This document shows, in pieces, positions 1-64,000 of a DNA stretch of 64,000 nucleotides. The notes below the pieces were generated by a model. It was not told the DNA's origin and made no database searches. It worked only from the letters and a program-made list of their open reading frames with translations. Both the position numbers and the translations under genes were made by a program. The DNA is from Methylocapsa acidiphila B2 (GTDB lineage: Bacteria > Pseudomonadota > Alphaproteobacteria > Rhizobiales > Beijerinckiaceae), in contig NZ_KE386496.1 in assembly GCF_000427445.1 (NCBI RefSeq), positions 3,388,004-3,452,003 of the forward strand, given 5' to 3'. Within the stretch, counting starts at the first letter, position 1; every line of letters starts with the position of its first letter.

Positions 1-1
1 G

Positions 2-550
2 GTGCTGCTGACCGTTAACGCCGACGACGCCTTGCTCGCCGCGGCGATCGCGGCGCTCGACCCGCATTGGCTTCAGTTGCACGGCTCGGAGAGCCCGGAG
101 CGGATCGCCATGATCCGCGCCAATTTCGGTCTCCCGGTCATGAAGGCGATCGCCATTGCCGAAGAAAGCGATCTCGCCCAGATCGGCCGATACGACAAGG
201 TCGCCGACATGTTGCTGTTCGACGCCAAGCCGCCGTCGGGCGCGAGCCGACCCGGCGGTCATGGAGCAGGCTTCGATTGGGGCCTCCTGGATGCGGTCGA
301 AACCAAAAAGCCATGGCTGCTCGCCGGCGGCCTCGACGCCGAAAATGTCGCGGAGGCGCTCGGGCGGACCCGCGCGCATGGGGTCGACGTCTCGTCCGGC
401 GTCGAGCGAGAGCCGGGCGTGAAGGATCCAGCCGAGATCGCGGCATTTGTCGCGCGGGCGCGCGGGGCCCCACGTTCGCGCGAGGCGCAACCCCTTCCGC
501 CGAGTGACGGGCCCGATGAAAAACTTGGATTGTCGCGATGGGGAGTCTAG
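2..550 (+). CDS. trpF: phosphoribosylanthranilate isomerase (3' part)
   Basis: TrpF carries out the isomerisation of N-(5'-phosphoribosyl)anthranilate to CdRP, the third step of tryptophan synthesis in the cytosol. The window opens inside the gene, so the N-terminal strands and the true start are missing; the frame is open from base 2. Visible TrpF features are the QLHGSE strand-loop near the left edge, the LLFDAKPP segment, the LLAGGL phosphate-binding loop and the C-terminal GVDVSSGVE motif followed by PGVKDP. The final 25 or so residues after the barrel are a non-conserved tail. trpB follows 160 bp downstream on the same strand, the usual alphaproteobacterial order. Family assignment is firm; only the length is unknown. 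Confidence 0.93.
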   Translation: MLLTVNADDALLAAAIAALDPHWLQLHGSESPERIAMIRANFGLPVMKAIAIAEESDLAQIGRYDKVADMLLFDAKPPSGASRPGGHGAGFDWGLLDAVETKKPWLLAGGLDAENVAEALGRTRAHGVDVSSGVEREPGVKDPAEIAAFVARARGAPRSREAQPLPPSDGPDEKLGLSRWGV

Positions 551-710
551 AACGGTTGCGCTGATTTAGCGCCGGGATCGCCGGCCCGCGCCGCCCAACG
601 CCGGGAAATCGACCAGAACCGAGCCCGGTGAAACGAGCGCGGCGGATGTGACTTCGGCGGGCGGCGATTCAATATCTTCCTTGCATGACGCCATTTGAAA
701 GGGCGATGCG

Positions 711-1952
711 GTGCTGGCCGAAAAGTTCAATTCCTTTCGCAGCGGACCCGACGAACGCGGCCATTTTGGCATTTTCGGCGGCAGGTTCGTCGCCGAAACC
801 CTGATGCCGCTGATCCTCGATCTCGAAAAGCATTATGAGGCTGCCAAAAAGGATCCCGCGTTCAAGGCCGAGCTCGATCATCTGCTCACGCATTACGTCG
901 GGCGTCCGAGCCCGCTCTATTACGCCGAGCGCCTGACAGAACAGCTGCGGCAAAAATCAGCCGAGACGGGCGGGCGCGGCGGCGCGAAAATCTATTTCAA
1001 GCGCGAGGAATTGAATCACACGGGCGCGCATAAGATCAACAATGTGCTTGGCCAGATCCTGCTCGCCCGCCGCATGGGTAAGACGCGGATCATAGCCGAG
1101 ACAGGCGCCGGTCAGCATGGCGTCGCGACGGCCACGGCTTGTGCGCGATTCGGCCTCGAATGCATCGTCTACATGGGTTCGGTCGACGTCGAGCGGCAAA
1201 AGCCCAACGTGTTTCGCATGAACATGCTCGGCGCCAAGGTCGTGCCGGTGCAATCCGGCGCGAAGACGCTGAAGGATGCGATGAATGAGGCCCTGCGCGA
1301 CTGGGTCACCAATGTCGACGATACGTTCTATTGCATCGGCACGGCCGCCGGCCCGCATCCCTATCCCGCCATGGTGCGCGACTTCCAATGTGTGATCGGC
1401 GATGAGACGCGAAAGCAGATGCAGGAGATCGAGGGCCGGCTTCCGGATTCGCTCTTCGCCTGCATCGGCGGCGGCTCTAATGCGATCGGCTTGTTTCATC
1501 CCTTTCTCGATGAGCCGTCGGTCGAGATTTACGGGGTGGAGGCTGCCGGCTACGGCCTCGATAAGCAACATGCGGCCTCGCTCGCTGGCGGCAGGCCCGG
1601 CGTGTTGCATGGCAACCGAACCTATCTATTGATGGATTCGGACGGGCAGATCGAGGAAGGCCATTCGATTTCAGCGGGACTCGACTATCCGGGCATAGGT
1701 CCCGAGCACGCCTGGCTGAAGGAAACGGGCCGCGTGACTTATCTCTCGGCGACGGACGCGGAAGCGCTCGCCGCCTTTCAGCTCTGCGCGAAGCTCGAGG
1801 GAATCATTCCCGCGCTGGAGCCGGCGCATGCGCTCGCCAAGGTCGCCGAAATCGCGCCGCAAAAGCAGCAGGATCACCTGTTGGTGGTGAATATTTCAGG
1901 CCGCGGCGATAAGGATATTTTCACGGTCGCGGATCATTTAGGCGGGATGTAG
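711..1952 (+). CDS. trpB: tryptophan synthase beta chain
   Basis: TrpB condenses indole with L-serine to give tryptophan, using PLP, normally as an alpha2-beta2 complex with TrpA. The 413-residue frame is full length for the family. The PLP lysine lies in HTGAHKINN (about K108), the glycine-rich phosphate-binding loop GGGSNAIG is at about residues 253-260, and the C-terminal SGRGDKD motif is intact. The start is GTG at 711; the nearby ATG at 706 is out of frame. No trpA follows: the next gene is convergent and its 3' end overlaps trpB by 19 bp. In many relatives the order is trpF-trpB-trpA, so TrpA must be encoded elsewhere. Confidence 0.96.
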
Positions 1953-3169
1953 ACGATCCTGTAGAGCGCTCCGTTGTAGTCGTCCGAAACCAGGATCGAG
2001 CCGTCGGGCAGTTCGGCGACGTCGACCGGACGGCCGGAATAGGAGCCGTCCGGCTGGCGCCAGCCCTCGGCGAAAGGCTCCGTCTTGTCGGCGTGGCCAT
2101 CAGGCTTCAACGACGTGAACATGACGCGCGCCCCAATCGGAACCGTTCGGTTCCAAGATCCATGCTGCGCCGAAAAAATTCCGCCTCTATATTTTTGCGG
2201 GAATTGCGCGCCGTGATAGAAGGTCATGCCGAGATCTGCCGCGTGCGCGACTGTCTCCACCTCGGGAAACACGACATCCGCGGGCGGCGTTTCGCTCTTA
2301 TATTCTTCCGTCCGCGTATGGCCGCCGCCGTACCAGGGAAAGCCGAAATTGAGGCCGGCGCGAAGCGCCCGATTGATCTCGCCGGGCGGAATGTCGTCGC
2401 CCATGCGATCGACTTGATTGTCGGTGAACCAGAGAGTCCGATCCGCCGGGTTGAAGTCCATGCCGACGGAATTGCGGATGCCACTTGCGAAGATCTCGCG
2501 GTTGGATCCGTCCAGGTTCAGGCGGATGATTCCGCCGATTCCCCATTTGTCATATTCCGCCATTTTGTCGTGCGGCGGAACATTATAGGGATCGCCGAGC
2601 GCGACATAGAGCTTTTCGTCGGCCGGGCCGACGCGGCAGACGCGCGCGCTGTGATTGCTGTTTTCGTCCGCCGTCGGGATCAAATCGCCTTGAGCGACGA
2701 TGGGTTTGGCGGCGATGGAAGGGTTGGCGTAGGACGCTTCGGCGTCGGCGAAGGAAAGAACCCGGTTCTGCTCGACGACGTAGAGCGCGCCGTTCCTATC
2801 GAAGCAGACGCCATGCGGCATTTTTTTCTTGACGGATGGGGCGAACTCGACGACTTCGTCGGCCGAGCCCGACTGGGCGCGATCGCGGACCGCATAGACG
2901 CTTTTTTCCAGCGTTCCGACGAAAACGACCTTGCCGTTCGGCCCGACCGCCAGTGCGCGGGCTCCGGGAACGATGGCGTAGAGGCTGATCGAGAAACCGG
3001 GCGGAAGCTTGATCCCGGCGAGACTCCGCTTCAGCTCCTCGGCTTTCGCGCCGCTTTGCGGAACGAGGTCCTGCGCCACGGTCGGGGAGCAATAAGCCAA
3101 ACCAAAGGCCAAGGCCGCGACGCCAATGGCGAGGCCTCGGCTTTTGGGCGCGCGCGTCGACTGAAGCAT
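1934..3169 (-). CDS. secreted glucose/sorbosone dehydrogenase-like beta-propeller protein
   Basis: This resembles the PQQ-dependent soluble glucose / L-sorbosone dehydrogenase family, a six-bladed propeller that oxidises sugars or related substrates in the periplasm. Family features visible are [11 protein letters not shown] near the mature N-terminus, [37 protein letters not shown] and the terminal [19 protein letters not shown]. The first 33 or so residues form a Sec signal peptide ending in VAQ. I chose the ATG at 3169, 19 bp after bioB, because the longer frame would run into bioB and would bury the signal peptide. It is probably co-transcribed with bioB. The true substrate is unknown, and members of this family are often annotated only as sorbosone dehydrogenase family. 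The 3' end overlaps trpB. Confidence 0.85.
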
Positions 3170-3188
3170 GGGCTCGATCCTCCTTGGC

Positions 3189-4178
3189 TCATTCGAGATG
3201 AGGGGCGGTCTCCGCGTTCGATTGAGGCGCAAGAGCCGCGAATAATGCGTCATCCTCGCTCGCCGAGGCGTTCGGCGTGGTCAGCAAGGCTTCGCCATAA
3301 AAGATCGAGTTCGCCCCCGCGACCAGGCAGAGAATCTGCGCCTCGCGATTGAGGACCGAGCGACCGGCGGACAATCTGACCCGCGCCGCGGGCAAGACGA
3401 TGCGCGCGACTGCGATCATGCGCACGAAATCGAGCGGCTCAACGCGCGCGTTTTGAGCGAGCGGCGTGCCGGCGATTGGGACGAGCGCGTTGATCGGCAC
3501 GCTTTCGGGATGTGGATTGAAACCCGCGAGAGTTTGCAACATGGCGGCGCGATCGGCGACGCTCTCGCCCATGCCGATAATTCCGCCGCAGCACATTTCT
3601 ATGCCCGCCGCCCGCACGGCGTTCAATGTCGCGAGCCGATCATCATAGCTCCGGGTGGTGACGATATTGGGGTAGAATTCGCGGCTCGTGTCGAGATTGT
3701 GGTTATAGGCGGTGAGCCCCGCCTCCTTGAGGCGCGCCGCTTGGCTTTCGGTCAACATTCCGAGCGTGACGCAGGCCTCCATTCCGAGCGCGCGGACGCC
3801 GCGCACCATGTCGAGCACGGAATCGAAGGCGGCTCCGTCGCGGACGCTACGCCAGGCCGCGCCCATGCAGAAGCGATCGGCGCCGGCCGCCTTGGCCCGC
3901 GCGGCGAGCGCGAGGACGGCCTCGCTTTTCATCATGTCGATCCGGTCGAGCTGAACTTCGCCGTGATGCGCCGATTGCGAGCAATAGCCGCAATCCTCCG
4001 GGCAGCCGCCGGTCTTGATGCTGAGCAGGCTCGCCTTCTGGACGTCGTTGACGTCATGAAATTCGCGATGGATGCGGTTCGCGCGGGCGATCAACTCGAG
4101 AAGCGGCAAATCATAGAGGGCGATGATTTCGTCGATGGTCCAATCATGCCGGAACGAAGGATCGGCTTTTTGATGCAT
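3189..4178 (-). CDS. bioB: biotin synthase
   Basis: BioB is a radical-SAM enzyme that inserts sulfur into dethiobiotin to make biotin. The CxxxCxxC cluster motif is [10 protein letters not shown] at about residues 58-66 (C59, C63, C66) and holds the SAM-bound 4Fe-4S cluster. Further family blocks are [19 protein letters not shown] and [13 protein letters not shown], the last carrying the arginine ligand of the 2Fe-2S cluster. The length of 329 residues is normal. The gene stands apart from other bio genes in this window. The downstream dehydrogenase-like gene follows after 19 bp on the same strand. Confidence 0.97.
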
Positions 4179-4281
4179 CTGCGTTTCTTTGCTTTCGCTA
4201 AGCCCAAAGACGCGGGCGAATGGCGAATTCGCGCCCGGAAACGTCTTCAGCTTGACCGCGACCGAGGAAAAAGGACTTAAA

Positions 4282-4587
4282 ATGCGCTCTTCGGCTTTTT
4301 CTTATCGCGAAGCGGCGTCGGCGTCATCACCCTCGGCCGCGGAGCAGGATTTTGGGCGTGCGCGGCGTTCGCCCCCTGAGCGCGGGGTCCGCGCAGAAGG
4401 GTTGCGCCGGTTTCGATCGCTCTGCGTTGGACGGCGTTTCGTTGAGTGGCGGTCGGCCGCCATGCGCTGGGAAAGCTTTGAAAAGCCGATGCGGGCTGAT
4501 AGATGGCCGAGCTTCAAGGACCAGTGGAAAATAAAGGGTCGAAATCCTCGCTTTGCGCCAGGCGCTTGGAAGTGGATCGAGTCATAG
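4282..4587 (+). CDS. doubtful small ORF in the bioB-dusA gap
   Basis: The 460-bp space between the divergent bioB and dusA genes contains one open frame of about 101 codons beginning at an ATG with a purine-rich AAAGGAC seven bases upstream. The product is arginine- and serine-rich, has no recognisable domain, signal peptide or membrane segment, and its composition is what GC-rich DNA gives by chance. I list it because the ribosome site is good and no other gene explains the gap. It may equally be untranslated sequence carrying the promoters of its two neighbours. Confidence 0.2.
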
Positions 4588-4641
4588 CCTTGGAAATAGG
4601 CGCGTGCGGCTAGTCAATATGAATTGAGATTGCAGAAAAAG

Positions 4642-5643
4642 ATGCTTCCAAACCACAAGATCCGCTTGTCCGTGGCGCCCATGATGGATTGGACGGATCG
4701 GCACTGCCGATTTTTTCATCGGCTCTTGTCGCGTCGCGCCCGGCTCTACGCGGAGATGTTGACGACCGGCGCCGTGATACATGGCGCGCGCGATCGCTTG
4801 CTGGGCTTCGATGAGGCCGAGCACGACGTCGCTATGCAGCTCGGCGGCTCCGATCCGCGTGAATTGGCCGAGGCCGCGCGAATTTGCGCGGACATCGGCT
4901 ATGACGAGATCAACTTGAATGTCGGCTGTCCGTCGGAACGCGTCCAAAGCGGCGCCTTCGGGGCCTGCCTGATGCGCGAGCCCGAGCTGGTCGGAGACTG
5001 CGTCGCGGCCATGAAGGCGCGCGTCGCTGTTCCTGTCACGGTCAAATGTCGGATCGGAGTCGATGATCAGGACCCCGAAACGGCGCTCGGACGCCTGGCC
5101 GAGACGGTCGTCGCCGCGGGCTGCGACGCCTTGATCGTGCATGCGCGCAAGGCTTGGCTCAAGGGCCTCTCGCCGAAGGAGAACCGCGATGTTCCGCCGT
5201 TGGACTATGGAGTCGTTCGCGGCTTGAAGCAGCGATACGCGCATGTGCCTGTCGTGCTCAATGGAGGGCTCTGCGGCCTCGATCAGATGCAAGCCGAGCT
5301 CGCCTTCGTCGATGGCGTCATGGTCGGCCGCGCGGCCTATCAGGAGCCGGCTCTGCTGCTCGACGTCGATCCCGTCCTTTTCGGGGAGGAAGCCCCGGCC
5401 GCGGGCCCGTTCGCGGCGGTCGAGGCGTTTATCCCCTATGTCGAGGCGCGGCTCTCCGAAGGCGTCCCGCTCCACGCGATGACGCGGCATCTGCTCGGCC
5501 TTTTCAACGGGACGCGCGGCGCGCGCGCCTGGCGACGCTATCTCGCCACCGAAGGGGCGAAGCGGGGCGCGACAATTGCGGTTTTGCGCGCGGCCTTGGC
5601 TCATGTCGACACGCAGCGGCGCGGGGCCGACGCCGCGGCTTGA
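4642..5643 (+). CDS. dusA: tRNA-dihydrouridine synthase A
   Basis: DusA reduces uridines 20/20a in the tRNA D-loop using FMN and NADPH. The TIM-barrel start is VAPMMDWTDRHCRFF, the catalytic cysteine is in NVGCPSERVQSGAFG (about C96), and VKCRIGVDD and VVLNGGL contribute to FMN binding. HARKAWLKGLSPKENR is the DusA-type block. I chose the ATG at 4642, which begins MLPNHKIRLSVAP and follows a purine-rich GCAGAAAAAG. An in-frame TTG at 4624 would add six residues and cannot be excluded. The gene appears to be a single unit. Confidence 0.94.
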   Translation: MLPNHKIRLSVAPMMDWTDRHCRFFHRLLSRRARLYAEMLTTGAVIHGARDRLLGFDEAEHDVAMQLGGSDPRELAEAARICADIGYDEINLNVGCPSERVQSGAFGACLMREPELVGDCVAAMKARVAVPVTVKCRIGVDDQDPETALGRLAETVVAAGCDALIVHARKAWLKGLSPKENRDVPPLDYGVVRGLKQRYAHVPVVLNGGLCGLDQMQAELAFVDGVMVGRAAYQEPALLLDVDPVLFGEEAPAAGPFAAVEAFIPYVEARLSEGVPLHAMTRHLLGLFNGTRGARAWRRYLATEGAKRGATIAVLRAALAHVDTQRRGADAAA

Positions 5644-5825
5644 GGCCTCGATACAGCCGTAGGCTGCAAGCGCTCGATAATTCGCTCCCTATCGCGGGAA
5701 TGAGACATATCCGCCACAAAAGCTTCGTGCGCGATCCGTAGAGACAAGGCGCGGAGCCGGGCTGGCCAATCGGGAGTGCCGTTGGACGAGGCTTTGAGCA
5801 AAGGCAAGGGGTAGGGGGAAAAGAC

Positions 5826-7073
5826 ATGAAGAAAACTGCCGCGGCGCTCGGGCTTTTAGTCTCGGCGATCGCTCAGCCGTGCTTAGCCGCTGAAGGACCC
5901 ACGATCCGGGGCGTCACCCGTTTAGACCATGTTTTCCTGATCATCATGGAAAATCACGGCTATGGCCAGATCATCAACAATCCCAACGCGCCCTACATCA
6001 ACCAATATGCGAAATCCGCAAATTTGGCGACCAACTACTACGCGGTTGGACATCCGAGCCTAACGAACTATCTCGAGATCGTCGGCGGCTCCAATTTCGG
6101 CGTTCGCAGCGACAATTATCCGGATTGGCATAACAGCTCCTGCCAGACCAACCTGGCCACGCAGGTCGCCGCGACGGACAATCCGCCCACCGGCAAGATC
6201 TGCCCGATTTCGGGCCAGGGAACCGACGCCGCGACCCCTGCTGTCGACACGACGAACGAAGTTCAAGGAACGCCCGGCGAGAACGACATCGACGGCGTTG
6301 CGTCCGTCCCGGCCGCGCAGGGCACCGTCGGCATGACGATCGCCGATCAGCTCGTCGCTCACCGCCTGTCCTGGAAAAGCTATCAGGAAAGCCTACCGCT
6401 CGCCGGCGCCGACAGCGTCAACTACAGCGATGGCGTCTTCACTGACAGCACGGATTTCAGCAAGATCACGCCCACGCTCAATCCGCCGCTTTCGCAGAGT
6501 TCCGTCGTCGCGCTCTACGCGGTCAAACATAACCCGTTCGCCTATTTCAAGTCTGTCCAGGACGGAGCGAATCCGAAAAACAGCTTGGCGAACATCGTCG
6601 ACTTCGAAGGGGCATCCGGCCTTTATGCGGATCTTGCTGCAGGCGCATCGCCGAACTTTTCGTTGATTGCGCCTAATCAGTGCAACGACCAGCACGGACG
6701 CGGCAATGCGGGGGCATTCTGTGATTATGATCCAGCGTCGGACGGCTCTCAGGCGAGCCTGAACCCGGCCCTTATCCAGCGAGGCGACGTGGCCGTGCAG
6801 CGGATCGTGACTGCTATCCACCAGTCTTCGTCCTGGAGATATGGCCATAACGCCATTGTCCTCGTGTGGGACGAAAACGACTACAGCGTTGCGCCGAACG
6901 TTAACCAGGTCGTGGCCATCGTCGACACCAATTATGGCGCCCACGGCGTTAAGAGCGCCGTTCGATACACCCATTTCTCGTTGCTGAAGACGCTTGAATC
7001 CGAGCTCGGGCTGCCGTGCCTCAACCATGCCTGCGACGCCAACGTCAACTTGATGACGGATCTGTTTCGCTAG
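5826..7073 (+). CDS. secreted phosphoesterase (phospholipase C / acid phosphatase superfamily)
   Basis: A 415-residue exported hydrolase of the phosphoesterase family (PF04185 type). Residues 1-21 are a Sec signal peptide with KK followed by a hydrophobic core, cleaved near CLA-AEG. Metal and nucleophile region motifs are IIMENHGYG soon after the signal, HPSLTNYLEIVGGSN, the CNDQH segment and VWDENDYS near the C-terminus. Several cysteine pairs fit a periplasmic or extracellular location. The purine-rich run AGGGGGAAAAGAC just upstream serves as ribosome site. Family members release phosphate from phosphoesters or cleave phospholipids; which applies here cannot be told. No linked transport or regulatory gene is present. 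Confidence 0.85.
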   Translation: MKKTAAALGLLVSAIAQPCLAAEGPTIRGVTRLDHVFLIIMENHGYGQIINNPNAPYINQYAKSANLATNYYAVGHPSLTNYLEIVGGSNFGVRSDNYPDWHNSSCQTNLATQVAATDNPPTGKICPISGQGTDAATPAVDTTNEVQGTPGENDIDGVASVPAAQGTVGMTIADQLVAHRLSWKSYQESLPLAGADSVNYSDGVFTDSTDFSKITPTLNPPLSQSSVVALYAVKHNPFAYFKSVQDGANPKNSLANIVDFEGASGLYADLAAGASPNFSLIAPNQCNDQHGRGNAGAFCDYDPASDGSQASLNPALIQRGDVAVQRIVTAIHQSSSWRYGHNAIVLVWDENDYSVAPNVNQVVAIVDTNYGAHGVKSAVRYTHFSLLKTLESELGLPCLNHACDANVNLMTDLFR

Positions 7074-7208
7074 CCGCTAGACTGCGCTCCTTTGGTTTGG
7101 CTGCTGAGGGAGCGCGTGCATCTAGGTGAAAAGTCGTAAATCGGAGCGAGACCTCTGCGTTTCGCTCCGAATTTGTCTGCAGGGCCTTTATCGTTCGGCG
7201 CGGCCGTA

Positions 7209-8099
7209 TCAATCCGCCGTCTTGCCGAGCCTACCGGCGAGATCCTGGATATATTGCCAGGCGGCGCGTCCGGAGCGCGAGCCGCGCGTGACCGCCCATT
7301 CGAGCGCCTCCCGCTCGATCGCGGCGCGGTCCTTCGCCAGGCCGAAATGGTCGGCGTAGCCGAAGACCATCGCCAGATAATCGTCTTGCGAGCAGGCATG
7401 AAAACCGAGCCAAAGACCGAAGCGGTCTGAAAGCGAGACCTTTTCCTCGACCGATTCGCCGGGATTGAGGGCGGTCCCCCGCTCATTCTCGACCATTTCC
7501 CGTGAAAGGATGTGGCGGCGATTCGACGTCGCATAGAAAAGAACGTTTCGCGGACGCCCCTCGACGCCGCCTTCGAGCGCGGCCTTGAGCGATTTGTAAT
7601 TCGTATCCGCGGCGTCGAAGGAGAGATCGTCGCAAAAGACGATGAAGCGATGCGGCGCCTCGCGCAAAAGCGTCATCAAAGACGGCAGACTGTCGATGTC
7701 CTCGCGATGAATCTCGACGAGCTTCATCGGCGTGAAGCCGGGTGCGGCGGAAAGCCTCGCATTGGCCTCGGCATGGGCCGCCTTGACGAGGGACGATTTG
7801 CCCATGCCGCGCGCGCCCCAGAGAAGCGCATTGTTCGCGGCGAAGCCCTTCGCGAAGCGCAGGGTGTTGTCCAGGAGCGTGTCGCGCAGCCGGTCGACGC
7901 CGCGCAGGAGGTTCATTTCGACTCGATTGACGCGCGGCACAGGCTGCAACAGGGCCCTCGCGGCATGCCAGACGAAGGCGTCCGCGGCATTGAAGTCCGG
8001 CGGTGAGGGAGGCGGCGGGGCGAGCCGCTCCAGCGCGGCCGCGATCCGTTCGAGAATCGAGGCCGAGGGCGGCTCGGGATCAGGAGGAGCAGAGGCCAT
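7209..8099 (-). CDS. DUF815-family AAA ATPase
   Basis: This P-loop ATPase of about 296 residues belongs to the DUF815 family, which is widespread in Alphaproteobacteria and has no settled role. Walker A is GARGMGKSSLVK at roughly residues 96-107 and Walker B is FIVFCDDLSF. A sensor-like block YATSNRRHIL and an SLSDRFGLW segment with a likely arginine finger follow. The proline-rich N-terminal 40 residues look unstructured. I take the ATG at 8099 rather than the longer frame to 8399, because the extension is arginine-rich and would cover the promoter region of yajC. It is divergent from the yajC-secDF block. Confidence 0.85.
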   Translation of the reverse strand: MASAPPDPEPPSASILERIAAALERLAPPPPSPPDFNAADAFVWHAARALLQPVPRVNRVEMNLLRGVDRLRDTLLDNTLRFAKGFAANNALLWGARGMGKSSLVKAAHAEANARLSAAPGFTPMKLVEIHREDIDSLPSLMTLLREAPHRFIVFCDDLSFDAADTNYKSLKAALEGGVEGRPRNVLFYATSNRRHILSREMVENERGTALNPGESVEEKVSLSDRFGLWLGFHACSQDDYLAMVFGYADHFGLAKDRAAIEREALEWAVTRGSRSGRAAWQYIQDLAGRLGKTAD

Positions 8100-8295
8100 G
8101 TCGAGACGCGGTTCGCAGCGAGAGCCTTGCCGATGTACTCCGCCGCGGTCGAGCGGTCCAGCCCGCCGCGCGAAGCGGGCTATCCTTGGCGCGCCGCCGC
8201 GCTTGGTTTCCGTCGAATTCGCCGACGTGCGACGGCCGGGTTTCGGGAGAGCCGAAGCGACCGGCGGAAGGGCGCGGCCGGCCATTTGCGCGCCA

Positions 8296-8323
8296 TTGCA
8301 TTCGCGCCGGCTCCGGTTATATT
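8296..8323 (+). promoter_or_regulatory. candidate sigma-70 promoter for yajC-secD-secF
   Basis: TTGCAT (8296-8301) and TATATT (8318-8323) are separated by 16 bp and lie about 50 bp upstream of the yajC start, in the divergent gap with the DUF815 gene. The call rests on the hexamer match alone. Confidence 0.4.
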
Positions 8324-8375
8324 CGCGCGCCGTTCTAGGCCAAAGCGCGCAAGCCGCAATCGAGGAGAGGGAAAC

Positions 8376-8723
8376 TTGATCACATCTGCTTTCGCCCAAG
8401 CCGCTGGTGGTCCGGCTGGCGGCCCGCCGGGATCGTCAGACGTGATCCTTCAGCTCGTGCCTTTCGCGCTGATCTTCGTCATTCTGTATTTCCTGATCAT
8501 ACGTCCTCAGCAAAAGCGGGCGAAGGATCACGCCAATCTCATCAAGAATCTGCGCCGGGGCGATAGCGTCGTCACCAATGGCGGGCTGATCGGCAAGATC
8601 ACCAAGGTGATCGACGACGCTGAGATCGAGCTCGAGATCGCGCCCAACGTACGGGTCCGCATGGCCCGCGCCATGATCTCCGAGGTTCGCGCCAAGGGCG
8701 AGCCGGTCAAGGAGCAATCGTGA
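8376..8723 (+). CDS. yajC: preprotein translocase subunit YajC
   Basis: YajC is a small inner-membrane partner of SecDF in Sec-dependent export. The 115-residue product has a short N-terminus rich in Gly, Ala and Pro, one membrane helix (VPFALIFVILYFLII), then the family signature RPQQKRAKDH and a cytoplasmic domain with GDSVVTNGGLIGKI. The start is an unusual TTG at 8376, supported by a strong GAGGAGAGG five bases upstream and by the usual start pattern of the family in alphaproteobacteria. secD begins about 105 bp downstream, so the three sec genes probably form an operon. Confidence 0.93.
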   Translation: MITSAFAQAAGGPAGGPPGSSDVILQLVPFALIFVILYFLIIRPQQKRAKDHANLIKNLRRGDSVVTNGGLIGKITKVIDDAEIELEIAPNVRVRMARAMISEVRAKGEPVKEQS

Positions 8724-8829
8724 ATTTGCGCGGCCTCGCCCGCGCCTCCACTCGGAAGGCGTAGCTTCAAAGCCGGCCTGAACGCCAAGGGCCGATGCGG
8801 CTCCTCTTATTGTGGAAAAAGCCAACGCC

Positions 8830-10428
8830 ATGCTGCGTTACGCCACCTGGAAGATCGTCTCCATCCTGGCCATGACGGTCTTCGCCGCTCTGATCATTGC
8901 GCCGAGTCTGTTGAGCCCACAGAGTCGGGAAGCGCTGATCGCGCATCTGCCGCGATGGATTCCAGTCCGCTCGATCGTGCTCGGCCTCGATCTGCAGGGC
9001 GGCTCCCATGTCGTGCTCGAGGTGGACGCGCCATCGGTGACGAAGACGCTGATCGAGAATCTGCGCGACAGCGTCAGGCGCATCCTTCGTGAGGAAAAAA
9101 TAGCGATCACCGGCGGGATCGGCGTGCTGCCGCGCGGAGTTCAATTGCGCGTCCCCGATGCGACCGAGCGGGCCAAGGTCATGCCCAAGTTGAGGCAATT
9201 GGCCACGGCGGCGGGCAGCGGCTTGCCGGACGGCTCGCGCGTCCCCGCCTTCGACGTGACGGAGAGCGACAACGGACTTATTCAATTCACTGTGACGGAA
9301 GCCGGAGTCAACGCCAAGGTCCGCCGCGCCGTCGAGCAATCGATCGAAGTCCTGCGTCGTCGCGTCGACGCCCTCGGCACGACCGAGCCCAATATTCAGC
9401 GTCAGGGCGATGATCGGATCGTTGTCGAGGTTCCGGGCCTGCAGGACACAAGCAAGCTCAAGGAGATTCTCGGCACCACGGCCAAGCTCGAATTCCGCCT
9501 CGTCGCCGAGCCCGGCGCCGACTCCAGCGAGTTCGAGCAGCTCGACGACCAGGAACGGCCTGGCGCGAAATTGCCTGTAGAGAAGCGGGTGATGGTGCAG
9601 GGCGAGGATCTGGTCGACGCATCGCCGGGCTTCGACAGTCGCACCCAGGAGCCAATCGTCAATTTCCGCTTCAACATTCGCGGCGGCCAGAAATTCGGCG
9701 AGGTCACCTCGGAAAATGTCGGGCGCCCCTTTGCGATCGTCCTTGATGGAAAGGTTATCTCGGCGCCTCGGATCTTGAGCCCGATCACAGGCGGCGCAGG
9801 ACAGATCTCAGGCCGCTTCTCGGTCGAGCAGGCGAATAATCTGGCGATTCTCCTTCGCGCCGGCGCTTTGCCGGCCAAGCTCACGATCGTTGAGGAGCGG
9901 ACCGTCGGGCCGGGGCTCGGCCAGGATTCCATCGACGCCGGCAAGCGGGCGGCCTATGTCGGGGCCGGGCTCGTCGCTTTCTATATGCTCATCACCTATG
10001 GCGTTTTCGGCGTCTTCGCCAATATCGCGTTGTTGGTGCATATCGCCTTCATTTTCGCCGGCCTCATAATGCTTGGCGCGACGCTTACCTTGCCGGGCAT
10101 TGCGGGAATTGTTCTCACGATCGGCATGGCGGTCGACTCCAATGTGCTGATCTATGAGCGCATCCGCGAGGAAGCTCATTTGGGCCGCTCGATTATTTCC
10201 GCGCTCGACGCCGGCTTCAACCGCGCCTTTGCGACGATCGTGGACTCTAACGTCACGATGTTCGTCGCCGCCGCCATCCTCTATTTTCTTGGCTCCGGAC
10301 CGGTTCGCGGCTTCGCCGTCTCCTTGGCGCTCGGCATTCTGACCACCATCGTGACTGCGGTGACGATGACGCGAATGATGATCACGCTCTGGTATCGCTA
10401 TAGGCGGCCGACTAAATTGCCGATCTAG
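8830..10428 (+). CDS. secD: protein translocase subunit SecD
   Basis: SecD works with SecF as a proton-driven RND-family motor that pulls exported proteins from the periplasmic side of SecYEG. The first membrane helix (about residues 8-26) is followed by the LGLDLQGGSHVVLEV motif, a periplasmic domain with RRRVDALGTTEPNIQRQGDDRIVVEVPG, and five C-terminal membrane helices including GMAVDSNVLIYERIREE, which carries the functionally important acidic residue. I chose the ATG at 8830, which gives MLRYATWK, over the GTG at 8812; both are in frame. The TAG stop is formed at the very edge of a repeat element that separates secD from secF. Confidence 0.95.
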   Translation: MLRYATWKIVSILAMTVFAALIIAPSLLSPQSREALIAHLPRWIPVRSIVLGLDLQGGSHVVLEVDAPSVTKTLIENLRDSVRRILREEKIAITGGIGVLPRGVQLRVPDATERAKVMPKLRQLATAAGSGLPDGSRVPAFDVTESDNGLIQFTVTEAGVNAKVRRAVEQSIEVLRRRVDALGTTEPNIQRQGDDRIVVEVPGLQDTSKLKEILGTTAKLEFRLVAEPGADSSEFEQLDDQERPGAKLPVEKRVMVQGEDLVDASPGFDSRTQEPIVNFRFNIRGGQKFGEVTSENVGRPFAIVLDGKVISAPRILSPITGGAGQISGRFSVEQANNLAILLRAGALPAKLTIVEERTVGPGLGQDSIDAGKRAAYVGAGLVAFYMLITYGVFGVFANIALLVHIAFIFAGLIMLGATLTLPGIAGIVLTIGMAVDSNVLIYERIREEAHLGRSIISALDAGFNRAFATIVDSNVTMFVAAAILYFLGSGPVRGFAVSLALGILTTIVTAVTMTRMMITLWYRYRRPTKLPI

Positions 10429-10522
10429 AGCGCGTTCCGATTGGATTGAATCATCCAATCGACAGGAACACGCTCGAGAGCAGATGCGGAGTGGGCTTCG
10501 CCTTTTCTCCTTTCCGCTCTAG
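10425..10522. repeat. MITE-like interspersed repeat, copy 1
   Basis: A 98-bp element bounded by CTAGAGC and GCTCTAG. Its left half folds into a stem, GAGCGCGTTCC pairing with GGAACACGCTC, enclosing the inner stem GATTGGAT/ATCCAATC. The left 45 bp are nearly the same as the repeat at 23879-23995. It fills the secD-secF gap and supplies the secD stop codon. Confidence 0.75.
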
Positions 10523-10592
10523 AATTATTTATGGCGCGTTGAAGCCGGCTGAGGCGGTTCGTCGGACCGCCAGCGGCAAAGGGTCCAAATCT

Positions 10593-11540
10593 ATGAAGCT
10601 TCTGCGCCTTGCGCCCGAGAACACTAAATTTCCCTTCATGCGGTTCCGCCGCGTGAGCTATCCGTTCTCGGCCGTGCTCTCGATCGTCTCGGTCGTGCTC
10701 TTTCTCAGCGTCGGGATGAATTTCGGCATCGACTTTTCCGGCGGCACGCTCATCGAGCTGCGGGCCAAGAGCGGGACAGCCGATCTCGCCGCCTTGCGCG
10801 CCGCCGCCGAGCATATGAATGTCGGAGACGTCGAGGTGCAGGGGTTTGGGGCGCCCTCGGATGTGACCTTGCGCTTCGGCCTTCAGCCGGGAGGAGACGC
10901 CGCGCAGGAAGTCGCCGTGAGCCGCGTCAAGTCCGCGATCGGCGACGGTTACGATGTCCGCCGCACCGAAGTCGTCGGACCGCGTGTTTCCGGCGAACTC
11001 GTGCAGTCGGGCACGCTCGGCGTCGTCATCTCGATCCTCGCCGTGCTTTGCTATCTTTGGTTCCGCTTCGAATGGCAGTTTGCGGTCGGCGCCATTATCG
11101 CCACCATGCACGATCTGCTGCTGACCGTCGGTTTTTTCGCCTTGACCCGGCTTGAGTTCAACACAACCTCGATCGCGGCCATTCTCACCATCGTCGGCTA
11201 TTCTCTGAACGAAACCGTCGTCGTGCTGGATCGCATCCGTGAAATGATGCGCAAATATCGCCGTATGCCGACCGATCAATTGATCGACGTCTCGGTCAAC
11301 GCGGTCCTTCCCCGCACCATCATGACGGCGACGACCGTTTTTCTCGCGCTTTTCGCCCTTGTCGTCTTTGGCGGCCAGGTCATCCGCTCCTTCTCGATCG
11401 CGATGATCTGGGGCATTTTCGTCGCCACCTATTCCTCGGTTTTCATCTGCTCGCCCATGCTGATCTATCTCGGCCTGCGCAGCGACGCGGTGGGCGCCGC
11501 GCCCGAACCCTCCGGCAAGCTGGCGAAGACGTCGGCGTGA
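10593..11540 (+). CDS. secF: protein translocase subunit SecF
   Basis: SecF is the second half of the SecDF export motor. The 315-residue frame from the ATG at 10593 fits the family. Visible features are the first membrane helix, the MNFGIDFSGGTLIELRA motif directly after it, the periplasmic RRTEVVGPRVSGEL block, and five C-terminal helices including TIVGYSLNETVVVLDRIRE. The frame is open upstream to 10446, but that extension lies inside the repeat element and does not look like SecF, so I exclude it. The Mth938-like gene follows 20 bp later. Confidence 0.95.
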   Translation: MKLLRLAPENTKFPFMRFRRVSYPFSAVLSIVSVVLFLSVGMNFGIDFSGGTLIELRAKSGTADLAALRAAAEHMNVGDVEVQGFGAPSDVTLRFGLQPGGDAAQEVAVSRVKSAIGDGYDVRRTEVVGPRVSGELVQSGTLGVVISILAVLCYLWFRFEWQFAVGAIIATMHDLLLTVGFFALTRLEFNTTSIAAILTIVGYSLNETVVVLDRIREMMRKYRRMPTDQLIDVSVNAVLPRTIMTATTVFLALFALVVFGGQVIRSFSIAMIWGIFVATYSSVFICSPMLIYLGLRSDAVGAAPEPSGKLAKTSA

Positions 11541-11560
11541 GGCGCTGAGGCGCTCCGATC

Positions 11561-11947
11561 ATGGCGGAACGAAAATATGAGGGCTTTTTGCCCGGCGCCC
11601 ATCCGATCGAGGGATATGGCGCCGGGGGCTTTCGTTTCGGCTCGATGTCGCATCGCGGCTCGATCCTCGCTCTGCCCTCCGGCATTCACGCATGGAGCGC
11701 GACGGCCCCGCAGGATATAGATATCGCTTCGCTGGAGCTTGTTTTCGCTGAGCCGCGCGGCTCGATCGAGCATCTTTTGATCGGGACCGGAACCGCGCTC
11801 GTTCCGCTCGGCGCCGAGTTGCGCCAGCGCCTGCGCGAGACGGGCATCAGGGCCGAGCCGATGTCGACCGGCGCGGCCGCGCGCACCTATTCCATCTTGC
11901 TCGGTGAAAAACGCCTCGTCGCAGCGGCTCTTCTGGCCGCGCCCTGA
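11561..11947 (+). CDS. Mth938-like domain protein (DUF498 family)
   Basis: A 128-residue protein of the Mth938/DUF498 family, related to mitochondrial NDUFAF3, an assembly factor of respiratory complex I. Family blocks are IEGYGAGGFRFG, HRGSILALPSGIHAW, LLIGTGTALVPL and the C-terminal TGAAARTYSILLGEKRLVAAALL. It sits after secF and overlaps the squalene/phytoene-synthase-like gene in a TGATG arrangement, so the two are translationally coupled. That neighbour resembles NDUFAF6, a second complex I assembly factor, which makes a joint role in assembling the NADH dehydrogenase a reasonable inference. Confidence 0.85.
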   Translation: MAERKYEGFLPGAHPIEGYGAGGFRFGSMSHRGSILALPSGIHAWSATAPQDIDIASLELVFAEPRGSIEHLLIGTGTALVPLGAELRQRLRETGIRAEPMSTGAAARTYSILLGEKRLVAAALLAAP

Positions 11948-12825
11948 TGACAGACGCGGCGGCCGCCGCCCCTGGCGCGGATTATTCCTATTGCGAGACG
12001 CTGCTGCGTCGGGACGATCCGGATCGTTGGCTCGCAAGCCTTTTCGCGCCGAGGGAGGCGCGGCCGCATATTCATGCGCTCTACGCCTTCAGCCTGGAAA
12101 TCGCGCGCGTGAGGGAGATCGTCTCGGAGCCGCTGCTCGGAGAGATCCGATTTCAATGGTGGCGCGATGCGCTCGACGCGCCGGATCGTGCGGATGTCGC
12201 TGCAAATCCGGTCGCCGGGGCGCTGCTCGATACCGTCGTGCGCTTCGATCTTTCCAAACAGGCGCTGCTCGACCTGATCGACGCGCGGCTTTTCGATCTT
12301 TATGACGATCCGATGGAGAACATGGAGCAGCTCGACTCCTATGCGCGGGCAACCTCCTCCGGCCTTTTCCGCCTCGCTCGGCGCATTTTGGACCAGGACG
12401 AGGCCGCCGAAGGCCTGGGCGCGGCGGAACATGGCGGGATCGCTTATGCGCTGACCGGGCTCCTGCGCGCCTTGCCGTGGCATTGCGCGCGCGGACAAGT
12501 CTATGTTCCGCGCGACATCCTCGAAAAGAACGGCGTCGAGCCGGCGGAACTCGTCGCCGGGATCTCATCGCCGGGGGTGCTGGCGGCGCTCGCCGAATTG
12601 CGCGGCTTTGCGCGCCGCCATCTCGAGATCTTCGACACGCGGCTCGTCTGTCTGCCCGAGTCCGCCCGCGCCTGCTTCCTGCCCTTGAGCCTCTGCGAAG
12701 CCTATCTCCGCCGGATGGAGAAGCCCGGCTATGATCCATTCAAAACGCCAGTCGGGCTGCCGAAATGGCGCCGGCAATGGATTTTGTGGCGAGCGGCCGG
12801 GCGTTGGAGCGAGGCCCTACGATAA
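11947..12825 (+). CDS. squalene/phytoene synthase family protein (NDUFAF6-like)
   Basis: A 292-residue member of the isoprenoid synthase fold family. The N-terminus reads DYSYCETLLRRDDPDRWL and ALYAFSLEIARVRE, and FQWWRDAL follows. The aspartate-rich catalytic motifs expected of true squalene or phytoene synthases (DxxxD) are weak: the second appears only as LIDARLFDLYDDP. This pattern and the coupling to the Mth938-like gene fit the NDUFAF6-type subgroup better than a carotenoid or hopanoid enzyme. Start and preceding stop overlap as TGATG. Confidence 0.8.
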   Translation: MTDAAAAAPGADYSYCETLLRRDDPDRWLASLFAPREARPHIHALYAFSLEIARVREIVSEPLLGEIRFQWWRDALDAPDRADVAANPVAGALLDTVVRFDLSKQALLDLIDARLFDLYDDPMENMEQLDSYARATSSGLFRLARRILDQDEAAEGLGAAEHGGIAYALTGLLRALPWHCARGQVYVPRDILEKNGVEPAELVAGISSPGVLAALAELRGFARRHLEIFDTRLVCLPESARACFLPLSLCEAYLRRMEKPGYDPFKTPVGLPKWRRQWILWRAAGRWSEALR

Positions 12826-13091
12826 AGCAGCGTCCGAAGGGCTTTATTCGCCGCCCTTCGCTTGCTAGAACGCGCCTATGTTCATGATCAGAGCGTCCGA
12901 TCTGCGTCGAATTACCAGCCCGGCTTGCGCCTGAACGGCAAGCGGCTTGCTTCGCCATTCGCGCCCGGCCGGGGACTTCTTGATTTCATTGGGCCGCGCC
13001 AAGATCCAAGCTCAGGACTGAAATGTCGGGATCGGAGCGGGAGCCCGTCCTTGCGGCTCGAGCCGCGACCATTTCGAGTACTGAAACGCCC

Positions 13092-16000
13092 ATGAACGAG
13101 CAAAAGAGGCCGATCGGAGCGACCGATGAGAAACCGGCGGCAGCCGATGGCCAGCCGGATTATTCGAAAAGCCTTTATCTGCCGCAGACGGATTTTCCGA
13201 TGCGCGCCGGGCTGCCGAAGAAGGAGCCTGAGATTCTCGCCCGCTGGAGCGAGATCGGCCTTTATCGTCAATTGCGCGAAGCTGGACGCGACCGCCCGAA
13301 ATTCGTGCTTCACGATGGCCCTCCCTACGCCAATGGCAATATTCATATCGGCCATGCGCTGAACAAGATCCTGAAGGATCTAGTGACGCGCTCGCAACAA
13401 ATGCTCGGCAAGGATTCCAACTATGTGCCGGGCTGGGACTGTCATGGCCTGCCGATCGAATGGAAGATCGAGGAATCCTATCGCGCCAAGGGCAAGAACA
13501 AGGACGCGGTGCCGGTCATCGAATTCCGCCGCGAATGCCGCGCCTTCGCCGAGCATTGGGTCGAGGTGCAACGCGAGGAGTTCAAGCGGCTCGGCGTGAC
13601 TGGCGATTGGGACCATCCCTATCTGACCATGGCCTATCCGGCCGAGGCCCAGATCGCACGCGAGATCATGAAATTCGCCGCGAACGGCACGTTGTATCGC
13701 GGCTCCAAGCCGGTGATGTGGAGCGTTGTGGAGAAGACGGCGCTCGCGGAAGCTGAAGTGGAATACGAGGACCACACGAGCGATACGGTTTTTGTGGCGT
13801 TTCCGGTGACGTCCGGCGATGCCGAGCTGTTGGACGCGCGCATCGTCATATGGACAACGACGCCTTGGACAATTCCCGCCAATCGCGCGATCAGTTTTTC
13901 GTCTAAAATAGCCTACGGTCTTTATCGTGTGACCGCCGCTCCCGCGCAGAATTGGGCGAAGGTCGGCGACGCGTTTATTCTGGCCGACGCGTTGGCGGAC
14001 GGCCTGTTCAAAGCGGCAAAGGTCGAAGGCTTTGTCCGCGCGCGGGACGTTGCGGCCGAAGCGCTCGTCGAATTGTCTTGCGCACATCCGCTCGCCGCGA
14101 CGATTCCCGGCTATGCGTTTACGGTTCCGCTCCTTGATGGCGACCACGTCACCGAAGAAACCGGCACGGGCTTCGTCCATACCGCGCCGAGCCATGGTCG
14201 CGACGACTTCGACATCTGGATGGCGCATGGCCGCTGGCTCGCCGAGCGCAACATCGAGACGCGCATCCCCTATACGGTCGACGCCGACGGATTCCTGACC
14301 AATGAGGCGCCGGGCTTCGAGGGGCGCCGCGTCATCGACGACAAAGGCAATAAGGGCGACGCCAATGAGGCCGTCATCAAGGCCCTGATCGAGGCCGGCA
14401 ACCTGGTGGCGCGCGGCAAGCTGAAGCATCAATATCCGCATAGTTGGCGCTCGAAAAAGCCGCTCATCTTTCGCAACACGCCGCAATGGTTCATCGCGCT
14501 CGATAGGCCGATCGACGCAGCCCCGACCGGCGCTCCGAGCAACGGGCTCACGCTGCGCGAGATCGCGCTTCAGGAGATCTCCGCGACCAAATGGTATCCC
14601 GCGGCGGGCGAGAATCGCATCACCGGCATGATCGCCAATCGCCCGGATTGGGTGGTCTCGCGCCAGCGCGCCTGGGGCGTGCCGATCGCCGTCTTCGTCC
14701 ATAAGGAAACCAAGGAAATCCTGAAGGACGCCACGGTCAATCAACGGATCGCCGACGCCTTCGCGCAGGAGGGGGCCGACGCCTGGTTCGGCGAGCAGGC
14801 GGCCTATCGCTTTCTCGAGCCGGAATATAATCCGCGCGACTATGAAAAGATCGACGACGTGCTCGACGTCTGGTTCGACTCTGGCTCGACCCATGCCTTC
14901 ACGCTCGACGATCCGATCCATTTTCCAGGTCTCGCTGGCATAAGGCGCGTCCGTGACGGCGGCGACGACGAGGTCATGTATCTCGAAGGCTCGGATCAGC
15001 ATCGCGGCTGGTTCCACTCCTCCCTTCTCGAATCCTGCGGCACGCGCGGGCGCGCGCCCTATGACGCGGTTTTGACCCATGGCTTCGTCCTCGACGAGAA
15101 GGGCCAGAAGATGTCGAAATCGCAGGGCAATGTCGTCGCGCCGCAGACCGTCATCAAAGATTCCGGCGCCGATATTCTCCGGCTCTGGGTCGCGGCCTCG
15201 GATTATTCCGACGATCTCCGCATCGGTCCCGAAATTCTGAAGACTTTCGTCGAGACCTATCGCAAGCTGCGCAACACCATCCGTTGGATGCTCGGCTCGC
15301 TCGCTCATTACGATCCCCGTGAAACGATCGGCCATAATGGCATGGGCGAGCTCGAACGGCTCATGCTGCATCGCCTCGCCGAATTGGACGGCGAGATCCG
15401 CGACGCCTATCAGCGCTTTGATTACAAGCGCGTGGTGGCGCGCCTGTCGGCATTCCTCAACACAGATCTCTCAGCCTTCTATTTCGACATTCGCAAGGAC
15501 GCGCTTTATTGCGATCCGCCGTCGAGCGAGAAGCGCCGCGCCGCGCTCGAGGCGATCAAGCAGATTTTCCGCTGCGTGACGCTGTGGCTCGCGCCGATCC
15601 TCGTCTTCACATCGGAAGAGATCTGGCTTTCGCGCTATCCCGATGCGGATTCTGTTCATCTCGAGGCCTTTCCCGAAGTTCCGGCGGCTTGGCGCGATGA
15701 TGCGCTCGCCGCGAAATGGGAGCAGATCCGTCGGGTCCGTGCGGTCGTGACTGGCGCTCTTGAGATCGAGCGGGCGCAAAAGCGCATCGGCTCCTCGCTC
15801 GAAGCCGCGCCTGGGGTGTTCGTCTCCGACGATGGTTTGCGCGCGCTCCTCGAAACCGTCGATTTCGCCGAAATTTGCATCACGTCGGACCTTTCGATCG
15901 AGGCGGGCGAGGGGCCGGCCGAGGCCTTTCGACTCGACGACGTTCCGGGCGTCGCCGTGCTGCCGCGCCTCGCCGAAGGCCGCAAATGCGCAAGATCTTG

Positions 16001-16103
16001 GAAAATCTCGCCGCTTGTCGGAGCGGACCCTGAATTTCCCGACGTCACGCCGCGCGACGCCCGAGCCTTGCGCGAGCTTCGAGCGGCGGGCCGTTGGTCG
16101 TGA
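13092..16103 (+). CDS. ileS: isoleucyl-tRNA synthetase
   Basis: IleS charges tRNA-Ile and edits mischarged valine. The class I HIGH motif is HIGH at residues 85-88 within [19 protein letters not shown], the editing domain carries [14 protein letters not shown] and [15 protein letters not shown], and KMSKS is at about 673-677. The C-terminus ends with RKCARSWK and lacks the second cysteine pair of the zinc finger of enterobacterial IleS, as seen in other alphaproteobacteria. I take the ATG at 13092 (MNEQKRP); an in-frame ATG at 13023 would add 23 residues. lspA overlaps the stop codon. Confidence 0.96.
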
Positions 16104-16615
16104 GTCTGCTGTCCGCGAGCCCACGCCTTCTCGGCGCCTTGGCCGCCGCCGCCGTGCTGGCGGCGGATCAGGCCAATAAGCTTTGGCTCATCTTCGTCTA
16201 TGGCATCGAGGCGCGTCAGCCGGTTCGGCTCGCGCCGTTTTTCGACGTGGTTTACGCGAAAAATCCCGGCATTTCCTATTCACTGCTGCGGGCGCAGAGC
16301 CCGGTCGAGCGCGTCGCGCTGCTCGCCCTGACGCTCGCCGCGACAATCTGCATCGGGGTCTGGCTCTGGCGCGCGTCGACAAGGCTCGTTGGGCTGGGGC
16401 TCGGCCTGATCGTCGGCGGCGCGCTGGGCAATGCGGTCGACCGCATTGCCTATGGCTTCGTCGCGGATTTCTATCATTTCCACGTCGGCTCGTTTTCCTG
16501 GTACGTCTTCAATCTCGCCGATGTCGCGATCGTCATCGGCGTCGCGCTCCTTCTTTACGATTCCTTATTTTTGACGCGCAAAACTCCGGCGGCGGACGGC
16601 GCCGCTCAAAGATGA
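16100..16615 (+). CDS. lspA: lipoprotein signal peptidase
   Basis: LspA is the inner-membrane aspartyl protease that cleaves prolipoprotein signal peptides after lipidation. Four membrane helices are visible. The catalytic aspartates lie in [15 protein letters not shown] and [11 protein letters not shown], and the NPGISYSLL block is the NxGxxFS equivalent. The GTG at 16100 overlaps the ileS stop (GTGA), implying translational coupling; an in-frame TTG at 16094 would add two residues. ileS-lspA is a common gene pair. Confidence 0.94.
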
Positions 16616-16740
16616 CGCATCGGCGCCGGGCTGCCGCCAAATTGCCTTGAAGCTCCTTAAAATGTCTCGATGGAGCTTGACGATGCGACGCGCGCTCCGG
16701 CCGCGTGCTTGGGCGCGAGGAATGGAAAAGGGGTGGCCCT

Positions 16741-17430
16741 ATGGTCTTCGGAAAAGTTGGACCTCGTGAAACGGGCGTCGCCGGCGTGTGCGCGCTGGCG
16801 GTTTTGATCCTGGCGGCGCTTGCCGGCGTTTCGCCGGCGAAGGCCCAGGAAGACACCAATACATTCAACTCCATGCTCGGCTTTTTCGGCATGCAGTTCG
16901 ACAAGGAGCAGGATTCGATCGATTATCGCGCGCGAGCGCCGATCGTCGTCCCGCCGAAATTGGATTTGCCGCCGCCGAAGGAGGCTGTTCGCAGCGCCGC
17001 TTGGCCGACCGATCCGGACGTAGCGGAGCGCCGCCGCGCCGCCATCGATTCGCGCAGGCCGGCGCCGCAGCTGACGCCCAACGCCCGCGCCGAGCTTTCA
17101 CAGGCGGAATTGCAGCATGGCGTCAGCGCCAATAAGGCGCTGCCGAGCGAAGGCCCGGCGAGCGAGTGTCAGGCGAGCTCTGGGACGCCGATTTGCCTTT
17201 ATGCGCCTTGGAAGTCGCTCCAAAATACGCTCGCCGGAACTCAGGGCGACGACCAGCCGCAACTGGGCGAGGAGCCCGAACGGCGCTATTTGACCGAGCC
17301 GCCGCCGGGCTATCGGAAAGCGACCGCCACCGCCAAAGCAACGATCGAAGCGCCGAGAGAGCAGCCGGACGCCGCCGACCCGAAAGCCTATATCCGCTCT
17401 CAGCAGCATAAGTTTTCCGTCGACAATTGA
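16741..17430 (+). CDS. secreted or membrane-anchored protein of unknown function
   Basis: The 229-residue product has an N-terminal hydrophobic stretch (about residues 12-34) ending in AKA-QED that reads as a Sec signal peptide. The mature part is hydrophilic and rich in proline and alanine, with a conserved-looking start NTFNSMLGFFGMQFDKEQDSIDYRAR and only two cysteines, in SECQASSGTPIC. Start chosen at the ATG at 16741, preceded by a purine run AAAAGGGG; a 12-residue upstream extension is less likely. A protein of this type often lies between lspA and the M16 peptidases in related bacteria (recalled, not checked here). No function can be assigned. A clear terminator follows. Confidence 0.7.
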   Translation: MVFGKVGPRETGVAGVCALAVLILAALAGVSPAKAQEDTNTFNSMLGFFGMQFDKEQDSIDYRARAPIVVPPKLDLPPPKEAVRSAAWPTDPDVAERRRAAIDSRRPAPQLTPNARAELSQAELQHGVSANKALPSEGPASECQASSGTPICLYAPWKSLQNTLAGTQGDDQPQLGEEPERRYLTEPPPGYRKATATAKATIEAPREQPDAADPKAYIRSQQHKFSVDN

Positions 17431-17491
17431 GTTGATTCGCCACGTACAGGCACATTGCGCTTGGGGCCTGTGAGTCCAAGGCGGTTTCTTG

Positions 17492-17529
17492 AGCCGATTC
17501 TCCCTCCGGGAGGATCGGCTTTGCTTTTT
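17492..17529 (+). terminator. rho-independent terminator
   Basis: AGCCGAT (17492-17498) pairs with ATCGGCT (17514-17520), with an inner CTCCC/GGGAG stem and a TCC loop, followed by TTGCTTTTT. It closes the ileS-lspA-unknown gene block. Confidence 0.85.
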
Positions 17530-17690
17530 GTCGGGTCCGCGCCTAATTTTACGAAAGACAGTCGTTAAATCTGTCCGCGCCCAATTGCGATAAACCTGTG
17601 ACGCTTTCGAAATTCTGTCCTATATTTGCATAGAACGCTTAGCTGACGGCGACGTGCGCCGGCGGCGGAACGAGGAAAGCGACGCATTCT

Positions 17691-19073
17691 ATGTCAATCG
17701 GTCACTCTGCGGCGGCGCCGGGCGCCGTTTTTTTGACGCCGTCCCCGGCGTCCCCCGGCAAGCCCTCTGGCCCGGCGATCGCGCAAGCCAAGCTCGCCAA
17801 TGGCCTTGACGTCGTCGTCATCCCCGATCATCGCGCGCCGGTCGTGACCCATATGGTCTGGTATCGCAACGGCTCCGCCGACGATCCATTAGGCAAGTCA
17901 GGCATCGCCCATTTTCTTGAACATTTAATGTTCAAGGGCACAAAGAATAATCCACAAGGCAAGTTCTCCGAGCTTGTCGCGGATTTCGGCGGCCAGGAAA
18001 ACGCCTTCACGGCGAATGACTACACCGCTTATTTCCAGCGCGTCGCCAAAGACCATCTCGCCGTCTGCATGGAATATGAGGCGGACCGGATGAAAAACCT
18101 CGTTCTGACGGACGAGGTGGTCGCGCCCGAGCGCGACGTCGTCCTCGAAGAACGCCGCATGCGCACCGATTCCGATCCATCGGATCTCTTGAATGAAGCC
18201 GTTCAGGCGGCGCTCTTCACCCAGCATCCCTATGGCAAGCCGATCATTGGCTGGAACCATGAGATCGAGGGCCTCGGCCGCGATGACGCGCTCGCCTATT
18301 ACGATCGCTTCTACACGCCGGAAAACGCGATTCTCGTCGTCGCCGGTGATGTGGCGCCGCAAGAGGTCATCGACCTTGCGCAGAAGATTTATGGACCGGT
18401 GGCGTCGCGCGGCGCGGCGCCGAAGCGGACGCGCCCGCGCGAGCCCGAGCCGCGCGCCCATCGCCTCGTGACGCTTTCCGACGAGAAAGTGGAGCAGCCC
18501 TCCCATCAAAGCGTGTTTCTCGTTCCGTCTTACCGCACCGCGGCGCCCGGCCAGGCCGAGGCGCTGGAGGTTCTCGCCCATCTTCTCGGCGGCGGTCAGA
18601 CAAGCCTCATGTTCAAGAAATTGGTCATGGACGAGAAGATCGCCGTGGCCGCGGGCGCGCATTATCAAGGCACGGCGGTCGACGACACGCGCTTTTACGT
18701 CTTCGCAGTGCCGGCGCCCGGCGTCACGTTGGAGCAGCTCGACGATGCGATCGACAAAATCATCGCGCAAGTCGCCGAGCATGGCGTGAACGAGGCCGAT
18801 TTCCACCGCGCCAAGACGCGCCTCGTCGCCGAGGCCGTTTATGCGCAGGACAATCAGGCGACGCTCGCGCGCTGGTATGGCGCATCGCTCGCGACAGGCC
18901 TCACAATCGAGGACGTCGCGCATTGGCCCGAGCGGATCGAGGCGGTGACCGCCGAGGACGTGAAAAAGGCCGCGCGCTGGCTCGACAAGGCGCGCAGCGT
19001 GACCGGCTTCCTCCTGCCTGCGGCGACGCCGACCAGGCTCGAGGGCGACGTCGATCCCGCGCTCGCCGGCTGA
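17691..19073 (+). CDS. M16 family zinc metallopeptidase (catalytic member)
   Basis: A pitrilysin/processing-peptidase-type protease of 460 residues. The inverted zinc motif HxxEH is HFLEHL (H74, E77, H78), and the downstream glutamate expected as third ligand falls in MEYEADRM or VVLEERRM. The N- and C-terminal M16 halves are both present. I see no signal peptide on this start, although relatives are often periplasmic. The next gene, 60 bp downstream, encodes a second M16 protein without the zinc motif, so the two probably form an active/inactive heterodimer like the mitochondrial processing peptidase subunits. Confidence 0.92.
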   Translation: MSIGHSAAAPGAVFLTPSPASPGKPSGPAIAQAKLANGLDVVVIPDHRAPVVTHMVWYRNGSADDPLGKSGIAHFLEHLMFKGTKNNPQGKFSELVADFGGQENAFTANDYTAYFQRVAKDHLAVCMEYEADRMKNLVLTDEVVAPERDVVLEERRMRTDSDPSDLLNEAVQAALFTQHPYGKPIIGWNHEIEGLGRDDALAYYDRFYTPENAILVVAGDVAPQEVIDLAQKIYGPVASRGAAPKRTRPREPEPRAHRLVTLSDEKVEQPSHQSVFLVPSYRTAAPGQAEALEVLAHLLGGGQTSLMFKKLVMDEKIAVAAGAHYQGTAVDDTRFYVFAVPAPGVTLEQLDDAIDKIIAQVAEHGVNEADFHRAKTRLVAEAVYAQDNQATLARWYGASLATGLTIEDVAHWPERIEAVTAEDVKKAARWLDKARSVTGFLLPAATPTRLEGDVDPALAG

Positions 19074-19133
19074 ACTTTGTATTTTTCGCCGCGACCCCCG
19101 AAGATGGGGAGCGGGCTTTTGGACAAGAGCGAG

Positions 19134-20414
19134 ATGACTGCACGCGCAAGCACCGAAAATCCCTCACGCGCGGCCGCCGTGCAGAAGGTCGTCTCGAAGG
19201 GCGGCATAGAGGCCTGGCTCGTCGAAGATTACGCGGTCCCCCTGGTCGCGCTCGAATTCGCCTTTAAGGGCGGCGCGGCGCAAGACCCGATCGGCAAGCC
19301 GGGCGTGGCCACGCTTCTGGCCGGCCTGCTCGACGAAGGCGCCGGCCCCTATGACGACGAGGCCTTTCATCGTGCGCTCGACGAGGACGCGATCGAGCTC
19401 TCTTTTTCGGCCGATCGCGACGTCCTGACGGGGCGCATGCAGACTCTGTCGCGCAACATCGGGCGCGCCTTCGAGCTTTTGCGCCTCGCCGTCGCCGAGC
19501 CCCGCCTCGACCCCGGCCCCTTGGAGCGGGTCGTGAGCCAAGTCGCCGCGAGCCTCAAGCGCGAAGCCAATGATCCGGATTTCGTCGCCGGCCGCGCGTT
19601 TCGGGGGCTCTCCTATCCTGGGCATCCCTATGGCCTGCCGGTGCGCGGCGATCTCGCGACCTTGCCGACGCTGGCTCGAGGCAATCTGATCGACATGCGG
19701 ACGCGAACCTTCGCGCGCGACCATCTCAAGATCGCGGTGGTCGGCGCGATCGACGCCGCGACCCTCGCCGGCCATCTCGACGACGTCTTCGGCGCCCTGC
19801 CTGAAAAGGCCGATCTCGATCCCGTGGCCCTGGTCTCCTTCTCGGGCGAGGGAGTGCGGGACATAACGCCGGTCGACGTTCCGCAATCGACCATCCGCTT
19901 CGGCCGCCAGGGCATCGCCCGCAAGGATCCGGACTTCATCGCCGCCACGGTCGTCAATCATATTCTCGGCGGCGGCATATTCTCGGCGCGGCTCTTTCGC
20001 GAGGTGCGCGAGAAGCGCGGCCTCGCCTATTCGGTCTATTCGCAGCTCGTCGCCTTCGATCACGCGGCCTATTTGAGCGGCGGCACCTCGACCAAGAACG
20101 AGCGCGCCGCCGAATCGATGGACGTGATCCAGGGCGAGATCGCGAGCCTCGCCGAGCATGGCCCGACCGAGCAGGAACTCGACAAAGCGAGGAAATATCT
20201 CATCGGCTCCTATGCGCTGCGCTTCGACACATCGACCAAGATCGCGGGCCAGCTCGTCCATCTCCAGACCGAGGGCTTCGGCGTCGAATATCTCGACGAG
20301 CGCAACAAGCTCATCGCCGCCGTCACGATGGAGGACGCCAAGCGCGCCGCCAAGCGCCTCTTCGGCGACGCCAAGCTGCTTGTCACGGTCGCCGGCCGGC
20401 CTGAAGGGATGTGA
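19134..20414 (+). CDS. M16 family peptidase-like protein lacking the zinc site
   Basis: Paired with the catalytic M16 protein just upstream. The region that should hold HxxEH reads GVATLLAGLLDEG, so all three zinc-site residues are gone. Domain 2 has the substrate-clamp block HILGGGIFSARLFREVREKRGLAYSVYS, which is well conserved. I use the ATG at 19134 (MTARAST), with GGACAAG about ten bases upstream; an ATG at 19104 is the alternative. It probably supports substrate binding in a heterodimer with its neighbour. Confidence 0.9.
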   Translation: MTARASTENPSRAAAVQKVVSKGGIEAWLVEDYAVPLVALEFAFKGGAAQDPIGKPGVATLLAGLLDEGAGPYDDEAFHRALDEDAIELSFSADRDVLTGRMQTLSRNIGRAFELLRLAVAEPRLDPGPLERVVSQVAASLKREANDPDFVAGRAFRGLSYPGHPYGLPVRGDLATLPTLARGNLIDMRTRTFARDHLKIAVVGAIDAATLAGHLDDVFGALPEKADLDPVALVSFSGEGVRDITPVDVPQSTIRFGRQGIARKDPDFIAATVVNHILGGGIFSARLFREVREKRGLAYSVYSQLVAFDHAAYLSGGTSTKNERAAESMDVIQGEIASLAEHGPTEQELDKARKYLIGSYALRFDTSTKIAGQLVHLQTEGFGVEYLDERNKLIAAVTMEDAKRAAKRLFGDAKLLVTVAGRPEGM

Positions 20415-20605
20415 GGGCGGGGGCGCGCCTTGTGTTTACGCCGACTTCCGCTGATTTGCGGCCATTACGCCGGTTGAGTTCGTCAGGAAATGGCGAAACC
20501 AGCTAGATGGTTTTGTCTCAATTTGAAATTTGGCAGGATTGACCTGCCTATCGCGCCCTTCCCAATTCTCCGGCATGTTTAGCGAAAAGCACATGGAGAA
20601 ATTTC

Positions 20606-20737
20606 ATGATGGGAAATCGCGGACCCTCAACGCAAGCCGAGTATGATGCGTTTTCGCGGCGCTGGCGCAGAATGCTGCATTGGCGTCGGGAGAGAGCTAA
20701 AGCGAATCAAGCGAGCCTTCGCAAAGCGTTTCCGTAA
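20606..20737 (+). pseudogene. small basic protein, probably frameshifted
   Basis: An ATG preceded by GGAG opens a 43-codon frame starting MGNRGPSTQAEYDAFSRRW and ending at 20737. The bases after about 20690, read in another frame, give ELKRIKRAFAKRFRK, which continues the basic, helical character better than the frame actually used. I therefore suspect a single-base shift in a gene for a small basic protein. The assignment rests on composition only. Confidence 0.3.
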
Positions 20738-21074
20738 ATCCCGCTTCGTCTTGGCAAAGGAGCAGATTGATGCTGACGGGGCCTCAAGGCGAGCGTCGCC
20801 CCGCCGATGTGATCGGCAATCCCTTCAAAGTCATGCGCATCCTCGCGGACGAGGGATAAGAGAATTGTGGTCCCGAGACCGGCAAGAGTAAAGCCGCGCA
20901 AGAGGTAGGACGGGCGGGAGGGTAGAAGCACGCCCATAACGAGCCGCCGGAGCCGTGCATCGAAATTGCCAAAAAAGCGGCAGCAAAACGATGGGGAAAG
21001 TCGGAGCAGCTCTTGTGTATGTTAAGAAAATGGACCATACAAGATGGTAAGATTTATTAACATGAGGGCATCGC
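20738..21074. other. non-coding stretch before the XRE/ImmA module
   Basis: No convincing gene on either strand. The last 60 bp, just ahead of the 207-codon gene, are clearly AT-richer than the surroundings (AAGATGGTAAGATTTATTAA) and probably hold the promoter of the two-gene module that follows. Confidence 0.4.
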
Positions 21075-21698
21075 ATGGCGGTGGTCAAGACGAGAATCCT
21101 ACGCGAGGAATGGGAGGTTGAGGCCCGCCTTGCCAAGCTGCAGCTTAATAAACGTAAGCTTCTTGAGGTCCGTTCGACGGCGATTGCCGCTGCGGCTGAC
21201 GCTACCCCCTTTCATCCGGCTAACGCTGCGGGAACTTTTTCATATCAGCATGGCACCTTCGCGCTCCGAAATGAGTGTGTAGGAGAAAAGTGGGAGATCG
21301 ACCGACCTAATGGCGTCGAAGCCATTCGGAATGAGGCGATCCGGGTCAAGGTCGTATTCGCCAATGTCGATGTCGCGTGCAATGACGAGCATGAACCGAA
21401 GCCCCGCTCAACCAAAGGCGCGGGCGCAGAGCGTCTCTGTGCCGACAATCTATTTGGAGAAACCTTGCCACGTTTCGCGCTGATTTCTGACGGCGACGGC
21501 TGGGTCATCTATTATCTTATGGTCGCTCCGAATGGAGCCGTTGAACTGAGCTGCCCAGTTGTCAAGGGCGGAACGTTCGAATCGTTCGTCGAACGTCTAT
21601 ATTTGTCGGACGGAAGCGATCTCGAAAGCGAACCGAAACTATCGCTGGACGATCAAGACATCGCCAACGATTTCGATCCGAAGATCGCGCGCAAATAA
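21075..21698 (+). CDS. unknown protein, first gene of a module with an XRE/ImmA protease
   Basis: A 207-residue protein with no family I recognise. The N-terminal 30 residues are helical and charged. The middle contains ALISDGDGWVIYYLMVAPNGAVELSCPVV, which looks like a beta-sheet core, and the C-terminus is acidic. No signal peptide or membrane helix is visible. It ends four bases before the ATG of the XRE/ImmA gene, so the two are almost certainly co-transcribed and possibly translationally coupled. Local base composition is lower in GC than the flanking core genes. By position it could be the toxin or effector partner of a toxin-antitoxin-like pair; this is inference. Confidence 0.65.
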   Translation: MAVVKTRILREEWEVEARLAKLQLNKRKLLEVRSTAIAAAADATPFHPANAAGTFSYQHGTFALRNECVGEKWEIDRPNGVEAIRNEAIRVKVVFANVDVACNDEHEPKPRSTKGAGAERLCADNLFGETLPRFALISDGDGWVIYYLMVAPNGAVELSCPVVKGGTFESFVERLYLSDGSDLESEPKLSLDDQDIANDFDPKIARK

Positions 21699-21702
21699 CC
21701 CG

Positions 21703-22785
21703 ATGATCACGAAGTTCAATCCGAAGAGGCTCATCCTTGCCCGGAAGCGGCGACGCCTGACGGGGAAAGACCTTGCTACGATTGCCGGTATTTCAGCCGT
21801 AACGATCTCGCGCGTTGAAAATGGCGACAATGAGCCTGACGAAGGAACCATCGCGCGGCTCGGATCGGCACTTAATTATCCCCAGGGCTTTTTCTTTGCG
21901 GATGATCCTGAAGAACTTGATACGAAGGCAGTGAGCTTTCGCAGTTTAACGAAGATGAGCGCGAAGGAGCGGGACGCTGCGATCGCAGCAGGTTGCTTGG
22001 GTGTGCAACTGAGCGATTGGCTTGAGGACCAGTTTAGTCTACCGGATACGAATCTGATCGATCTCAGCTACGAGACCGACGCCGAGGCAGCGGCTGGCGC
22101 TCTACGAGCATTCTGGGGATTAGGTGAGAAGCCTATTGGCAACATGATTGGGTTATTGGAGGTGCATGGTGTTCGGGTGTTCTCATTGTCGGAGGCGACC
22201 AAGACTGTCGATGCTTTTTCTTTCTGGCGAGACGACAGGCCGTTCGTTTTTCTGAACAACTTTAAAACCGCAGAGCACAGTATTTATGATTCGGCCCATG
22301 AATTATGCCACCTCGTGATGCATCGGCACGCGGGAGCACAGCCGTCACGGGCGGCGGAGCGGGAAGCTAATCAGTTTGCGTCTGCGTTTCTGATGCCGGC
22401 TAACGATGTGCGGCCGCGCATGCCTAAGTTTATTACCGTGGATATTATTATTAGAGCGAAGGCGCGTTGGCGCGTCTCTGCGATGGCAATGGCGTATCGT
22501 CTCCATTCGCTCGGAATGCTGAGTGAGTGGCAATACAAGTCCGCCTGCATTGAGTTGGGCCGCCGAGGATACCGCACAGGCGAACCTAACGGCATAGAGC
22601 GCGAAACGTCAGCTATATTGCGAAAGGTGCTTTCGCATCTGTGGGGCGAGCGCACTACGAAGCGGGAGATCGCCGGGTTCCTGCATCTTCCACAAGATGA
22701 ACTGGAGGGGCTCATTTGGGGTCTCGCAGGGCCAATCGTTCGCCCTGGGAGGGATAGCGAACGACCTGGGCTACGATTAGTCTAA
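21703..22785 (+). CDS. XRE-family HTH regulator fused to an ImmA/IrrE metallopeptidase
   Basis: A 360-residue fusion. Residues 5-60 form a Cro/XRE helix-turn-helix (LTGKDLATIAGISAVTISRVENG). The C-terminal half is an ImmA/IrrE zinc protease with HExxH as HELCH (H199, E200, H203) and the downstream glutamate in EREANQFASAFLMP (about E221). Such fusions cleave or bind repressors and often control mobile elements, toxin-antitoxin pairs or stress responses. It begins four bases after the unknown upstream gene, and an IS element lies 45 bp downstream. Codon use is more AT-rich than that of neighbours (for example GATATTATTATTAGAGCG), a sign of transfer. Confidence 0.88.
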   Translation: MITKFNPKRLILARKRRRLTGKDLATIAGISAVTISRVENGDNEPDEGTIARLGSALNYPQGFFFADDPEELDTKAVSFRSLTKMSAKERDAAIAAGCLGVQLSDWLEDQFSLPDTNLIDLSYETDAEAAAGALRAFWGLGEKPIGNMIGLLEVHGVRVFSLSEATKTVDAFSFWRDDRPFVFLNNFKTAEHSIYDSAHELCHLVMHRHAGAQPSRAAEREANQFASAFLMPANDVRPRMPKFITVDIIIRAKARWRVSAMAMAYRLHSLGMLSEWQYKSACIELGRRGYRTGEPNGIERETSAILRKVLSHLWGERTTKREIAGFLHLPQDELEGLIWGLAGPIVRPGRDSERPGLRLV

Positions 22786-22830
22786 GCAAATAGTTTCCTT
22801 GCCGTTAGGCATGTAAGTTGTAAAGGCCTA

Positions 22831-23681
22831 GGTCCCGTTGACAAATAGGATTCCCATTAGGGTAAGGTTCTGATTCAAGGTCGCTTTCGGAAGGAGGCGG
22901 GCTTGATTCGGGGATTGATGTCGGATGAGGAATGGGCGTGTTTCGAGCCGTTCGTGACGGTTCGCGGCGCGCATAGCGGGCGACGGCCGAAGGACCACCG
23001 CCTCGTTCTCGATGGGATTTTCTGGATTGCCCGCACCGGCGCGCAATGGCGGGACCTGCACGAGCATTTCGGCAAATGGTCGTCGGTCTATCGGCAGTTC
23101 CGGCGCTGGACTCTCAGTGGGCTGTGGGAGCTCCTTCTGGAAGCCCTGAATGAAACCGAGGGCGTTGGCGAGACCGTCCAGATGATCGACTCGACCATCA
23201 TCCGGGCGCATCACTGCGCCGCCGGCGCTAAAGGGGGACTCCGCGTCAGGGTCTTGGCCGCTCGAGAGGTGGCTTCACGACAAAGATTCACCTCCGCACG
23301 AACGGCGAAGGACTGCCGATAGCCGCAAAGATCACCGCAGGCGAGGTCTCGGATTATTCGGGCTTCGCCCCCTTGATGGAAGCGGAAGGACCTGAGGCCA
23401 AAGTCCTGCTCGCCGATCGTGGTTATGATTCCGATCATATTCGCGAAACGCTGGAGAAAACAGGCGCTGCGGCCATCATTCCGACGCGCCGAAACCGCAA
23501 GATCCAAATCCAGATCGACAGTCACATCTATGCCTTGCGCAACCGCGTCGAGCGTTGCTTCAACAAGCTCAAAAACTCTCGGCGCCTCGCAACCCGCTAC
23601 GACAAAACCGCAGCCAGCTATCTCGGGTTCGTCCAAATCGCCGCGATCAGGATCTGGATGCGCATATTTGTCAACAGGACC
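22831..23681 (+). mobile_element. IS5 family (IS427-type) insertion sequence
   Basis: The 851-bp element ends in inverted repeats GGTCCCGTTGACAAATA (22831-22847) and TATTTGTCAACAGGACC (23665-23681), which differ at one base. TA (22829-22830 and 23682-23683) lies at both edges and fits a 2-bp target duplication. The interior encodes a DDE transposase split over two frames. The element lies just behind the XRE/ImmA gene. Confidence 0.88.
22903..23322 (+). CDS. IS5/IS427 transposase, first frame (OrfA)
   Basis: N-terminal part of the transposase, with the DUF4096-type block MSDEEWACFEPFV, RRPKDHRLVLDGIFWIARTGAQWRDLHEHFG and the first catalytic aspartate in QMIDSTIIRAH. The start is TTG at 22903 with AAGGAGG close upstream, or the in-frame ATG at 22918. 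The natural protein continues after a -1 shift at the AAAGGGGG run (23230-23237); the last 28 or so residues of this frame after that run are not transposase sequence. Confidence 0.85.
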   Translation: MIRGLMSDEEWACFEPFVTVRGAHSGRRPKDHRLVLDGIFWIARTGAQWRDLHEHFGKWSSVYRQFRRWTLSGLWELLLEALNETEGVGETVQMIDSTIIRAHHCAAGAKGGLRVRVLAAREVASRQRFTSARTAKDCR

Positions 23682-23684
23682 TAG
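23238..23684 (+). CDS. IS5/IS427 transposase, second frame (OrfB)
   Basis: C-terminal part of the transposase, in the -1 frame relative to OrfA. It begins right after the AAAGGGGG run with TPRQGLGRSRGGFTTKIHL and has the second aspartate in LLADRGYDSD and the glutamate in RNRVERCFNKLK, so the complete DDE set exists across both frames. It has no good start of its own and is most likely made only as an OrfA-OrfB fusion by frameshifting. The TAG stop lies at the outer edge of the element. Confidence 0.82.
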   Translation, partial: TPRQGLGRSRGGFTTKIHLRTNGEGLPIAAKITAGEVSDYSGFAPLMEAEGPEAKVLLADRGYDSDHIRETLEKTGAAAIIPTRRNRKIQIQIDSHIYALRNRVERCFNKLKNSRRLATRYDKTAASYLGFVQIAAIRIWMRIFVNRT

Positions 23685-23713
23685 AAATCTTCTCTCGGCC
23701 AATATCAGATTTC

Positions 23714-23859
23714 GCCATTCATCTCATGGCCGGCATTATCGGCGAGGCGGGCTCGAGTCTGTCAAGGATGCAAAGCACCGGCTTCGCCGGCGCGAGCATA
23801 GCTCGCGTCCTTGACAGACTCGAGCCGCTCGCCAAACTCGCCGTCAAGAGATGAATGGC
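23714..23859. repeat. large imperfect palindrome
   Basis: Nested inverted arms surround a centre near 23788. The outer arm GCCATTCATCTC (23714-23725) matches GAGATGAATGGC (23848-23859). The inner arm GCTCGAGTCTGTCAAGGA (23751-23768) matches TCCTTGACAGACTCGAGC (23808-23825) perfectly, with GGCGAGGCGG against CCGCTCGCC just outside it. The tip holds two small hairpins, CCGGCTTCGCCGG and GCGAGCATAGCTCGC. Single strands would fold into a long branched structure. It follows the IS right end after about 30 bp. Confidence 0.8.
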
Positions 23860-23878
23860 AAGTTGCGACGCCTTGGCG

Positions 23879-23995
23879 CTAGAGCGCGTTCCGATTGGAT
23901 GGAATCATCCAATCGAAAAGAACTCGCTCCAAATCAATAGGGTGGAGCATGTTCTAATCGAAAAAGTTGATCAACTTTTTCGGAACATGCTCTAA
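23879..23995. repeat. MITE-like interspersed repeat, copy 2
   Basis: Starts CTAGAGCGCGTTCCGATTGG and ends GAACATGCTCTAA. The left half matches the copy at 10425. The right half is a second stem in which GGAGCATGTTC (23944-23954) faces GAACATGCTC, with AAAAAGTTGATCAACTTTTT as the tip. Confidence 0.75.
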
Positions 23996-24099
23996 GGGCG
24001 CGCCGGCTGATTCACACTGAAATTTCAGTCGATCCCACCACCTTAAAGCGTCACCGCCGTCCTGGCGCTTGTAAGCTTTCACGTTTTTTCGGACATAAA

Positions 24100-24115
24100 T
24101 GTCTCACGTGAAACA
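24100..24115. promoter_or_regulatory. parS-like centromere site
   Basis: TGTCTCACGTGAAACA matches the bacterial parS consensus TGTTTCACGTGAAACA at 15 of 16 positions, including the central CACGTG. It is intergenic, about 80 bp before mutL. ParB binding at such a site marks the origin-proximal chromosome region. Only one copy was found in the window. Confidence 0.55.
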
Positions 24116-24196
24116 TGTTGGCCGGGGGGCGGCGGTCGTCGGCCTTCGCGGTGCAAGCGCCGCATGATAGGCTTTGCGTTCAAGAGAGAATCTCCC

Positions 24197-26044
24197 ATGC
24201 CCGTCCGCCGTCTCGATCCCGTGCTGGTCGACCGCATCGCCGCGGGCGAAGTCGTGGAGCGGCCGGCCTCGGCCTTGAAGGAACTCGTCGAGAACGCGCT
24301 CGACGCGGGCGCGAGCCGGATCGACATCGCCGTCGAAGCCGGCGGCAGGCGGCTCATTCGCGTCGCCGACAATGGTTCCGGCATGAATGCAGAGGATCTC
24401 GATCTCGCGGTTGAGCGCCACGCCACCTCGAAATTGCCGGACGGCGATCTTTCCGCCATAGCCACGCTCGGCTTTCGTGGCGAGGCCTTGCCGTCGATCG
24501 GTTCGGTCGCGACGCTCGTGATCTCCTCCCGCGCCGAGGCTTCGCTGCATGCTGTCAAGCTCCGGGTCGACCAGGGCCGCAAGCACGGCCCCGCGCCTTG
24601 CGCCCAGGCCCAAGGCACGCAGGTCGAGGTGCGCGACCTTTTCGCGGCGACCCCGGCGCGGCTGAAATTCCTCAAGACCGATCGCGCCGAGGCCCGCGCC
24701 TGCGCCGATGTCGCGCATCGCCTGGCCATGGCTCATCAAGGCGTCCGCTTCAGCTTTGCAAGCGACCTCGGCGCCGGGTTCGATCTGCCGGTCTGCGAGC
24801 CGGGCGAGGCGGGGCTTCTCGCGCGGCTCGCCGAGATCATGGGAGAGGAGTTCCGCGCCAACGCGCTGCGCGTCGAAGCCTTGCGGGAGGGCCTCCGCCT
24901 CGAAGGCTTCGCCGGCCTGCCGACCTGGCATCGCGCCAATGCCTCGGAACAATATCTATTCGTCAACGGCCGGCCGGTTCGCGACAAGCTTTTCGCGGGC
25001 GCCATCCGCGCCGCCTATATGGATTATCTGCCGCAAGGACGCCATCCGGCGCTCGTTCTGTTTCTGACGGTCGAGCCGCGCGAGGTCGACGTCAATGTCC
25101 ATCCGGCCAAGGCGGAAGTGCGGTTTCGCGATCCGGGCCTCGCCCGAGGGCTGATCATCGGCGCCTTGAAGCAAAGCCTCGCGGCGGCCCTGCATCGCGC
25201 CACCCCGGGCAAGGGCGCGGCGGCTCTTGATCTCATCGCGCGGCGCTCCGAGGCTCCTGGCGCTGGCTTTTCCTATCGCCCGCCGCAGGCTCCGGCCATG
25301 GCCGAGTGGGATTGGCGCACTTCTCCCGCGCGGCCGGCCTCCTCTCCTCCCGGCGTCGCTGAGCCCGAGCCGCAGAGCTTCGGCTCGTTTCCCGAATTCA
25401 GCGCCTCCCTCGCCGTCGACGCGCGGGCGCATGAGGAGCCGCCGACGCAGGATATGCTCGACGCGCCGCTCGGCGCGGCGCGGGCGCAGATCCATGATTC
25501 GTATATTCTCGCCCAGACGCGAGACGGAATTATCCTTGTCGATCAGCATGCGGCGCATGAGCGTCTGGTCTATGAGCGGCTCAAGGCGGCGCGGGAGGGC
25601 GCGCGCGTCGAGCGCCAAGCCTTGCTCATTCCGGCGATCGTGGAGATGGGGCGCGGCGACGTCGAGCGCGTCGCCGAGGCGGGGCCGCTGCTCGCCGAGT
25701 TCGGCCTCGTCGTCGAGCCTTTCGGTCCGGGCGCCGTGGCGGTCGTCGAGATTCCTGCCGCGTTGAAGATCGACGACGCGCAAGCGCTCGTGCGCGATCT
25801 CGCCGCTGCAATGCGCGAGGACGACCGCGCTCTGGCGCCGGTCGAAAAGCGCCTGCATCATGTGCTCGCCACTATGGCCTGCCATCATTCCGTGCGCGCG
25901 GGGCGACGGCTTCGCGCCGATGAAATGAATGCGCTGCTGCGGGAGATGGAGCGCACGCCGGGCTCGGGCCAGTGCAACCACGGCCGCCCGACCTATATCG
26001 AGATCAAGCTGGCCGATCTTGAAAAACTGTTCGATCGCAAATAG
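24197..26044 (+). CDS. mutL: DNA mismatch repair endonuclease MutL
   Basis: MutL links mismatch recognition by MutS to strand removal. The N-terminal GHKL ATPase has RPASALKELVENALDAG, the ATP lid DNGSGM and GFRGEALPSIGSV. The linker (about residues 335-430) is proline-rich. The C-terminal domain has the endonuclease motif DQHAAHERLVYE (DQHAx2Ex4E), plus ACHHSVRAG and QCNHGRPT, so this is the nicking type found in bacteria without MutH. I chose the ATG at 24197 (MPVRRLDPV), preceded by AGAGAGAA; an upstream ATG at 24164 would add eleven residues not seen in MutL. Length of 615 residues is normal. Confidence 0.96.
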   Translation: MPVRRLDPVLVDRIAAGEVVERPASALKELVENALDAGASRIDIAVEAGGRRLIRVADNGSGMNAEDLDLAVERHATSKLPDGDLSAIATLGFRGEALPSIGSVATLVISSRAEASLHAVKLRVDQGRKHGPAPCAQAQGTQVEVRDLFAATPARLKFLKTDRAEARACADVAHRLAMAHQGVRFSFASDLGAGFDLPVCEPGEAGLLARLAEIMGEEFRANALRVEALREGLRLEGFAGLPTWHRANASEQYLFVNGRPVRDKLFAGAIRAAYMDYLPQGRHPALVLFLTVEPREVDVNVHPAKAEVRFRDPGLARGLIIGALKQSLAAALHRATPGKGAAALDLIARRSEAPGAGFSYRPPQAPAMAEWDWRTSPARPASSPPGVAEPEPQSFGSFPEFSASLAVDARAHEEPPTQDMLDAPLGAARAQIHDSYILAQTRDGIILVDQHAAHERLVYERLKAAREGARVERQALLIPAIVEMGRGDVERVAEAGPLLAEFGLVVEPFGPGAVAVVEIPAALKIDDAQALVRDLAAAMREDDRALAPVEKRLHHVLATMACHHSVRAGRRLRADEMNALLREMERTPGSGQCNHGRPTYIEIKLADLEKLFDRK

Positions 26045-26109
26045 AGCGCTGAAGCGCGGTCGGGCGCGGGCGAGACGCTTCGGGGCCGGCGCGACCTTTG
26101 AGCGGGATC

Positions 26110-26319
26110 GGTCACGACCGGGCGAGCAGTACTGCCGTTGCTGGTTAGCACGAGATAAATGAGTTCGTCCGATGAATTGCCGGCGCGGAAATAAATGGGC
26201 CGCACATGCTTGTCGCCCGGAACAGTGTAGGCGACCTTGGTGGGAAGCGGCACCGGCTTGTCGAGGCCCTTGCCTTCGAATTGAGAAACGCCTTGCATGA
26301 ATTTCGGTGTCTCTGGCAT
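26110..26319 (-). pseudogene. 3'-truncated small gene of unknown function
   Basis: From the ATG at 26319 the protein starts MPETPKFMQGVSQFEGKGL and continues with a compact segment through PIYFRAGNSSDELIYLVLTSNG. After about 26120 the frame becomes an arginine/serine-rich run that crosses into the antisense of mutL (stop at 25993), which looks like read-through past a lost 3' end. The N-terminal part resembles small conserved bacterial proteins of about 110 residues, but I cannot name the family. Treated as a remnant. Confidence 0.4.
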
Positions 26320-26531
26320 GGATTTTCTCCATACAAGCTGTTGGGAGTTCATGCGGCAAACTGTCGCAAGATGAAGGTTTCATGTTGCGGCGGTTTTGAC
26401 AAGAATCATTTCATGGGCCGCCCTCACGCCTCGCTCGACCGCGAGACCTGACCAGTTCCCTTGCTAAGGCTTCGTCGCGCCACGTCTCGCCGCGGCGCGC
26501 GCAACTCCGCCTCTCTGAAATTGGTCCTCGC

Positions 26532-27803
26532 ATGAATGTCCTTCTCATCGGTTCGGGCGGCCGCGAGCACGCCATCGCCATCGCGCTCGCGAAGAGCCCT
26601 ATCTTGGGCAAGCTTTTCGTCGCGCCCGGAAATCCGGGCATGGCGGCGCTTGGTGAGCCTGTCGTTCTCGACGTCGCCGATCACGCGGCGGTCGCGAGCT
26701 TTTGCCATTTGATGAATATCGATCTTGTCGTCATCGGCCCCGAGGCCCCTCTGGTCGCGGGCCTTGTCGATGATCTTGCCTCGGCGGGCGTCAAGGCCTT
26801 CGGGCCGAGCAAACTGGCCGCGCGGCTCGAAGGCTCGAAGGGGTTCACAAAGGATTTTTGCCGCCGCTTCGACATCCCGACCGCCGCCTACGCGCGCTTT
26901 AGCGACGCCTCCGCCGCCGAGGCCCATGCGCGGGAGAAGGGCGCGCCGATCGTCGTCAAGGCCGATGGGCTCGCCTCCGGCAAGGGGGTGGTCGTGGCGA
27001 TGAGCCTCGCGGAGGCGGAGGCCGCGATCGACATGATCTTCGCTGGCGGCTTCGGCGCGGCGGGGAAGGAGGTCGTGGTCGAGGAGTTTCTCCCCGGCGA
27101 GGAGGCTTCTTTCTTCGCGCTGTGCGACGGGCGCCGCGCCATGGCTTTGGCCTCGGCGCAAGATCATAAGCGCGTCGGCGAGGGCGAGACCGGTCCCAAC
27201 ACGGGCGGCATGGGCGCCTATTCGCCGACGCCGATCATGGACGCCGTGGTGAGCGACAAGGTCATGCGCGAGATCGTGGCGCCGACGCTCGCCGGCATGG
27301 CCGAGATGGGCGCGCCCTTTAAGGGCGTGCTTTTCGTCGGCTTGATGATCGACGCCAAGGGGCCGAAGCTGATCGAGTTCAACGTGCGCTTCGGCGATCC
27401 GGAGACTCAGGCCATTCTGCCGCGCTTGGAAGAAGATCTTCTCGCGCTCATGCTCGATTGCGTCGAAGAGCGTCTGCCGCAGCGCGCGGCGCGGCTCTCG
27501 CCTTTGACCGCGCTGAGCGTCGTCCTCGCCGCCAAGGGCTATCCCGCCGCGCCGGAGAAGGGCAGCGAGATCCGCGGGCTCGAACGCGCGGCCTCCATGC
27601 CCTTCGTCTCGATCACGCATGCGGGGACAAGGCGTGCGGGCGAGAAAATTCTCGCCGACGGCGGGCGGGTTCTGAACGTCACAGCGCTCGGCGCAGACGT
27701 GGCCGAGGCGCGCGCCCGCGCCTATGCGGCGGTCGAGGCGATCGATTGGCCGGAAGGATTCTATCGCCGGGACATAGGCTGGCGGGCGCTGAAGCGCGCT
27801 TGA
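26532..27803 (+). CDS. purD: phosphoribosylamine--glycine ligase
   Basis: PurD (GAR synthetase) joins phosphoribosylamine and glycine with ATP, the second step of purine synthesis. The N-terminal domain opens [16 protein letters not shown] and holds [14 protein letters not shown]. The ATP-grasp domain has [28 protein letters not shown] and the family signature RFGDPETQ (in [16 protein letters not shown]). At 423 residues it is full length. The gene stands alone, with the convergent rsmD ending 14 bp beyond its stop. Confidence 0.97.
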
Positions 27804-27817
27804 CGAAGCGTGGGACG

Positions 27818-28372
27818 CTATCGAAAGCGCGCGAAAACGATCTGCGTGTCGCCATAGCTCCGCGCGTCGATCAAGTTGAAGCCTTCGGGCAAGGCGATCT
27901 CCGCCTGCGCGGTCTCTTCAATGACCAGCAGCGCGCCCTCGGCGAGCCAGCCGCCGTCTCGTAAACCCGCCAGCGTCGGAGCTGCGAGCCCCTTTCCATA
28001 GGGCGGATCGAGAAAGGCGAGATTGAAGCGATCCTGCGCCGCAGCCGTCCCGAGCTTTCGCGCGTCTCGGCGTAGGATATGGACGGCGTCACCGAGGCGG
28101 AGCGTTTCGACATTGGCGCGGATCAGCGCGCAGGCCTCGGCGCCTTGCTCCACGAAACAAGCGAAGCGCGCGCCGCGCGACAGGGCCTCGAGCCCCAGAG
28201 CGCCCGTGCCCGCATAGACATCGAGAACGCGCGCGTCTTCGACCGGGTCGCCATAAGAATGCGCGAGAATATTGAACAGCGTTTCCCGCAAGCGATCCGA
28301 GGTCGGCCGGATCGCCTGCGAGGCGGGGCCCTTCAAGCTGCGCCCTTTCAAGCGGCCGCCGATGATGCGCAT
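27818..28372 (-). CDS. rsmD: 16S rRNA (guanine966-N2)-methyltransferase
   Basis: RsmD methylates G966 of 16S rRNA during 30S assembly. Features are the start MRIIGGRLKGRSL, RPTSDRLRETLFNIL, the SAM-binding DVYAGTGALGLEALSRGA and the catalytic LAFLDPPYGKG. The length of 184 residues is normal. It follows the pseudouridine synthase gene after six bases on the same strand, so two rRNA modification genes are co-transcribed. Confidence 0.95.
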   Translation of the reverse strand: MRIIGGRLKGRSLKGPASQAIRPTSDRLRETLFNILAHSYGDPVEDARVLDVYAGTGALGLEALSRGARFACFVEQGAEACALIRANVETLRLGDAVHILRRDARKLGTAAAQDRFNLAFLDPPYGKGLAAPTLAGLRDGGWLAEGALLVIEETAQAEIALPEGFNLIDARSYGDTQIVFARFR

Positions 28373-28378
28373 GATAAA

Positions 28379-30496
28379 TTAGCGCTTGCCTTGCGGGCGT
28401 CCTTTGCCTGAACCGCCGCCTTGCCTCGGTCCGCTTCGCCCGCCGGGCTTTCCAGCGGACTTGCCGCCGGGCTTATTGCCTGGGTGGGGTCTTCCGCCGA
28501 TTTTGGCGTCGCCAGACCGCGCGGGCCGGCCGTCTTTGGCTTTGTTGGCAGGCCGCGATGAGCGCGGGCGTTCGGCGAAGCGTTTCGAATCGACCTTGCC
28601 TCCGCCTTGCGCACTCGTCTTTTCAGAAAAGCTCCGCCTTTTGTCTTGCGCTCCCTCGGTCGATGAGGACCGCTTGTGCGTCGGGCCGGCCGCCTTGGCG
28701 CCGCCTTCGGCTGGGCCTTTTGGCTTCGCCGCGCGGGCGGAGCCCTTGAAACGTTCGGCTCTCGGCTCGCGCGCGCCAGGGGCCGCGGCCTTGTCCGAAC
28801 GGGTCCGCCGCTCGCCCCGCGGCCCCTCGGCGCTGCCTTCGGCTGCGCCTTTCGACCTCGCCGCGCGGGCGGAGCCCTCGAAACGTTCGGCTTTCGGCGC
28901 GCGCCCGCCAGGGGCCGCGGACTTGTCCCAACGAGTCCGGCGCTCCCCGCGCGACCCTTCCACCCCGGCGGCGGACGCCGGCCGTGCGGAAGAGGCGGGG
29001 CGGCGCGCAGGCCGCAGGGCCTCCTCGCGGCTCTTGCGCTCGGCCTCGAAACGGCGCGCGTTGCGCGTGGCCGGCAGTCCGAGCGCGGCCTGCTTGGTCC
29101 GCTCGGGCGCGGCGGGCACGAGGCGCTCAATTTGAATTGTCCTACCGCTGCGGTCCTCCGTTTCCCGGCGTTCGACCCGTTTGCGCGCGCCGCTCAACCT
29201 CATATCTTCGGCGCGCAGCGTCGAGACATGTTTGCGCGGCCCCGGCCGCGGCTTGCCTCGCGTCTCGGGGGCGGGCGCCTGCTCGCGCGCGCCGATGTCG
29301 CGTGGTTTCCCCTCGCGCGGGCTCCGCTGCGCGCCGCGCCCGCGATCCGCCCCACTCGCCTGCGGCCGCTCCCGGCGGGGGCCTTCGATTCGTTCCGGCG
29401 CGGCGATGGGTTCTTCGGCAGGGCTCGAAAAATCCACGCGCGCGGCTTTGGCGAGGCTGGGGCCGAGCTGATCGCGCAGGACGCGCATGCGCACCTCCTC
29501 GACCGCGCCCTCGGCCAATTCGCCGAGTTGGAACGGCCCGAAGGAGAGCCGGATGAGCCGGTTCACCACAAGGCCCAAATGCTCGAGCACGCGCTTGATC
29601 TCGCGATTTTTGCCTTCGCGCAGCCCCAGCGTCAGCCAGCTGTTCGCGCCTTGCTCGCGATCGAGCTTGGCCTCGATCCCCGCGTAATTCACGCCGTCGA
29701 CGCTCACGCCCTCGCGCAGCCGATCGAGAATGGCTTGGTCGGTTTCGCCCTTAGCCCGCACGCGATAGCGCCGGACCCAGCCCGTCTCCGGCAGTTCGAG
29801 GACGCGCGCGAGCCCGCCGTCATTGGTCAGGAGCAAGAGCCCTTCCGTGTTGATGTCGAGGCGGCCGACGCTGACGACGCGCGGACCTTCCGGCCAATGC
29901 TCGCGCAAATAGTCGAAGACGGTCGAGCGGCCTTCGGGGTCGCGCTCCGTGCTCACAAGGCCGCGAGGCTTGTGGAATAAGAAAAGCCGCGTGCGGGCGC
30001 GCTGCGCGAGCGGCGCGTCATCCACCATGATCTTGTCGTCGGGGCCGACATTGACTGCGGGGTCCGTCACCAACGCGCCATTCAAGGCGACGCGGCCCGA
30101 CTCGATCCAGCTTTCCGCCGTGCGTCGCGAGCAAAGCCCGGCCCGAGCCATGACCTTGGCGATGCGCTGCGCGCCGTCGCTTTCGGCCGCCTCGAAAGGG
30201 GGAGCCGCGGCTTTCGTCTTGCCGCCGGTGCGCCGCTCCAATTGATCGAGATCTCGCGGCTTCCGCGTCGGCTTTACGCCCTCGCCCGCGGCGTGTTTCT
30301 TGGTCGCGGCGTATTTCTCGAGCGTGGAACGAGGTTTCGCTGCGAATTTGGCTCCGGGCTTCTTCGTGGAGCCGGCGCCGCGAGAGGCGGCTTCCTTGCG
30401 CGGCGGTTGTGAGCCTTTTGTTCGCGCATCCGAGCGCTGTTGCGGGCGGCCCGCTGGCCGGGGCGGACGATGGTCTTTAGTTGGGCGATCGCGCAT
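28379..30496 (-). CDS. Rlu/Rsu-type rRNA pseudouridine synthase with long disordered tails
   Basis: The catalytic core spans roughly residues 108-345: an S4 RNA-binding domain (AKVMARAGLCSRRTAESWIESGRVALNG) and the RsuA/RluB-type synthase domain with the catalytic aspartate in GRLDINTEGLLLLTND and QGANSWLTLGLREGKNREIKRV. This fits RluB (23S U2605), though RluE/RsuA cannot be ruled out. The N-terminal 100 residues and about 350 C-terminal residues are highly charged, rich in Arg, Lys, Ala, Pro and Gly, and surely disordered. They include a 44-residue tandem repeat. Total length of 705 residues is more than twice the usual. It is upstream partner of rsmD. Confidence 0.88.
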   Translation of the reverse strand: MRDRPTKDHRPPRPAGRPQQRSDARTKGSQPPRKEAASRGAGSTKKPGAKFAAKPRSTLEKYAATKKHAAGEGVKPTRKPRDLDQLERRTGGKTKAAAPPFEAAESDGAQRIAKVMARAGLCSRRTAESWIESGRVALNGALVTDPAVNVGPDDKIMVDDAPLAQRARTRLFLFHKPRGLVSTERDPEGRSTVFDYLREHWPEGPRVVSVGRLDINTEGLLLLTNDGGLARVLELPETGWVRRYRVRAKGETDQAILDRLREGVSVDGVNYAGIEAKLDREQGANSWLTLGLREGKNREIKRVLEHLGLVVNRLIRLSFGPFQLGELAEGAVEEVRMRVLRDQLGPSLAKAARVDFSSPAEEPIAAPERIEGPRRERPQASGADRGRGAQRSPREGKPRDIGAREQAPAPETRGKPRPGPRKHVSTLRAEDMRLSGARKRVERRETEDRSGRTIQIERLVPAAPERTKQAALGLPATRNARRFEAERKSREEALRPARRPASSARPASAAGVEGSRGERRTRWDKSAAPGGRAPKAERFEGSARAARSKGAAEGSAEGPRGERRTRSDKAAAPGAREPRAERFKGSARAAKPKGPAEGGAKAAGPTHKRSSSTEGAQDKRRSFSEKTSAQGGGKVDSKRFAERPRSSRPANKAKDGRPARSGDAKIGGRPHPGNKPGGKSAGKPGGRSGPRQGGGSGKGRPQGKR
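28700..28963 (-). repeat. 132-bp in-frame tandem repeat in the pseudouridine synthase tail
   Basis: Two adjacent copies with a 132-bp period (for example GCCGCGCGGGCGG at 28728 and 28860) encode 44-residue units containing RGERRTR, AERF and GSARAA. The copies have diverged by scattered substitutions but keep the frame. Confidence 0.75.
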
Positions 30497-30585
30497 GAAT
30501 GCTGATAACAGAGTTCGCGCCCAAAGGGGAATCCTGGCGTCGGTCGCAAGCCCATCGATTTGACGCGCTCGAGGCCATTCGCTCT

Positions 30586-31059
30586 ATGCTTCATTCGGAT
30601 AGCGCCAATCCCAAGATTCACGTCGATCCGATGTCCTGCGCCTTCGCTGAAGCGCGTGCCGCCGGCGTCCGCGGCGAGGTCCCGATCGGCGCGGCGATCG
30701 CGCGCGACGGCGTGGTTTTGGCGCGCGCTGGAAACCGCACCCTGGAGGACAGCGATCCGACGGCCCATGCCGAGATCTTGGCGATTCGCGCGGCGTGCCG
30801 CGCGCTCGGCAGCGAAAGATTGGTCGGCTGTGATCTCTACGTGACGCTTGAGCCTTGCGCCATGTGCGCCGGGGCCATTTCCTTCGCCCGCATAAGGCGG
30901 CTTTATTGGGCTGCGCCTGATCCGAAAGGCGGCGGCGTCGAGCATGGTCCGCGCTTTTTCGCGCAGCCGACCTGCCATCACGCGCCGGAGCTCTATGGCG
31001 GCATTCGCGAGAGCGAAGCTGCCGAGATGTTGCGCCGCTTTTTCGCCGCGCGGAGATGA
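30586..31059 (+). CDS. tadA: tRNA adenosine(34) deaminase
   Basis: TadA converts A34 to inosine in the anticodon of tRNA-Arg(ACG). The zinc and catalytic motifs are DPTAHAEILAIRAA (HAE) and EPCAMCAGAISFARI (PCxxC). The conserved N-terminal FAEARAAGVRGEVPIGAAI is present. I use the ATG at 30586; an ATG at 30631 would give the more usual short N-terminus and one at 30499 a longer one, close to the divergent pseudouridine synthase start. The length of 157 residues fits the family. Confidence 0.93.
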   Translation: MLHSDSANPKIHVDPMSCAFAEARAAGVRGEVPIGAAIARDGVVLARAGNRTLEDSDPTAHAEILAIRAACRALGSERLVGCDLYVTLEPCAMCAGAISFARIRRLYWAAPDPKGGGVEHGPRFFAQPTCHHAPELYGGIRESEAAEMLRRFFAARR

Positions 31060-31079
31060 GGCGAAGGCTGCGACGATCC

Positions 31080-31451
31080 TCAAGGCGTCGACGGAAGATC
31101 TTTCTCGACGACGAAATCGACGAGCTTCGCCGCGCCGCCATGGTTCTCGAAACGGTAAGGCGCGCCGGACAGAATCGTGACGCTCATGCCGGGCTTCAGC
31201 GCCAAAGCCGGCCGGCCCTCGATCTCGAGGGTAAGGTCGCCTTCGAGCACATAAAGCAATTGGGCGCCCGGATGGGCGAAGGTCGGGACGCTGGACCGAG
31301 CCTCGATCGTGACCAGATCCAAGAAGCTGATCTTATCGGGCGGAAGTTCGAGCCTCTGCAATTCCTTGCGCTGCAAAGGCTCCTGTTGGGCTTGACTCGG
31401 GCCGAGCAGGGTCGCGACCGCCAAACACGAAGCCATAAGTTGCTTTTGCAA
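31080..31451 (-). CDS. exported cupin-domain protein
   Basis: A 123-residue protein with a single cupin barrel: VPTFAHPGAQLLYVLEGDLTLEIEG is the first conserved motif and MSVTILSGAPYRFENHGGAAKLVDFVV covers the second. The N-terminal MQKQLMASCLAVATLLGPSQA is a short signal peptide. I chose the TTG at 31451 because GGAG lies eight bases upstream and because it supplies the lysine expected before the hydrophobic core; an ATG at 31436 and a longer frame to 31565 are alternatives. Only some of the usual metal-binding histidines are seen. The substrate or sensor role is unknown. It is convergent with tadA. Confidence 0.75.
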   Translation of the reverse strand: MQKQLMASCLAVATLLGPSQAQQEPLQRKELQRLELPPDKISFLDLVTIEARSSVPTFAHPGAQLLYVLEGDLTLEIEGRPALALKPGMSVTILSGAPYRFENHGGAAKLVDFVVEKDLPSTP

Positions 31452-31569
31452 GGTCTTTACTCCGATGAAAGCGACCGAAATTCGTTCTGCGCCATTATGC
31501 TTGAGCGCGGCGCGGCCGAGGCCGCGACTTGACAGCCGAAGGGGCGAACTCATACACGTTTGCAACCCT

Positions 31570-31619
31570 GAAGCATGTTCCGAATTGCTGACTTCCTTAT
31601 TTCGATCAGGACATGCTCC
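31570..31619. repeat. degenerate MITE-like repeat arm, copy 3
   Basis: GAAGCATGTTCCGAA (31570-31584) and TTTCGATCAGGACATGCTCC face each other as in the right half of the repeat at 23879-23995. The tip has diverged and the left half is missing. Confidence 0.45.
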
Positions 31620-31646
31620 TCGTCATTAGAAGATGCGCGCTTGCGT

Positions 31647-31663
31647 TCAGACAGTGTGTCTGA
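31647..31663. promoter_or_regulatory. palindrome upstream of ispH
   Basis: TCAGACA-GTG-TGTCTGA is a perfect 7+7 bp inverted repeat 28 bp before the ispH start. It could bind a dimeric regulator or form a small RNA stem near the ribosome site. The regulator is not identifiable. Confidence 0.35.
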
Positions 31664-31690
31664 TCGGCAGCGCTTCGGGCGAAGCGTCAT

Positions 31691-32647
31691 ATGACCGATA
31701 AACCGAAGCTCCGTGTCCTCCTATGCGCGCCGCGTGGATTTTGCGCCGGCGTTGTGCGCGCCATCGATGCGGTGGAGGAGGCGCTTCGGATCCATGGCGC
31801 GCCCGTCTATGTCCGCCATGAGATCGTCCACAATAAATATGTCGTCGAGGGCCTTCGGGCCAAAGGCGCGATCTTTGTCGAGGAACTGGACGAAGTGCCC
31901 GATACGTCCAAGCCGGTAATTTTTTCGGCCCACGGCGTTCCGAAGGCGATTCCGGAGGAGGCCGTGGCGCGAAATATTTTTGCGATCGACGCCACCTGTC
32001 CGCTCGTGACCAAAGTCCATCGCGAAGCCGAGCTCCATTTCCGTCAGGGCCGCCAAGTCATCCTCGTCGGCCACGCCGGCCATCCCGAAGTCGTGGGTAC
32101 GATAGGGCAATTGCCGCCGGGTTCGATCATCCTGGTCCAGACAGTCGAAGACATCGAGAATCTGCAGCCGAAGGACGAGGAAAACCTCGCTTATGTCACT
32201 CAGACGACGCTGTCGATCGACGACACGCGTAGCATGGTCGATGCGTTGCTGCGGCGGTTTCCCCGCATGATCGGTCCGCATCGCGAGGACATTTGCTACG
32301 CGACGACAAATCGACAGGAAGCGGTGAAGCATATCGCGCCCGTCGTCGACGCGCTTCTGGTCGTCGGCTCCTCCAACTCCTCCAATTCACAGCGGTTGAA
32401 GGAAGTCGCCGAACGATCCGGATGCAAGCTCGCGCGGCTGGTTCTGCGCGCCGAGGACGTCGACTGGGATTTATTCTCCGGGATCACCTCGCTCGGAATC
32501 ACCGCTGGCGCGTCGGCGCCGGAGATTTTGGTCGAGGAAATCATGGACGCCTTCGCGGAGCGGTTCGAGCTCCATGTCGAGACGGTCTCAACGGCCGACG
32601 AGGCGGTGTTCTTTCCCTTGCCGCGCGAATTGCGGCAGGCTGTTTAG
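31691..32647 (+). CDS. ispH: 4-hydroxy-3-methylbut-2-enyl diphosphate reductase
   Basis: IspH carries out the last step of the MEP pathway, giving IPP and DMAPP, with a 4Fe-4S cluster. The three cluster cysteines lie in [28 protein letters not shown] and [20 protein letters not shown] region; the last conserved block is ITAGASAPE. The HEIVHN and FSAHGVP motifs bind substrate diphosphate. The length of 318 residues is normal. miaA follows after about 70 bp on the same strand and is probably co-transcribed. Confidence 0.96.
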
Positions 32648-32715
32648 CGCGGCGACCTCCGCATCAGGCCGTCGGCGTAGCGTCGCCGGTTCGGGCAAGA
32701 GAGCTTTCAGGCGCA

Positions 32716-33633
32716 TTGACGAGACCTTCGGCGATCCTTATCGCGGGACCGACGGCGAGCGGCAAGTCCGCCCTGGCGCTTCGCTTCGCGCGCGCCCATG
32801 ACGGCGTCGTGATCAACGCCGACTCGATGCAGGTCTATCGCGATCTCAGGGTGCTGACGGCGCGTCCCAGTGCGCAAGATGAAGCCAAGGCGCCGCATCG
32901 CCTTTTCGGCCATGTCGACGGCGCTATCAATCATTCCGTTGGGCTTTGGCTCGAAGACGCCCGCACTGCGCTCGAGGAGGCCGCGCGCGATGCGCGCCTG
33001 CCGATCTTCGTCGGCGGCACAGGCCTTTATTTGAAGGCTCTGACCCAGGGCCTCTCGGCGATTCCGCCGGTCCCGACGGAGGTCCGCGAGAGTCTTCGCG
33101 CACGGGCCGAGGGTGTCCCGGTCTCAGAGCTTCACGCCGAGCTCTCGCGCCGCGATCCCCTGACTGCGGCGCGGCTTCGGCCGACTGATCCGCAGCGCAT
33201 CTTGCGGGCGCTTGAAGTGTTTGAGGCGACCGGCGAGAGCTTGGCCTCGTTCCAGGCGCAGCGCTCGCCGCCGCTCCTCGATCCGCAAGACGCGCTCGCT
33301 CTGTTCCTCGCCCCCGATCGGCCGTTGTTGACGGAACGGATCGACGCGCGTTTCGACGCCATGCTCGAGTCGGGAGCTTTGGAGGAAGCGAAGGCTCTCG
33401 CCGCGCGCGGCATCGATCCCGCGCTGCCGGTCATGCGCGCGCATGGGACGCCGCATCTCATCGCCTCTCTCCGAGGCGAAATTTCGTTGGACGAGGCGGC
33501 GCGGCGCAGCAAGCTCGACACGCGCCAATACGCCAAGCGGCAATTCACCTTCGCGCGACATCAACTCGGCATGTTTCGCTGGGTCGCGCCCGAAGTGGCG
33601 GAAGCTTTGGCCGCCGCCGAAATCGGTCAATGA
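32716..33633 (+). CDS. miaA: tRNA dimethylallyltransferase
   Basis: MiaA transfers a dimethylallyl group from DMAPP to A37 of tRNAs that read UNN codons. The P-loop is [13 protein letters not shown] at the N-terminus; [23 protein letters not shown] and the C-terminal [12 protein letters not shown] are family blocks. The start is TTG at 32716, which puts the P-loop about ten residues in, as usual; the frame is open far upstream over ispH, but that part is shadow sequence. The neighbour ispH makes its DMAPP substrate. The 3' end overlaps the convergent RMD1-like gene by 7 bp. Confidence 0.93.
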
Positions 33634-34448
33634 TGCCAATAGACGATCTGGCCGATGGTCAAAAGAATCTCGGTGATGATCAGAACCACGACCGTCGCCT
33701 CGAGCCGCGTCGCGCGGTCGGCGTCGATCATGTCGGTGAGGGCGCGGGCGGTCTCGACGATCGTGGCGAGCTTATGCTTTAGGGTCTCGGCGCGCTCCCG
33801 CAACTCATATTCATCTTCGAGGCGGGCGTAGAGTCGCTCGAGATCGGGCCGGTCCCAGAGCACGTCGGGCTTTTCCTCCACCGCGACGCGGCCGGAGACG
33901 CGATGCTGGACGAGCAGCGTCTGGCCGATCAGTTTCAGCATGGAGCGCCGCTTCCAGGGCGGGCGGCCGTTGCGCGCGAGATCGGCCGCGAACGGCTCTA
34001 TAATGTCGAAGACGAAATTGACCTCGCGCTCGTCGCGGCCGAGCGAGACCGTCTTGGCCAGCGCGTCCGCGATCACGAGGAGGCGCTGCGGGGACAGGTC
34101 CTTCATGGTGATGACCCCGCCGGGAGGGATCTTGTCGTCATGGTCCGGCGAGATCTCGAGGATAGCGGTCTCATCGTCCACATGCTCATGCGGTCCGGAA
34201 ACCCTGGCCTTGATTTGATTGAGGACCTCGTCCTCTTCGAGCGGGGACAGGCCGACCATGACCGCGACGCCGTAGCGATAAAGCGCGACGAAACCATTGG
34301 CGCCGACCTGGAACGCGAGTGGCGTCGCCGAAATCATGTCGGATCGCTCGAGTCCGGCGGCGTCGATGCGGTCGCCGAGCATGAGCGCCCGCGCCCGGAG
34401 GCGCATGGGGCTCTGGGGCGCGTGCAAGGCGGGTTGGGTGGTGGTCAT
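33627..34448 (-). CDS. RMD1/YagE-like (DUF155) membrane protein
   Basis: A 273-residue member of the DUF155 family, whose eukaryotic relatives (Rmd1, Sif2/3) are mitochondrial. The conserved DUF155 region includes [28 protein letters not shown] and [27 protein letters not shown]. Near the C-terminus is a charged helix ([22 protein letters not shown]) and a single membrane helix (about residues 250-269) ending in YWHH. Function in bacteria is not settled. The HAD hydrolase gene lies 80 bp upstream on the same strand. Confidence 0.85.
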
Positions 34449-34528
34449 TTCCTATCCCTAGAGCAGATCGGCGCGAGGCGGAAGCGCGAACGATGTGGCC
34501 GGCTTCGGCCGAGCGCCCCCGGCCAAAG

Positions 34529-35245
34529 CTAAGCCCCGAGAAGATCCGCGAGATCGAGCAGGTTCGCCGCGGCGAAATCGACCGGATGGCTCGGCGCCGA
34601 CTCGCCGGCGCCGCCGGACCCATGCTCGTCGGGCCGGGCGATATGGGCGGTGCGTAGGCCGCAGGTGGCGGCCGCGGCGAGGTCGGAGCTATGCGCCGCG
34701 ACCATCATGCAGGCCTCGGGCGGAAGATCGAAGGCTTCGGCCGCGGCCAGATAAACACGCGGCTTAGGCTTGTAATCGCCGGCGAGCTCGGCGCCGAGGA
34801 TCGCGTCAAAAAGAAATCCATTGCGGCGCGAAAGATCGACGAGAAGCGAGATATTGCCATTCGACACAGGCGCGCAAAGAAAATTGGCGTGAAGCCGCTC
34901 TAGTCCCGCGGTCGCGTCAGGCCAGGCGTCGAGCCTATGCCAGGCGAGATTGAGATCGAGCAGGACAGGCTCGGGAAGACCCGCAAGGCCAAAACGCGGA
35001 AGGATGCGGTCGAGATTGCGCCGATGGATGATGTCGAGACGGGAAAATGGAATGCGGCCGGAGCGAACCTCTTCCATGCCGACCTGATATTCGCCGCGCC
35101 AGGCGTCGGCGAAGGCCGGCCAATCGAGATTGAAGCCGAGCGGCGCGAGCGTCGCCTCGGCCTGTCCGGCGACGCCGCGGCGCCAGTCGACCAAAGTGCC
35201 GAAGACGTCGAAGAACAAGGCTTTCACTTCAGGCGACGCCGCCAA
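34529..35245 (-). CDS. HAD hydrolase, haloacid dehalogenase type II family
   Basis: A 238-residue HAD protein. The nucleophile motif is FFDVFGTLVDW, motif II is APVSNGNISLL, the lysine is in LAGDYKPKPRVY and the acid motif is CMMVAAHSSDLAAAATCGLRTAHI. These match the L-2-haloacid dehalogenase type II subfamily, although many members act on other substrates. I chose TTG at 35245 because AGGAGG lies seven bases upstream; a GTG at 35227 and an ATG at 35311 are alternatives. Its 5' end is near the divergent ilv promoter. Confidence 0.87.
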   Translation of the reverse strand: MAASPEVKALFFDVFGTLVDWRRGVAGQAEATLAPLGFNLDWPAFADAWRGEYQVGMEEVRSGRIPFSRLDIIHRRNLDRILPRFGLAGLPEPVLLDLNLAWHRLDAWPDATAGLERLHANFLCAPVSNGNISLLVDLSRRNGFLFDAILGAELAGDYKPKPRVYLAAAEAFDLPPEACMMVAAHSSDLAAAATCGLRTAHIARPDEHGSGGAGESAPSHPVDFAAANLLDLADLLGA

Positions 35246-35316
35246 GACAAGGCCTCCTAGGAGGGCGCGGACGCTTGCGGCTTTCGCGAGGGGCGCAACG
35301 AGCCGCCGCAACTGTG

Positions 35317-35345
35317 TTGACCGCGCGGATTCCAGCCGGTATAGA
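35317..35345 (+). promoter_or_regulatory. sigma-70 promoter of the ilv operon
   Basis: TTGACC (35317-35322) and TATAGA (35340-35345) with a 17-bp spacer give a near-consensus promoter. It lies ahead of the leader peptide and terminator that precede ilvB. Confidence 0.7.
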
Positions 35346-35373
35346 ACGACAATAGCTTTGTTGGGGCAATATC

Positions 35374-35424
35374 GTGAAAATTTCCCTTCTCGTAAGACGC
35401 GCGCCGGAGACGGGACGGAGATAG
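35374..35424 (+). CDS. ilv leader peptide
   Basis: A 16-codon frame with GTG start, product MKISLLVRRAPETGRR. GGGG lies seven bases upstream as ribosome site. Codons 3 and 5-7 are Ile, Leu, Leu, Val, the end products controlled by the downstream operon, as expected for ribosome-mediated attenuation. The stop codon abuts the antiterminator arm. No protein family is involved; evidence is the context. Confidence 0.6.
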   Translation: MKISLLVRRAPETGRR

Positions 35425-35476
35425 GCTTCGTACTCCCGAAACTGGCGCATATCCGAGGCCCTCAGGGGCCTTTTTT
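35424..35476 (+). terminator. attenuator: terminator with competing antiterminator
   Basis: The terminator stem is GGCCC (35457-35461) with GGGCC (35466-35470), followed by T6. GGCTTCG (35424-35430) can instead pair with CGAGGCC (35454-35460), which ties up the terminator's 5' arm. CGGGA (35411-35415) and TCCCG (35434-35438) form a third stem that would keep GGCTTCG away. This is the classic three-stem arrangement of an attenuator controlled by leader translation. Confidence 0.7.
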
Positions 35477-35535
35477 ATTGCCTGAAGGCGCTTGATTAGC
35501 CGATAGCCAATGGAATCCTCCTAAGGGGCCATGTC

Positions 35536-37296
35536 ATGTCCAATCTTTTGACCGGCGCGGAAATGGTCGTCCGAGCCTTGCAGGACCAAGGCGTCGAGAC
35601 GATCTTCGGCTATCCAGGCGGCGCCGTTCTGCCGATCTATGACGCGCTCTTTCATCAGAAGCACATCAAGCATGTGCTCGTGCGCCACGAGCAGGGCGCG
35701 GCCCATGCGGCCGAAGGATATGCCCGCTCCAGCGGCAAGGCCGGCGTTCTTCTCGTCACGTCGGGGCCGGGCGCGACCAACGCCATCACCGGCTTGACCG
35801 ACGCCTTGATGGATTCGATCCCACTCGTCTGCATTACCGGTCAGGTGCCGACGCATCTCATCGGCTCCGACGCGTTCCAGGAATGCGATACGGTCGGCAT
35901 CACCCGACATTGCACCAAGCACAACTATCTCGTTCGCCACGTCGACGATCTGGCCCGCGTTCTTCACGAGGCCTTCTATGTCGCCCAGAACGGGCGTCCC
36001 GGCCCGGTCGTGATCGACATTCCGAAGGACGTTCAATTCGCGGTTGGCGCTTATTTCGGTCCGCATAAGGTCGAGCACAAGACCTACAAGCCGAGACTGG
36101 AAGGCGACCCGGACAAGATCGCGCAAGCCGTCGAGATGATGGCCGCCGCAAAGCGCCCGATTTTCTACACTGGGGGCGGGGTCATCAATTCCGGCGTCGA
36201 GGCCTCGCATCTGCTGCGCGAGCTCGTCGGTCTCACCGGCTTTCCGATCACCTCGACCTTGATGGGGCTCGGGTCCTATCCGGCTTCCGGCGAGAAATGG
36301 CTTGGCATGCTCGGCATGCACGGCACGTTCGAGGCCAATAACGCCATGCATGATTGCGATCTGATGGTCGCCGTCGGCGCGCGGTTCGACGATCGCATCA
36401 CCGGGCGGCTCGACGCCTTCTCGCCGGGGTCGAAAAAGATCCATGTCGACATCGATCCGTCGTCGATCAACAAGAACGTCAAGATCGATCTCGGAATCAT
36501 CGGCGATTGCGCCCATGTGCTGCGCAAGATGGTCGAGCTTTGGCGGGCGAGGCGCCACGTCGCAAGCGCCGAGCCGCTCGCCAAATGGTGGGCCCAGATC
36601 GACCAATGGCGCGCGCGCAAATCGCTTTCCTACAAGGCGTCGAAAGAGGTCATCAAGCCGCAATTCGCGGTCCAGCGCCTCTACGAATTGACCAAGGCGC
36701 GCGACGTCTACATTACGACCGAGGTCGGCCAGCATCAGATGTGGGCTGCGCAACATTATCATTTCGAGGAGCCGAACCGCTGGATGACCTCCGGCGGCCT
36801 CGGCACAATGGGCTATGGCCTTCCGGCGGCGATCGGCGCCCAGTTGGCGCATCCGGACGCGCTCGTCGTCGATATCGCCGGCGAGGCCTCGATCCTCATG
36901 AACATCCAGGAGCTTTCGACCGCCGCGCAATATCGCCTGCCGGTCAAGGTCTTCATCCTCAACAATGAATATATGGGCATGGTCCGGCAATGGCAGGAGC
37001 TGTTGCATGATGGGCGCTACTCGGAAAGCTATTCAGAAGCCTTGCCGGATTTCGTCAAGCTCGCCGAAGCCTATGGCGCGCATGGAATCCGCTGCTCCGA
37101 TCCGGCGCAGCTCGACGCCGCCATCCTCGAGATGATCGACACGCCGCGAACGGTGATCTTTGATTGCATCGTCGACAAGACCGAGAATTGCCTGCCGATG
37201 ATCCCATCGGGCAAGGCGCATAATGAAATGATCCTGCCCGATCACGACGCCGAAATCGGGAGCGTGATCGACGCCCCCGGCAAAATGTTGGTGTAG
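35536..37296 (+). CDS. ilvB: acetolactate synthase large subunit
   Basis: The catalytic subunit of acetohydroxyacid synthase, the first shared step of valine, leucine and isoleucine synthesis. It uses TPP, Mg and FAD. The N-terminal TPP domain has FGYPGGAVLPIYDAL, the catalytic glutamate in RHEQGAAHAAEGYAR and TSGPGATNAITGL. The FAD/middle domain has ARFDDRITG. The C-terminal TPP site reads GLGTMGYGLPAAIGA and DIAGEASILMN...LNNEYMGMVRQWQ. The 586 residues are full length. The second of two close ATGs (35531, 35536) is in frame. ilvN follows after four bases. An attenuator precedes the gene. Confidence 0.97.
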   Translation: MSNLLTGAEMVVRALQDQGVETIFGYPGGAVLPIYDALFHQKHIKHVLVRHEQGAAHAAEGYARSSGKAGVLLVTSGPGATNAITGLTDALMDSIPLVCITGQVPTHLIGSDAFQECDTVGITRHCTKHNYLVRHVDDLARVLHEAFYVAQNGRPGPVVIDIPKDVQFAVGAYFGPHKVEHKTYKPRLEGDPDKIAQAVEMMAAAKRPIFYTGGGVINSGVEASHLLRELVGLTGFPITSTLMGLGSYPASGEKWLGMLGMHGTFEANNAMHDCDLMVAVGARFDDRITGRLDAFSPGSKKIHVDIDPSSINKNVKIDLGIIGDCAHVLRKMVELWRARRHVASAEPLAKWWAQIDQWRARKSLSYKASKEVIKPQFAVQRLYELTKARDVYITTEVGQHQMWAAQHYHFEEPNRWMTSGGLGTMGYGLPAAIGAQLAHPDALVVDIAGEASILMNIQELSTAAQYRLPVKVFILNNEYMGMVRQWQELLHDGRYSESYSEALPDFVKLAEAYGAHGIRCSDPAQLDAAILEMIDTPRTVIFDCIVDKTENCLPMIPSGKAHNEMILPDHDAEIGSVIDAPGKMLV

Positions 37297-37300
37297 CGAC

Positions 37301-37855
37301 ATGAACGCGCCTGCAGCCCCTCTCTCGCCTTACTCGTCCGCCCTCGGCAAATCCAACATCGAGGTCCATACGCTCTCGGTGCTCGTCGATAACGAGCCCG
37401 GCGTTCTCGCCCGCGTCGTCGGGCTTTTTTCTGGCCGCGGCTATAATATCGAAAGCCTGACGGTGGCCGAGGTCGCCCATGCCGAGCATCTGTCGCGCAT
37501 CACCATTGTAACTACCGGAACGCCGGAAGCGATCGAGCAGATCGGGCATCAGCTTGAGCGTCTCGTGCCGGTTCATAAGGTGACGGACCTGACGTTGCGC
37601 GGCGGCGCCGTCGAACGCGAACTCGCGATGATCAAAGTCGCGGGCAAGGGGCCGGAGCGGCAAGAGGCCTTGCGCCTCGCCGACGCTTTTCGCGCGCGGG
37701 TGGTCGACGCCTCGATCGAGAGCTTCGTCTTCGAGCTGACCGGTAATGTCGGCAAGATCGATCAGTTCATCGAATTGATGCGGCCGATCGGGCTCGTCGA
37801 AGTTTCGCGCACCGGCGTCGCCGCGATCTCGCGCGGGCCGAACCCGATCGGGTGA
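37301..37855 (+). CDS. ilvN: acetolactate synthase small (regulatory) subunit
   Basis: The regulatory subunit binds IlvB, raises activity and mediates valine feedback inhibition. The N-terminal ACT domain has TLSVLVDNEPGVLARVVGLFSGRGYNIESLTV, with the valine-binding loop, and the C-terminal domain has LTGNVGKIDQFIELMRPIGLVEVSRTG. The length of 184 residues corresponds to the IlvH-type long form. The gene begins four bases after ilvB and is clearly in the same operon. (ilvH is an alternative name.). Confidence 0.96.
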   Translation: MNAPAAPLSPYSSALGKSNIEVHTLSVLVDNEPGVLARVVGLFSGRGYNIESLTVAEVAHAEHLSRITIVTTGTPEAIEQIGHQLERLVPVHKVTDLTLRGGAVERELAMIKVAGKGPERQEALRLADAFRARVVDASIESFVFELTGNVGKIDQFIELMRPIGLVEVSRTGVAAISRGPNPIG

Positions 37856-37881
37856 GAAGGCGCGCGTTTGACCGGTTTTGA

Positions 37882-38985
<1,104 letters not shown>

Positions 38986-38991
38986 GACTAG

Positions 38992-39024
38992 GGCCGCGGT
39001 TGTCGCCGAGGCGAGTCCGCGGCC
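38992..39024. terminator. hairpin between convergent ilvC and an unknown gene
   Basis: GGCCGCGG (38992-38999) and CCGCGGCC (39017-39024) form a perfect 8-bp stem in the convergent gap. No T-run follows on either strand, so it is a weak terminator or an mRNA 3'-end stabiliser. Confidence 0.4.
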
Positions 39025-39036
39025 TATCTCGAACGG

Positions 39037-39411
39037 CTAGTCGATAATGGTGATGCCGGCGATCTTCTGCTTCAGACTATCGCGTAAAGCGGAAGTCTCG
39101 TCGTCTTGATCGCCGACGACCATGATGACGGCGGTGGCGGGATTGGTTCCGATGCAGGTGATCGCCGCGTAGGCGCCGCCGCTTGTTCCGGCGACTTCAT
39201 CGCGGCTGACGCGAATTGATTGCACGTTGAGATCGTGCATTGCGTCCCGTGCGAAGGAAAGGCATTGGTTTAGCTTAGCTGTATGCACCGGGGTCGTAGA
39301 CCAGAAAAGCGAGGCGGCGCCGGCCGTGCCAGGCTGCAGTAAAAGCGCCGCTCCCATCGCGATCAAGAGTATTGGCCTTTTCACCGTCGTCGCAGATTTG
39401 CTCGCGCCCAT
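39037..39411 (-). CDS. small exported protein of unknown function
   Basis: A 124-residue protein with an N-terminal signal peptide (about residues 12-33, cleaved near AGAASL). The mature domain is about 90 residues with two cysteines (LNQCLSFARDAM and ITCIGTNP), which could form a disulfide in the periplasm, and a strand-rich middle VAGTSGGAYAAITCIG. No family is recognised. It is convergent with ilvC. Confidence 0.6.
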   Translation of the reverse strand: MGASKSATTVKRPILLIAMGAALLLQPGTAGAASLFWSTTPVHTAKLNQCLSFARDAMHDLNVQSIRVSRDEVAGTSGGAYAAITCIGTNPATAVIMVVGDQDDETSALRDSLKQKIAGITIID

Positions 39412-39720
39412 GCTTCCCTCCCTCGGCTACTCCCAACGAATGAAAGTCGCGCGCGGCGGATCGCGTTCAAGGGGCGACATCTGATTTGATCGGGAGCGAT
39501 CCGGCGCTGTCCAAACTAGTCAGCCCAGCTCATTTACGCAGGAAACTGGATGAGAGGCAGTCTTACACAAACTATGTTACATAAATTTGCGCAGACGGCA
39601 TGATCGCTTCGAGCAGCTTTGTAAAATTGCGACTAGGTTGACGCGTCGCCGCGCGGCGGGCATTGAAGCGCAGCCTTAAGAAAGCTGCATCGCGCACGAT
39701 CCTCGCACGCACGGACATCC
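39412..39720. other. intergenic region upstream of efp
   Basis: About 310 bp between the divergent starts of the exported protein gene and efp. The central 100 bp are AT-richer than average (TTACACAAACTATGTTACATAAATTTG) and probably hold the promoters. No gene is seen. Confidence 0.5.
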
Positions 39721-40287
39721 ATGGCCAAAATCAATGGAAATCAGATTGCGCCCGGCGCCGTCATCGAGCACGACGGCGGACTCTGGGTCGCGGTGAAGAC
39801 CAATGCGGTGAAGCCCGGCAAGGGCGGCGCCTTCAATCAAGTCGAGCTGAAAAATCTCATCGACGGCCGCAAGCTCAACGAAAGATTCCGCGCTGACGCC
39901 ACGGTCGAGGCGATCGACCTCGAGCTCAAGGATTTCAGCTTTCTCTATGCGCAAGGCGAGAGCCTCGTCTTCATGGACCTGGAAAGCTATGAGCAGATCG
40001 AGATCGCCACTGATTTCGTCGGCGAGCGCGCCGCCTTTCTGCAGGACGGGATGAAGGTCACGCTGCAAATGCACGAGGCGCGGCCGATCAGCATCAAGCT
40101 GCCGACCCATGTTACTTTGGAGATCGTCGAGGCCGATCCGGTCGTGCGAGCCCAGACCGCAACCTCGTCCTATAAGCCGGCGAAGCTCGAAAACGGCCTG
40201 CGCGTGATGGTGCCCGTGTTCATCGAGGCGGGCGAGAGAATCATCGTCGACACCAATGACGTCAGCTATATTCGACGGGCGGATTAA
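39721..40287 (+). CDS. efp: elongation factor P
   Basis: EF-P enters the ribosomal E site and relieves stalling at polyproline stretches. Domain I has [24 protein letters not shown], with the lysine in PGKGGAF that is post-translationally modified in many bacteria. Domain III ends with the EF-P signature [32 protein letters not shown]. The 188 residues are full length. No epmA or epmB is seen in the window. The next gene begins directly after the stop codon. Confidence 0.97.
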
Positions 40288-41079
40288 ATGATTAGATCCG
40301 CGCTCATGAATGTGATGACGGCGGCCGCGCTCAAGGCGGGTCGCGGCCTGAAGCGCGACTTCGGCGAGGTCGAGAATCTGCAGGTCTCGGTCAAGGGGCC
40401 GGGCGACTTCGTCTCCGCCGCCGATAAGAAGGCGGAAAAAATCCTTCAGGAGGAGCTCGCCAAGGCGCGGCCGGGCTATGGCTTCGTGCTCGAGGAGAGC
40501 GGCGAGATCGAAGGCTCCGATAAAAGCCATACCTGGTTCATCGATCCGCTCGACGGCACCACCAATTTTCTGCATGGCCTGCCTATCTTCGCCATCTCGA
40601 TCGGCCTCGCCCGCGAAGGGCAGATCGTCGCCGGCCTCGTCTACAATCCGGCGACCGACGACATGTTCGTCGCCGAGAAAGGGCAGGGCGCCTATTACAA
40701 TAACCGGCGCCTGCGGGTGGCCGCCCGCAAGGATATGGCGGACACGCTGATCGGCTGCGGCGTGCCCCATCTCGGCAAGGCCAAGGAACATCCCCGCTTT
40801 AAAGCGGAACTCGCCGAGGTGATGGCGCGGGCGGGAAATATTCGTCGCCTCGGCGCGGCGGCGCTCGATCTCTGTTTTGTCGCGGCCGGAAATTACGACG
40901 GCTTCTGGGAGCGCAATCTTCAGCCCTGGGACATGGCCGCAGGAATCATCATGATCCGTGAGGCCGGCGGCTTCGTCACCGACGCGGACGGCGGCCATGA
41001 CATGCTGGCCAAGGGATCGATCTGCGCCGGCAATGACGCCATCCATCGCGCTTTGCTCGGCCTCATTCGCGCGCCCTAA
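40288..41079 (+). CDS. suhB: inositol-1-monophosphatase family protein (SuhB-like)
   Basis: A Mg-dependent phosphatase of the IMPase superfamily that hydrolyses inositol or related sugar phosphates. Metal-binding motifs are FVLEESGEIEG, FIDPLDGTTNFLHGLP (DPLDGT) and the C-terminal WERNLQPWDMAAGIIMIREAGG (WDxAAG). The length of 263 residues is normal. The ATG at 40288 follows the efp stop without a gap; an in-frame ATG at 40306 gives the more usual N-terminus MNVMTAAALKAGR. The pairing efp-suhB is common in alphaproteobacteria. Confidence 0.93.
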   Translation: MIRSALMNVMTAAALKAGRGLKRDFGEVENLQVSVKGPGDFVSAADKKAEKILQEELAKARPGYGFVLEESGEIEGSDKSHTWFIDPLDGTTNFLHGLPIFAISIGLAREGQIVAGLVYNPATDDMFVAEKGQGAYYNNRRLRVAARKDMADTLIGCGVPHLGKAKEHPRFKAELAEVMARAGNIRRLGAAALDLCFVAAGNYDGFWERNLQPWDMAAGIIMIREAGGFVTDADGGHDMLAKGSICAGNDAIHRALLGLIRAP

Positions 41080-41112
41080 CGTAGCCGCGGCCTGCGCCGC
41101 GGCAAGGCGATG

Positions 41113-41146
41113 ACGAGATTGCATTGCCAAGCTCATGCAATCTCGT
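41113..41146. promoter_or_regulatory. perfect 12-bp hairpin before the antiporter gene
   Basis: ACGAGATTGCAT (41113-41124) and ATGCAATCTCGT (41135-41146) pair perfectly around a 10-base loop. No T-run follows. It lies between suhB and the antiporter, 45 bp before the chosen start, and could be an operator, a weak terminator or an RNA control element. Confidence 0.45.
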
Positions 41147-41190
41147 TAGCTCCCAACGTCGAAAGACTGCTCAGGGAGCTTAGGGACCGA

Positions 41191-42648
41191 ATGTCGGGCC
41201 GCGCATCGACCAATATCAGAGTAGCGGCTTTGGCCGTCGTGACCGGCGTGGCGATCCCCAACGCAGCGGAGGCGGCGGAGCATATCGACGGCGCGCATCT
41301 CCCTGTGCTTTTGGGGCTGCCATTCGCCGGCATCCTGCTTTCGATCGCGCTCGGGCCGCTCGTCGTCAAGGAATGGTGGCATATCCACTACGAAAAGGCG
41401 GCCGCTTTCTGGGCGATGTTGACGCTCGTCGGCCTCGCCTTTGTCGAAGGCCCGGCCGCCGCTGCGGCGGCTTTCGCGCATAATATGGCGTTGGACTATC
41501 TGCCCTTCATCCTGATGCTCTTCGCTTTGTTCACGGCCGCGGGCGGGATTTCCATCTCCGGCAAGCTCAAAGGCTCACCCCTCGTCAACTGCGCGTTTCT
41601 CGGCATCGGCGCGGCGCTTGCGAGCCTTGTCGGAACGACCGGCGCGTCGATGATTCTGATCCGGCCACTTATCCGCGCCAATCAAAGCCGCAGGGCCAAG
41701 GGGCATGTCGTCGTCTTCTTCATCTTTCTCGTTTCGAATATCGGCGGCGCCTTGACGCCGCTCGGCGATCCGCCGCTTTTCCTTGGCTTCCTGCATGGAA
41801 TCGCGTTTTTCTGGACCGCGCGCATGCTTTGGCCGCAAACTCTCTTCGCGATTTGCGTCTTGTTGGCCCTATTCTATCTCATTGACTGCTATTTTCATTA
41901 TCGGGAGAATCCTTATTACTATCTTTGGGACGCTCCCGAGGGGCGATCCGGCTTGGCCGCGCGTGAGGGCCGATTGAGGTTCGGCGGCCTCATCAATTTC
42001 GCGCTCATCGGCATTGCGATCGGGGCGATCGTCGCAAGTGGGCTGTGGCGACCCAATGTCGGCTTCGATATTTTCGGCGCGAGGATCGAATTGCAAAACG
42101 CGGTTCGCGAGGCAACGATGATCGGCGTCGGCCTCGCCTCGCTTGCATTGACCGGCGCGCGGACGCGGGCGGCGAATGGTTTCGATTGGGAGCCGATCAA
42201 GGAGGTCGCTTATCTTTTCGCAGGCATTTTCGTCTGCATCATACCCGTGATGTCCATGCTGCAGGCAGGCGCCGACGGGCCTTTCGCGCCGGCCATTCGC
42301 CTCCTCGATTATCCAGGCGGCGCGCCCAACAATGCGATCTATTTTTGGGCGACGGGGCTGTTGTCGTCGTTTCTCGACAATGCCCCGACCTATCTGGTTT
42401 TTTTCGAGCTCGCGGGCGGCGATCCGAGCGCGCTCATGGGCCCGCTCGCCAACACATTGGCGGCAATTTCGCTGGGCGCCGTCTTCATGGGCGCGAACAC
42501 CTACGTTGGAAATGCGCCGAATTTCATGGTCTACGCCATCGCCCGAGACGCTGGCGTGAAAATGCCGAGCTTCTTCGGCTATATGCTCTGGTCCGGCTCG
42601 ATTCTTTTGCCGCTTTTCGCTGCCGTCACTTGGCTTTTCATGCGCTGA
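41191..42648 (+). CDS. sodium/proton antiporter-like membrane protein
   Basis: A polytopic inner-membrane protein of about 485 residues with some 11-12 hydrophobic helices, of the ion transporter superfamily that includes NhaD and CitMHS. Motifs are the paired re-entrant-like regions GTTGASMILIRPLIRANQ with SNIGGALTPLGDPPLFLGFL, and later ATGLLSSFLDNAPTYLVFFELAGG with GANTYVGNAPNFMVYAIA. I chose the ATG at 41191, preceded by AGGGA; the longer frame to 41110 crosses a hairpin. The transported ion is inferred (Na+/H+ is the usual annotation). Confidence 0.85.
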   Translation: MSGRASTNIRVAALAVVTGVAIPNAAEAAEHIDGAHLPVLLGLPFAGILLSIALGPLVVKEWWHIHYEKAAAFWAMLTLVGLAFVEGPAAAAAAFAHNMALDYLPFILMLFALFTAAGGISISGKLKGSPLVNCAFLGIGAALASLVGTTGASMILIRPLIRANQSRRAKGHVVVFFIFLVSNIGGALTPLGDPPLFLGFLHGIAFFWTARMLWPQTLFAICVLLALFYLIDCYFHYRENPYYYLWDAPEGRSGLAAREGRLRFGGLINFALIGIAIGAIVASGLWRPNVGFDIFGARIELQNAVREATMIGVGLASLALTGARTRAANGFDWEPIKEVAYLFAGIFVCIIPVMSMLQAGADGPFAPAIRLLDYPGGAPNNAIYFWATGLLSSFLDNAPTYLVFFELAGGDPSALMGPLANTLAAISLGAVFMGANTYVGNAPNFMVYAIARDAGVKMPSFFGYMLWSGSILLPLFAAVTWLFMR

Positions 42649-42684
42649 TTTTTAGGCGAATGGGCGCCGCTATACGCTCCTGCA

Positions 42685-43479
42685 TCAGGATTTCGGCCGC
42701 CGCTTTTGTTCCGCGCGCATGAGATTGAGACATTCGAGGGTCGAGGCCATGTCGAGCGCGCTCACCCCATCGACCTCGCAGGCGAGATCCGCGCCCGCCT
42801 CGAGCAAGGCCTTGAGCGCCTTCGCCTTGCCCGCCGAAGCGGCGTACATGAGCGCCGTCGAGCCATTGACATTTCTATGGTCGAGATCGGCGCCCGCGGC
42901 GATCAGCATGGCGACGATCGCTGGATCGTCGCCGACGCAGGCGAGCCAAAGCGGCTGGCCGCCGTCTCCATTGCAGGCGTCGACCCGCGCGCCTGCGCGC
43001 AATAATTCGGCGACGATGTCCGGCGGACCCTTATAGGCCGCCGTCATCAAAGGGGTGAGCGCATTGGCGCCGACGCCGTTGACGTCTTCGGGTGAAAAGT
43101 TTTCCGCGACGAGAAAAGCCCGCAGCGCGTCGCTCAGCGCGGCGGGCGCCGCCGCATGCGCCGGGTCCCGATGCGCTTCAACCCAAGCGTCATAGCCGCC
43201 ATCCAAGCTGAGAGCCTGGGTGAAACCCAAATCGGCGAAGGTCTTGGCGAAGTCCTGGCTGGAATTGCCCTTGCGGCAATAGACGAGAACGGGCATGTCC
43301 TTTGGCGCGCCGGTCAGGAACTCATGGAGATTGTCGCGGCCCGCGCGCCGCGCGCCGTCGATATGGCCCTTCGCATAGGAAGCTTCGTCGCGAACGTCGA
43401 GCACCAGCGTTTCGCCCTTGCTGAGCAGCTCACGGGCGAAGGCGACGTCGACTCGTCGGAAGGCAATCTCTTGACTCAT
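42685..43479 (-). CDS. rhodanese-ankyrin repeat fusion protein
   Basis: The N-terminal 105 residues are a rhodanese domain (LVLDVRDEASYAKGHIDGA, active-site loop VYCRKGNSS with its cysteine, GFTQALSLDGGYDAW). Residues 145-255 hold about three ankyrin repeats (ALTPLMTAAYKGPPDIVAELLRAGA, QPLWLACVGDDPAIVAMLIAAGADLDHRN, STALMYAASAGKAKALKALLEAGADL). The rhodanese part probably carries a persulfide sulfur and the ankyrin part binds a partner. ATG at 43479 chosen; the 15-residue upstream extension is not domain-like. It is divergent from the L,D-transpeptidase gene. Confidence 0.9.
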   Translation of the reverse strand: MSQEIAFRRVDVAFARELLSKGETLVLDVRDEASYAKGHIDGARRAGRDNLHEFLTGAPKDMPVLVYCRKGNSSQDFAKTFADLGFTQALSLDGGYDAWVEAHRDPAHAAAPAALSDALRAFLVAENFSPEDVNGVGANALTPLMTAAYKGPPDIVAELLRAGARVDACNGDGGQPLWLACVGDDPAIVAMLIAAGADLDHRNVNGSTALMYAASAGKAKALKALLEAGADLACEVDGVSALDMASTLECLNLMRAEQKRRPKS

Positions 43480-43714
43480 GATGAGCGCCTTTCCCGACGC
43501 GAATGGAACGAATCTGTCCGGCACGGAGTCGGACGCCCGGCAGATGCAGGAATCATGCGGGCGGGCGCGACGCGTGGAAACGTTCGGCCATCCCCAAAAA
43601 AAACCTGGAAGCGCCGGCTGCGCATTTATGGTTTTTTCATGGAACGAACCGCGCAGCTTGGACGTTCAATGCCCGACAGCAAGACGCAGCGCATCGAACG
43701 GGGGTTGCCAAACG

Positions 43715-44344
43715 ATGTTCCAGGTTCGCATTTCCAAGTCCAAGATTTTGGCGGCAGCCGCCGCCGTTTCTTTCATCGCGACGAGCGCGCAAGCCTTTGA
43801 CGGCGGCGGATTCGCCGGTCTCTTCGGCAACCAGCCGCAGCAGCAAAACAACATTCAACATGCGAGCCTGCCGACCGAGCTCAATCATGAGACGCGCGCA
43901 ACCCGCACCGTTGTGAACGATCCTACAGGCGAGCGCGCCGGCACGATCACGATCGACACCAAGAATCGCTATCTCTATCTGTCGATGGATGGCGGCAAGG
44001 CGATGCGCTATGACGTCGGCGTCGGACGCGAGGGCTTCGCGTGGCAGGGCCGCGCCTACATCGGCCGCCGCGCCGAATGGCCGACCTGGACTCCGCCAGC
44101 CGCCATGTTGAAGCGCCGTCCCGATCTTCCGCGCGTCATGAAAGGCAGCATCGCCAATCCGCTTGGCGCGCGCGCCATGTATCTCTACAACGGGCATGGC
44201 GACACAATGTTTCGCATCCACGGAACCAATGAGCCCGATACGATCGGCCAGGCTGTGTCCTCCGGCTGCATCCGCCTGCTCAACGACGACGTGGTCGACC
44301 TCTATCAACGGGTGAAAATCGGAGCGCCCGTGATCGTGCTTTAA
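43715..44344 (+). CDS. L,D-transpeptidase (YkuD family)
   Basis: An exported enzyme that cross-links peptidoglycan through 3-3 bonds or attaches proteins to it. Residues 1-29 are a signal peptide ending in SAQA. The YkuD domain runs from about residue 75, with the catalytic motif [29 protein letters not shown] (HxxN...SxGC(I/V)R). The mature N-terminus has a short Gln/Asn stretch. ATG at 43715 is used. The next gene encodes a close paralogue; a terminator between them suggests separate transcripts. Confidence 0.92.
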   Translation: MFQVRISKSKILAAAAAVSFIATSAQAFDGGGFAGLFGNQPQQQNNIQHASLPTELNHETRATRTVVNDPTGERAGTITIDTKNRYLYLSMDGGKAMRYDVGVGREGFAWQGRAYIGRRAEWPTWTPPAAMLKRRPDLPRVMKGSIANPLGARAMYLYNGHGDTMFRIHGTNEPDTIGQAVSSGCIRLLNDDVVDLYQRVKIGAPVIVL

Positions 44345-44372
44345 CTCCGAAAAAACGGTTGGAAGCAAAACT

Positions 44373-44416
44373 GGACCGGTTCCGGCGAAAGCCGAATCGG
44401 TCCTTCTTTGTTTTTG
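44373..44416 (+). terminator. rho-independent terminator
   Basis: GGACCGGTTCCGGC and GCCGAATCGGTCC pair around a GAAA loop, followed by TTCTTTGTTTTT. It ends the first L,D-transpeptidase transcript. Confidence 0.85.
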
Positions 44417-44519
44417 CGAGGGGTCGGATGAAGAGCGAAATTCTAGTTTTCGCCATTTTTATCCGATGAGATTAAAGCGGGCCGGGGGAACAAAGGAATT
44501 CAGCTGATCGAGTGTCCAG

Positions 44520-45308
44520 ATGCGTCGTCCCGTTGCAAGCCTCGCCCTAAAGAATCTGTCCTTGCTGGCCGCAGGGGTTTCATTTTTCGTCTTCGCTGAG
44601 CCCGCCTCGGCGCAATGGCGCAATTATTACGGCTACCAAGCCTATCCTTCGTACCCGCCTTACGACTATCCGGCTTATCCAAATTTTTTCCCGGCCGACC
44701 CGCCGCCGCCCTATGTCGGCAATCCCTACCGCTACGGCCAGCCCGCCGCTCCCGCGCCCGCCTATGAGCCCGGCGATCCCTATGCGCCTCGCGCGGGCGC
44801 AAGAGGCTATCGCGAACCCTCGGGCCAAGAGGATGTCGAGCTTGGCGTTAATTTTCGCGAGCGCACCGCGACCACGGTGCAGAATCCGACCCGTGAGCCG
44901 CCGGGGACGATCGTGATCGACACAAGGTCGCGACATCTCTACCTTGTGCAATCGGGCGGAGGCGCGATCCAATATGGCATAGGCGTCGGCCGCCAGGGAT
45001 TCGAGTGGAAAGGCGTGGCGCGCGTTGGCCGCAAGGCCGAATGGCCGCGTTGGATTCCGCCGAAGGAAATGTTGCAGCGACGGCCCGATTTGCCGGAGCA
45101 AATGGACGGCGGCATCGAGAATCCGCTCGGCGCCCGCGCCCTTTATCTTTACCAGGGCGATAAAGACACGCTGTTTCGCATTCACGGCACGAATGAGCCG
45201 GATTCGATCGGAAAGGCCGTGTCGTCCGGGTGCATCCGCATGATGAACGCCGACGTCATCGACCTTTATCAGCGCGTCGGGGTCGGCGCGCGGGTCGTCG
45301 TCCTTTAG
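44520..45308 (+). CDS. L,D-transpeptidase (YkuD family), paralogue with Tyr/Pro-rich linker
   Basis: A 262-residue exported L,D-transpeptidase. After a signal peptide (about residues 1-31, ASAQ) comes a Tyr/Pro-rich segment of some 65 residues ([20 protein letters not shown] and similar), probably a flexible spacer through the cell wall. The YkuD domain ends with [29 protein letters not shown], the catalytic cysteine being in SSGC. It is about 60 percent identical by eye to the upstream paralogue in the catalytic domain. ATG at 44520. Confidence 0.92.
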
Positions 45309-45327
45309 CGCCGCGCGCGTTTCTGCT

Positions 45328-46746
45328 CTACCGCGGCAACAGGCTCGAGCCCATCAGGAAGGCGTCGACCGCGCGCGCGGTCTGACGACCTTCCCGGATC
45401 GCCCATACCACAAGGGATTGGCCGCGCCGCATATCTCCGCAGGCGAAGACGCGGGCGACCGACGTCGCATAGCCCTGCTGATCGGCGGCGACGTTTCCGC
45501 GCGCGTCAAAGGCCACTCCGAGGCTATCCAAGAGTCCGTCGTGAACCGGCGCGACAAAGCCCATCGCGAGCAGGACGAGGTCGGCCTTGATCTCGAACGC
45601 GCTGCCCGGAATCTCTTTAAGATTGTCATCGAGTCTGACGCAGACGAGCGCCTTCACCGCCCCATCCTTGCCGCGCAATTCCTTGGTGAGAACCGAGAAC
45701 TCCCGCTTGGCGCCTTCTTCCTGCGACGAGGAAGTTCTGAGTTTCAAAGGCCAGTTCGGCCAGGTCAGAAGCTTGTTTTCCTTTTCCGGGGGCTGCGGGA
45801 GAATTTCAAGCTGGGTCACCGAAAGCGCGCCTTGGCGGATCGAGGTCCCGATGCAGTCGGAGCCGGTGTCGCCGCCGCCGATCACGACGACATGCTTGGC
45901 GGAGGCGAGGATCGGTTCATTGGTGTGAATCGGCTCGCGCCCGATGCGTCGATTCTGCTGCGGCAAAAATTCCATGGCGAAATGCACGCCGGAAAGATCG
46001 CGGCCCGGTACGGGCAGATCGCGCGGCTTTTCGGCGCCGCCGGCGAGAACGACGGCGTCGAAATCCTCCAGCAAGGACGTCGCGGCGATGTCGACGCCCA
46101 CATTGACGCTGACGTGAAAGCTCACGCCTTCCGCCTGCATTTGATCGATCCGCCGGTCGATCAAATGTTTCTCCATCTTGAAGTCGGGGATGCCATAGCG
46201 CAACAGGCCGCCGGGCTTGGCGTTTTTCTCGAACACATGCGCGTCATGGCCCGCGCGGGCGAGCTGTTGCGCGCAGGCGAGGCCGGCGGGACCTGAGCCG
46301 ACGATGGCGATTTTCCGGCCCGTCTTGACCTCGGGGATCTCGGGCCGCAACCATCCATTCGCCCAGGCGCGGTCGACGATCGCGCATTCGATCGTCTTGA
46401 TCGTCACCGGATTGTCGGAGAGATTTAGCGTGCAGGAGGCCTCGCAGGGGGCGGGGCAAACCCGGCCGGTGAATTCCGGGAAATTATTCGTCGAGTGGAG
46501 ATTGCGCGAGGCCTCTTCCCAATCCGAGCGGTAGACGAGATCGTTCCAATCGGGGATCTGATTGTTGACCGGGCAACCCGTGTGACAATAGGGGATGCCG
46601 CAATTCATGCAGCGCGCGGCCTGATCCTTGGTCGCTTCCTCCGAAAGCGGGATCAGGAATTCCTTGTAGTGGCGAATCCTGTCGGAGGCCGGCGCATAGC
46701 GTCGGTCACGTCGATCGATTTCAAGGAACCCCGTCACCTTGCCCAT
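45328..46746 (-). CDS. gltD: glutamate synthase small subunit
   Basis: GltD takes electrons from NADPH via FAD and passes them through Fe-S clusters to GltB, for ammonia assimilation (GOGAT). The N-terminal cluster-binding region has [25 protein letters not shown] and [12 protein letters not shown]. The first FAD loop is [21 protein letters not shown] and the NADPH loop is [20 protein letters not shown] at 46746 ([12 protein letters not shown]) chosen; a 50-residue upstream extension is not GltD-like. It lies 195 bp downstream of gltB on the same strand. Confidence 0.96.
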
Positions 46747-46941
46747 TGGAAATCCTCTGCCGGACGTAAGTCCGAAACAACGAATTGAAGTTTCCGGCCA
46801 CTTCCGGAACGGAATGCCGCTATCGGATGCGCCGATGAACGTCGACGACGAAAGCCGACGCCAAAGGAGGACGCGCCGACGCTGGATCCGCGTCACAGCC
46901 GGCGCGGAGCTTCGCGCTGGCTGGGTCTCTCATCAGCCCTA

Positions 46942-49900
46942 TTAAATCCCCACGGTTGCGAGAACGACCTGCTCGTGTTTCGCCACCATTTGCTCGATTG
47001 CGCGGCGGTATTCCACCGGCATGACCTTACGGAACTTGCCCTTGTAGTCGCACCAATGATCGAGGATCTCGCGCGCCCGCGCCGAGCCCGTGTAGCGCGC
47101 ATGGTTCGCAATCAACTGATGCAGGCGTTCGGCGTCGAACCGGGTCATATCGGCCATGACGTCGACCCGCCCGTGCGAGTCGAGATCGCCGCCCTGGTGA
47201 TAGCTCTTCTGCATTTCTTCTTCTTCCTCCGCGATCGGCTCGAGCTCGACCATCGAAAGATTGCAGCGGTCCGCGAAACGGCCGTCCTCGTCGAGGACAT
47301 AGGCGATGCCGCCCGACATGCCGGCGGCGAAATTGCGCCCGGTCTCGCCGATGACGACGACGATCCCGCCGGTCATATATTCGCAGCCATGGTCGCCGAC
47401 GCCTTCGACGACCGCGACCGCGCCGGAATTGCGCACGGCGAAACGCTCTCCGGCGACGCCGCGGAAATAGCATTCGCCCGAGATCGCGCCATAGAGCGCG
47501 GTGTTGCCGACAATGATCGAGTTCTCGGCCGCGGCGCGCGAGGCCGCCGGTGGATAGACGATGATCCGTCCGCCCGAAAGGCCTTTGCCGACATAATCAT
47601 TGGCTTGCCCCTCGAGCTCGAGCGTGACGCCAGCCGCGAGCCAGGCGCCGAAGCTTTGGCCGGCAGTGCCCTTGGCGGCGATCTGAATCGTCCCGTCGGG
47701 CAAGCCGGCATGACCGTAGCGTTTTGCGATCTCGCCCGACAACATGGCGCCGATCGTCCGATTGGTGTTGTTGACGGTCGTTTGGATCTGCACCGGCGCG
47801 CCGGTTTCGATCGCAGCCTTGGCGTCTTCGATGAGCTTGCGGTCGAGCGCCTTGTCGAGGCTGTGATCCTGACGTTCGGAATGGAAGATCGGCTCGCCCG
47901 GCGCCGCTTGCGGCTTATGAAACAGCTTCGAGAAATCGAGGCCTTGCGTCTTCCAATGCGCGACCGCCTTCTGCTTGTCGAGCATTTGCATCTGGCCGAT
48001 CATCTCGTCGAAGCGGCGATAGCCCATCTCGGCCATGAGCCGCCGCGTCTCCTCGGCGACGAAGAAGAAGAAATTGATGACATGCTCGGGCTGGCCGGTG
48101 AACCGCTTGCGCAGCACCGGGTCCTGCGTCGCGATGCCCACCGGGCAAGTGTTCAAGTGGCATTTGCGCATCATGATGCAGCCGGCCGCGATCAGGGGCG
48201 CGGTGGCGAAGCCGAATTCATCGGCGCCGAGCAAGGCCCCGACAACGACGTCGCGTCCGGTGCGCAAGCCGCCGTCGACCTGCACGGCGATGCGGCCGCG
48301 CAGCCGGTTCAGCACGAGCGTCTGATGCGTCTCCGCGAGCCCGATTTCCCACGGGCTGCCGGCATGTTTGATCGAGGTGAGCGGCGAGGCGCCGGTGCCG
48401 CCCTCGAAGCCGGAAATCGTGACATGATCCGCGCGTCCTTTGGAGACTCCGGCGGCGACGGTTCCGACGCCGACCTCGGAGACGAGCTTGACCGAGACAT
48501 CCGCTGCGGGATTGACGTTTTTCAGATCATAGATCAGCTGCGCCAGATCCTCGATCGAATAGATGTCGTGATGCGGCGGCGGCGAAATCAGGCCGACGCC
48601 TTGCGTCGAATGACGCACCTTGGCGATGACGGCGTCGACCTTATGGCCGGGCAATTGGCCGCCTTCGCCGGGCTTCGCCCCTTGCGCCATCTTGATCTGA
48701 ATCATGTCGGCGTTGACGAGATATTCGGTCGTCACGCCAAACCGGCCGGAAGCGACCTGCTTGATCGCCGAGCGCATGGAATCGCCATTGGGCAAAGGCT
48801 TGTAGCGATCGGATTCCTCGCCGCCTTCGCCGGTGTTGGATTTGCCGCCGATCCGGTTCATCGCGATCGCCAGGGTCGTATGGGCCTCGCGGGAGATCGA
48901 ACCATAGGACATCGCGCCCGTTGCGAAGCGACGCACGATCGAGGCGGCGGGCTCGACCTCCTCGAGCGGGACCTTCGCGCGGCCGTCCTCCTCGGCGCTT
49001 TTGATGCGGAAGAGGCCGCGAATGTTCAAAGGCTGCTCGGACTGATCGTTCAACAGCGCGGCATAGGCGCGATAGGTCTCTTCTTGATTGCCGCGCACGG
49101 CATGTTGCAACAGCGTCACCGATTGCGGCGACCAAGAATGCGCCTCGCCGCGAATGCGGAAGGCGTAGTCGCCGCCGACGTCGAGCGCATTGCGATAGAT
49201 CGGCGCGTCGCCGAAGGCGTCCTTGTGGCGGCGCAAGGTCTCCTGCGCGATCTCCGGCAGGCCGACTCCGCCGATGCGGCTCGCTGTGCCGGTGAAATAG
49301 CGCTGGACGAAATCCTCGGCGAGACCGACGGCGTCGAAGATCTGCGCGCCGCAATAGGATTGATAGGTCGAGATGCCCATCTTGGACATGACCTTCAACA
49401 GCCCCTTGTCGATCGACTTGATGTAGCGCTTGCAGGCCTCGTAGCCGTCGACGTCGTCGAAAAGCTCATCGGCCATCGCGGTGAGGGTCTCGAAGGCGAG
49501 ATAGGGATTGATCGCCTCGGCGCCATAGCCGGCGAGAAGCGCGAAATGATGGACCTCGCGGGCCTCGCCGGTCTCGACGACGAGGCCGACCGAGGTGCGA
49601 AGCCCCTTGCGGATCAGATGATGATGCACCGCCGCCGTTGCGAGCAGCGAGGGAATCGGGATGCGGTCCGGCCCGGCGAGGCGGTCCGAGAGGATGATGA
49701 TGTTGAATCCGCCCATTACCGCATGATCGGCGCGGTCGCAAAGACGCGTCAACGCGTCTTCCATGCCCTCAGCGCCCGCCTCCGCGGCATAGGTGATGTC
49801 GAGCGTCTTTGTCTCGAAGGCCTCCTCGAAATGACCGATCGAGCGGATTTTCTCGAGATCGCCATTGGTGAGGATCGGCTGGCGAACCTCGAGACGCTTG

Positions 49901-51618
49901 CGCTTCGAATTGCCTTCGTGGTCGAGGATGTTCGGCCGCGGCCCGATGAAGGACACGAGGCTCATCACCAATTCCTCGCGGATCGGATCGATCGGCGGGT
50001 TGGTCACCTGCGCGAAATTCTGCTTGAAATAGGTAAAGAGCGGCTTGGAATTGGAGGAGAGCGCCGAAATCGGCGTATCCGTGCCCATGGAGCCGACCGC
50101 TTCCTGCCCGGTCACTGCCATGGGCGACATCAGGAGCGAGAGATCTTCCTGCGTGTAGCCGAAGGCCTGTTGCCGGTCGAGCAGCGAAACATCGGTGCGG
50201 GTCGCGCGCGGCTCGACCATGTTCAGGTCTTCGAGCACGATCTGCGTGCGCTTCACCCATTCGGCATAGGGATGCGACAGGGCGAGCGCGCTCTTCATCT
50301 CGTCGTCGGAGATGATGCGGCCCTGCTCCAGATCCACGAGCAGCATCTTGCCCGGTTGCAACCGCCATTTGGCGACGATCCGCTCCTCGGGAATCGGCAG
50401 CACGCCGACTTCGGAGGCCAGCACGACGAGCCCATCGTCGGTCACGATATACCGCGCCGGACGCAATCCGTTGCGGTCCAACGTGGCGCCGATCTGGCGC
50501 CCATCGGTGAAGGCGACGGCGGCGGGCCCGTCCCAAGGCTCCATCAGAGCGGCGTGATATTCGTAGAAGGCGCGCCGCGCCTCGTCCATCTGCGGATTGC
50601 CGGCCCAGGCTTCCGGGATCAGCATCATCATCGCATGGGCGAGCGAATAGCCGCCTTGGACAAGGAATTCGAGCGCATTGTCGAAACAGGCCGTGTCCGA
50701 CTGGCCCTCATAGGAAATCGGCCAGAGCTTGCTGATGTCATTGCCGAACAGGCCCGAGGCGACCGAGGCTTGCCGCGCGGCCATCCAATTGACGTTGCCG
50801 CGCAGGGTGTTGATCTCGCCGTTATGGGCGACGAGACGGTAGGGATGCGCGAGCGACCAGGTCGGAAAAGTGTTGGTCGAGAAACGCTGATGCACCAGCG
50901 AGAGCGCGGACTCGAAGCGGGGATCGGCGAGATCCTTGTAATATTCGCCGAGCTTGGTCGCGAGCAACAGGCCCTTGTAGACAAGCGTGCGCGAGGAGAG
51001 CGAGACGGGATAGAAACCCGCCGCGCGCGGATCGCGCAAATTATAGATCGCGTTCGAGATCACCTTGCGCAGGATGAACAGGCGGCGCTCGAAGGCGGCG
51101 GCGTCCTCGACATGAGGGCCGCGCTTGATGAAGATCTGCCGGCTGACCGGCTCGGTCGGCTTGACGCTTTCGCCGAGGCAGGAAGGGTCGACCGGGGTGT
51201 CGCGCCAACCGAGAAAGATTTGCCCTTCCTCGGCGACGACCCGCTCGACGATCGCCTCGACGATGCGGCGGCCTTCGGGATCGCGCGGCAGGAAGAGCGC
51301 GCCAATGGCGTATTCGCCTTCGGCCGGAAGGGCGAAGCCGAGTTCATTGGCCTTTTCCGCAAAGAAATGATGTGGGATCTGAACCAGCATGCCGCAGCCG
51401 TCGCCCGCCTTGGGATCGGCGCCGACCGCCCCGCGGTGATCGAGATTGCGCAGGATCTCGAGCCCCATCGCGATGATGTCATGCGATTTGCGATTGTGGA
51501 GATTGGCGACGAAGCCCACCCCGCAGGCGTCATGCTCGCGCGTGGGGGAATAGAGGCCCTGCTCGGCAGGCAGGCCGGGGTCAAGCTGGACGAAGGGGAG
51601 ACAATTCGGGTCGGTCAT
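46942..51618 (-). CDS. gltB: glutamate synthase large subunit
   Basis: GltB converts glutamine and 2-oxoglutarate to two glutamates. The Ntn-type glutaminase domain begins at the cysteine of [14 protein letters not shown] (about C32 from this start), which becomes the N-terminal nucleophile after propeptide removal. The synthase domain has the FMN barrel with [16 protein letters not shown] and [15 protein letters not shown], the 3Fe-4S cysteines in [19 protein letters not shown], and the C-terminal beta-helix GXXG domain. About 1558 residues, full length. I use the ATG at 51618 (MTDPNCLPF); in-frame ATGs at 51684 and 51720 are alternatives. gltD follows. Confidence 0.96.
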
Positions 51619-51959
51619 CCCTGAACCTCTAGCAGAAATTTCCGCTTGTCGAAGCGAGGTTTTTCGCGCGCCGCTCGAGTCCATAACCGTTTCTCCTCCC
51701 CGGGCGCCAAGGTCGATCATTCCTGATCGGCGGCGTGCTTCCGCAATCTTGCGGCAATTCTAAATTACGGGCTTCACAATGGAAAATGGTCAGTATATCT
51801 GTCCTATTTATCGGGATGTGACAATACCGATTTCGTCTCGATTCACAAGCGTGGAAATTCCTGTGGCCTATGCTGATCGTGAGCCGCCCTGCGGCTAGCG
51901 GATCCGCACATTGGTCTTTAACGAAATTTCTGCCAATGTCAGGCTGGAGCCGGACCCAA
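51619..51959. other. divergent control region of gltB and the aldolase gene
   Basis: About 340 bp between two divergent starts. A small palindrome CCGCAATCTTGCGG lies at 51741-51754, and the stretch around 51760-51850 is AT-rich and likely holds the promoters. No gene is seen. Confidence 0.45.
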
Positions 51960-53024
51960 ATGGATTTCGCGAGCGACAACACGGCCGGGGCAAGCGAGCG
52001 CATTCTCGACGCCATCCTGGCGGCGAACGGCGGCCCGGCTTCGGCCTATGGCGAGGATCCTTTCACCGCCGGGGCCCGGGCCATTCTGAGCGAGACTTTT
52101 GAAAAAGAGCTCGTTAGCTTTCTCGTCGCGACCGGCACCGCCTCCAATGCGCTCGCGCTCGGCGCGCTTTGTCCCGCTTTCGGCGCCGTCTTTTGCCATC
52201 GCGAAGCGCATGTCATGGAAGATGAGTGCGGCGCGCCGGAAATGTTCACGGCCGGCGCCAAGCTCATCGGGATTCCGGGGGGCGCCGGAAAAATCGATCC
52301 GCGCGATCTCGCGGCGACCCTCGCGGCGTTTCCGCGGGGACCCGTCAAGCAAGTTCAGCCCGCGGTCTTGTCGCTGTCCCAGCCGACCGAAAGCGGCGCG
52401 CTTTACACTTGCGCTGAAATTTCAGAACTCGCCGCGATCGCCCATGACGCGGGGCTTCAGGTCCATATGGACGGCGCCCGCTTCGCCAATGCGCTTGTCG
52501 CGCTGCATTGCAAGCCGGCGGCGATGAGCTGGCTCGCCGGCGTCGACGTCCTGTCTTTCGGGGCGACGAAGAATGGCGCTCTCGCCTGCGAGGCGGTGAT
52601 CTTCTTCGACGCGGCCAAAGCCGCGAGCCTTCCCTTTCAACGCAAGCGCAGCGGCCATTTGTTGTCTAAGGGACGGTTTCTCGGCGCCCAAATGATAGCT
52701 TATCTCGAAGACGGGCATTGGCTTGGCCTCGCCAAAACAGCGAATGCCCAGGCTGCGCGCCTGGAGGAAGGCCTCCGCGACGCGCCGGGCGTCCGCCGCG
52801 TCTGGCCGCGCCAGGCGAATGAGCTTTTCGTCATTCTTCCGCGCGAGACCGACGCCGCGCTCAAGGCGGCCGGCGCGCATTATTATGAATGGAGCCTCCG
52901 GACGCTCGATCCCGACGTGACGCCGCCGGCGCAGAATGAGATTTTCGTCCGGCTGGTCACGTCTTTCGCGACCCTCGACGAGGATATCGAGCGTTTCGTC
53001 GCCGTTGCTCGGGCGAAGCGCTGA
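51960..53024 (+). CDS. ltaE: low-specificity L-threonine aldolase (beta-eliminating lyase family)
   Basis: A PLP enzyme that cleaves L-threonine or allo-threonine into glycine and acetaldehyde. The N-terminal MDFASDNTAGASERIL, GTASNALALGALC, HVMEDECGAPEMFTAGAKL and QVHMDGARFANAL are family blocks. The PLP lysine is in VDVLSFGATKNGALACEAV. Of the possible starts I chose the ATG at 51960, which places the DNTAG motif at the N-terminus as in relatives, with GGAG about 11 bases upstream. The length of 354 residues is normal. Confidence 0.9.
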   Translation: MDFASDNTAGASERILDAILAANGGPASAYGEDPFTAGARAILSETFEKELVSFLVATGTASNALALGALCPAFGAVFCHREAHVMEDECGAPEMFTAGAKLIGIPGGAGKIDPRDLAATLAAFPRGPVKQVQPAVLSLSQPTESGALYTCAEISELAAIAHDAGLQVHMDGARFANALVALHCKPAAMSWLAGVDVLSFGATKNGALACEAVIFFDAAKAASLPFQRKRSGHLLSKGRFLGAQMIAYLEDGHWLGLAKTANAQAARLEEGLRDAPGVRRVWPRQANELFVILPRETDAALKAAGAHYYEWSLRTLDPDVTPPAQNEIFVRLVTSFATLDEDIERFVAVARAKR

Positions 53025-53049
53025 CCCGTGGTTTTGAAAGCGCTGGACA

Positions 53050-53080
53050 AGGAAAAGGGCGCCTCGGAGGAGACGCCCTT
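53050..53080 (-). terminator. rho-independent terminator of the small heat-shock gene
   Basis: On the minus strand AAGGGCG (53080-53074) and CGCCCTT (53061-53055) with an inner CTCC/GGAG stem are followed by TTCC. It lies in the convergent gap behind hsp20 and the aldolase gene. Confidence 0.65.
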
Positions 53081-53124
53081 CCACTGCCACCGCGCCGGGC
53101 TAGGGAGGAGCGCCCGGCTCGGAC

Positions 53125-53604
53125 TTACGCCGCCTGTTGAGTTGAGACGGCTTGCGGCCCGGACCCGGCCGCGGGTCGGCCGATGGGAATTTGACGCGGC
53201 TTGCGCGCTTCAGGAATTTCGCGCAGCAAATCGATATGGAGCAACCCGTTTTCGAGATTCGCGCCGGTCACATGAACATGGTCGGCAAGCTGGAAACGCC
53301 GCTCGAAGGCGCGCGCCGCGATGCCGCGATAAAGGATCTCGGCCTTGACGCCGCCGTTCTCGCTCACCGCCTCGCGTGAACCCTTGACCGTCAAAGTGTT
53401 CTCGCGGGTCTCGATCGAAAGGTCTTTTTCGGCGAAGCCAGCGACCGCGATCGAGATTCGATAGGCGTCATCCCCGGTGCGCTCGATGTCATAAGGCGGA
53501 TAGCTCGGCGCGGCCTCGACGCCCGCGGCTTGGTCGATCAAGCTGAACAGACGATCAAAGCCGATGGTCGAGCGATAAAGCGGGGAAAGATCAAACTGAC
53601 GCAT
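53125..53604 (-). CDS. Hsp20 family small heat-shock protein
   Basis: A 159-residue IbpA-type chaperone that holds unfolded proteins in a refoldable state. The N-terminus MRQFDLSPLYRSTIGFDRLFSLID and the start of the alpha-crystallin domain SYPPYDIERTGDDAYRISIAVAGF are typical of rhizobial class A Hsp20 proteins. The domain ends with LENGLLHIDLLREIPE and the tail has the IPIG (IxI-like) motif. The start has GGAGGAT six bases upstream, and that site is masked by a ROSE-type RNA thermometer. An RpoH-like promoter lies upstream and a terminator downstream. Confidence 0.94.
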   Translation of the reverse strand: MRQFDLSPLYRSTIGFDRLFSLIDQAAGVEAAPSYPPYDIERTGDDAYRISIAVAGFAEKDLSIETRENTLTVKGSREAVSENGGVKAEILYRGIAARAFERRFQLADHVHVTGANLENGLLHIDLLREIPEARKPRQIPIGRPAAGSGPQAVSTQQAA

Positions 53605-53697
53605 TACGCATCCTCCATGATGAAGCGATTCGATACGGACCCGGCGATTCGCCCATGGCCCTGCTCACTTTTCAGCGCGTCCTCGATCGGCCCGCGC
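53605..53697 (-). ncRNA. ROSE-type RNA thermometer in the hsp20 5' leader
   Basis: In the mRNA, UCGCU (53628-53624) faces the Shine-Dalgarno AGGA (53614-53611), with one bulged G. The stem is extended by UC/GG and an A-U pair and closed by an AUCAU loop. This is the UYGCU/AGGA signature of the ROSE family, which melts on heating to free the ribosome site. A second stem, GGCGAATCGCC, lies upstream. The 5' boundary follows from the predicted transcription start. Confidence 0.7.
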
Positions 53698-53704
53698 CAG
53701 AATG

Positions 53705-53732
53705 ATGTGGGAGCGCCGGGCGCCGTTGCAAG
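53705..53732 (-). promoter_or_regulatory. RpoH (sigma-32)-type promoter of hsp20
   Basis: On the minus strand CTTGCAA (53732-53726) and CCCACAT (53711-53705) are 14 bp apart, close to the CTTGAAA-N11-16-CCCATNT pattern. The start would lie about 90 bases before the hsp20 ATG, leaving a leader of the length usual for ROSE elements. Confidence 0.6.
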
Positions 53733-53964
53733 AGGTCGCGGCGCGCGAAATTCGGCCTATTCAAATCGAGACAGCGCCCTAAGTCCGGGCTAAATAACGA
53801 AACGCCGAGCCGGCTTTCGCTCCGCCGCTTCACTCTTCTCGAGGGTGGATGAGACGGCCGGAACGCCGCGCTCGACGGCGTGAGATTTCGAAGCTAGGCG
53901 AGATCTTCGGAGCCGTTCGGTCCGCGGAGGTCGTCGCTCCAACTCTTGGAACGCGAATTTCCCT

Positions 53965-54954
53965 ATGGATCTCCGTTCGACCGCCGATAATCCCGTTCCG
54001 CCCGACGCCGCTGTCGCTTGGATGAGAACGCGCGACAAGCTGACCCTCCGCGCCGCGTGCTGGACAAGCGGCCCGGCCGCGCGCGGCACGGTCGCGATTC
54101 TGCCTGGGCGCGCCGAATTCATCGAAAAATATTTCGAGGTCATCGGCGAATTGATCACGCGCAATTTCGACGTGGCGATCCTCGACTGGCGCGGGCAAGG
54201 CCTTTCCGACAGGCTCCTCGGCAATCGCCGCAAAGGCCATGTCCGGCGTTTCGGCGACTATGAAGCGGATCTCGACGCGCTGCAGGACGAGGTTCTCGCG
54301 CCTTTTTGTCGCAAGCCCTGGTTCGCGCTTGGCCATTCCATGGGCGGGGCGATCGCGCTGGCCCAGGCCCGCGCGGGCCGATCTCCTTTCGATCGCATTG
54401 TCGCGACGGCCCCCATGATCGATCTCAAGGGGCTACGATTCCCGCGCATGTCTCGATTTTTGGCGCGCGCCCTTTCGCTATGCGGCTTCAAGACCGCTTT
54501 TGTGCCGGGCGGCGGCGGCAGGCCTTACATGTCCTCCGGATTCCAAGGCAACTTGCTGACCTCGGACCCGGAGCGTCATGTCCGTTTCGCCTCGATCCTC
54601 GATTTCGCCCCGGAACTTGGCATTGGCGACCCAACGATCGGATGGGTGGACGGAGCCTTCCGGCTGATGCGCGGCTTCGAGGACGCCGAGTTTCCACGCC
54701 GGATCCTGACTCCGACCTTGATCATGGCCGCTGGCGACGACAAAATCGTCGACACGGTGGCGACAGAAACCTTCGCCGGCCGGTTGAAGGCTGGGCGGTT
54801 CATCACGCTGCCGCATGCGCGGCATGAAATTCTAATGGAGCGCGACGCCTTTCGGGAACAGTTCTGGGCGGCCTTCGACGCTTTCGTTCCGGGTCAGGAC
54901 GAACCCAAGCAGCGTCGGATCCGCGCCGCCGGAGACCAGCGCGCTTCGGCCTGA
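53965..54954 (+). CDS. alpha/beta hydrolase, lysophospholipase-like
   Basis: A 329-residue serine hydrolase of the PldB/monoacylglycerol lipase group. The nucleophile elbow is ALGHSMGGAIAL, the oxyanion/DWRG region is VAILDWRGQGLSDR, the aspartate is in IMAAGDDKIVD and the histidine in LPHARHEILMERD. No signal peptide is visible, so a cytoplasmic or inner-face location is likely. Substrate is inferred from the family. It is convergent with dprA. Confidence 0.88.
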   Translation: MDLRSTADNPVPPDAAVAWMRTRDKLTLRAACWTSGPAARGTVAILPGRAEFIEKYFEVIGELITRNFDVAILDWRGQGLSDRLLGNRRKGHVRRFGDYEADLDALQDEVLAPFCRKPWFALGHSMGGAIALAQARAGRSPFDRIVATAPMIDLKGLRFPRMSRFLARALSLCGFKTAFVPGGGGRPYMSSGFQGNLLTSDPERHVRFASILDFAPELGIGDPTIGWVDGAFRLMRGFEDAEFPRRILTPTLIMAAGDDKIVDTVATETFAGRLKAGRFITLPHARHEILMERDAFREQFWAAFDAFVPGQDEPKQRRIRAAGDQRASA

Positions 54955-54974
54955 GCGACGTCCCTCGGCCTTGC

Positions 54975-56309
54975 TCACGAGGCGCGGCCGCCAGAGTCTC
55001 CGCGAGGCTGAAAGTTCCCCAGCATGGCGACCAGATCGCCGCCGCGCCATTCGAGCCGACCGGCGAGCTCGAGTTCGAGCAATATGGCGCGAACCTCGCG
55101 CGCTTGACCTTCCGAGGCGCGCACCAACTCGTCGACCGAAACGGGCGTCGGCCCGAGCAGCTCGACGACGCGGGCCGCGAGATCCGTCGGCGATGGCGCG
55201 GGCCGCGTTTCGGCGGGGACGGTCCATGGACCAGGGGCCTCTACGGGCGTCGGGCTCCTGATGGCGCGCGGCGGAGCAAGATCGCGGAGCGTCGGATCTG
55301 CGCTGGCGTCGAGGGCTGCGCCGGCCTCGCCCGGCAGATCGAGCTCCTCCCAGAGCGGCGCGTCGAGCCCTTCGGCGAGGCCCGGCTCGAAAAGGCTGAA
55401 ATGCTCATCCAAATCCCAGTCCTGCTTGGCGAGCGCCTCAATCACGTCTTGCGCGCTGGTGCAGAAGGTCGCCCCGTCGCGCAGCAGATCGTTCGTCCCT
55501 TCCGCGCGCGGATCGAGCGGCGAGCCGGGCGCGGCGAAAATCTCGCGGCCTTGCTCGGCGGCGAAGCGCGCGGTGATGAGAGAGCCAGACCGGCGGGCGG
55601 CCTCGATCACGACGACGCCGCGCGACAATCCGGCGACGATCCGATTGCGGCGCGGAAAATCGCGTCCGCGCGCTTCCCAGCCGAAGGGCATTTCGCTGAT
55701 CGCCGCGCCCTGATCGACAAGCCGCTCCAGCAGCCCCGCGTGGTCGGTCGGATAAATATTGCCTAAGCCTCCGACCAGCACCGCAATCGTGCCGGTTTCG
55801 ATCGTCGCTTGGTGCGCCCGCGCATCAATTCCGCGCGCGAGCCCCGAGACCACGACATGGCCGGCTCGCCCGACGCCGCGGGCGATCTGCTCCGTGAAGG
55901 CGAGCCCGGCCGCCGAGGCGTTGCGCGAGCCGACGATCGCGACTTTGGAGCGGGCGAGACAGGCAAGGCTGCCGCGCAGGGCGATCAAGGGCGGCGCGGC
56001 GTCGATTCGGCGCAGCAGCGCCGGATAGGCGGGCTCGCAAAATCCGATCAAAACGGCGCCAGCGCGCCGCATCGCCTCCAATTCGCGCTCGATGTCCTCG
56101 AAGGTTGCAAGGCGAATGGGCCGGCCCGGCCTGCCGCGCGCGATCAGATCCGGCAAAGCCTCGAGCGCGGCGGCGGCGGCGCCATAGCGGTCCAAAAGGA
56201 CGCGAAACGTGCGAGGCCCGATATTCTCGCTGCGCGCGAGCCGCAGCCAGTCGAAGCGCTCCGCCTCGGTCAACGCTCTGGCGGCGACGGAGGCGAGGGG
56301 CTCGGCCAT
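54975..56309 (-). CDS. dprA: DNA processing protein DprA
   Basis: DprA (Smf) loads RecA onto incoming single-stranded DNA in natural transformation. The Rossmann-like core has VAIVGSRNASAAGLAFTEQIARGVG, VVSGLARGIDARAHQATI, PFGWEARGRDFPRRNRIVAGLSRGVVVIEAA and AAPGSPLDPRAEGTN. An N-terminal SAM-like region and a C-terminal winged-helix (DprA_WH) domain flank it; the linker is rich in acidic and proline residues. The start ATG at 56309 abuts the plsY stop, so the two are coupled. Length of 444 residues is on the long side because of the linker. Confidence 0.93.
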   Translation of the reverse strand: MAEPLASVAARALTEAERFDWLRLARSENIGPRTFRVLLDRYGAAAAALEALPDLIARGRPGRPIRLATFEDIERELEAMRRAGAVLIGFCEPAYPALLRRIDAAPPLIALRGSLACLARSKVAIVGSRNASAAGLAFTEQIARGVGRAGHVVVSGLARGIDARAHQATIETGTIAVLVGGLGNIYPTDHAGLLERLVDQGAAISEMPFGWEARGRDFPRRNRIVAGLSRGVVVIEAARRSGSLITARFAAEQGREIFAAPGSPLDPRAEGTNDLLRDGATFCTSAQDVIEALAKQDWDLDEHFSLFEPGLAEGLDAPLWEELDLPGEAGAALDASADPTLRDLAPPRAIRSPTPVEAPGPWTVPAETRPAPSPTDLAARVVELLGPTPVSVDELVRASEGQAREVRAILLELELAGRLEWRGGDLVAMLGNFQPRGDSGGRAS

Positions 56310-56891
56310 TCAGCTTCGCCCGATCTTGGTCTCGGAGCCGGCGCGAAGGCGATTGATATTCGGCGCATGCTTGGCCCAAAGGAGGACCGCTAGAAGCGCA
56401 AAAAGCGCCGCGGCTTCCGGCCGGTGGAGGGCGAGCAGAACCAAGGGCGTCGCCGCGCTCGCCGAAAGCGCGGCGACCGAGGAATAGCGCGTGGCCCAGG
56501 CGACGGCGAGCCAGCTCAGGCCGAAAGCGAAAGCGGCTGGCCAAGCAAGGCCCAAAAGGCAGCCGATGAAGGTCGCGACGCCCTTGCCGCCCTTGAACCC
56601 GAGCCAGACGGGAAATAAATGGCCCAAAAACGCGCCGAGCGCCGCCGCGAGCGGGGGGTGGCCAGGCGCAAGGGCCGCGACGAGCAGGACCGCGGCGGTT
56701 CCCTTCAGCAGGTCGAGCAAGAGGGTCAGCGCCGCCAGGTCCTTGCGCCCCGTGCGCAGGACATTAGTCGCGCCGATATTGCCCGAGCCGATCGAGCGCA
56801 AATCCGCCGTGCCGCCGAGGCGCGTGAGGATCAGGCCGAACGGAATCGAGCCCAGGGCGTAGCCAAAGAGGAAGGCGAGGAGGAAAGGCAC
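56310..56891 (-). CDS. plsY: glycerol-3-phosphate acyltransferase PlsY
   Basis: PlsY transfers the acyl group of acyl-phosphate to glycerol-3-phosphate, the first step of phospholipid synthesis, in the inner membrane. The three conserved loops are GSIPFGLIL with [11 protein letters not shown] (motif 1), [20 protein letters not shown] (motif 2) and a later SLSA-rich region. Five or more membrane helices are visible. The length of 193 residues is normal. dprA follows without a gap. In relatives pyrC usually lies directly upstream; here it does not. Confidence 0.94.
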
Positions 56892-56970
56892 GTCGGCGAC
56901 CGGTTTTCAGAGGCGAGGGACGGCTAGAGCCTAACCTTCCCGCGCCGGCGCGGCAACCGCGCGCCTCCGC

Positions 56971-57306
56971 TCAGTCGTTGGCGACCGTCCGCGTCTCGTA
57001 GGACGAGCCTTCGAGGGCGGTGAAAACGGAGAGGCTGTCGATCGCGCTGCGCAGGGCGCTGAGCGCCGTCGCCACGGCTTCCAGGTCCTCGCCGACATTG
57101 GCGTCGTCGAGATGGGCGGTGATCGCCTCCTCGGATTCGGCGGCGAGGTCGCCGATCTGCTTCAAGGAGTCGGCGAGAGGCTGCGGCATGTCGCGGCGGC
57201 CTTCGGCGGCGCGAAAGATCGTCTCGGCGAGCCTTTCGAGCCCTTTGGATTTTTCGAGCAGCGATCGCCGCGCCTCGGCTTCTTCTTCGCTATGCTGTCC
57301 GCTCAT
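56971..57306 (-). CDS. small helical protein of unknown function
   Basis: About 111 residues, acidic and predicted fully helical (EEEAEARRSLLEKSKGLERLAETIF and later EDLEAVATALSALRSAIDSL). No signal peptide, cysteine cluster or known motif. ATG at 57306 chosen; the 25-residue upstream extension is proline-rich and unlikely. It lies 80 bp upstream of plsY on the same strand. Confidence 0.5.
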   Translation of the reverse strand: MSGQHSEEEAEARRSLLEKSKGLERLAETIFRAAEGRRDMPQPLADSLKQIGDLAAESEEAITAHLDDANVGEDLEAVATALSALRSAIDSLSVFTALEGSSYETRTVAND

Positions 57307-57435
57307 TCTATCCACTCCGCTTGATCGAAACGCCGGGCGCGGTCGCGCTGGCGCGCCCAATTTAATGGGGCTTGAAGACAATCGGTTCGGCGCCTGTCGT
57401 CTTCCGCGCTGCTGTAGCAGTCTCCAGGACGCGCC

Positions 57436-57837
57436 TCAATTGAGCCGCCCCGACGCCGGCCGCTCCGGCTCCTCGACAAAGACGGCGAGCGGGCTCGCCT
57501 GATGATGGACGAGCCGCCATGCGCCGCCGACGCGCCGGAACCAATTGGTCGAGGCGAGGGCCGAGCCGCCGACGATCTCGACGCAAAAGACCCGCGCCTC
57601 GTCGCCCGAGGCCATGACCTTTTCGTCGCGATGCTCGATCGGCTCCTGCATGGGATTGCTCAGGATCTCGCGATAGGAGTCGAGCACCGCCTTGCGGCCG
57701 ATCAGCACCGGCCAGCCGGGATGGATGCAGGAAATCTCATCCTCGGCCCAGATGCCGCTCATGCGCGCGAAATCGGCGCCGACGAAGGCCTGGTAATAGG
57801 CGGAATTGGCCGCCAGGATCGCATCCAAATCTTTCAT
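57436..57837 (-). CDS. SnoaL/NTF2-like fold protein (nuclear transport factor 2 family)
   Basis: A 133-residue cone-shaped NTF2-like protein: ILAANSAYYQAFVGADFARMSGIWAEDEISCIHPGWPVLIGRKAVLDSYREIL is the helical start and first strand, and VFCVEIVGGSALASTNWFRRVGGAWRLVHHQASPL is the typical C-terminal sheet. Members range from isomerases to binding proteins, so no substrate is assigned. Same strand as its neighbours. Confidence 0.75.
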   Translation of the reverse strand: MKDLDAILAANSAYYQAFVGADFARMSGIWAEDEISCIHPGWPVLIGRKAVLDSYREILSNPMQEPIEHRDEKVMASGDEARVFCVEIVGGSALASTNWFRRVGGAWRLVHHQASPLAVFVEEPERPASGRLN

Positions 57838-57894
57838 GGCGGGCAGGGCGCCTCAAACAGTCGAGGAAATCAAGCGGGGAGGCGTTTTTTCATC

Positions 57895-58314
57895 TTATAA
57901 AGAGGCGACCGCTTCCCGCGCCTTGGCGATGAGATCCTCCGCGCTGAGGATGGCGTCGGCGTCGGGGTCATGCAGGACGGCGCCGAACGACTTGGCGAGA
58001 GCCGCGCCGACGATCATGGCGCTGGCGAATTCCCGCACATCGCCGCTCCAACGAAAGGCGATCGCCGCGTCGCGCGCGCCGATCTGCGCCTGAAGGGCTG
58101 GAAATTTGGACAGATCCGCGTCGACGTCCTGAAAGCGCATGTCGAAGCCCGCGTCCTCGCCTTCGAGCGTGCAAGGCAGATAGCCCGCGGTTTTGAAGGG
58201 CGCATAGGCGTGATCAAGCTCGAGCTTGAATTTGAGGCCCGTGATCGCCTGCTGCAGATCCTTGCGGCTCGGCGCGTCCTTGCGGTCCAGATAGGCGGTT
58301 TGGCTGCGCGGCAT
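57895..58314 (-). CDS. protein of unknown function
   Basis: A 139-residue protein with a mixed alpha/beta pattern, with tracts LKFKLELDHAYAPFKTAGYLPC and AIAFRWSGDVREFASAMIVGAALAKSF. No known motif or signal. ATG at 58314 chosen over the upstream extension, which is not domain-like. It is the last minus-strand gene before the ATPase-nuclease gene, which runs the other way. Confidence 0.55.
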   Translation of the reverse strand: MPRSQTAYLDRKDAPSRKDLQQAITGLKFKLELDHAYAPFKTAGYLPCTLEGEDAGFDMRFQDVDADLSKFPALQAQIGARDAAIAFRWSGDVREFASAMIVGAALAKSFGAVLHDPDADAILSAEDLIAKAREAVASL

Positions 58315-58583
58315 TGGCTCTCCCTTTGTCGATGGGCCGCCAAGCTGAAGCAAGAAGCTGGCCGGGAGTGGGCGGATAGAGGGCCACACGGCGGATCTGT
58401 TCGTTTTTGGTGTGGAGGTGCCAGAAGCGGCTCTTCGACCGCTTGGCGGGATCCATTTCAGCTCCAGTAAAGGATCCCCGGCTCGAGCCGATTCATTTCC
58501 GAAAACATTGGAAATCTGTAGAATGCCGCGCTTGCGGCGGAAGACGCATGTCGCCAGCTTCGGAAGCGCCGTAGGACATTGTC

Positions 58584-60608
58584 ATGAACCCGGTTGAAAC
58601 CGTCGAACCACTTGTCGAGGCCACCTTCGAATTCGATCTCGTCGGTCGGGTCCGCAACCTCGGTCTGCCAGCCTCCGCCACAAACTCATTGCTCCCATTG
58701 TTCGAAGCAGTAAGCAATGGGCTCCACGCCATTGATAGCCGCTGGAAGGACATGGCGTCCTCCGCTGGCGAGATCAAGATCACAATCCTACGGCGTGGTG
58801 ACAGGGAAGACGGCGGCATTGTGGGATTTAAGGTCACCGATAATGGCGTCGGTTTAACAGAGGAGAACTGGAAGTCATTCCGGACATCCGACTCAGACTT
58901 GAAGATCACTCGGGGCGGTAAGGGCATAGGTCGGCTTGCTTGGCTCAAGGCATTCAGCGATTGTGAGATAATCAGTCAATTCGAGGGCGTCGACGGCTGT
59001 ATGCAACGGTCGTTCTCGTTTACACTGCATAAGGGGCGGAATCCCATCCATTCTCACGAACTGAAGCGGATGACACCGCAAAGAGAGATTGGCACCACTG
59101 TTCATCTCTGTCCGTTTGAGATAAGTTTCGAAGCGCATTGCCCCAGGAAGGCATCGACTATCGCCGCAAAGTTGGTTGGACACTTCCTAAGCTACTTCGT
59201 GACTGGAAGCCTCCCGCGGATAACGCTGATCGATGGCGTAGAGACTATCAACCTGCAAACCTACTACTCAGACAACCAACAGCGGCATGACCATAAAATA
59301 CTTGAAGTTACCCTCGACCTACTAGAAAAGCCGTCGAAATTTGACATCTACCATGTGCTCCTCCGCAAGCAGCTCAAATTCCAAGAGGGTGGGCATCATT
59401 GGATTTTCTATGCAGGGAACGAGCGCGTCGCTGACCAGGAGATGATTGACAGTCAACTCGGGCTCAAATACCTCGGTGAAAACGGTGATTGCGTATATGT
59501 CGGACTGGTCACTGGGGAATACCTAGATAACCATGTGAATCAAGAGCGGACTAGCTTCACCTTTTCTAGGGAGCAGATGGCCGAGATCCACAAGGCGGCG
59601 ATCGCGTCGGCCAAGGAATTTCTTAAACAATACATCGACCGCATCCGCGAACAGCAGGTCGAGACGACGGATCGCATCATTCGGAATAACCCGCAGTTTC
59701 TACCGTTCCGTGATGCCCTCGCTGATTTCGTGGAAAACAACTTGTCGTTGAATACCCAGGGCGAGGAAGAGAAATTTCTTGAGCTGAGCCGCAGGAAACT
59801 ACGTGCAAAACGCCGGCTGGATGGGCAACTAAAGACGCTGAAAGATGAAGGTCCTGATAGCGTTCAGGCCAGCGTCGAGCAGATCACGAAGGCTCTCAAC
59901 GATGAGAAAAAAGGCAGTCTTGCTGAATATGTCGTTCGGCGTAAGGCGATTCTCGACCTGCTGGATTCTTCATTGGCTTTCAAAGACCAAGCAAAACGAA
60001 AGCACTACAAGGAAGAGGTGATTCACGATCTAATTGTCCCTCTACGATCAAATTCAGAAGATCTAGACTACAACCAACATAACCTTTGGATACTTGACGA
60101 TAGATTGGCGTTTTATTCGTTTTTCCGTAGTGACAAGCCATTCAGCACCTTCACCGACGGAGACAGCGGGCGGGAACCTGATCTCGCTATCATTTTTGAG
60201 CAGTCTCTTGCCTTTCGTCGGGAGGGGAGGGATGAGCCGGTTGTAATCATCGAATTCAAGCGACCAGGCCGAACCGAATATGACGGCAACTCAAACCCTG
60301 TGACTCAGGTACTTGAGTACGTAGACCTTTTTCGTGCTGGAAAAGCAGTAATGGACAAGAACGGTAACCTAATTAAGCCGATCACTATGGCAACCCGGTT
60401 CGTCTGCTTCATCGTGGCTGACTTTACCGACAACCTGAAAAAAGTCCTTCGTTACTCGATCGCCTCACATCCGACAGCCGACGGTGAGGGCTTCTTCGGA
60501 GTGTCGACGGAGCACAACGCCAGCATCGAGGTTCTGCCGTACTCGAAAATACTCCGCGATGCAAAAATCAGAAACGAAGCATTTTTCAAGCATCTCGGTT
60601 TGGATTGA
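58584..60608 (+). CDS. GHKL ATPase fused to a PD-(D/E)XK-like nuclease domain
   Basis: A 674-residue protein of no named family known to me. The N-terminal third is a GHKL (Hsp90/MutL/kinase-type) ATPase: N-box E41 and N45 in LFEAVSNGLHAID, G1 as DNGVG (86-90), G2 as GGKGIGR (111-117) and G3 as GTT (170-172). Residues 320-480 are charged and partly coiled-coil. The C-terminal domain has EPDLAIIF (D533), then E557 and K559 in VVIIEFKRPGR, then QVLEYVDLF, the pattern of a PD-(D/E)XK nuclease. Base composition is clearly lower in GC than that of neighbours. The gene stands alone beside a decayed pyrC 3' end. An ATP-gated nuclease, possibly for anti-phage defence, is inferred. Confidence 0.75.
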   Translation: MNPVETVEPLVEATFEFDLVGRVRNLGLPASATNSLLPLFEAVSNGLHAIDSRWKDMASSAGEIKITILRRGDREDGGIVGFKVTDNGVGLTEENWKSFRTSDSDLKITRGGKGIGRLAWLKAFSDCEIISQFEGVDGCMQRSFSFTLHKGRNPIHSHELKRMTPQREIGTTVHLCPFEISFEAHCPRKASTIAAKLVGHFLSYFVTGSLPRITLIDGVETINLQTYYSDNQQRHDHKILEVTLDLLEKPSKFDIYHVLLRKQLKFQEGGHHWIFYAGNERVADQEMIDSQLGLKYLGENGDCVYVGLVTGEYLDNHVNQERTSFTFSREQMAEIHKAAIASAKEFLKQYIDRIREQQVETTDRIIRNNPQFLPFRDALADFVENNLSLNTQGEEEKFLELSRRKLRAKRRLDGQLKTLKDEGPDSVQASVEQITKALNDEKKGSLAEYVVRRKAILDLLDSSLAFKDQAKRKHYKEEVIHDLIVPLRSNSEDLDYNQHNLWILDDRLAFYSFFRSDKPFSTFTDGDSGREPDLAIIFEQSLAFRREGRDEPVVIIEFKRPGRTEYDGNSNPVTQVLEYVDLFRAGKAVMDKNGNLIKPITMATRFVCFIVADFTDNLKKVLRYSIASHPTADGEGFFGVSTEHNASIEVLPYSKILRDAKIRNEAFFKHLGLD

Positions 60609-60689
60609 TAGCTGGACGAGCGACGCAGGAATTCGCAAGCCTGAACCCAAAATTTTGTACCGTCTGGTTTGCCTCCTTTAGACCGACCC

Positions 60690-60925
60690 TCACTCCCCGC
60701 CAAACACAATCTCCCCCCGCCACGAGCGTCAGCTTCACTTTTCTCTCCATCCGCGCCTCATCGAACGGCGTGTTCTTGCAGCGCGAATGGAGTTTCGCCG
60801 GATCGACCACATAGGGCTCATCGGGATCGAAGCGGATGAGATCGGTCGGCGCGCCGATTTTCAGCCGTCCTTGCGGGAGGCCCAGGATCTCGGCGGGGCG
60901 GATCGTCATGGCGGCGAGCAGGCGG
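60690..60925 (-). pseudogene. pyrC: 3' end of dihydroorotase, frameshifted (copy 1)
   Basis: Codes for the C-terminal segment of PyrC: AAMTIRPAEILGLPQGRLKIGAPTDLIRFDPDEPYVVDPAKLHSRCKNTPFDEARM. The end, which reads VAGEIVFGGE-stop in copy 2, is displaced here by one extra C in a C-run (about 60711-60716). The N-terminal three quarters, with the catalytic residues, are absent. It lies between the ATPase-nuclease gene and the cytochromes. Confidence 0.85.
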
Positions 60926-60947
60926 CGTTCCAAAAAAGCTCCGATGA

Positions 60948-61559
60948 TCATTCAAGGGACTCGTAGGCGACAAAGCTCAGATATGAGGCGAGCGCGTCAA
61001 TTTCATTTGGGGACAATGCGCGCGTAATTTGAGGCATGGGCTCAGCCGCTGCATGAAACCCTTGGCCCCACTGCTCGAGTCTTCTTTTCAAATAGGCATG
61101 GGACAGCCCGCCCAAACGCGGAATTTCTCTGATCCCCTCGGCATTGGGACCGTGGCAGACAAGGCACGCGGCGACATTGGCCTCGGCGATCCCCAGCTCA
61201 TAGATCGCTCGCCCCTGGGCCGCGAGCTGCGGATCTCCGTCATTGGCGGCTTTGGGCGGCAATGACGAGAAATAGGCAGCGAAATCCCGCATCGCTTCGG
61301 GACTGAGATTTGCTGTAGCGCCCCACATATATTGTTGCGACAAAGGATTGTCGCGGATATGCGCGCTAAAGCTCAGAAGCTGATTCTCGATGTATTTTTC
61401 TCTTTGTCCGGCCAGTCGCGGCGCCGTGGAAAATCCCTGCGCCGACGATCCATGACACCAGGTGCAATTCCGGATCGGAAGAGACTCGCCTGCTGACAGC
61501 GGACCGGCAAGGGAAAAAACAATCGCCACGATCGCCGTTTTCGACTTGATGCGTTTCAT
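60948..61559 (-). CDS. di-haem cytochrome c (c4-like), exported
   Basis: About 203 residues with two CxxCH haem sites, RNCTWCHGSSAQG and AACLVCHGPNAEG, the second in the second half of the protein, giving two tandem cytochrome c domains. The N-terminal MKRIKSKTAIVAIVFSLAGPLSA is a signal peptide, so the product works in the periplasm. Methionine ligand candidates are in YMWGATANLS and EPMPQITRAL. ATG at 61559 chosen; the frame extends to 61598 but that extension precedes the signal peptide. It lies 35 bp downstream of a paralogue on the same strand. Confidence 0.88.
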   Translation of the reverse strand: MKRIKSKTAIVAIVFSLAGPLSAGESLPIRNCTWCHGSSAQGFSTAPRLAGQREKYIENQLLSFSAHIRDNPLSQQYMWGATANLSPEAMRDFAAYFSSLPPKAANDGDPQLAAQGRAIYELGIAEANVAACLVCHGPNAEGIREIPRLGGLSHAYLKRRLEQWGQGFHAAAEPMPQITRALSPNEIDALASYLSFVAYESLE

Positions 61560-61594
61560 GATCCAAGCTCTCGCGGCCTGTATGGCGATTGGAT

Positions 61595-62245
61595 TCATCT
61601 GAGACTGCCGACATAGGCCGCGATGGCGGCGACCTGCGCCTGCGTCAGATTATGCGTCGTCGCCGCCATGATGAACGACGTGTCGTCCTTCGCTGGACCT
61701 TGACCTCGTTCTTTGCTCCAATTGCCCAATGTCTTGACTGTGTAGGGAAAGAGCTGGCCCGCCAACCGAGGAATTTCGCCTTGGCCCTTGGCCTCCGGAC
61801 CATGGCACGCGGAGCATGCTGGTATATTGGCTTCGGGCAATCCAAGTTCATAAATTGTCTTTCCTAAGGCCACGGGCTCCTTTGGCGCTCCGCCTATAGG
61901 ATTCGTATTGAGATCCTTGAAATGGGCCGCCAAGGCCGCGACCATCGACGGACTGAGCGCATGCGCCACATTGGCCATGACGGGGTTCGACCGTCTGCGT
62001 TCATAAAAAGCCCGCAACTGATTCTCGAGATATTTGGGCTGCTGCCCAGCAAGTCTCGGCATGGGAAAATATCCACGATATCCCTGTCCCGACAGCCCAT
62101 GACAGGTTTTGCAATAGTCGAGCTTGGCCCGAAGCTCTTGCGATGAAAAGCCGGGCCCGCCCATCTCGTCGGCGCGGCTTGGCGCCGAAAGAACAAGCGC
62201 TAGGACCGCTGCTGGCAAAGCCAATCGTAAACCAATGACTTTCAT
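61595..62245 (-). CDS. di-haem cytochrome c (c4-like), exported
   Basis: A 216-residue periplasmic cytochrome with two CxxCH sites, YCKTCHGLSGQG and PACSACHGPEAKG, and a signal peptide in the first 25 residues. Between the sites is the block RLAGQQPKYLENQLRAFYERRRSNPVMANVAHALS, nearly shared with the protein encoded at 62767. It is first of a two-gene minus-strand unit. Electron-transfer partners are not identifiable here. No cytochrome maturation genes are in the window. Confidence 0.9.
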   Translation of the reverse strand: MKVIGLRLALPAAVLALVLSAPSRADEMGGPGFSSQELRAKLDYCKTCHGLSGQGYRGYFPMPRLAGQQPKYLENQLRAFYERRRSNPVMANVAHALSPSMVAALAAHFKDLNTNPIGGAPKEPVALGKTIYELGLPEANIPACSACHGPEAKGQGEIPRLAGQLFPYTVKTLGNWSKERGQGPAKDDTSFIMAATTHNLTQAQVAAIAAYVGSLR

Positions 62246-62766
62246 GATCCGGCCTCCGCGTTCTTCGTTTGCTGTTATTGCTCAATGATCTTCTTGCGAC
62301 TCGGGAGACGCCGAGTTCATGCGGTTTTTTGCTCTCCTTGGCCAGGCGCGGCGCGCCGACGCCGGAATGGAGGCGCTGACGATTTTTGTATGTTTCAGAC
62401 AAGGCGTGGCGCCCCTTTTCGCTGCTACTTCAAGGGCGGGCCACAGCTATCGACGAATTCGGCTTTTTCAGCGCTCCAAGATGGCTTTTGGCGGATGCAA
62501 CGTTCTTTTCTGGATTGGCGGCCTCGATCAGATAGCAATATGTGCTCAAATGGTCCCGTCATGATAAGCAGCTATGAAGACCGTTGTGCGTTCAAAGCCT
62601 CAGGCCGGCCAAATTTTGTTGATGTGATCCTCTTCGGCAACACATGCCCGATGCCGACGATTCCCCCCCAGAACGCTCGACTGGCTTGCGTCGCGGCAAT
62701 CTCTGGATTTTGGTTTGGATCAGCTCTCGGACAGTCATTGCGCGAGATAATGGTGGACGCCCGATC
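62246..62766. other. divergent gap between paralogous cytochrome c genes
   Basis: A stretch of 520 bp between divergent starts. Open frames exist on both strands, but none resembles a known protein and their composition is ordinary. The gap probably holds the two promoters and some decayed sequence. Confidence 0.45.
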
Positions 62767-63417
62767 ATGAAGATCTTCAGCTTACAGCCCCTTTTGCAAG
62801 CGGCGATTCTCGCCATCGTTTTTTCTGCGACGGGTCGCGCCGAGGACAGCGTTCCGGCGGCGTTCTCCAAGCAAGAGCTCGATGCGAAAATAGGATATTG
62901 CAAAACATGTCACGGGCTGTCCGGCCAGGGCTTTCGCGGAGCGTCTCCCATGCCGAGACTTGCGGGGCAGCAGCCCGAATATCTCGAAAATCAGCTGAAG
63001 GCCTTTATCGAGCGCAGGCGGACGAACCCTGTCATGTTCAACGTGGCCCATGTCTTGAGCCCGTCGATGGTCACGGCTTTGGCCGCGCATTTCAAGGATC
63101 TAAATCCCAAGCCGCTGGGCGGCGCGCCACGGGATCTCGCGCCGGCGGGGAAAAAAATCTATGATGAGGGACTGCCCGACGCCAACGTGCCTCCATGCGC
63201 CTCCTGTCATGGTCCGGAGGCCAAAGGCGAGGGGGCGTTTCCCCGTTTAGCGGGCCAGCTTCATGACTACCTCTCTAGGAAGCTGGCGAATTGGAGCAAA
63301 GAGCGGGGTCAGGACCCGGCAAAGCCAGATACGTCAGCAATTATGGAACCGATTGCCCATGGCCTGACGGAGCAGCAGATGGCCGCCGTCGCGGCCTATC
63401 TCAGCGATCTGGAATAG
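62767..63417 (+). CDS. di-haem cytochrome c (c4-like), exported
   Basis: A 216-residue cytochrome, close paralogue of the one at 61595-62245 but in opposite orientation. Haem sites are YCKTCHGLSGQG and PPCASCHGPEAKG; RLAGQQPEYLENQLKAFIERRRTNPVM is shared almost unchanged. The signal peptide spans about residues 1-23 (SATGRA-ED). ATG at 62767 chosen; a 41-residue extension upstream precedes the signal peptide. A decayed pyrC end follows 150 bp downstream. Confidence 0.9.
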   Translation: MKIFSLQPLLQAAILAIVFSATGRAEDSVPAAFSKQELDAKIGYCKTCHGLSGQGFRGASPMPRLAGQQPEYLENQLKAFIERRRTNPVMFNVAHVLSPSMVTALAAHFKDLNPKPLGGAPRDLAPAGKKIYDEGLPDANVPPCASCHGPEAKGEGAFPRLAGQLHDYLSRKLANWSKERGQDPAKPDTSAIMEPIAHGLTEQQMAAVAAYLSDLE

Positions 63418-63567
63418 GCCCATCCTTTGATTCGGATCATCTCGCCAATCACCCAACCATAACGCCCCTCTGCGGCGAGTCTTGTCGTTCAGTGGCGGGA
63501 TACGCGTTTAGGGCTATCGATCAAGCCCGCTGACCCACGCCGCCAAAGGGGTCTCGACGCGCGCCGC

Positions 63568-63787
63568 CTCACTCCCCGCCAAACACAATCTCCCCCGCCA
63601 CGAGCTTCAGCTTCACCCCCCACCTCTATCCCCGCGCCTGGTCAAACGGCTGTTCTTGCAGCGCGAATGGAGTTTCGCCGGATAGACCCCATAGGGCTCG
63701 TCGGGATCGAAGCAGATGAGATCAGCCGGCGCGCCGACCTTCAGCCATCCTTGCGGCAGCCATAAAATTCTCGGCGGGGCCGATCGC
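63568..63787 (-). pseudogene. pyrC: 3' end of dihydroorotase, decayed (copy 2)
   Basis: Read on the minus strand, it ends VKLKLVAGEIVFGGE-stop, a good PyrC C-terminus, and further upstream shows PDEPYGVYPAKLHSRCKN. Several small indels and an internal frame break make it non-functional. It has the same orientation as copy 1, at about 80 percent identity over 220 bp by eye. Confidence 0.8.
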
Positions 63788-63817
63788 CCACCCCTCGGAG
63801 CGCGTACATCTCCTCCC

Positions 63818-64000
63818 TCATCGCTTCGGCAGCAGCGTCTTCTCACGCGGCACGCCGCCGTCGCCTATGTCGAAGTCTGGATCGAGGACCGTCTTTCCCT
63901 GCTCGCCGACGAAGGCCGGCTGCGCCTTGATCCATTCGCTGGGCTTTTGCTGCTTGGCGTAGGCGAGAAGCCGCGCTTCGAGATCCTTCACGATCTCGGG
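63818..64000 (-). CDS. arylsulfatase, 3' end only
   Basis: The 60 C-terminal residues of a gene whose start lies beyond the window: DLEARLLAYAKQQKPSEWIK, then a tail GKTVLDPDFDIGDGGVPREKTLLPKR. This matches the end of large sulfatase-family (arylsulfatase) proteins. The catalytic CxPxR motif would be outside the window. The assignment is by resemblance of the tail alone. Confidence 0.6.
   Translation of the reverse strand, partial: PEIVKDLEARLLAYAKQQKPSEWIKAQPAFVGEQGKTVLDPDFDIGDGGVPREKTLLPKR

Follow-up and report, generated by a model that had tools for sequence, protein, structure and literature searches.

A GHKL ATPase-nuclease of Methylocapsa acidiphila B2 with a probable defence role as a member of the paraMORC3 family

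What is the function of a gene that joins an ATPase to a nuclease, differs in base composition from its neighbours and lies next to the remains of a broken gene? An open reading frame at 58584-60608 of the window raises this question; the window is the whole stretch of DNA that was analysed, 64,000 nucleotides of Methylocapsa acidiphila B2 (contig NZ_KE386496.1, positions 3,388,004 to 3,452,003). An earlier note on this DNA had read the frame as a lone fusion of a GHKL ATPase and a PD-(D/E)XK nuclease and as a candidate for an undescribed defence gene. Such an architecture, GHKL and S5 domains followed by a C-terminal E-D-ExK domain that was predicted to be a restriction endonuclease (RE)-fold endonuclease, was termed paraMORC3 by Iyer, Abhiman and Aravind, and they noted that a subset with the C-terminal RE-fold domain stands alone (Iyer et al., 2008; PMC2292703). 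We conclude here that the 674-aa protein very probably belongs to the paraMORC3 family, whose architecture has been called Shedu type I-D, and acts in defence by a mechanism that can be given in outline.

The frame starts with ATG and runs through 674 codons without an internal stop. The motifs lie where the earlier note had placed them: E41, N45, DNGVG 86-90, GGKGIGR 111-117 and GTT 170-172 in the ATPase part, and D533 and E557-F-K559 in the nuclease part. All 37 rows of our alignment A3 keep E41, N45, D86, G88, G90, G111, G114, G116 and R117, and likewise E477, H481, D533, E557 and K559. This alignment took 32 of the 39 viral-contig loci; near-duplicates (L029, L033, L053) and partial sequences (L055, L056, L058, L059) were left out. 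Compared with a relative from Acidocella (L008), amino acid identity is 76.8%, pN 0.151 and pS 0.846 (pN/pS about 0.18); the gene is coding and under purifying selection. The lower GC content proposed earlier was also found, with 50.9% (GC3 0.59) in the gene versus 64-70% (GC3 0.75-0.82) in the upstream neighbours at 53965-54954 (64.1%, GC3 0.75), 54975-56309 (70.3%, GC3 0.81) and 56310-56891 (67.9%, GC3 0.82). A promoter and terminator scan returned no promoter-like site and one terminator-like site, which lies within the gene.

Features of the gene and of its downstream flank (coordinates in the window)
Feature	Coordinates	Strand	Remarks
paraMORC3-type gene, 674 aa	58584..60608	+	GHKL ATPase, S5-like region, helical connector and PD-(D/E)XK nuclease
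GHKL ATPase and S5/transducer module	58623..59669	+	model residues ~14-362; E41, N45, D86-G90, GGKGIGR 111-117, T171
Long-helix connector	59670..59980	+	residues ~363-466; model helices 348-368, 394-422, 428-464
C-terminal PD-(D/E)XK nuclease domain	60012..60605	+	residues ~477-674; E477/H481, P532-D533, E557-F-K559, Q575
Duplicated 3' end of amidohydrolase gene (pyrC by reading)	60650..60951	-	directly downstream of the nuclease gene
Second duplicated amidohydrolase 3' end (pyrC by reading)	63567-63846 (about)	-	

For the N-terminal part, Pfam scores fell short of the curated thresholds, with 22.8 bits for HATPase_c (threshold 26.4) and 22.2 bits for HATPase_c_3 (threshold 25), yet the structure model of the protein clearly backs the GHKL fold. 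VIA-align matched the model to MORC2, MORC3, MutL and Hsp90 over residues 14-362 and hence past the GHKL domain; because the matches span these residues only, the list is uninformative on nuclease chains. Together with the motif residues invariant in 37 of 37 rows, these fold matches identify the N-terminal GHKL ATPase with conserved ATP-binding motifs that characterizes paraMORC3, and the model predicts the S5-type domain C-terminal to it. A phmmer search of the protein against PDB sequences had no match at E<=1, and the best match of the alignment profile to PDB sequences was topoisomerase VI B (E 0.27).

The nuclease signature is supported by the invariant residues and by the order of the predicted elements (H 477-484, E 513-516, E 534-537, E 553-558, H 572-586, E 606-611), which fits a PD-(D/E)XK core, in line with the E-D-ExK RE-fold domain of paraMORC3. 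Pfam assigned no nuclease family to the protein, and SduA_C (PF14082, DUF4263) was absent even at E<=10, placing the protein outside the curated Shedu profile; at E<=1, SduA_C was also absent from the best 25 of the 34 families matched by the 37 members. Kinship to Shedu became apparent by profile-profile comparison. The alignment of residues 430-674 with six SduA_C sequences, one from beside the Vibrio fluvialis homologue and five from genomes, all above the Pfam cut-off, spanned 167 columns, paired the D and E-x-K residues with each other and reached an hhalign Prob of 94.8% (E 5.5e-8). A first decoy control left the columns uncleaned, and one shuffle in 100 beat the true score via a 15-column artefact; after this false high score the control was replaced by one with cleaned columns: there Prob was 91.4% with a score of 49.0, which none of 150 column shuffles reached (shuffle maximum 21.0). 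Prob stayed at 80-96% when single Shedu sequences were dropped one by one. Control profiles of the GHKL domain, the middle region and HsdM each stayed below 1%, and the reversed Shedu profile gave 0.09%; the HsdR N-terminal profile gave 0.75-1.05%, which is weak evidence because this profile is shallow (2 to 3 sequences). By this comparison the nuclease domain appears to be homologous to that of Shedu. In a distant relative (L070:1459-3318, minus strand) the C-terminal region matches two Pfam families below their cut-offs, HSDR_N (E 1.3e-4) and SduA_C (E 0.028); this protein may bridge the nuclease domains of paraMORC3 and Shedu.

In PADLOC 2.0.0 the protein had no match, and in Pfam and NCBIfam nothing exceeded the curated cut-offs, NCBIfam giving weak matches only; annotation by these libraries would thus miss the gene. 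PADLOC on the 37 members returned five families with a best E of 0.0036, a PHROGs search returned three weak matches, and a scan of the viral contigs for Shedu relatives found none.

The decayed gene ends that had been said to adjoin the gene are the two amidohydrolase 3' ends of the table. They lie on either side of a c-type cytochrome block, and the first of them is likely the border of an acquired stretch. An intact amidohydrolase copy (L096:7242-8579) lies behind a putative pyrB, about 25 kb off and in inverted orientation. Two relatives of the genus (L111, L114) have plsY and a pyrC-like match on one strand, 3-5 kb apart; the junction of plsY and pyrC in M. acidiphila B2 therefore looks rearranged. 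The names dprA, plsY, pyrB and pyrC (dihydroorotase) are putative and were given by reading; of the sequences so named, the pyrC fragment alone was scanned with Pfam, which gave an amidohydrolase. Of the three genes in the cytochrome block (60948-63417), one is on the plus strand and the others are on the minus strand; two of the three make up a diverged inverted repeat (468 nt, 73%). Further away, a protein with a helix-turn-helix and an M78 (IrrE-like) peptidase is encoded at 21559-22785 in a second stretch of lower GC (21-24 kb, GC 0.54-0.57), possibly another acquired element. Pfam identified a SnoaL-like protein, c-type cytochromes, the amidohydrolase fragment and an alpha/beta hydrolase among the scanned flanking genes, two of which had no match. 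No defence or restriction-modification (RM) gene was recognised among them, and the copy in the window therefore appears to stand alone.

The closest relatives of the protein are alphaproteobacterial. A search of genome contigs found four loci, including those of Acidocella (L008, 77% identity), Dankookia (L006, 72%) and Bradyrhizobium (L007, 65%). In a midpoint-rooted tree of the 57 homologues found in this analysis the protein pairs with the Acidocella sequence and then with L006, L007 and a Sphingomonas plasmid sequence (L002), with starred support at every step. The other main branch holds the Vibrionaceae relatives (L001, L004), whose identity to the protein is only 31-32%.

That the gene stands outside any operon is correct for the copy in the window, judged by the neighbouring genes examined, but not for the family, as the Acidocella gene starts about 40-50 bp behind hsdR of an hsdM-hsdS-hsdR operon. 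The earlier note had proposed a survey of homologue neighbourhoods for defence genes. We read 16 of the 58 plasmid records, hand-picked for diversity, and found defence genes by product name within about 6 kb in 8 of the 16: type I RM with a Shedu gene in V. fluvialis, type I RM in Salinivibrio and in Rhodococcus (hsdR/hsdM nearby), a DNA methylase in Agrobacterium 1D1108, an Abi protein in Thioclava (AbiD by PADLOC), SIR2-HerA and a restriction enzyme in Manganitrophus, CBASS in Acinetobacter and AbiE in Hymenobacter. Gabija calls, from PADLOC on nine hand-picked neighbours, raise this to 10 of 16 with Rhizobium CB3171 (L130, strong) and Sinorhizobium (L121, weaker). Sphingomonas, a Ti derivative (with a TIR gene), A. 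vaccinii, Spirosoma (truncated flank), Paraburkholderia and Bradyrhizobium barranii were scored as non-positive; toxin-antitoxin genes and the TIR gene did not count as positives. A small control sample, six 24-kb stretches on six of these 16 plasmids, was judged by product name only, without PADLOC, and held no defence gene; one stretch has an ADP-ribosyltransferase and an ADP-ribosylglycohydrolase, which were not scored. At L006 and L007, no defence gene was found among the neighbouring ORFs examined. On the V. fluvialis plasmid (L001:8625-12019) the first four bases of the paraMORC3 gene are shared with a classical Shedu (SduA_C) gene, and the pair ends a type I RM operon, that is, two Shedu-like nucleases in tandem; the Salinivibrio operon (L004) is otherwise similar, without the Shedu gene.

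These contexts raise the alternative that the protein serves a type I RM system as accessory subunit but has lost its operon, working with an RM enzyme encoded elsewhere or policing the DNA left by it, an option named by Iyer et al. (2008; PMC2292703). The position of the Acidocella gene, the V. fluvialis and Salinivibrio copies at the ends of type I RM operons and the Rhodococcus copy near hsdR/hsdM are in line with it. The host genome has four N6_Mtase matches elsewhere; the strongest of them, a strong one of HsdM type at C2:738641, is 2.7 Mb away on the contig, or 1.2 Mb if the contig is circular. However, the flanking genes examined in the window include no recognisable RM gene, none is named beside L002, L006 and L007 (all of this clade) among the genes examined there, and the characterized VcSduA is active in E. 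coli without its neighbours (PMC12137116). We hold this alternative to be unlikely.

A cellular role as a MutL-like DNA-repair nuclease is at odds with the distribution, and we regard it as very improbable. The core-gene distribution expected of a mismatch-repair protein such as MutL was not found; the pattern is patchy. Only 10 of 199 genomes of the same family have any match (five at full length, the own genome included), and only two of the ten genomes listed for the genus, the second of which (L010, 42% identity) belongs to another clade of the tree. Relatives were found instead on 58 plasmid records (at least 80% of the query is covered in 51, and the best place in each is below 60% identity), at 39 loci of viral contigs and in one phage record, and their contexts are rich in defence and mobile genes. 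A profile search matched 130 of 398 genomes; among the matches listed most are short, generic HATPase ones, and those that cover at least 550 of the 660 profile positions are from G000, G574, G535, G316, G540, G448 and G230. Patchy distribution and scatter over clades form a pattern of horizontal transfer, and by its distribution the gene looks like a horizontally acquired, accessory one. Together with the relatives that lie in operons of type I RM or near defence genes, this supports the accessory status proposed in the earlier note and makes a role in defence most likely. That the gene is a decaying relic without present function is scarcely credible: it adjoins broken gene ends and some relatives are broken (one in-frame stop in G540, copies in pieces in G448 and G052), but its frame is intact, its catalytic residues are kept and pN/pS is low.

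We therefore return to the paraMORC3 reading. In outline, the GHKL domains would dimerise the protein and bind ATP, the middle region would close as an ATP-driven clamp on invading DNA, and ATP binding or hydrolysis would license the C-terminal nuclease to cut it; phage or plasmid would be restricted directly and not through cell killing. A DNA sensor was not identifiable in the protein; candidate cues for the clamp are free DNA ends, missing modification and topology. It is conceivable, if rather doubtful, that the alphaproteobacterial clade (Acidocella, Dankookia, Bradyrhizobium, Sphingomonas and the protein described here) is a switchable RM companion; on this speculative reading, to which we give little weight, the ATP-gated nuclease could take as substrate DNA that a type I RM enzyme has already marked or cut, or could act alone once it has left the operon, as in M. 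acidiphila B2. If true, the clade would be a functional branch distinct from VcSduA. Since this one branch includes a copy right after a type I RM operon as well as solitary ones, the activation of such ATP-gated nucleases becomes testable.

Several known systems share parts of this architecture. The GHKL and S5 fold of the model is common to MORC, SMCHD1 and MutL. To our knowledge, these GHKL ATPases lack a C-terminal PD-(D/E)XK domain. Shedu SduA (PF14082) has a related nuclease domain by profile-profile comparison with the active-site residues in register, whereas the 674-aa protein has no SduA_C match at the Pfam level. Classical SduA, as far as we know, has no GHKL/S5 module. The term undescribed in the earlier note has to be withdrawn, as paraMORC3 was described in 2008 (PMC2292703) and the anti-phage activity of VcSduA in 2025 (PMC12137116). 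With paraMORC3 the protein shares the GHKL domain with ATP motifs, the S5-type domain, the C-terminal E-D-ExK RE-fold domain and a patchy occurrence in proteobacteria, with some members RM-linked and some standing alone; by the available part of the published description no difference was found (PMC2292703). According to the article in Nature Microbiology, VcSduA of the V. cholerae WASA lineage is a single gene for a GHKL ATPase with a C-terminal PD-(D/E)XK nuclease; protection against Drexlerviridae is lost with either E27A in the ATPase or K557A in the nuclease, growth curves agree with direct restriction in which the culture survives, and V. cholerae is protected from phage X29 in a ddmABC-deleted background (PMC12137116). 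The article relates VcSduA to paraMORC3 and assigns it to Shedu type I-D, a class for which the source cited is Gu et al. (2025). VcSduA is described again in 2025 work on V. cholerae islands (PMC12409362, in part), and HATPase is among the domains of systems predicted by DefensePredictor (PMC13092281, in part). Among study titles in the paraMORC3, Shedu-GHKL and Shedu type I-D literature, none concerned the alphaproteobacterial branch. Compared by description, VcSduA has the same architecture as the protein studied here and its catalytic residues at similar positions (E27 versus E41, K557 versus K559); in a viral-contig relative (L027) they lie at 27 and 557, given the chosen start. Vibrionaceae relatives of the protein, as given above, reach only 31-32% identity and lie in another main branch. 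With this protein, a divergent alphaproteobacterial branch joins a defence family whose experimental proof, as far as found, dates from 2025.
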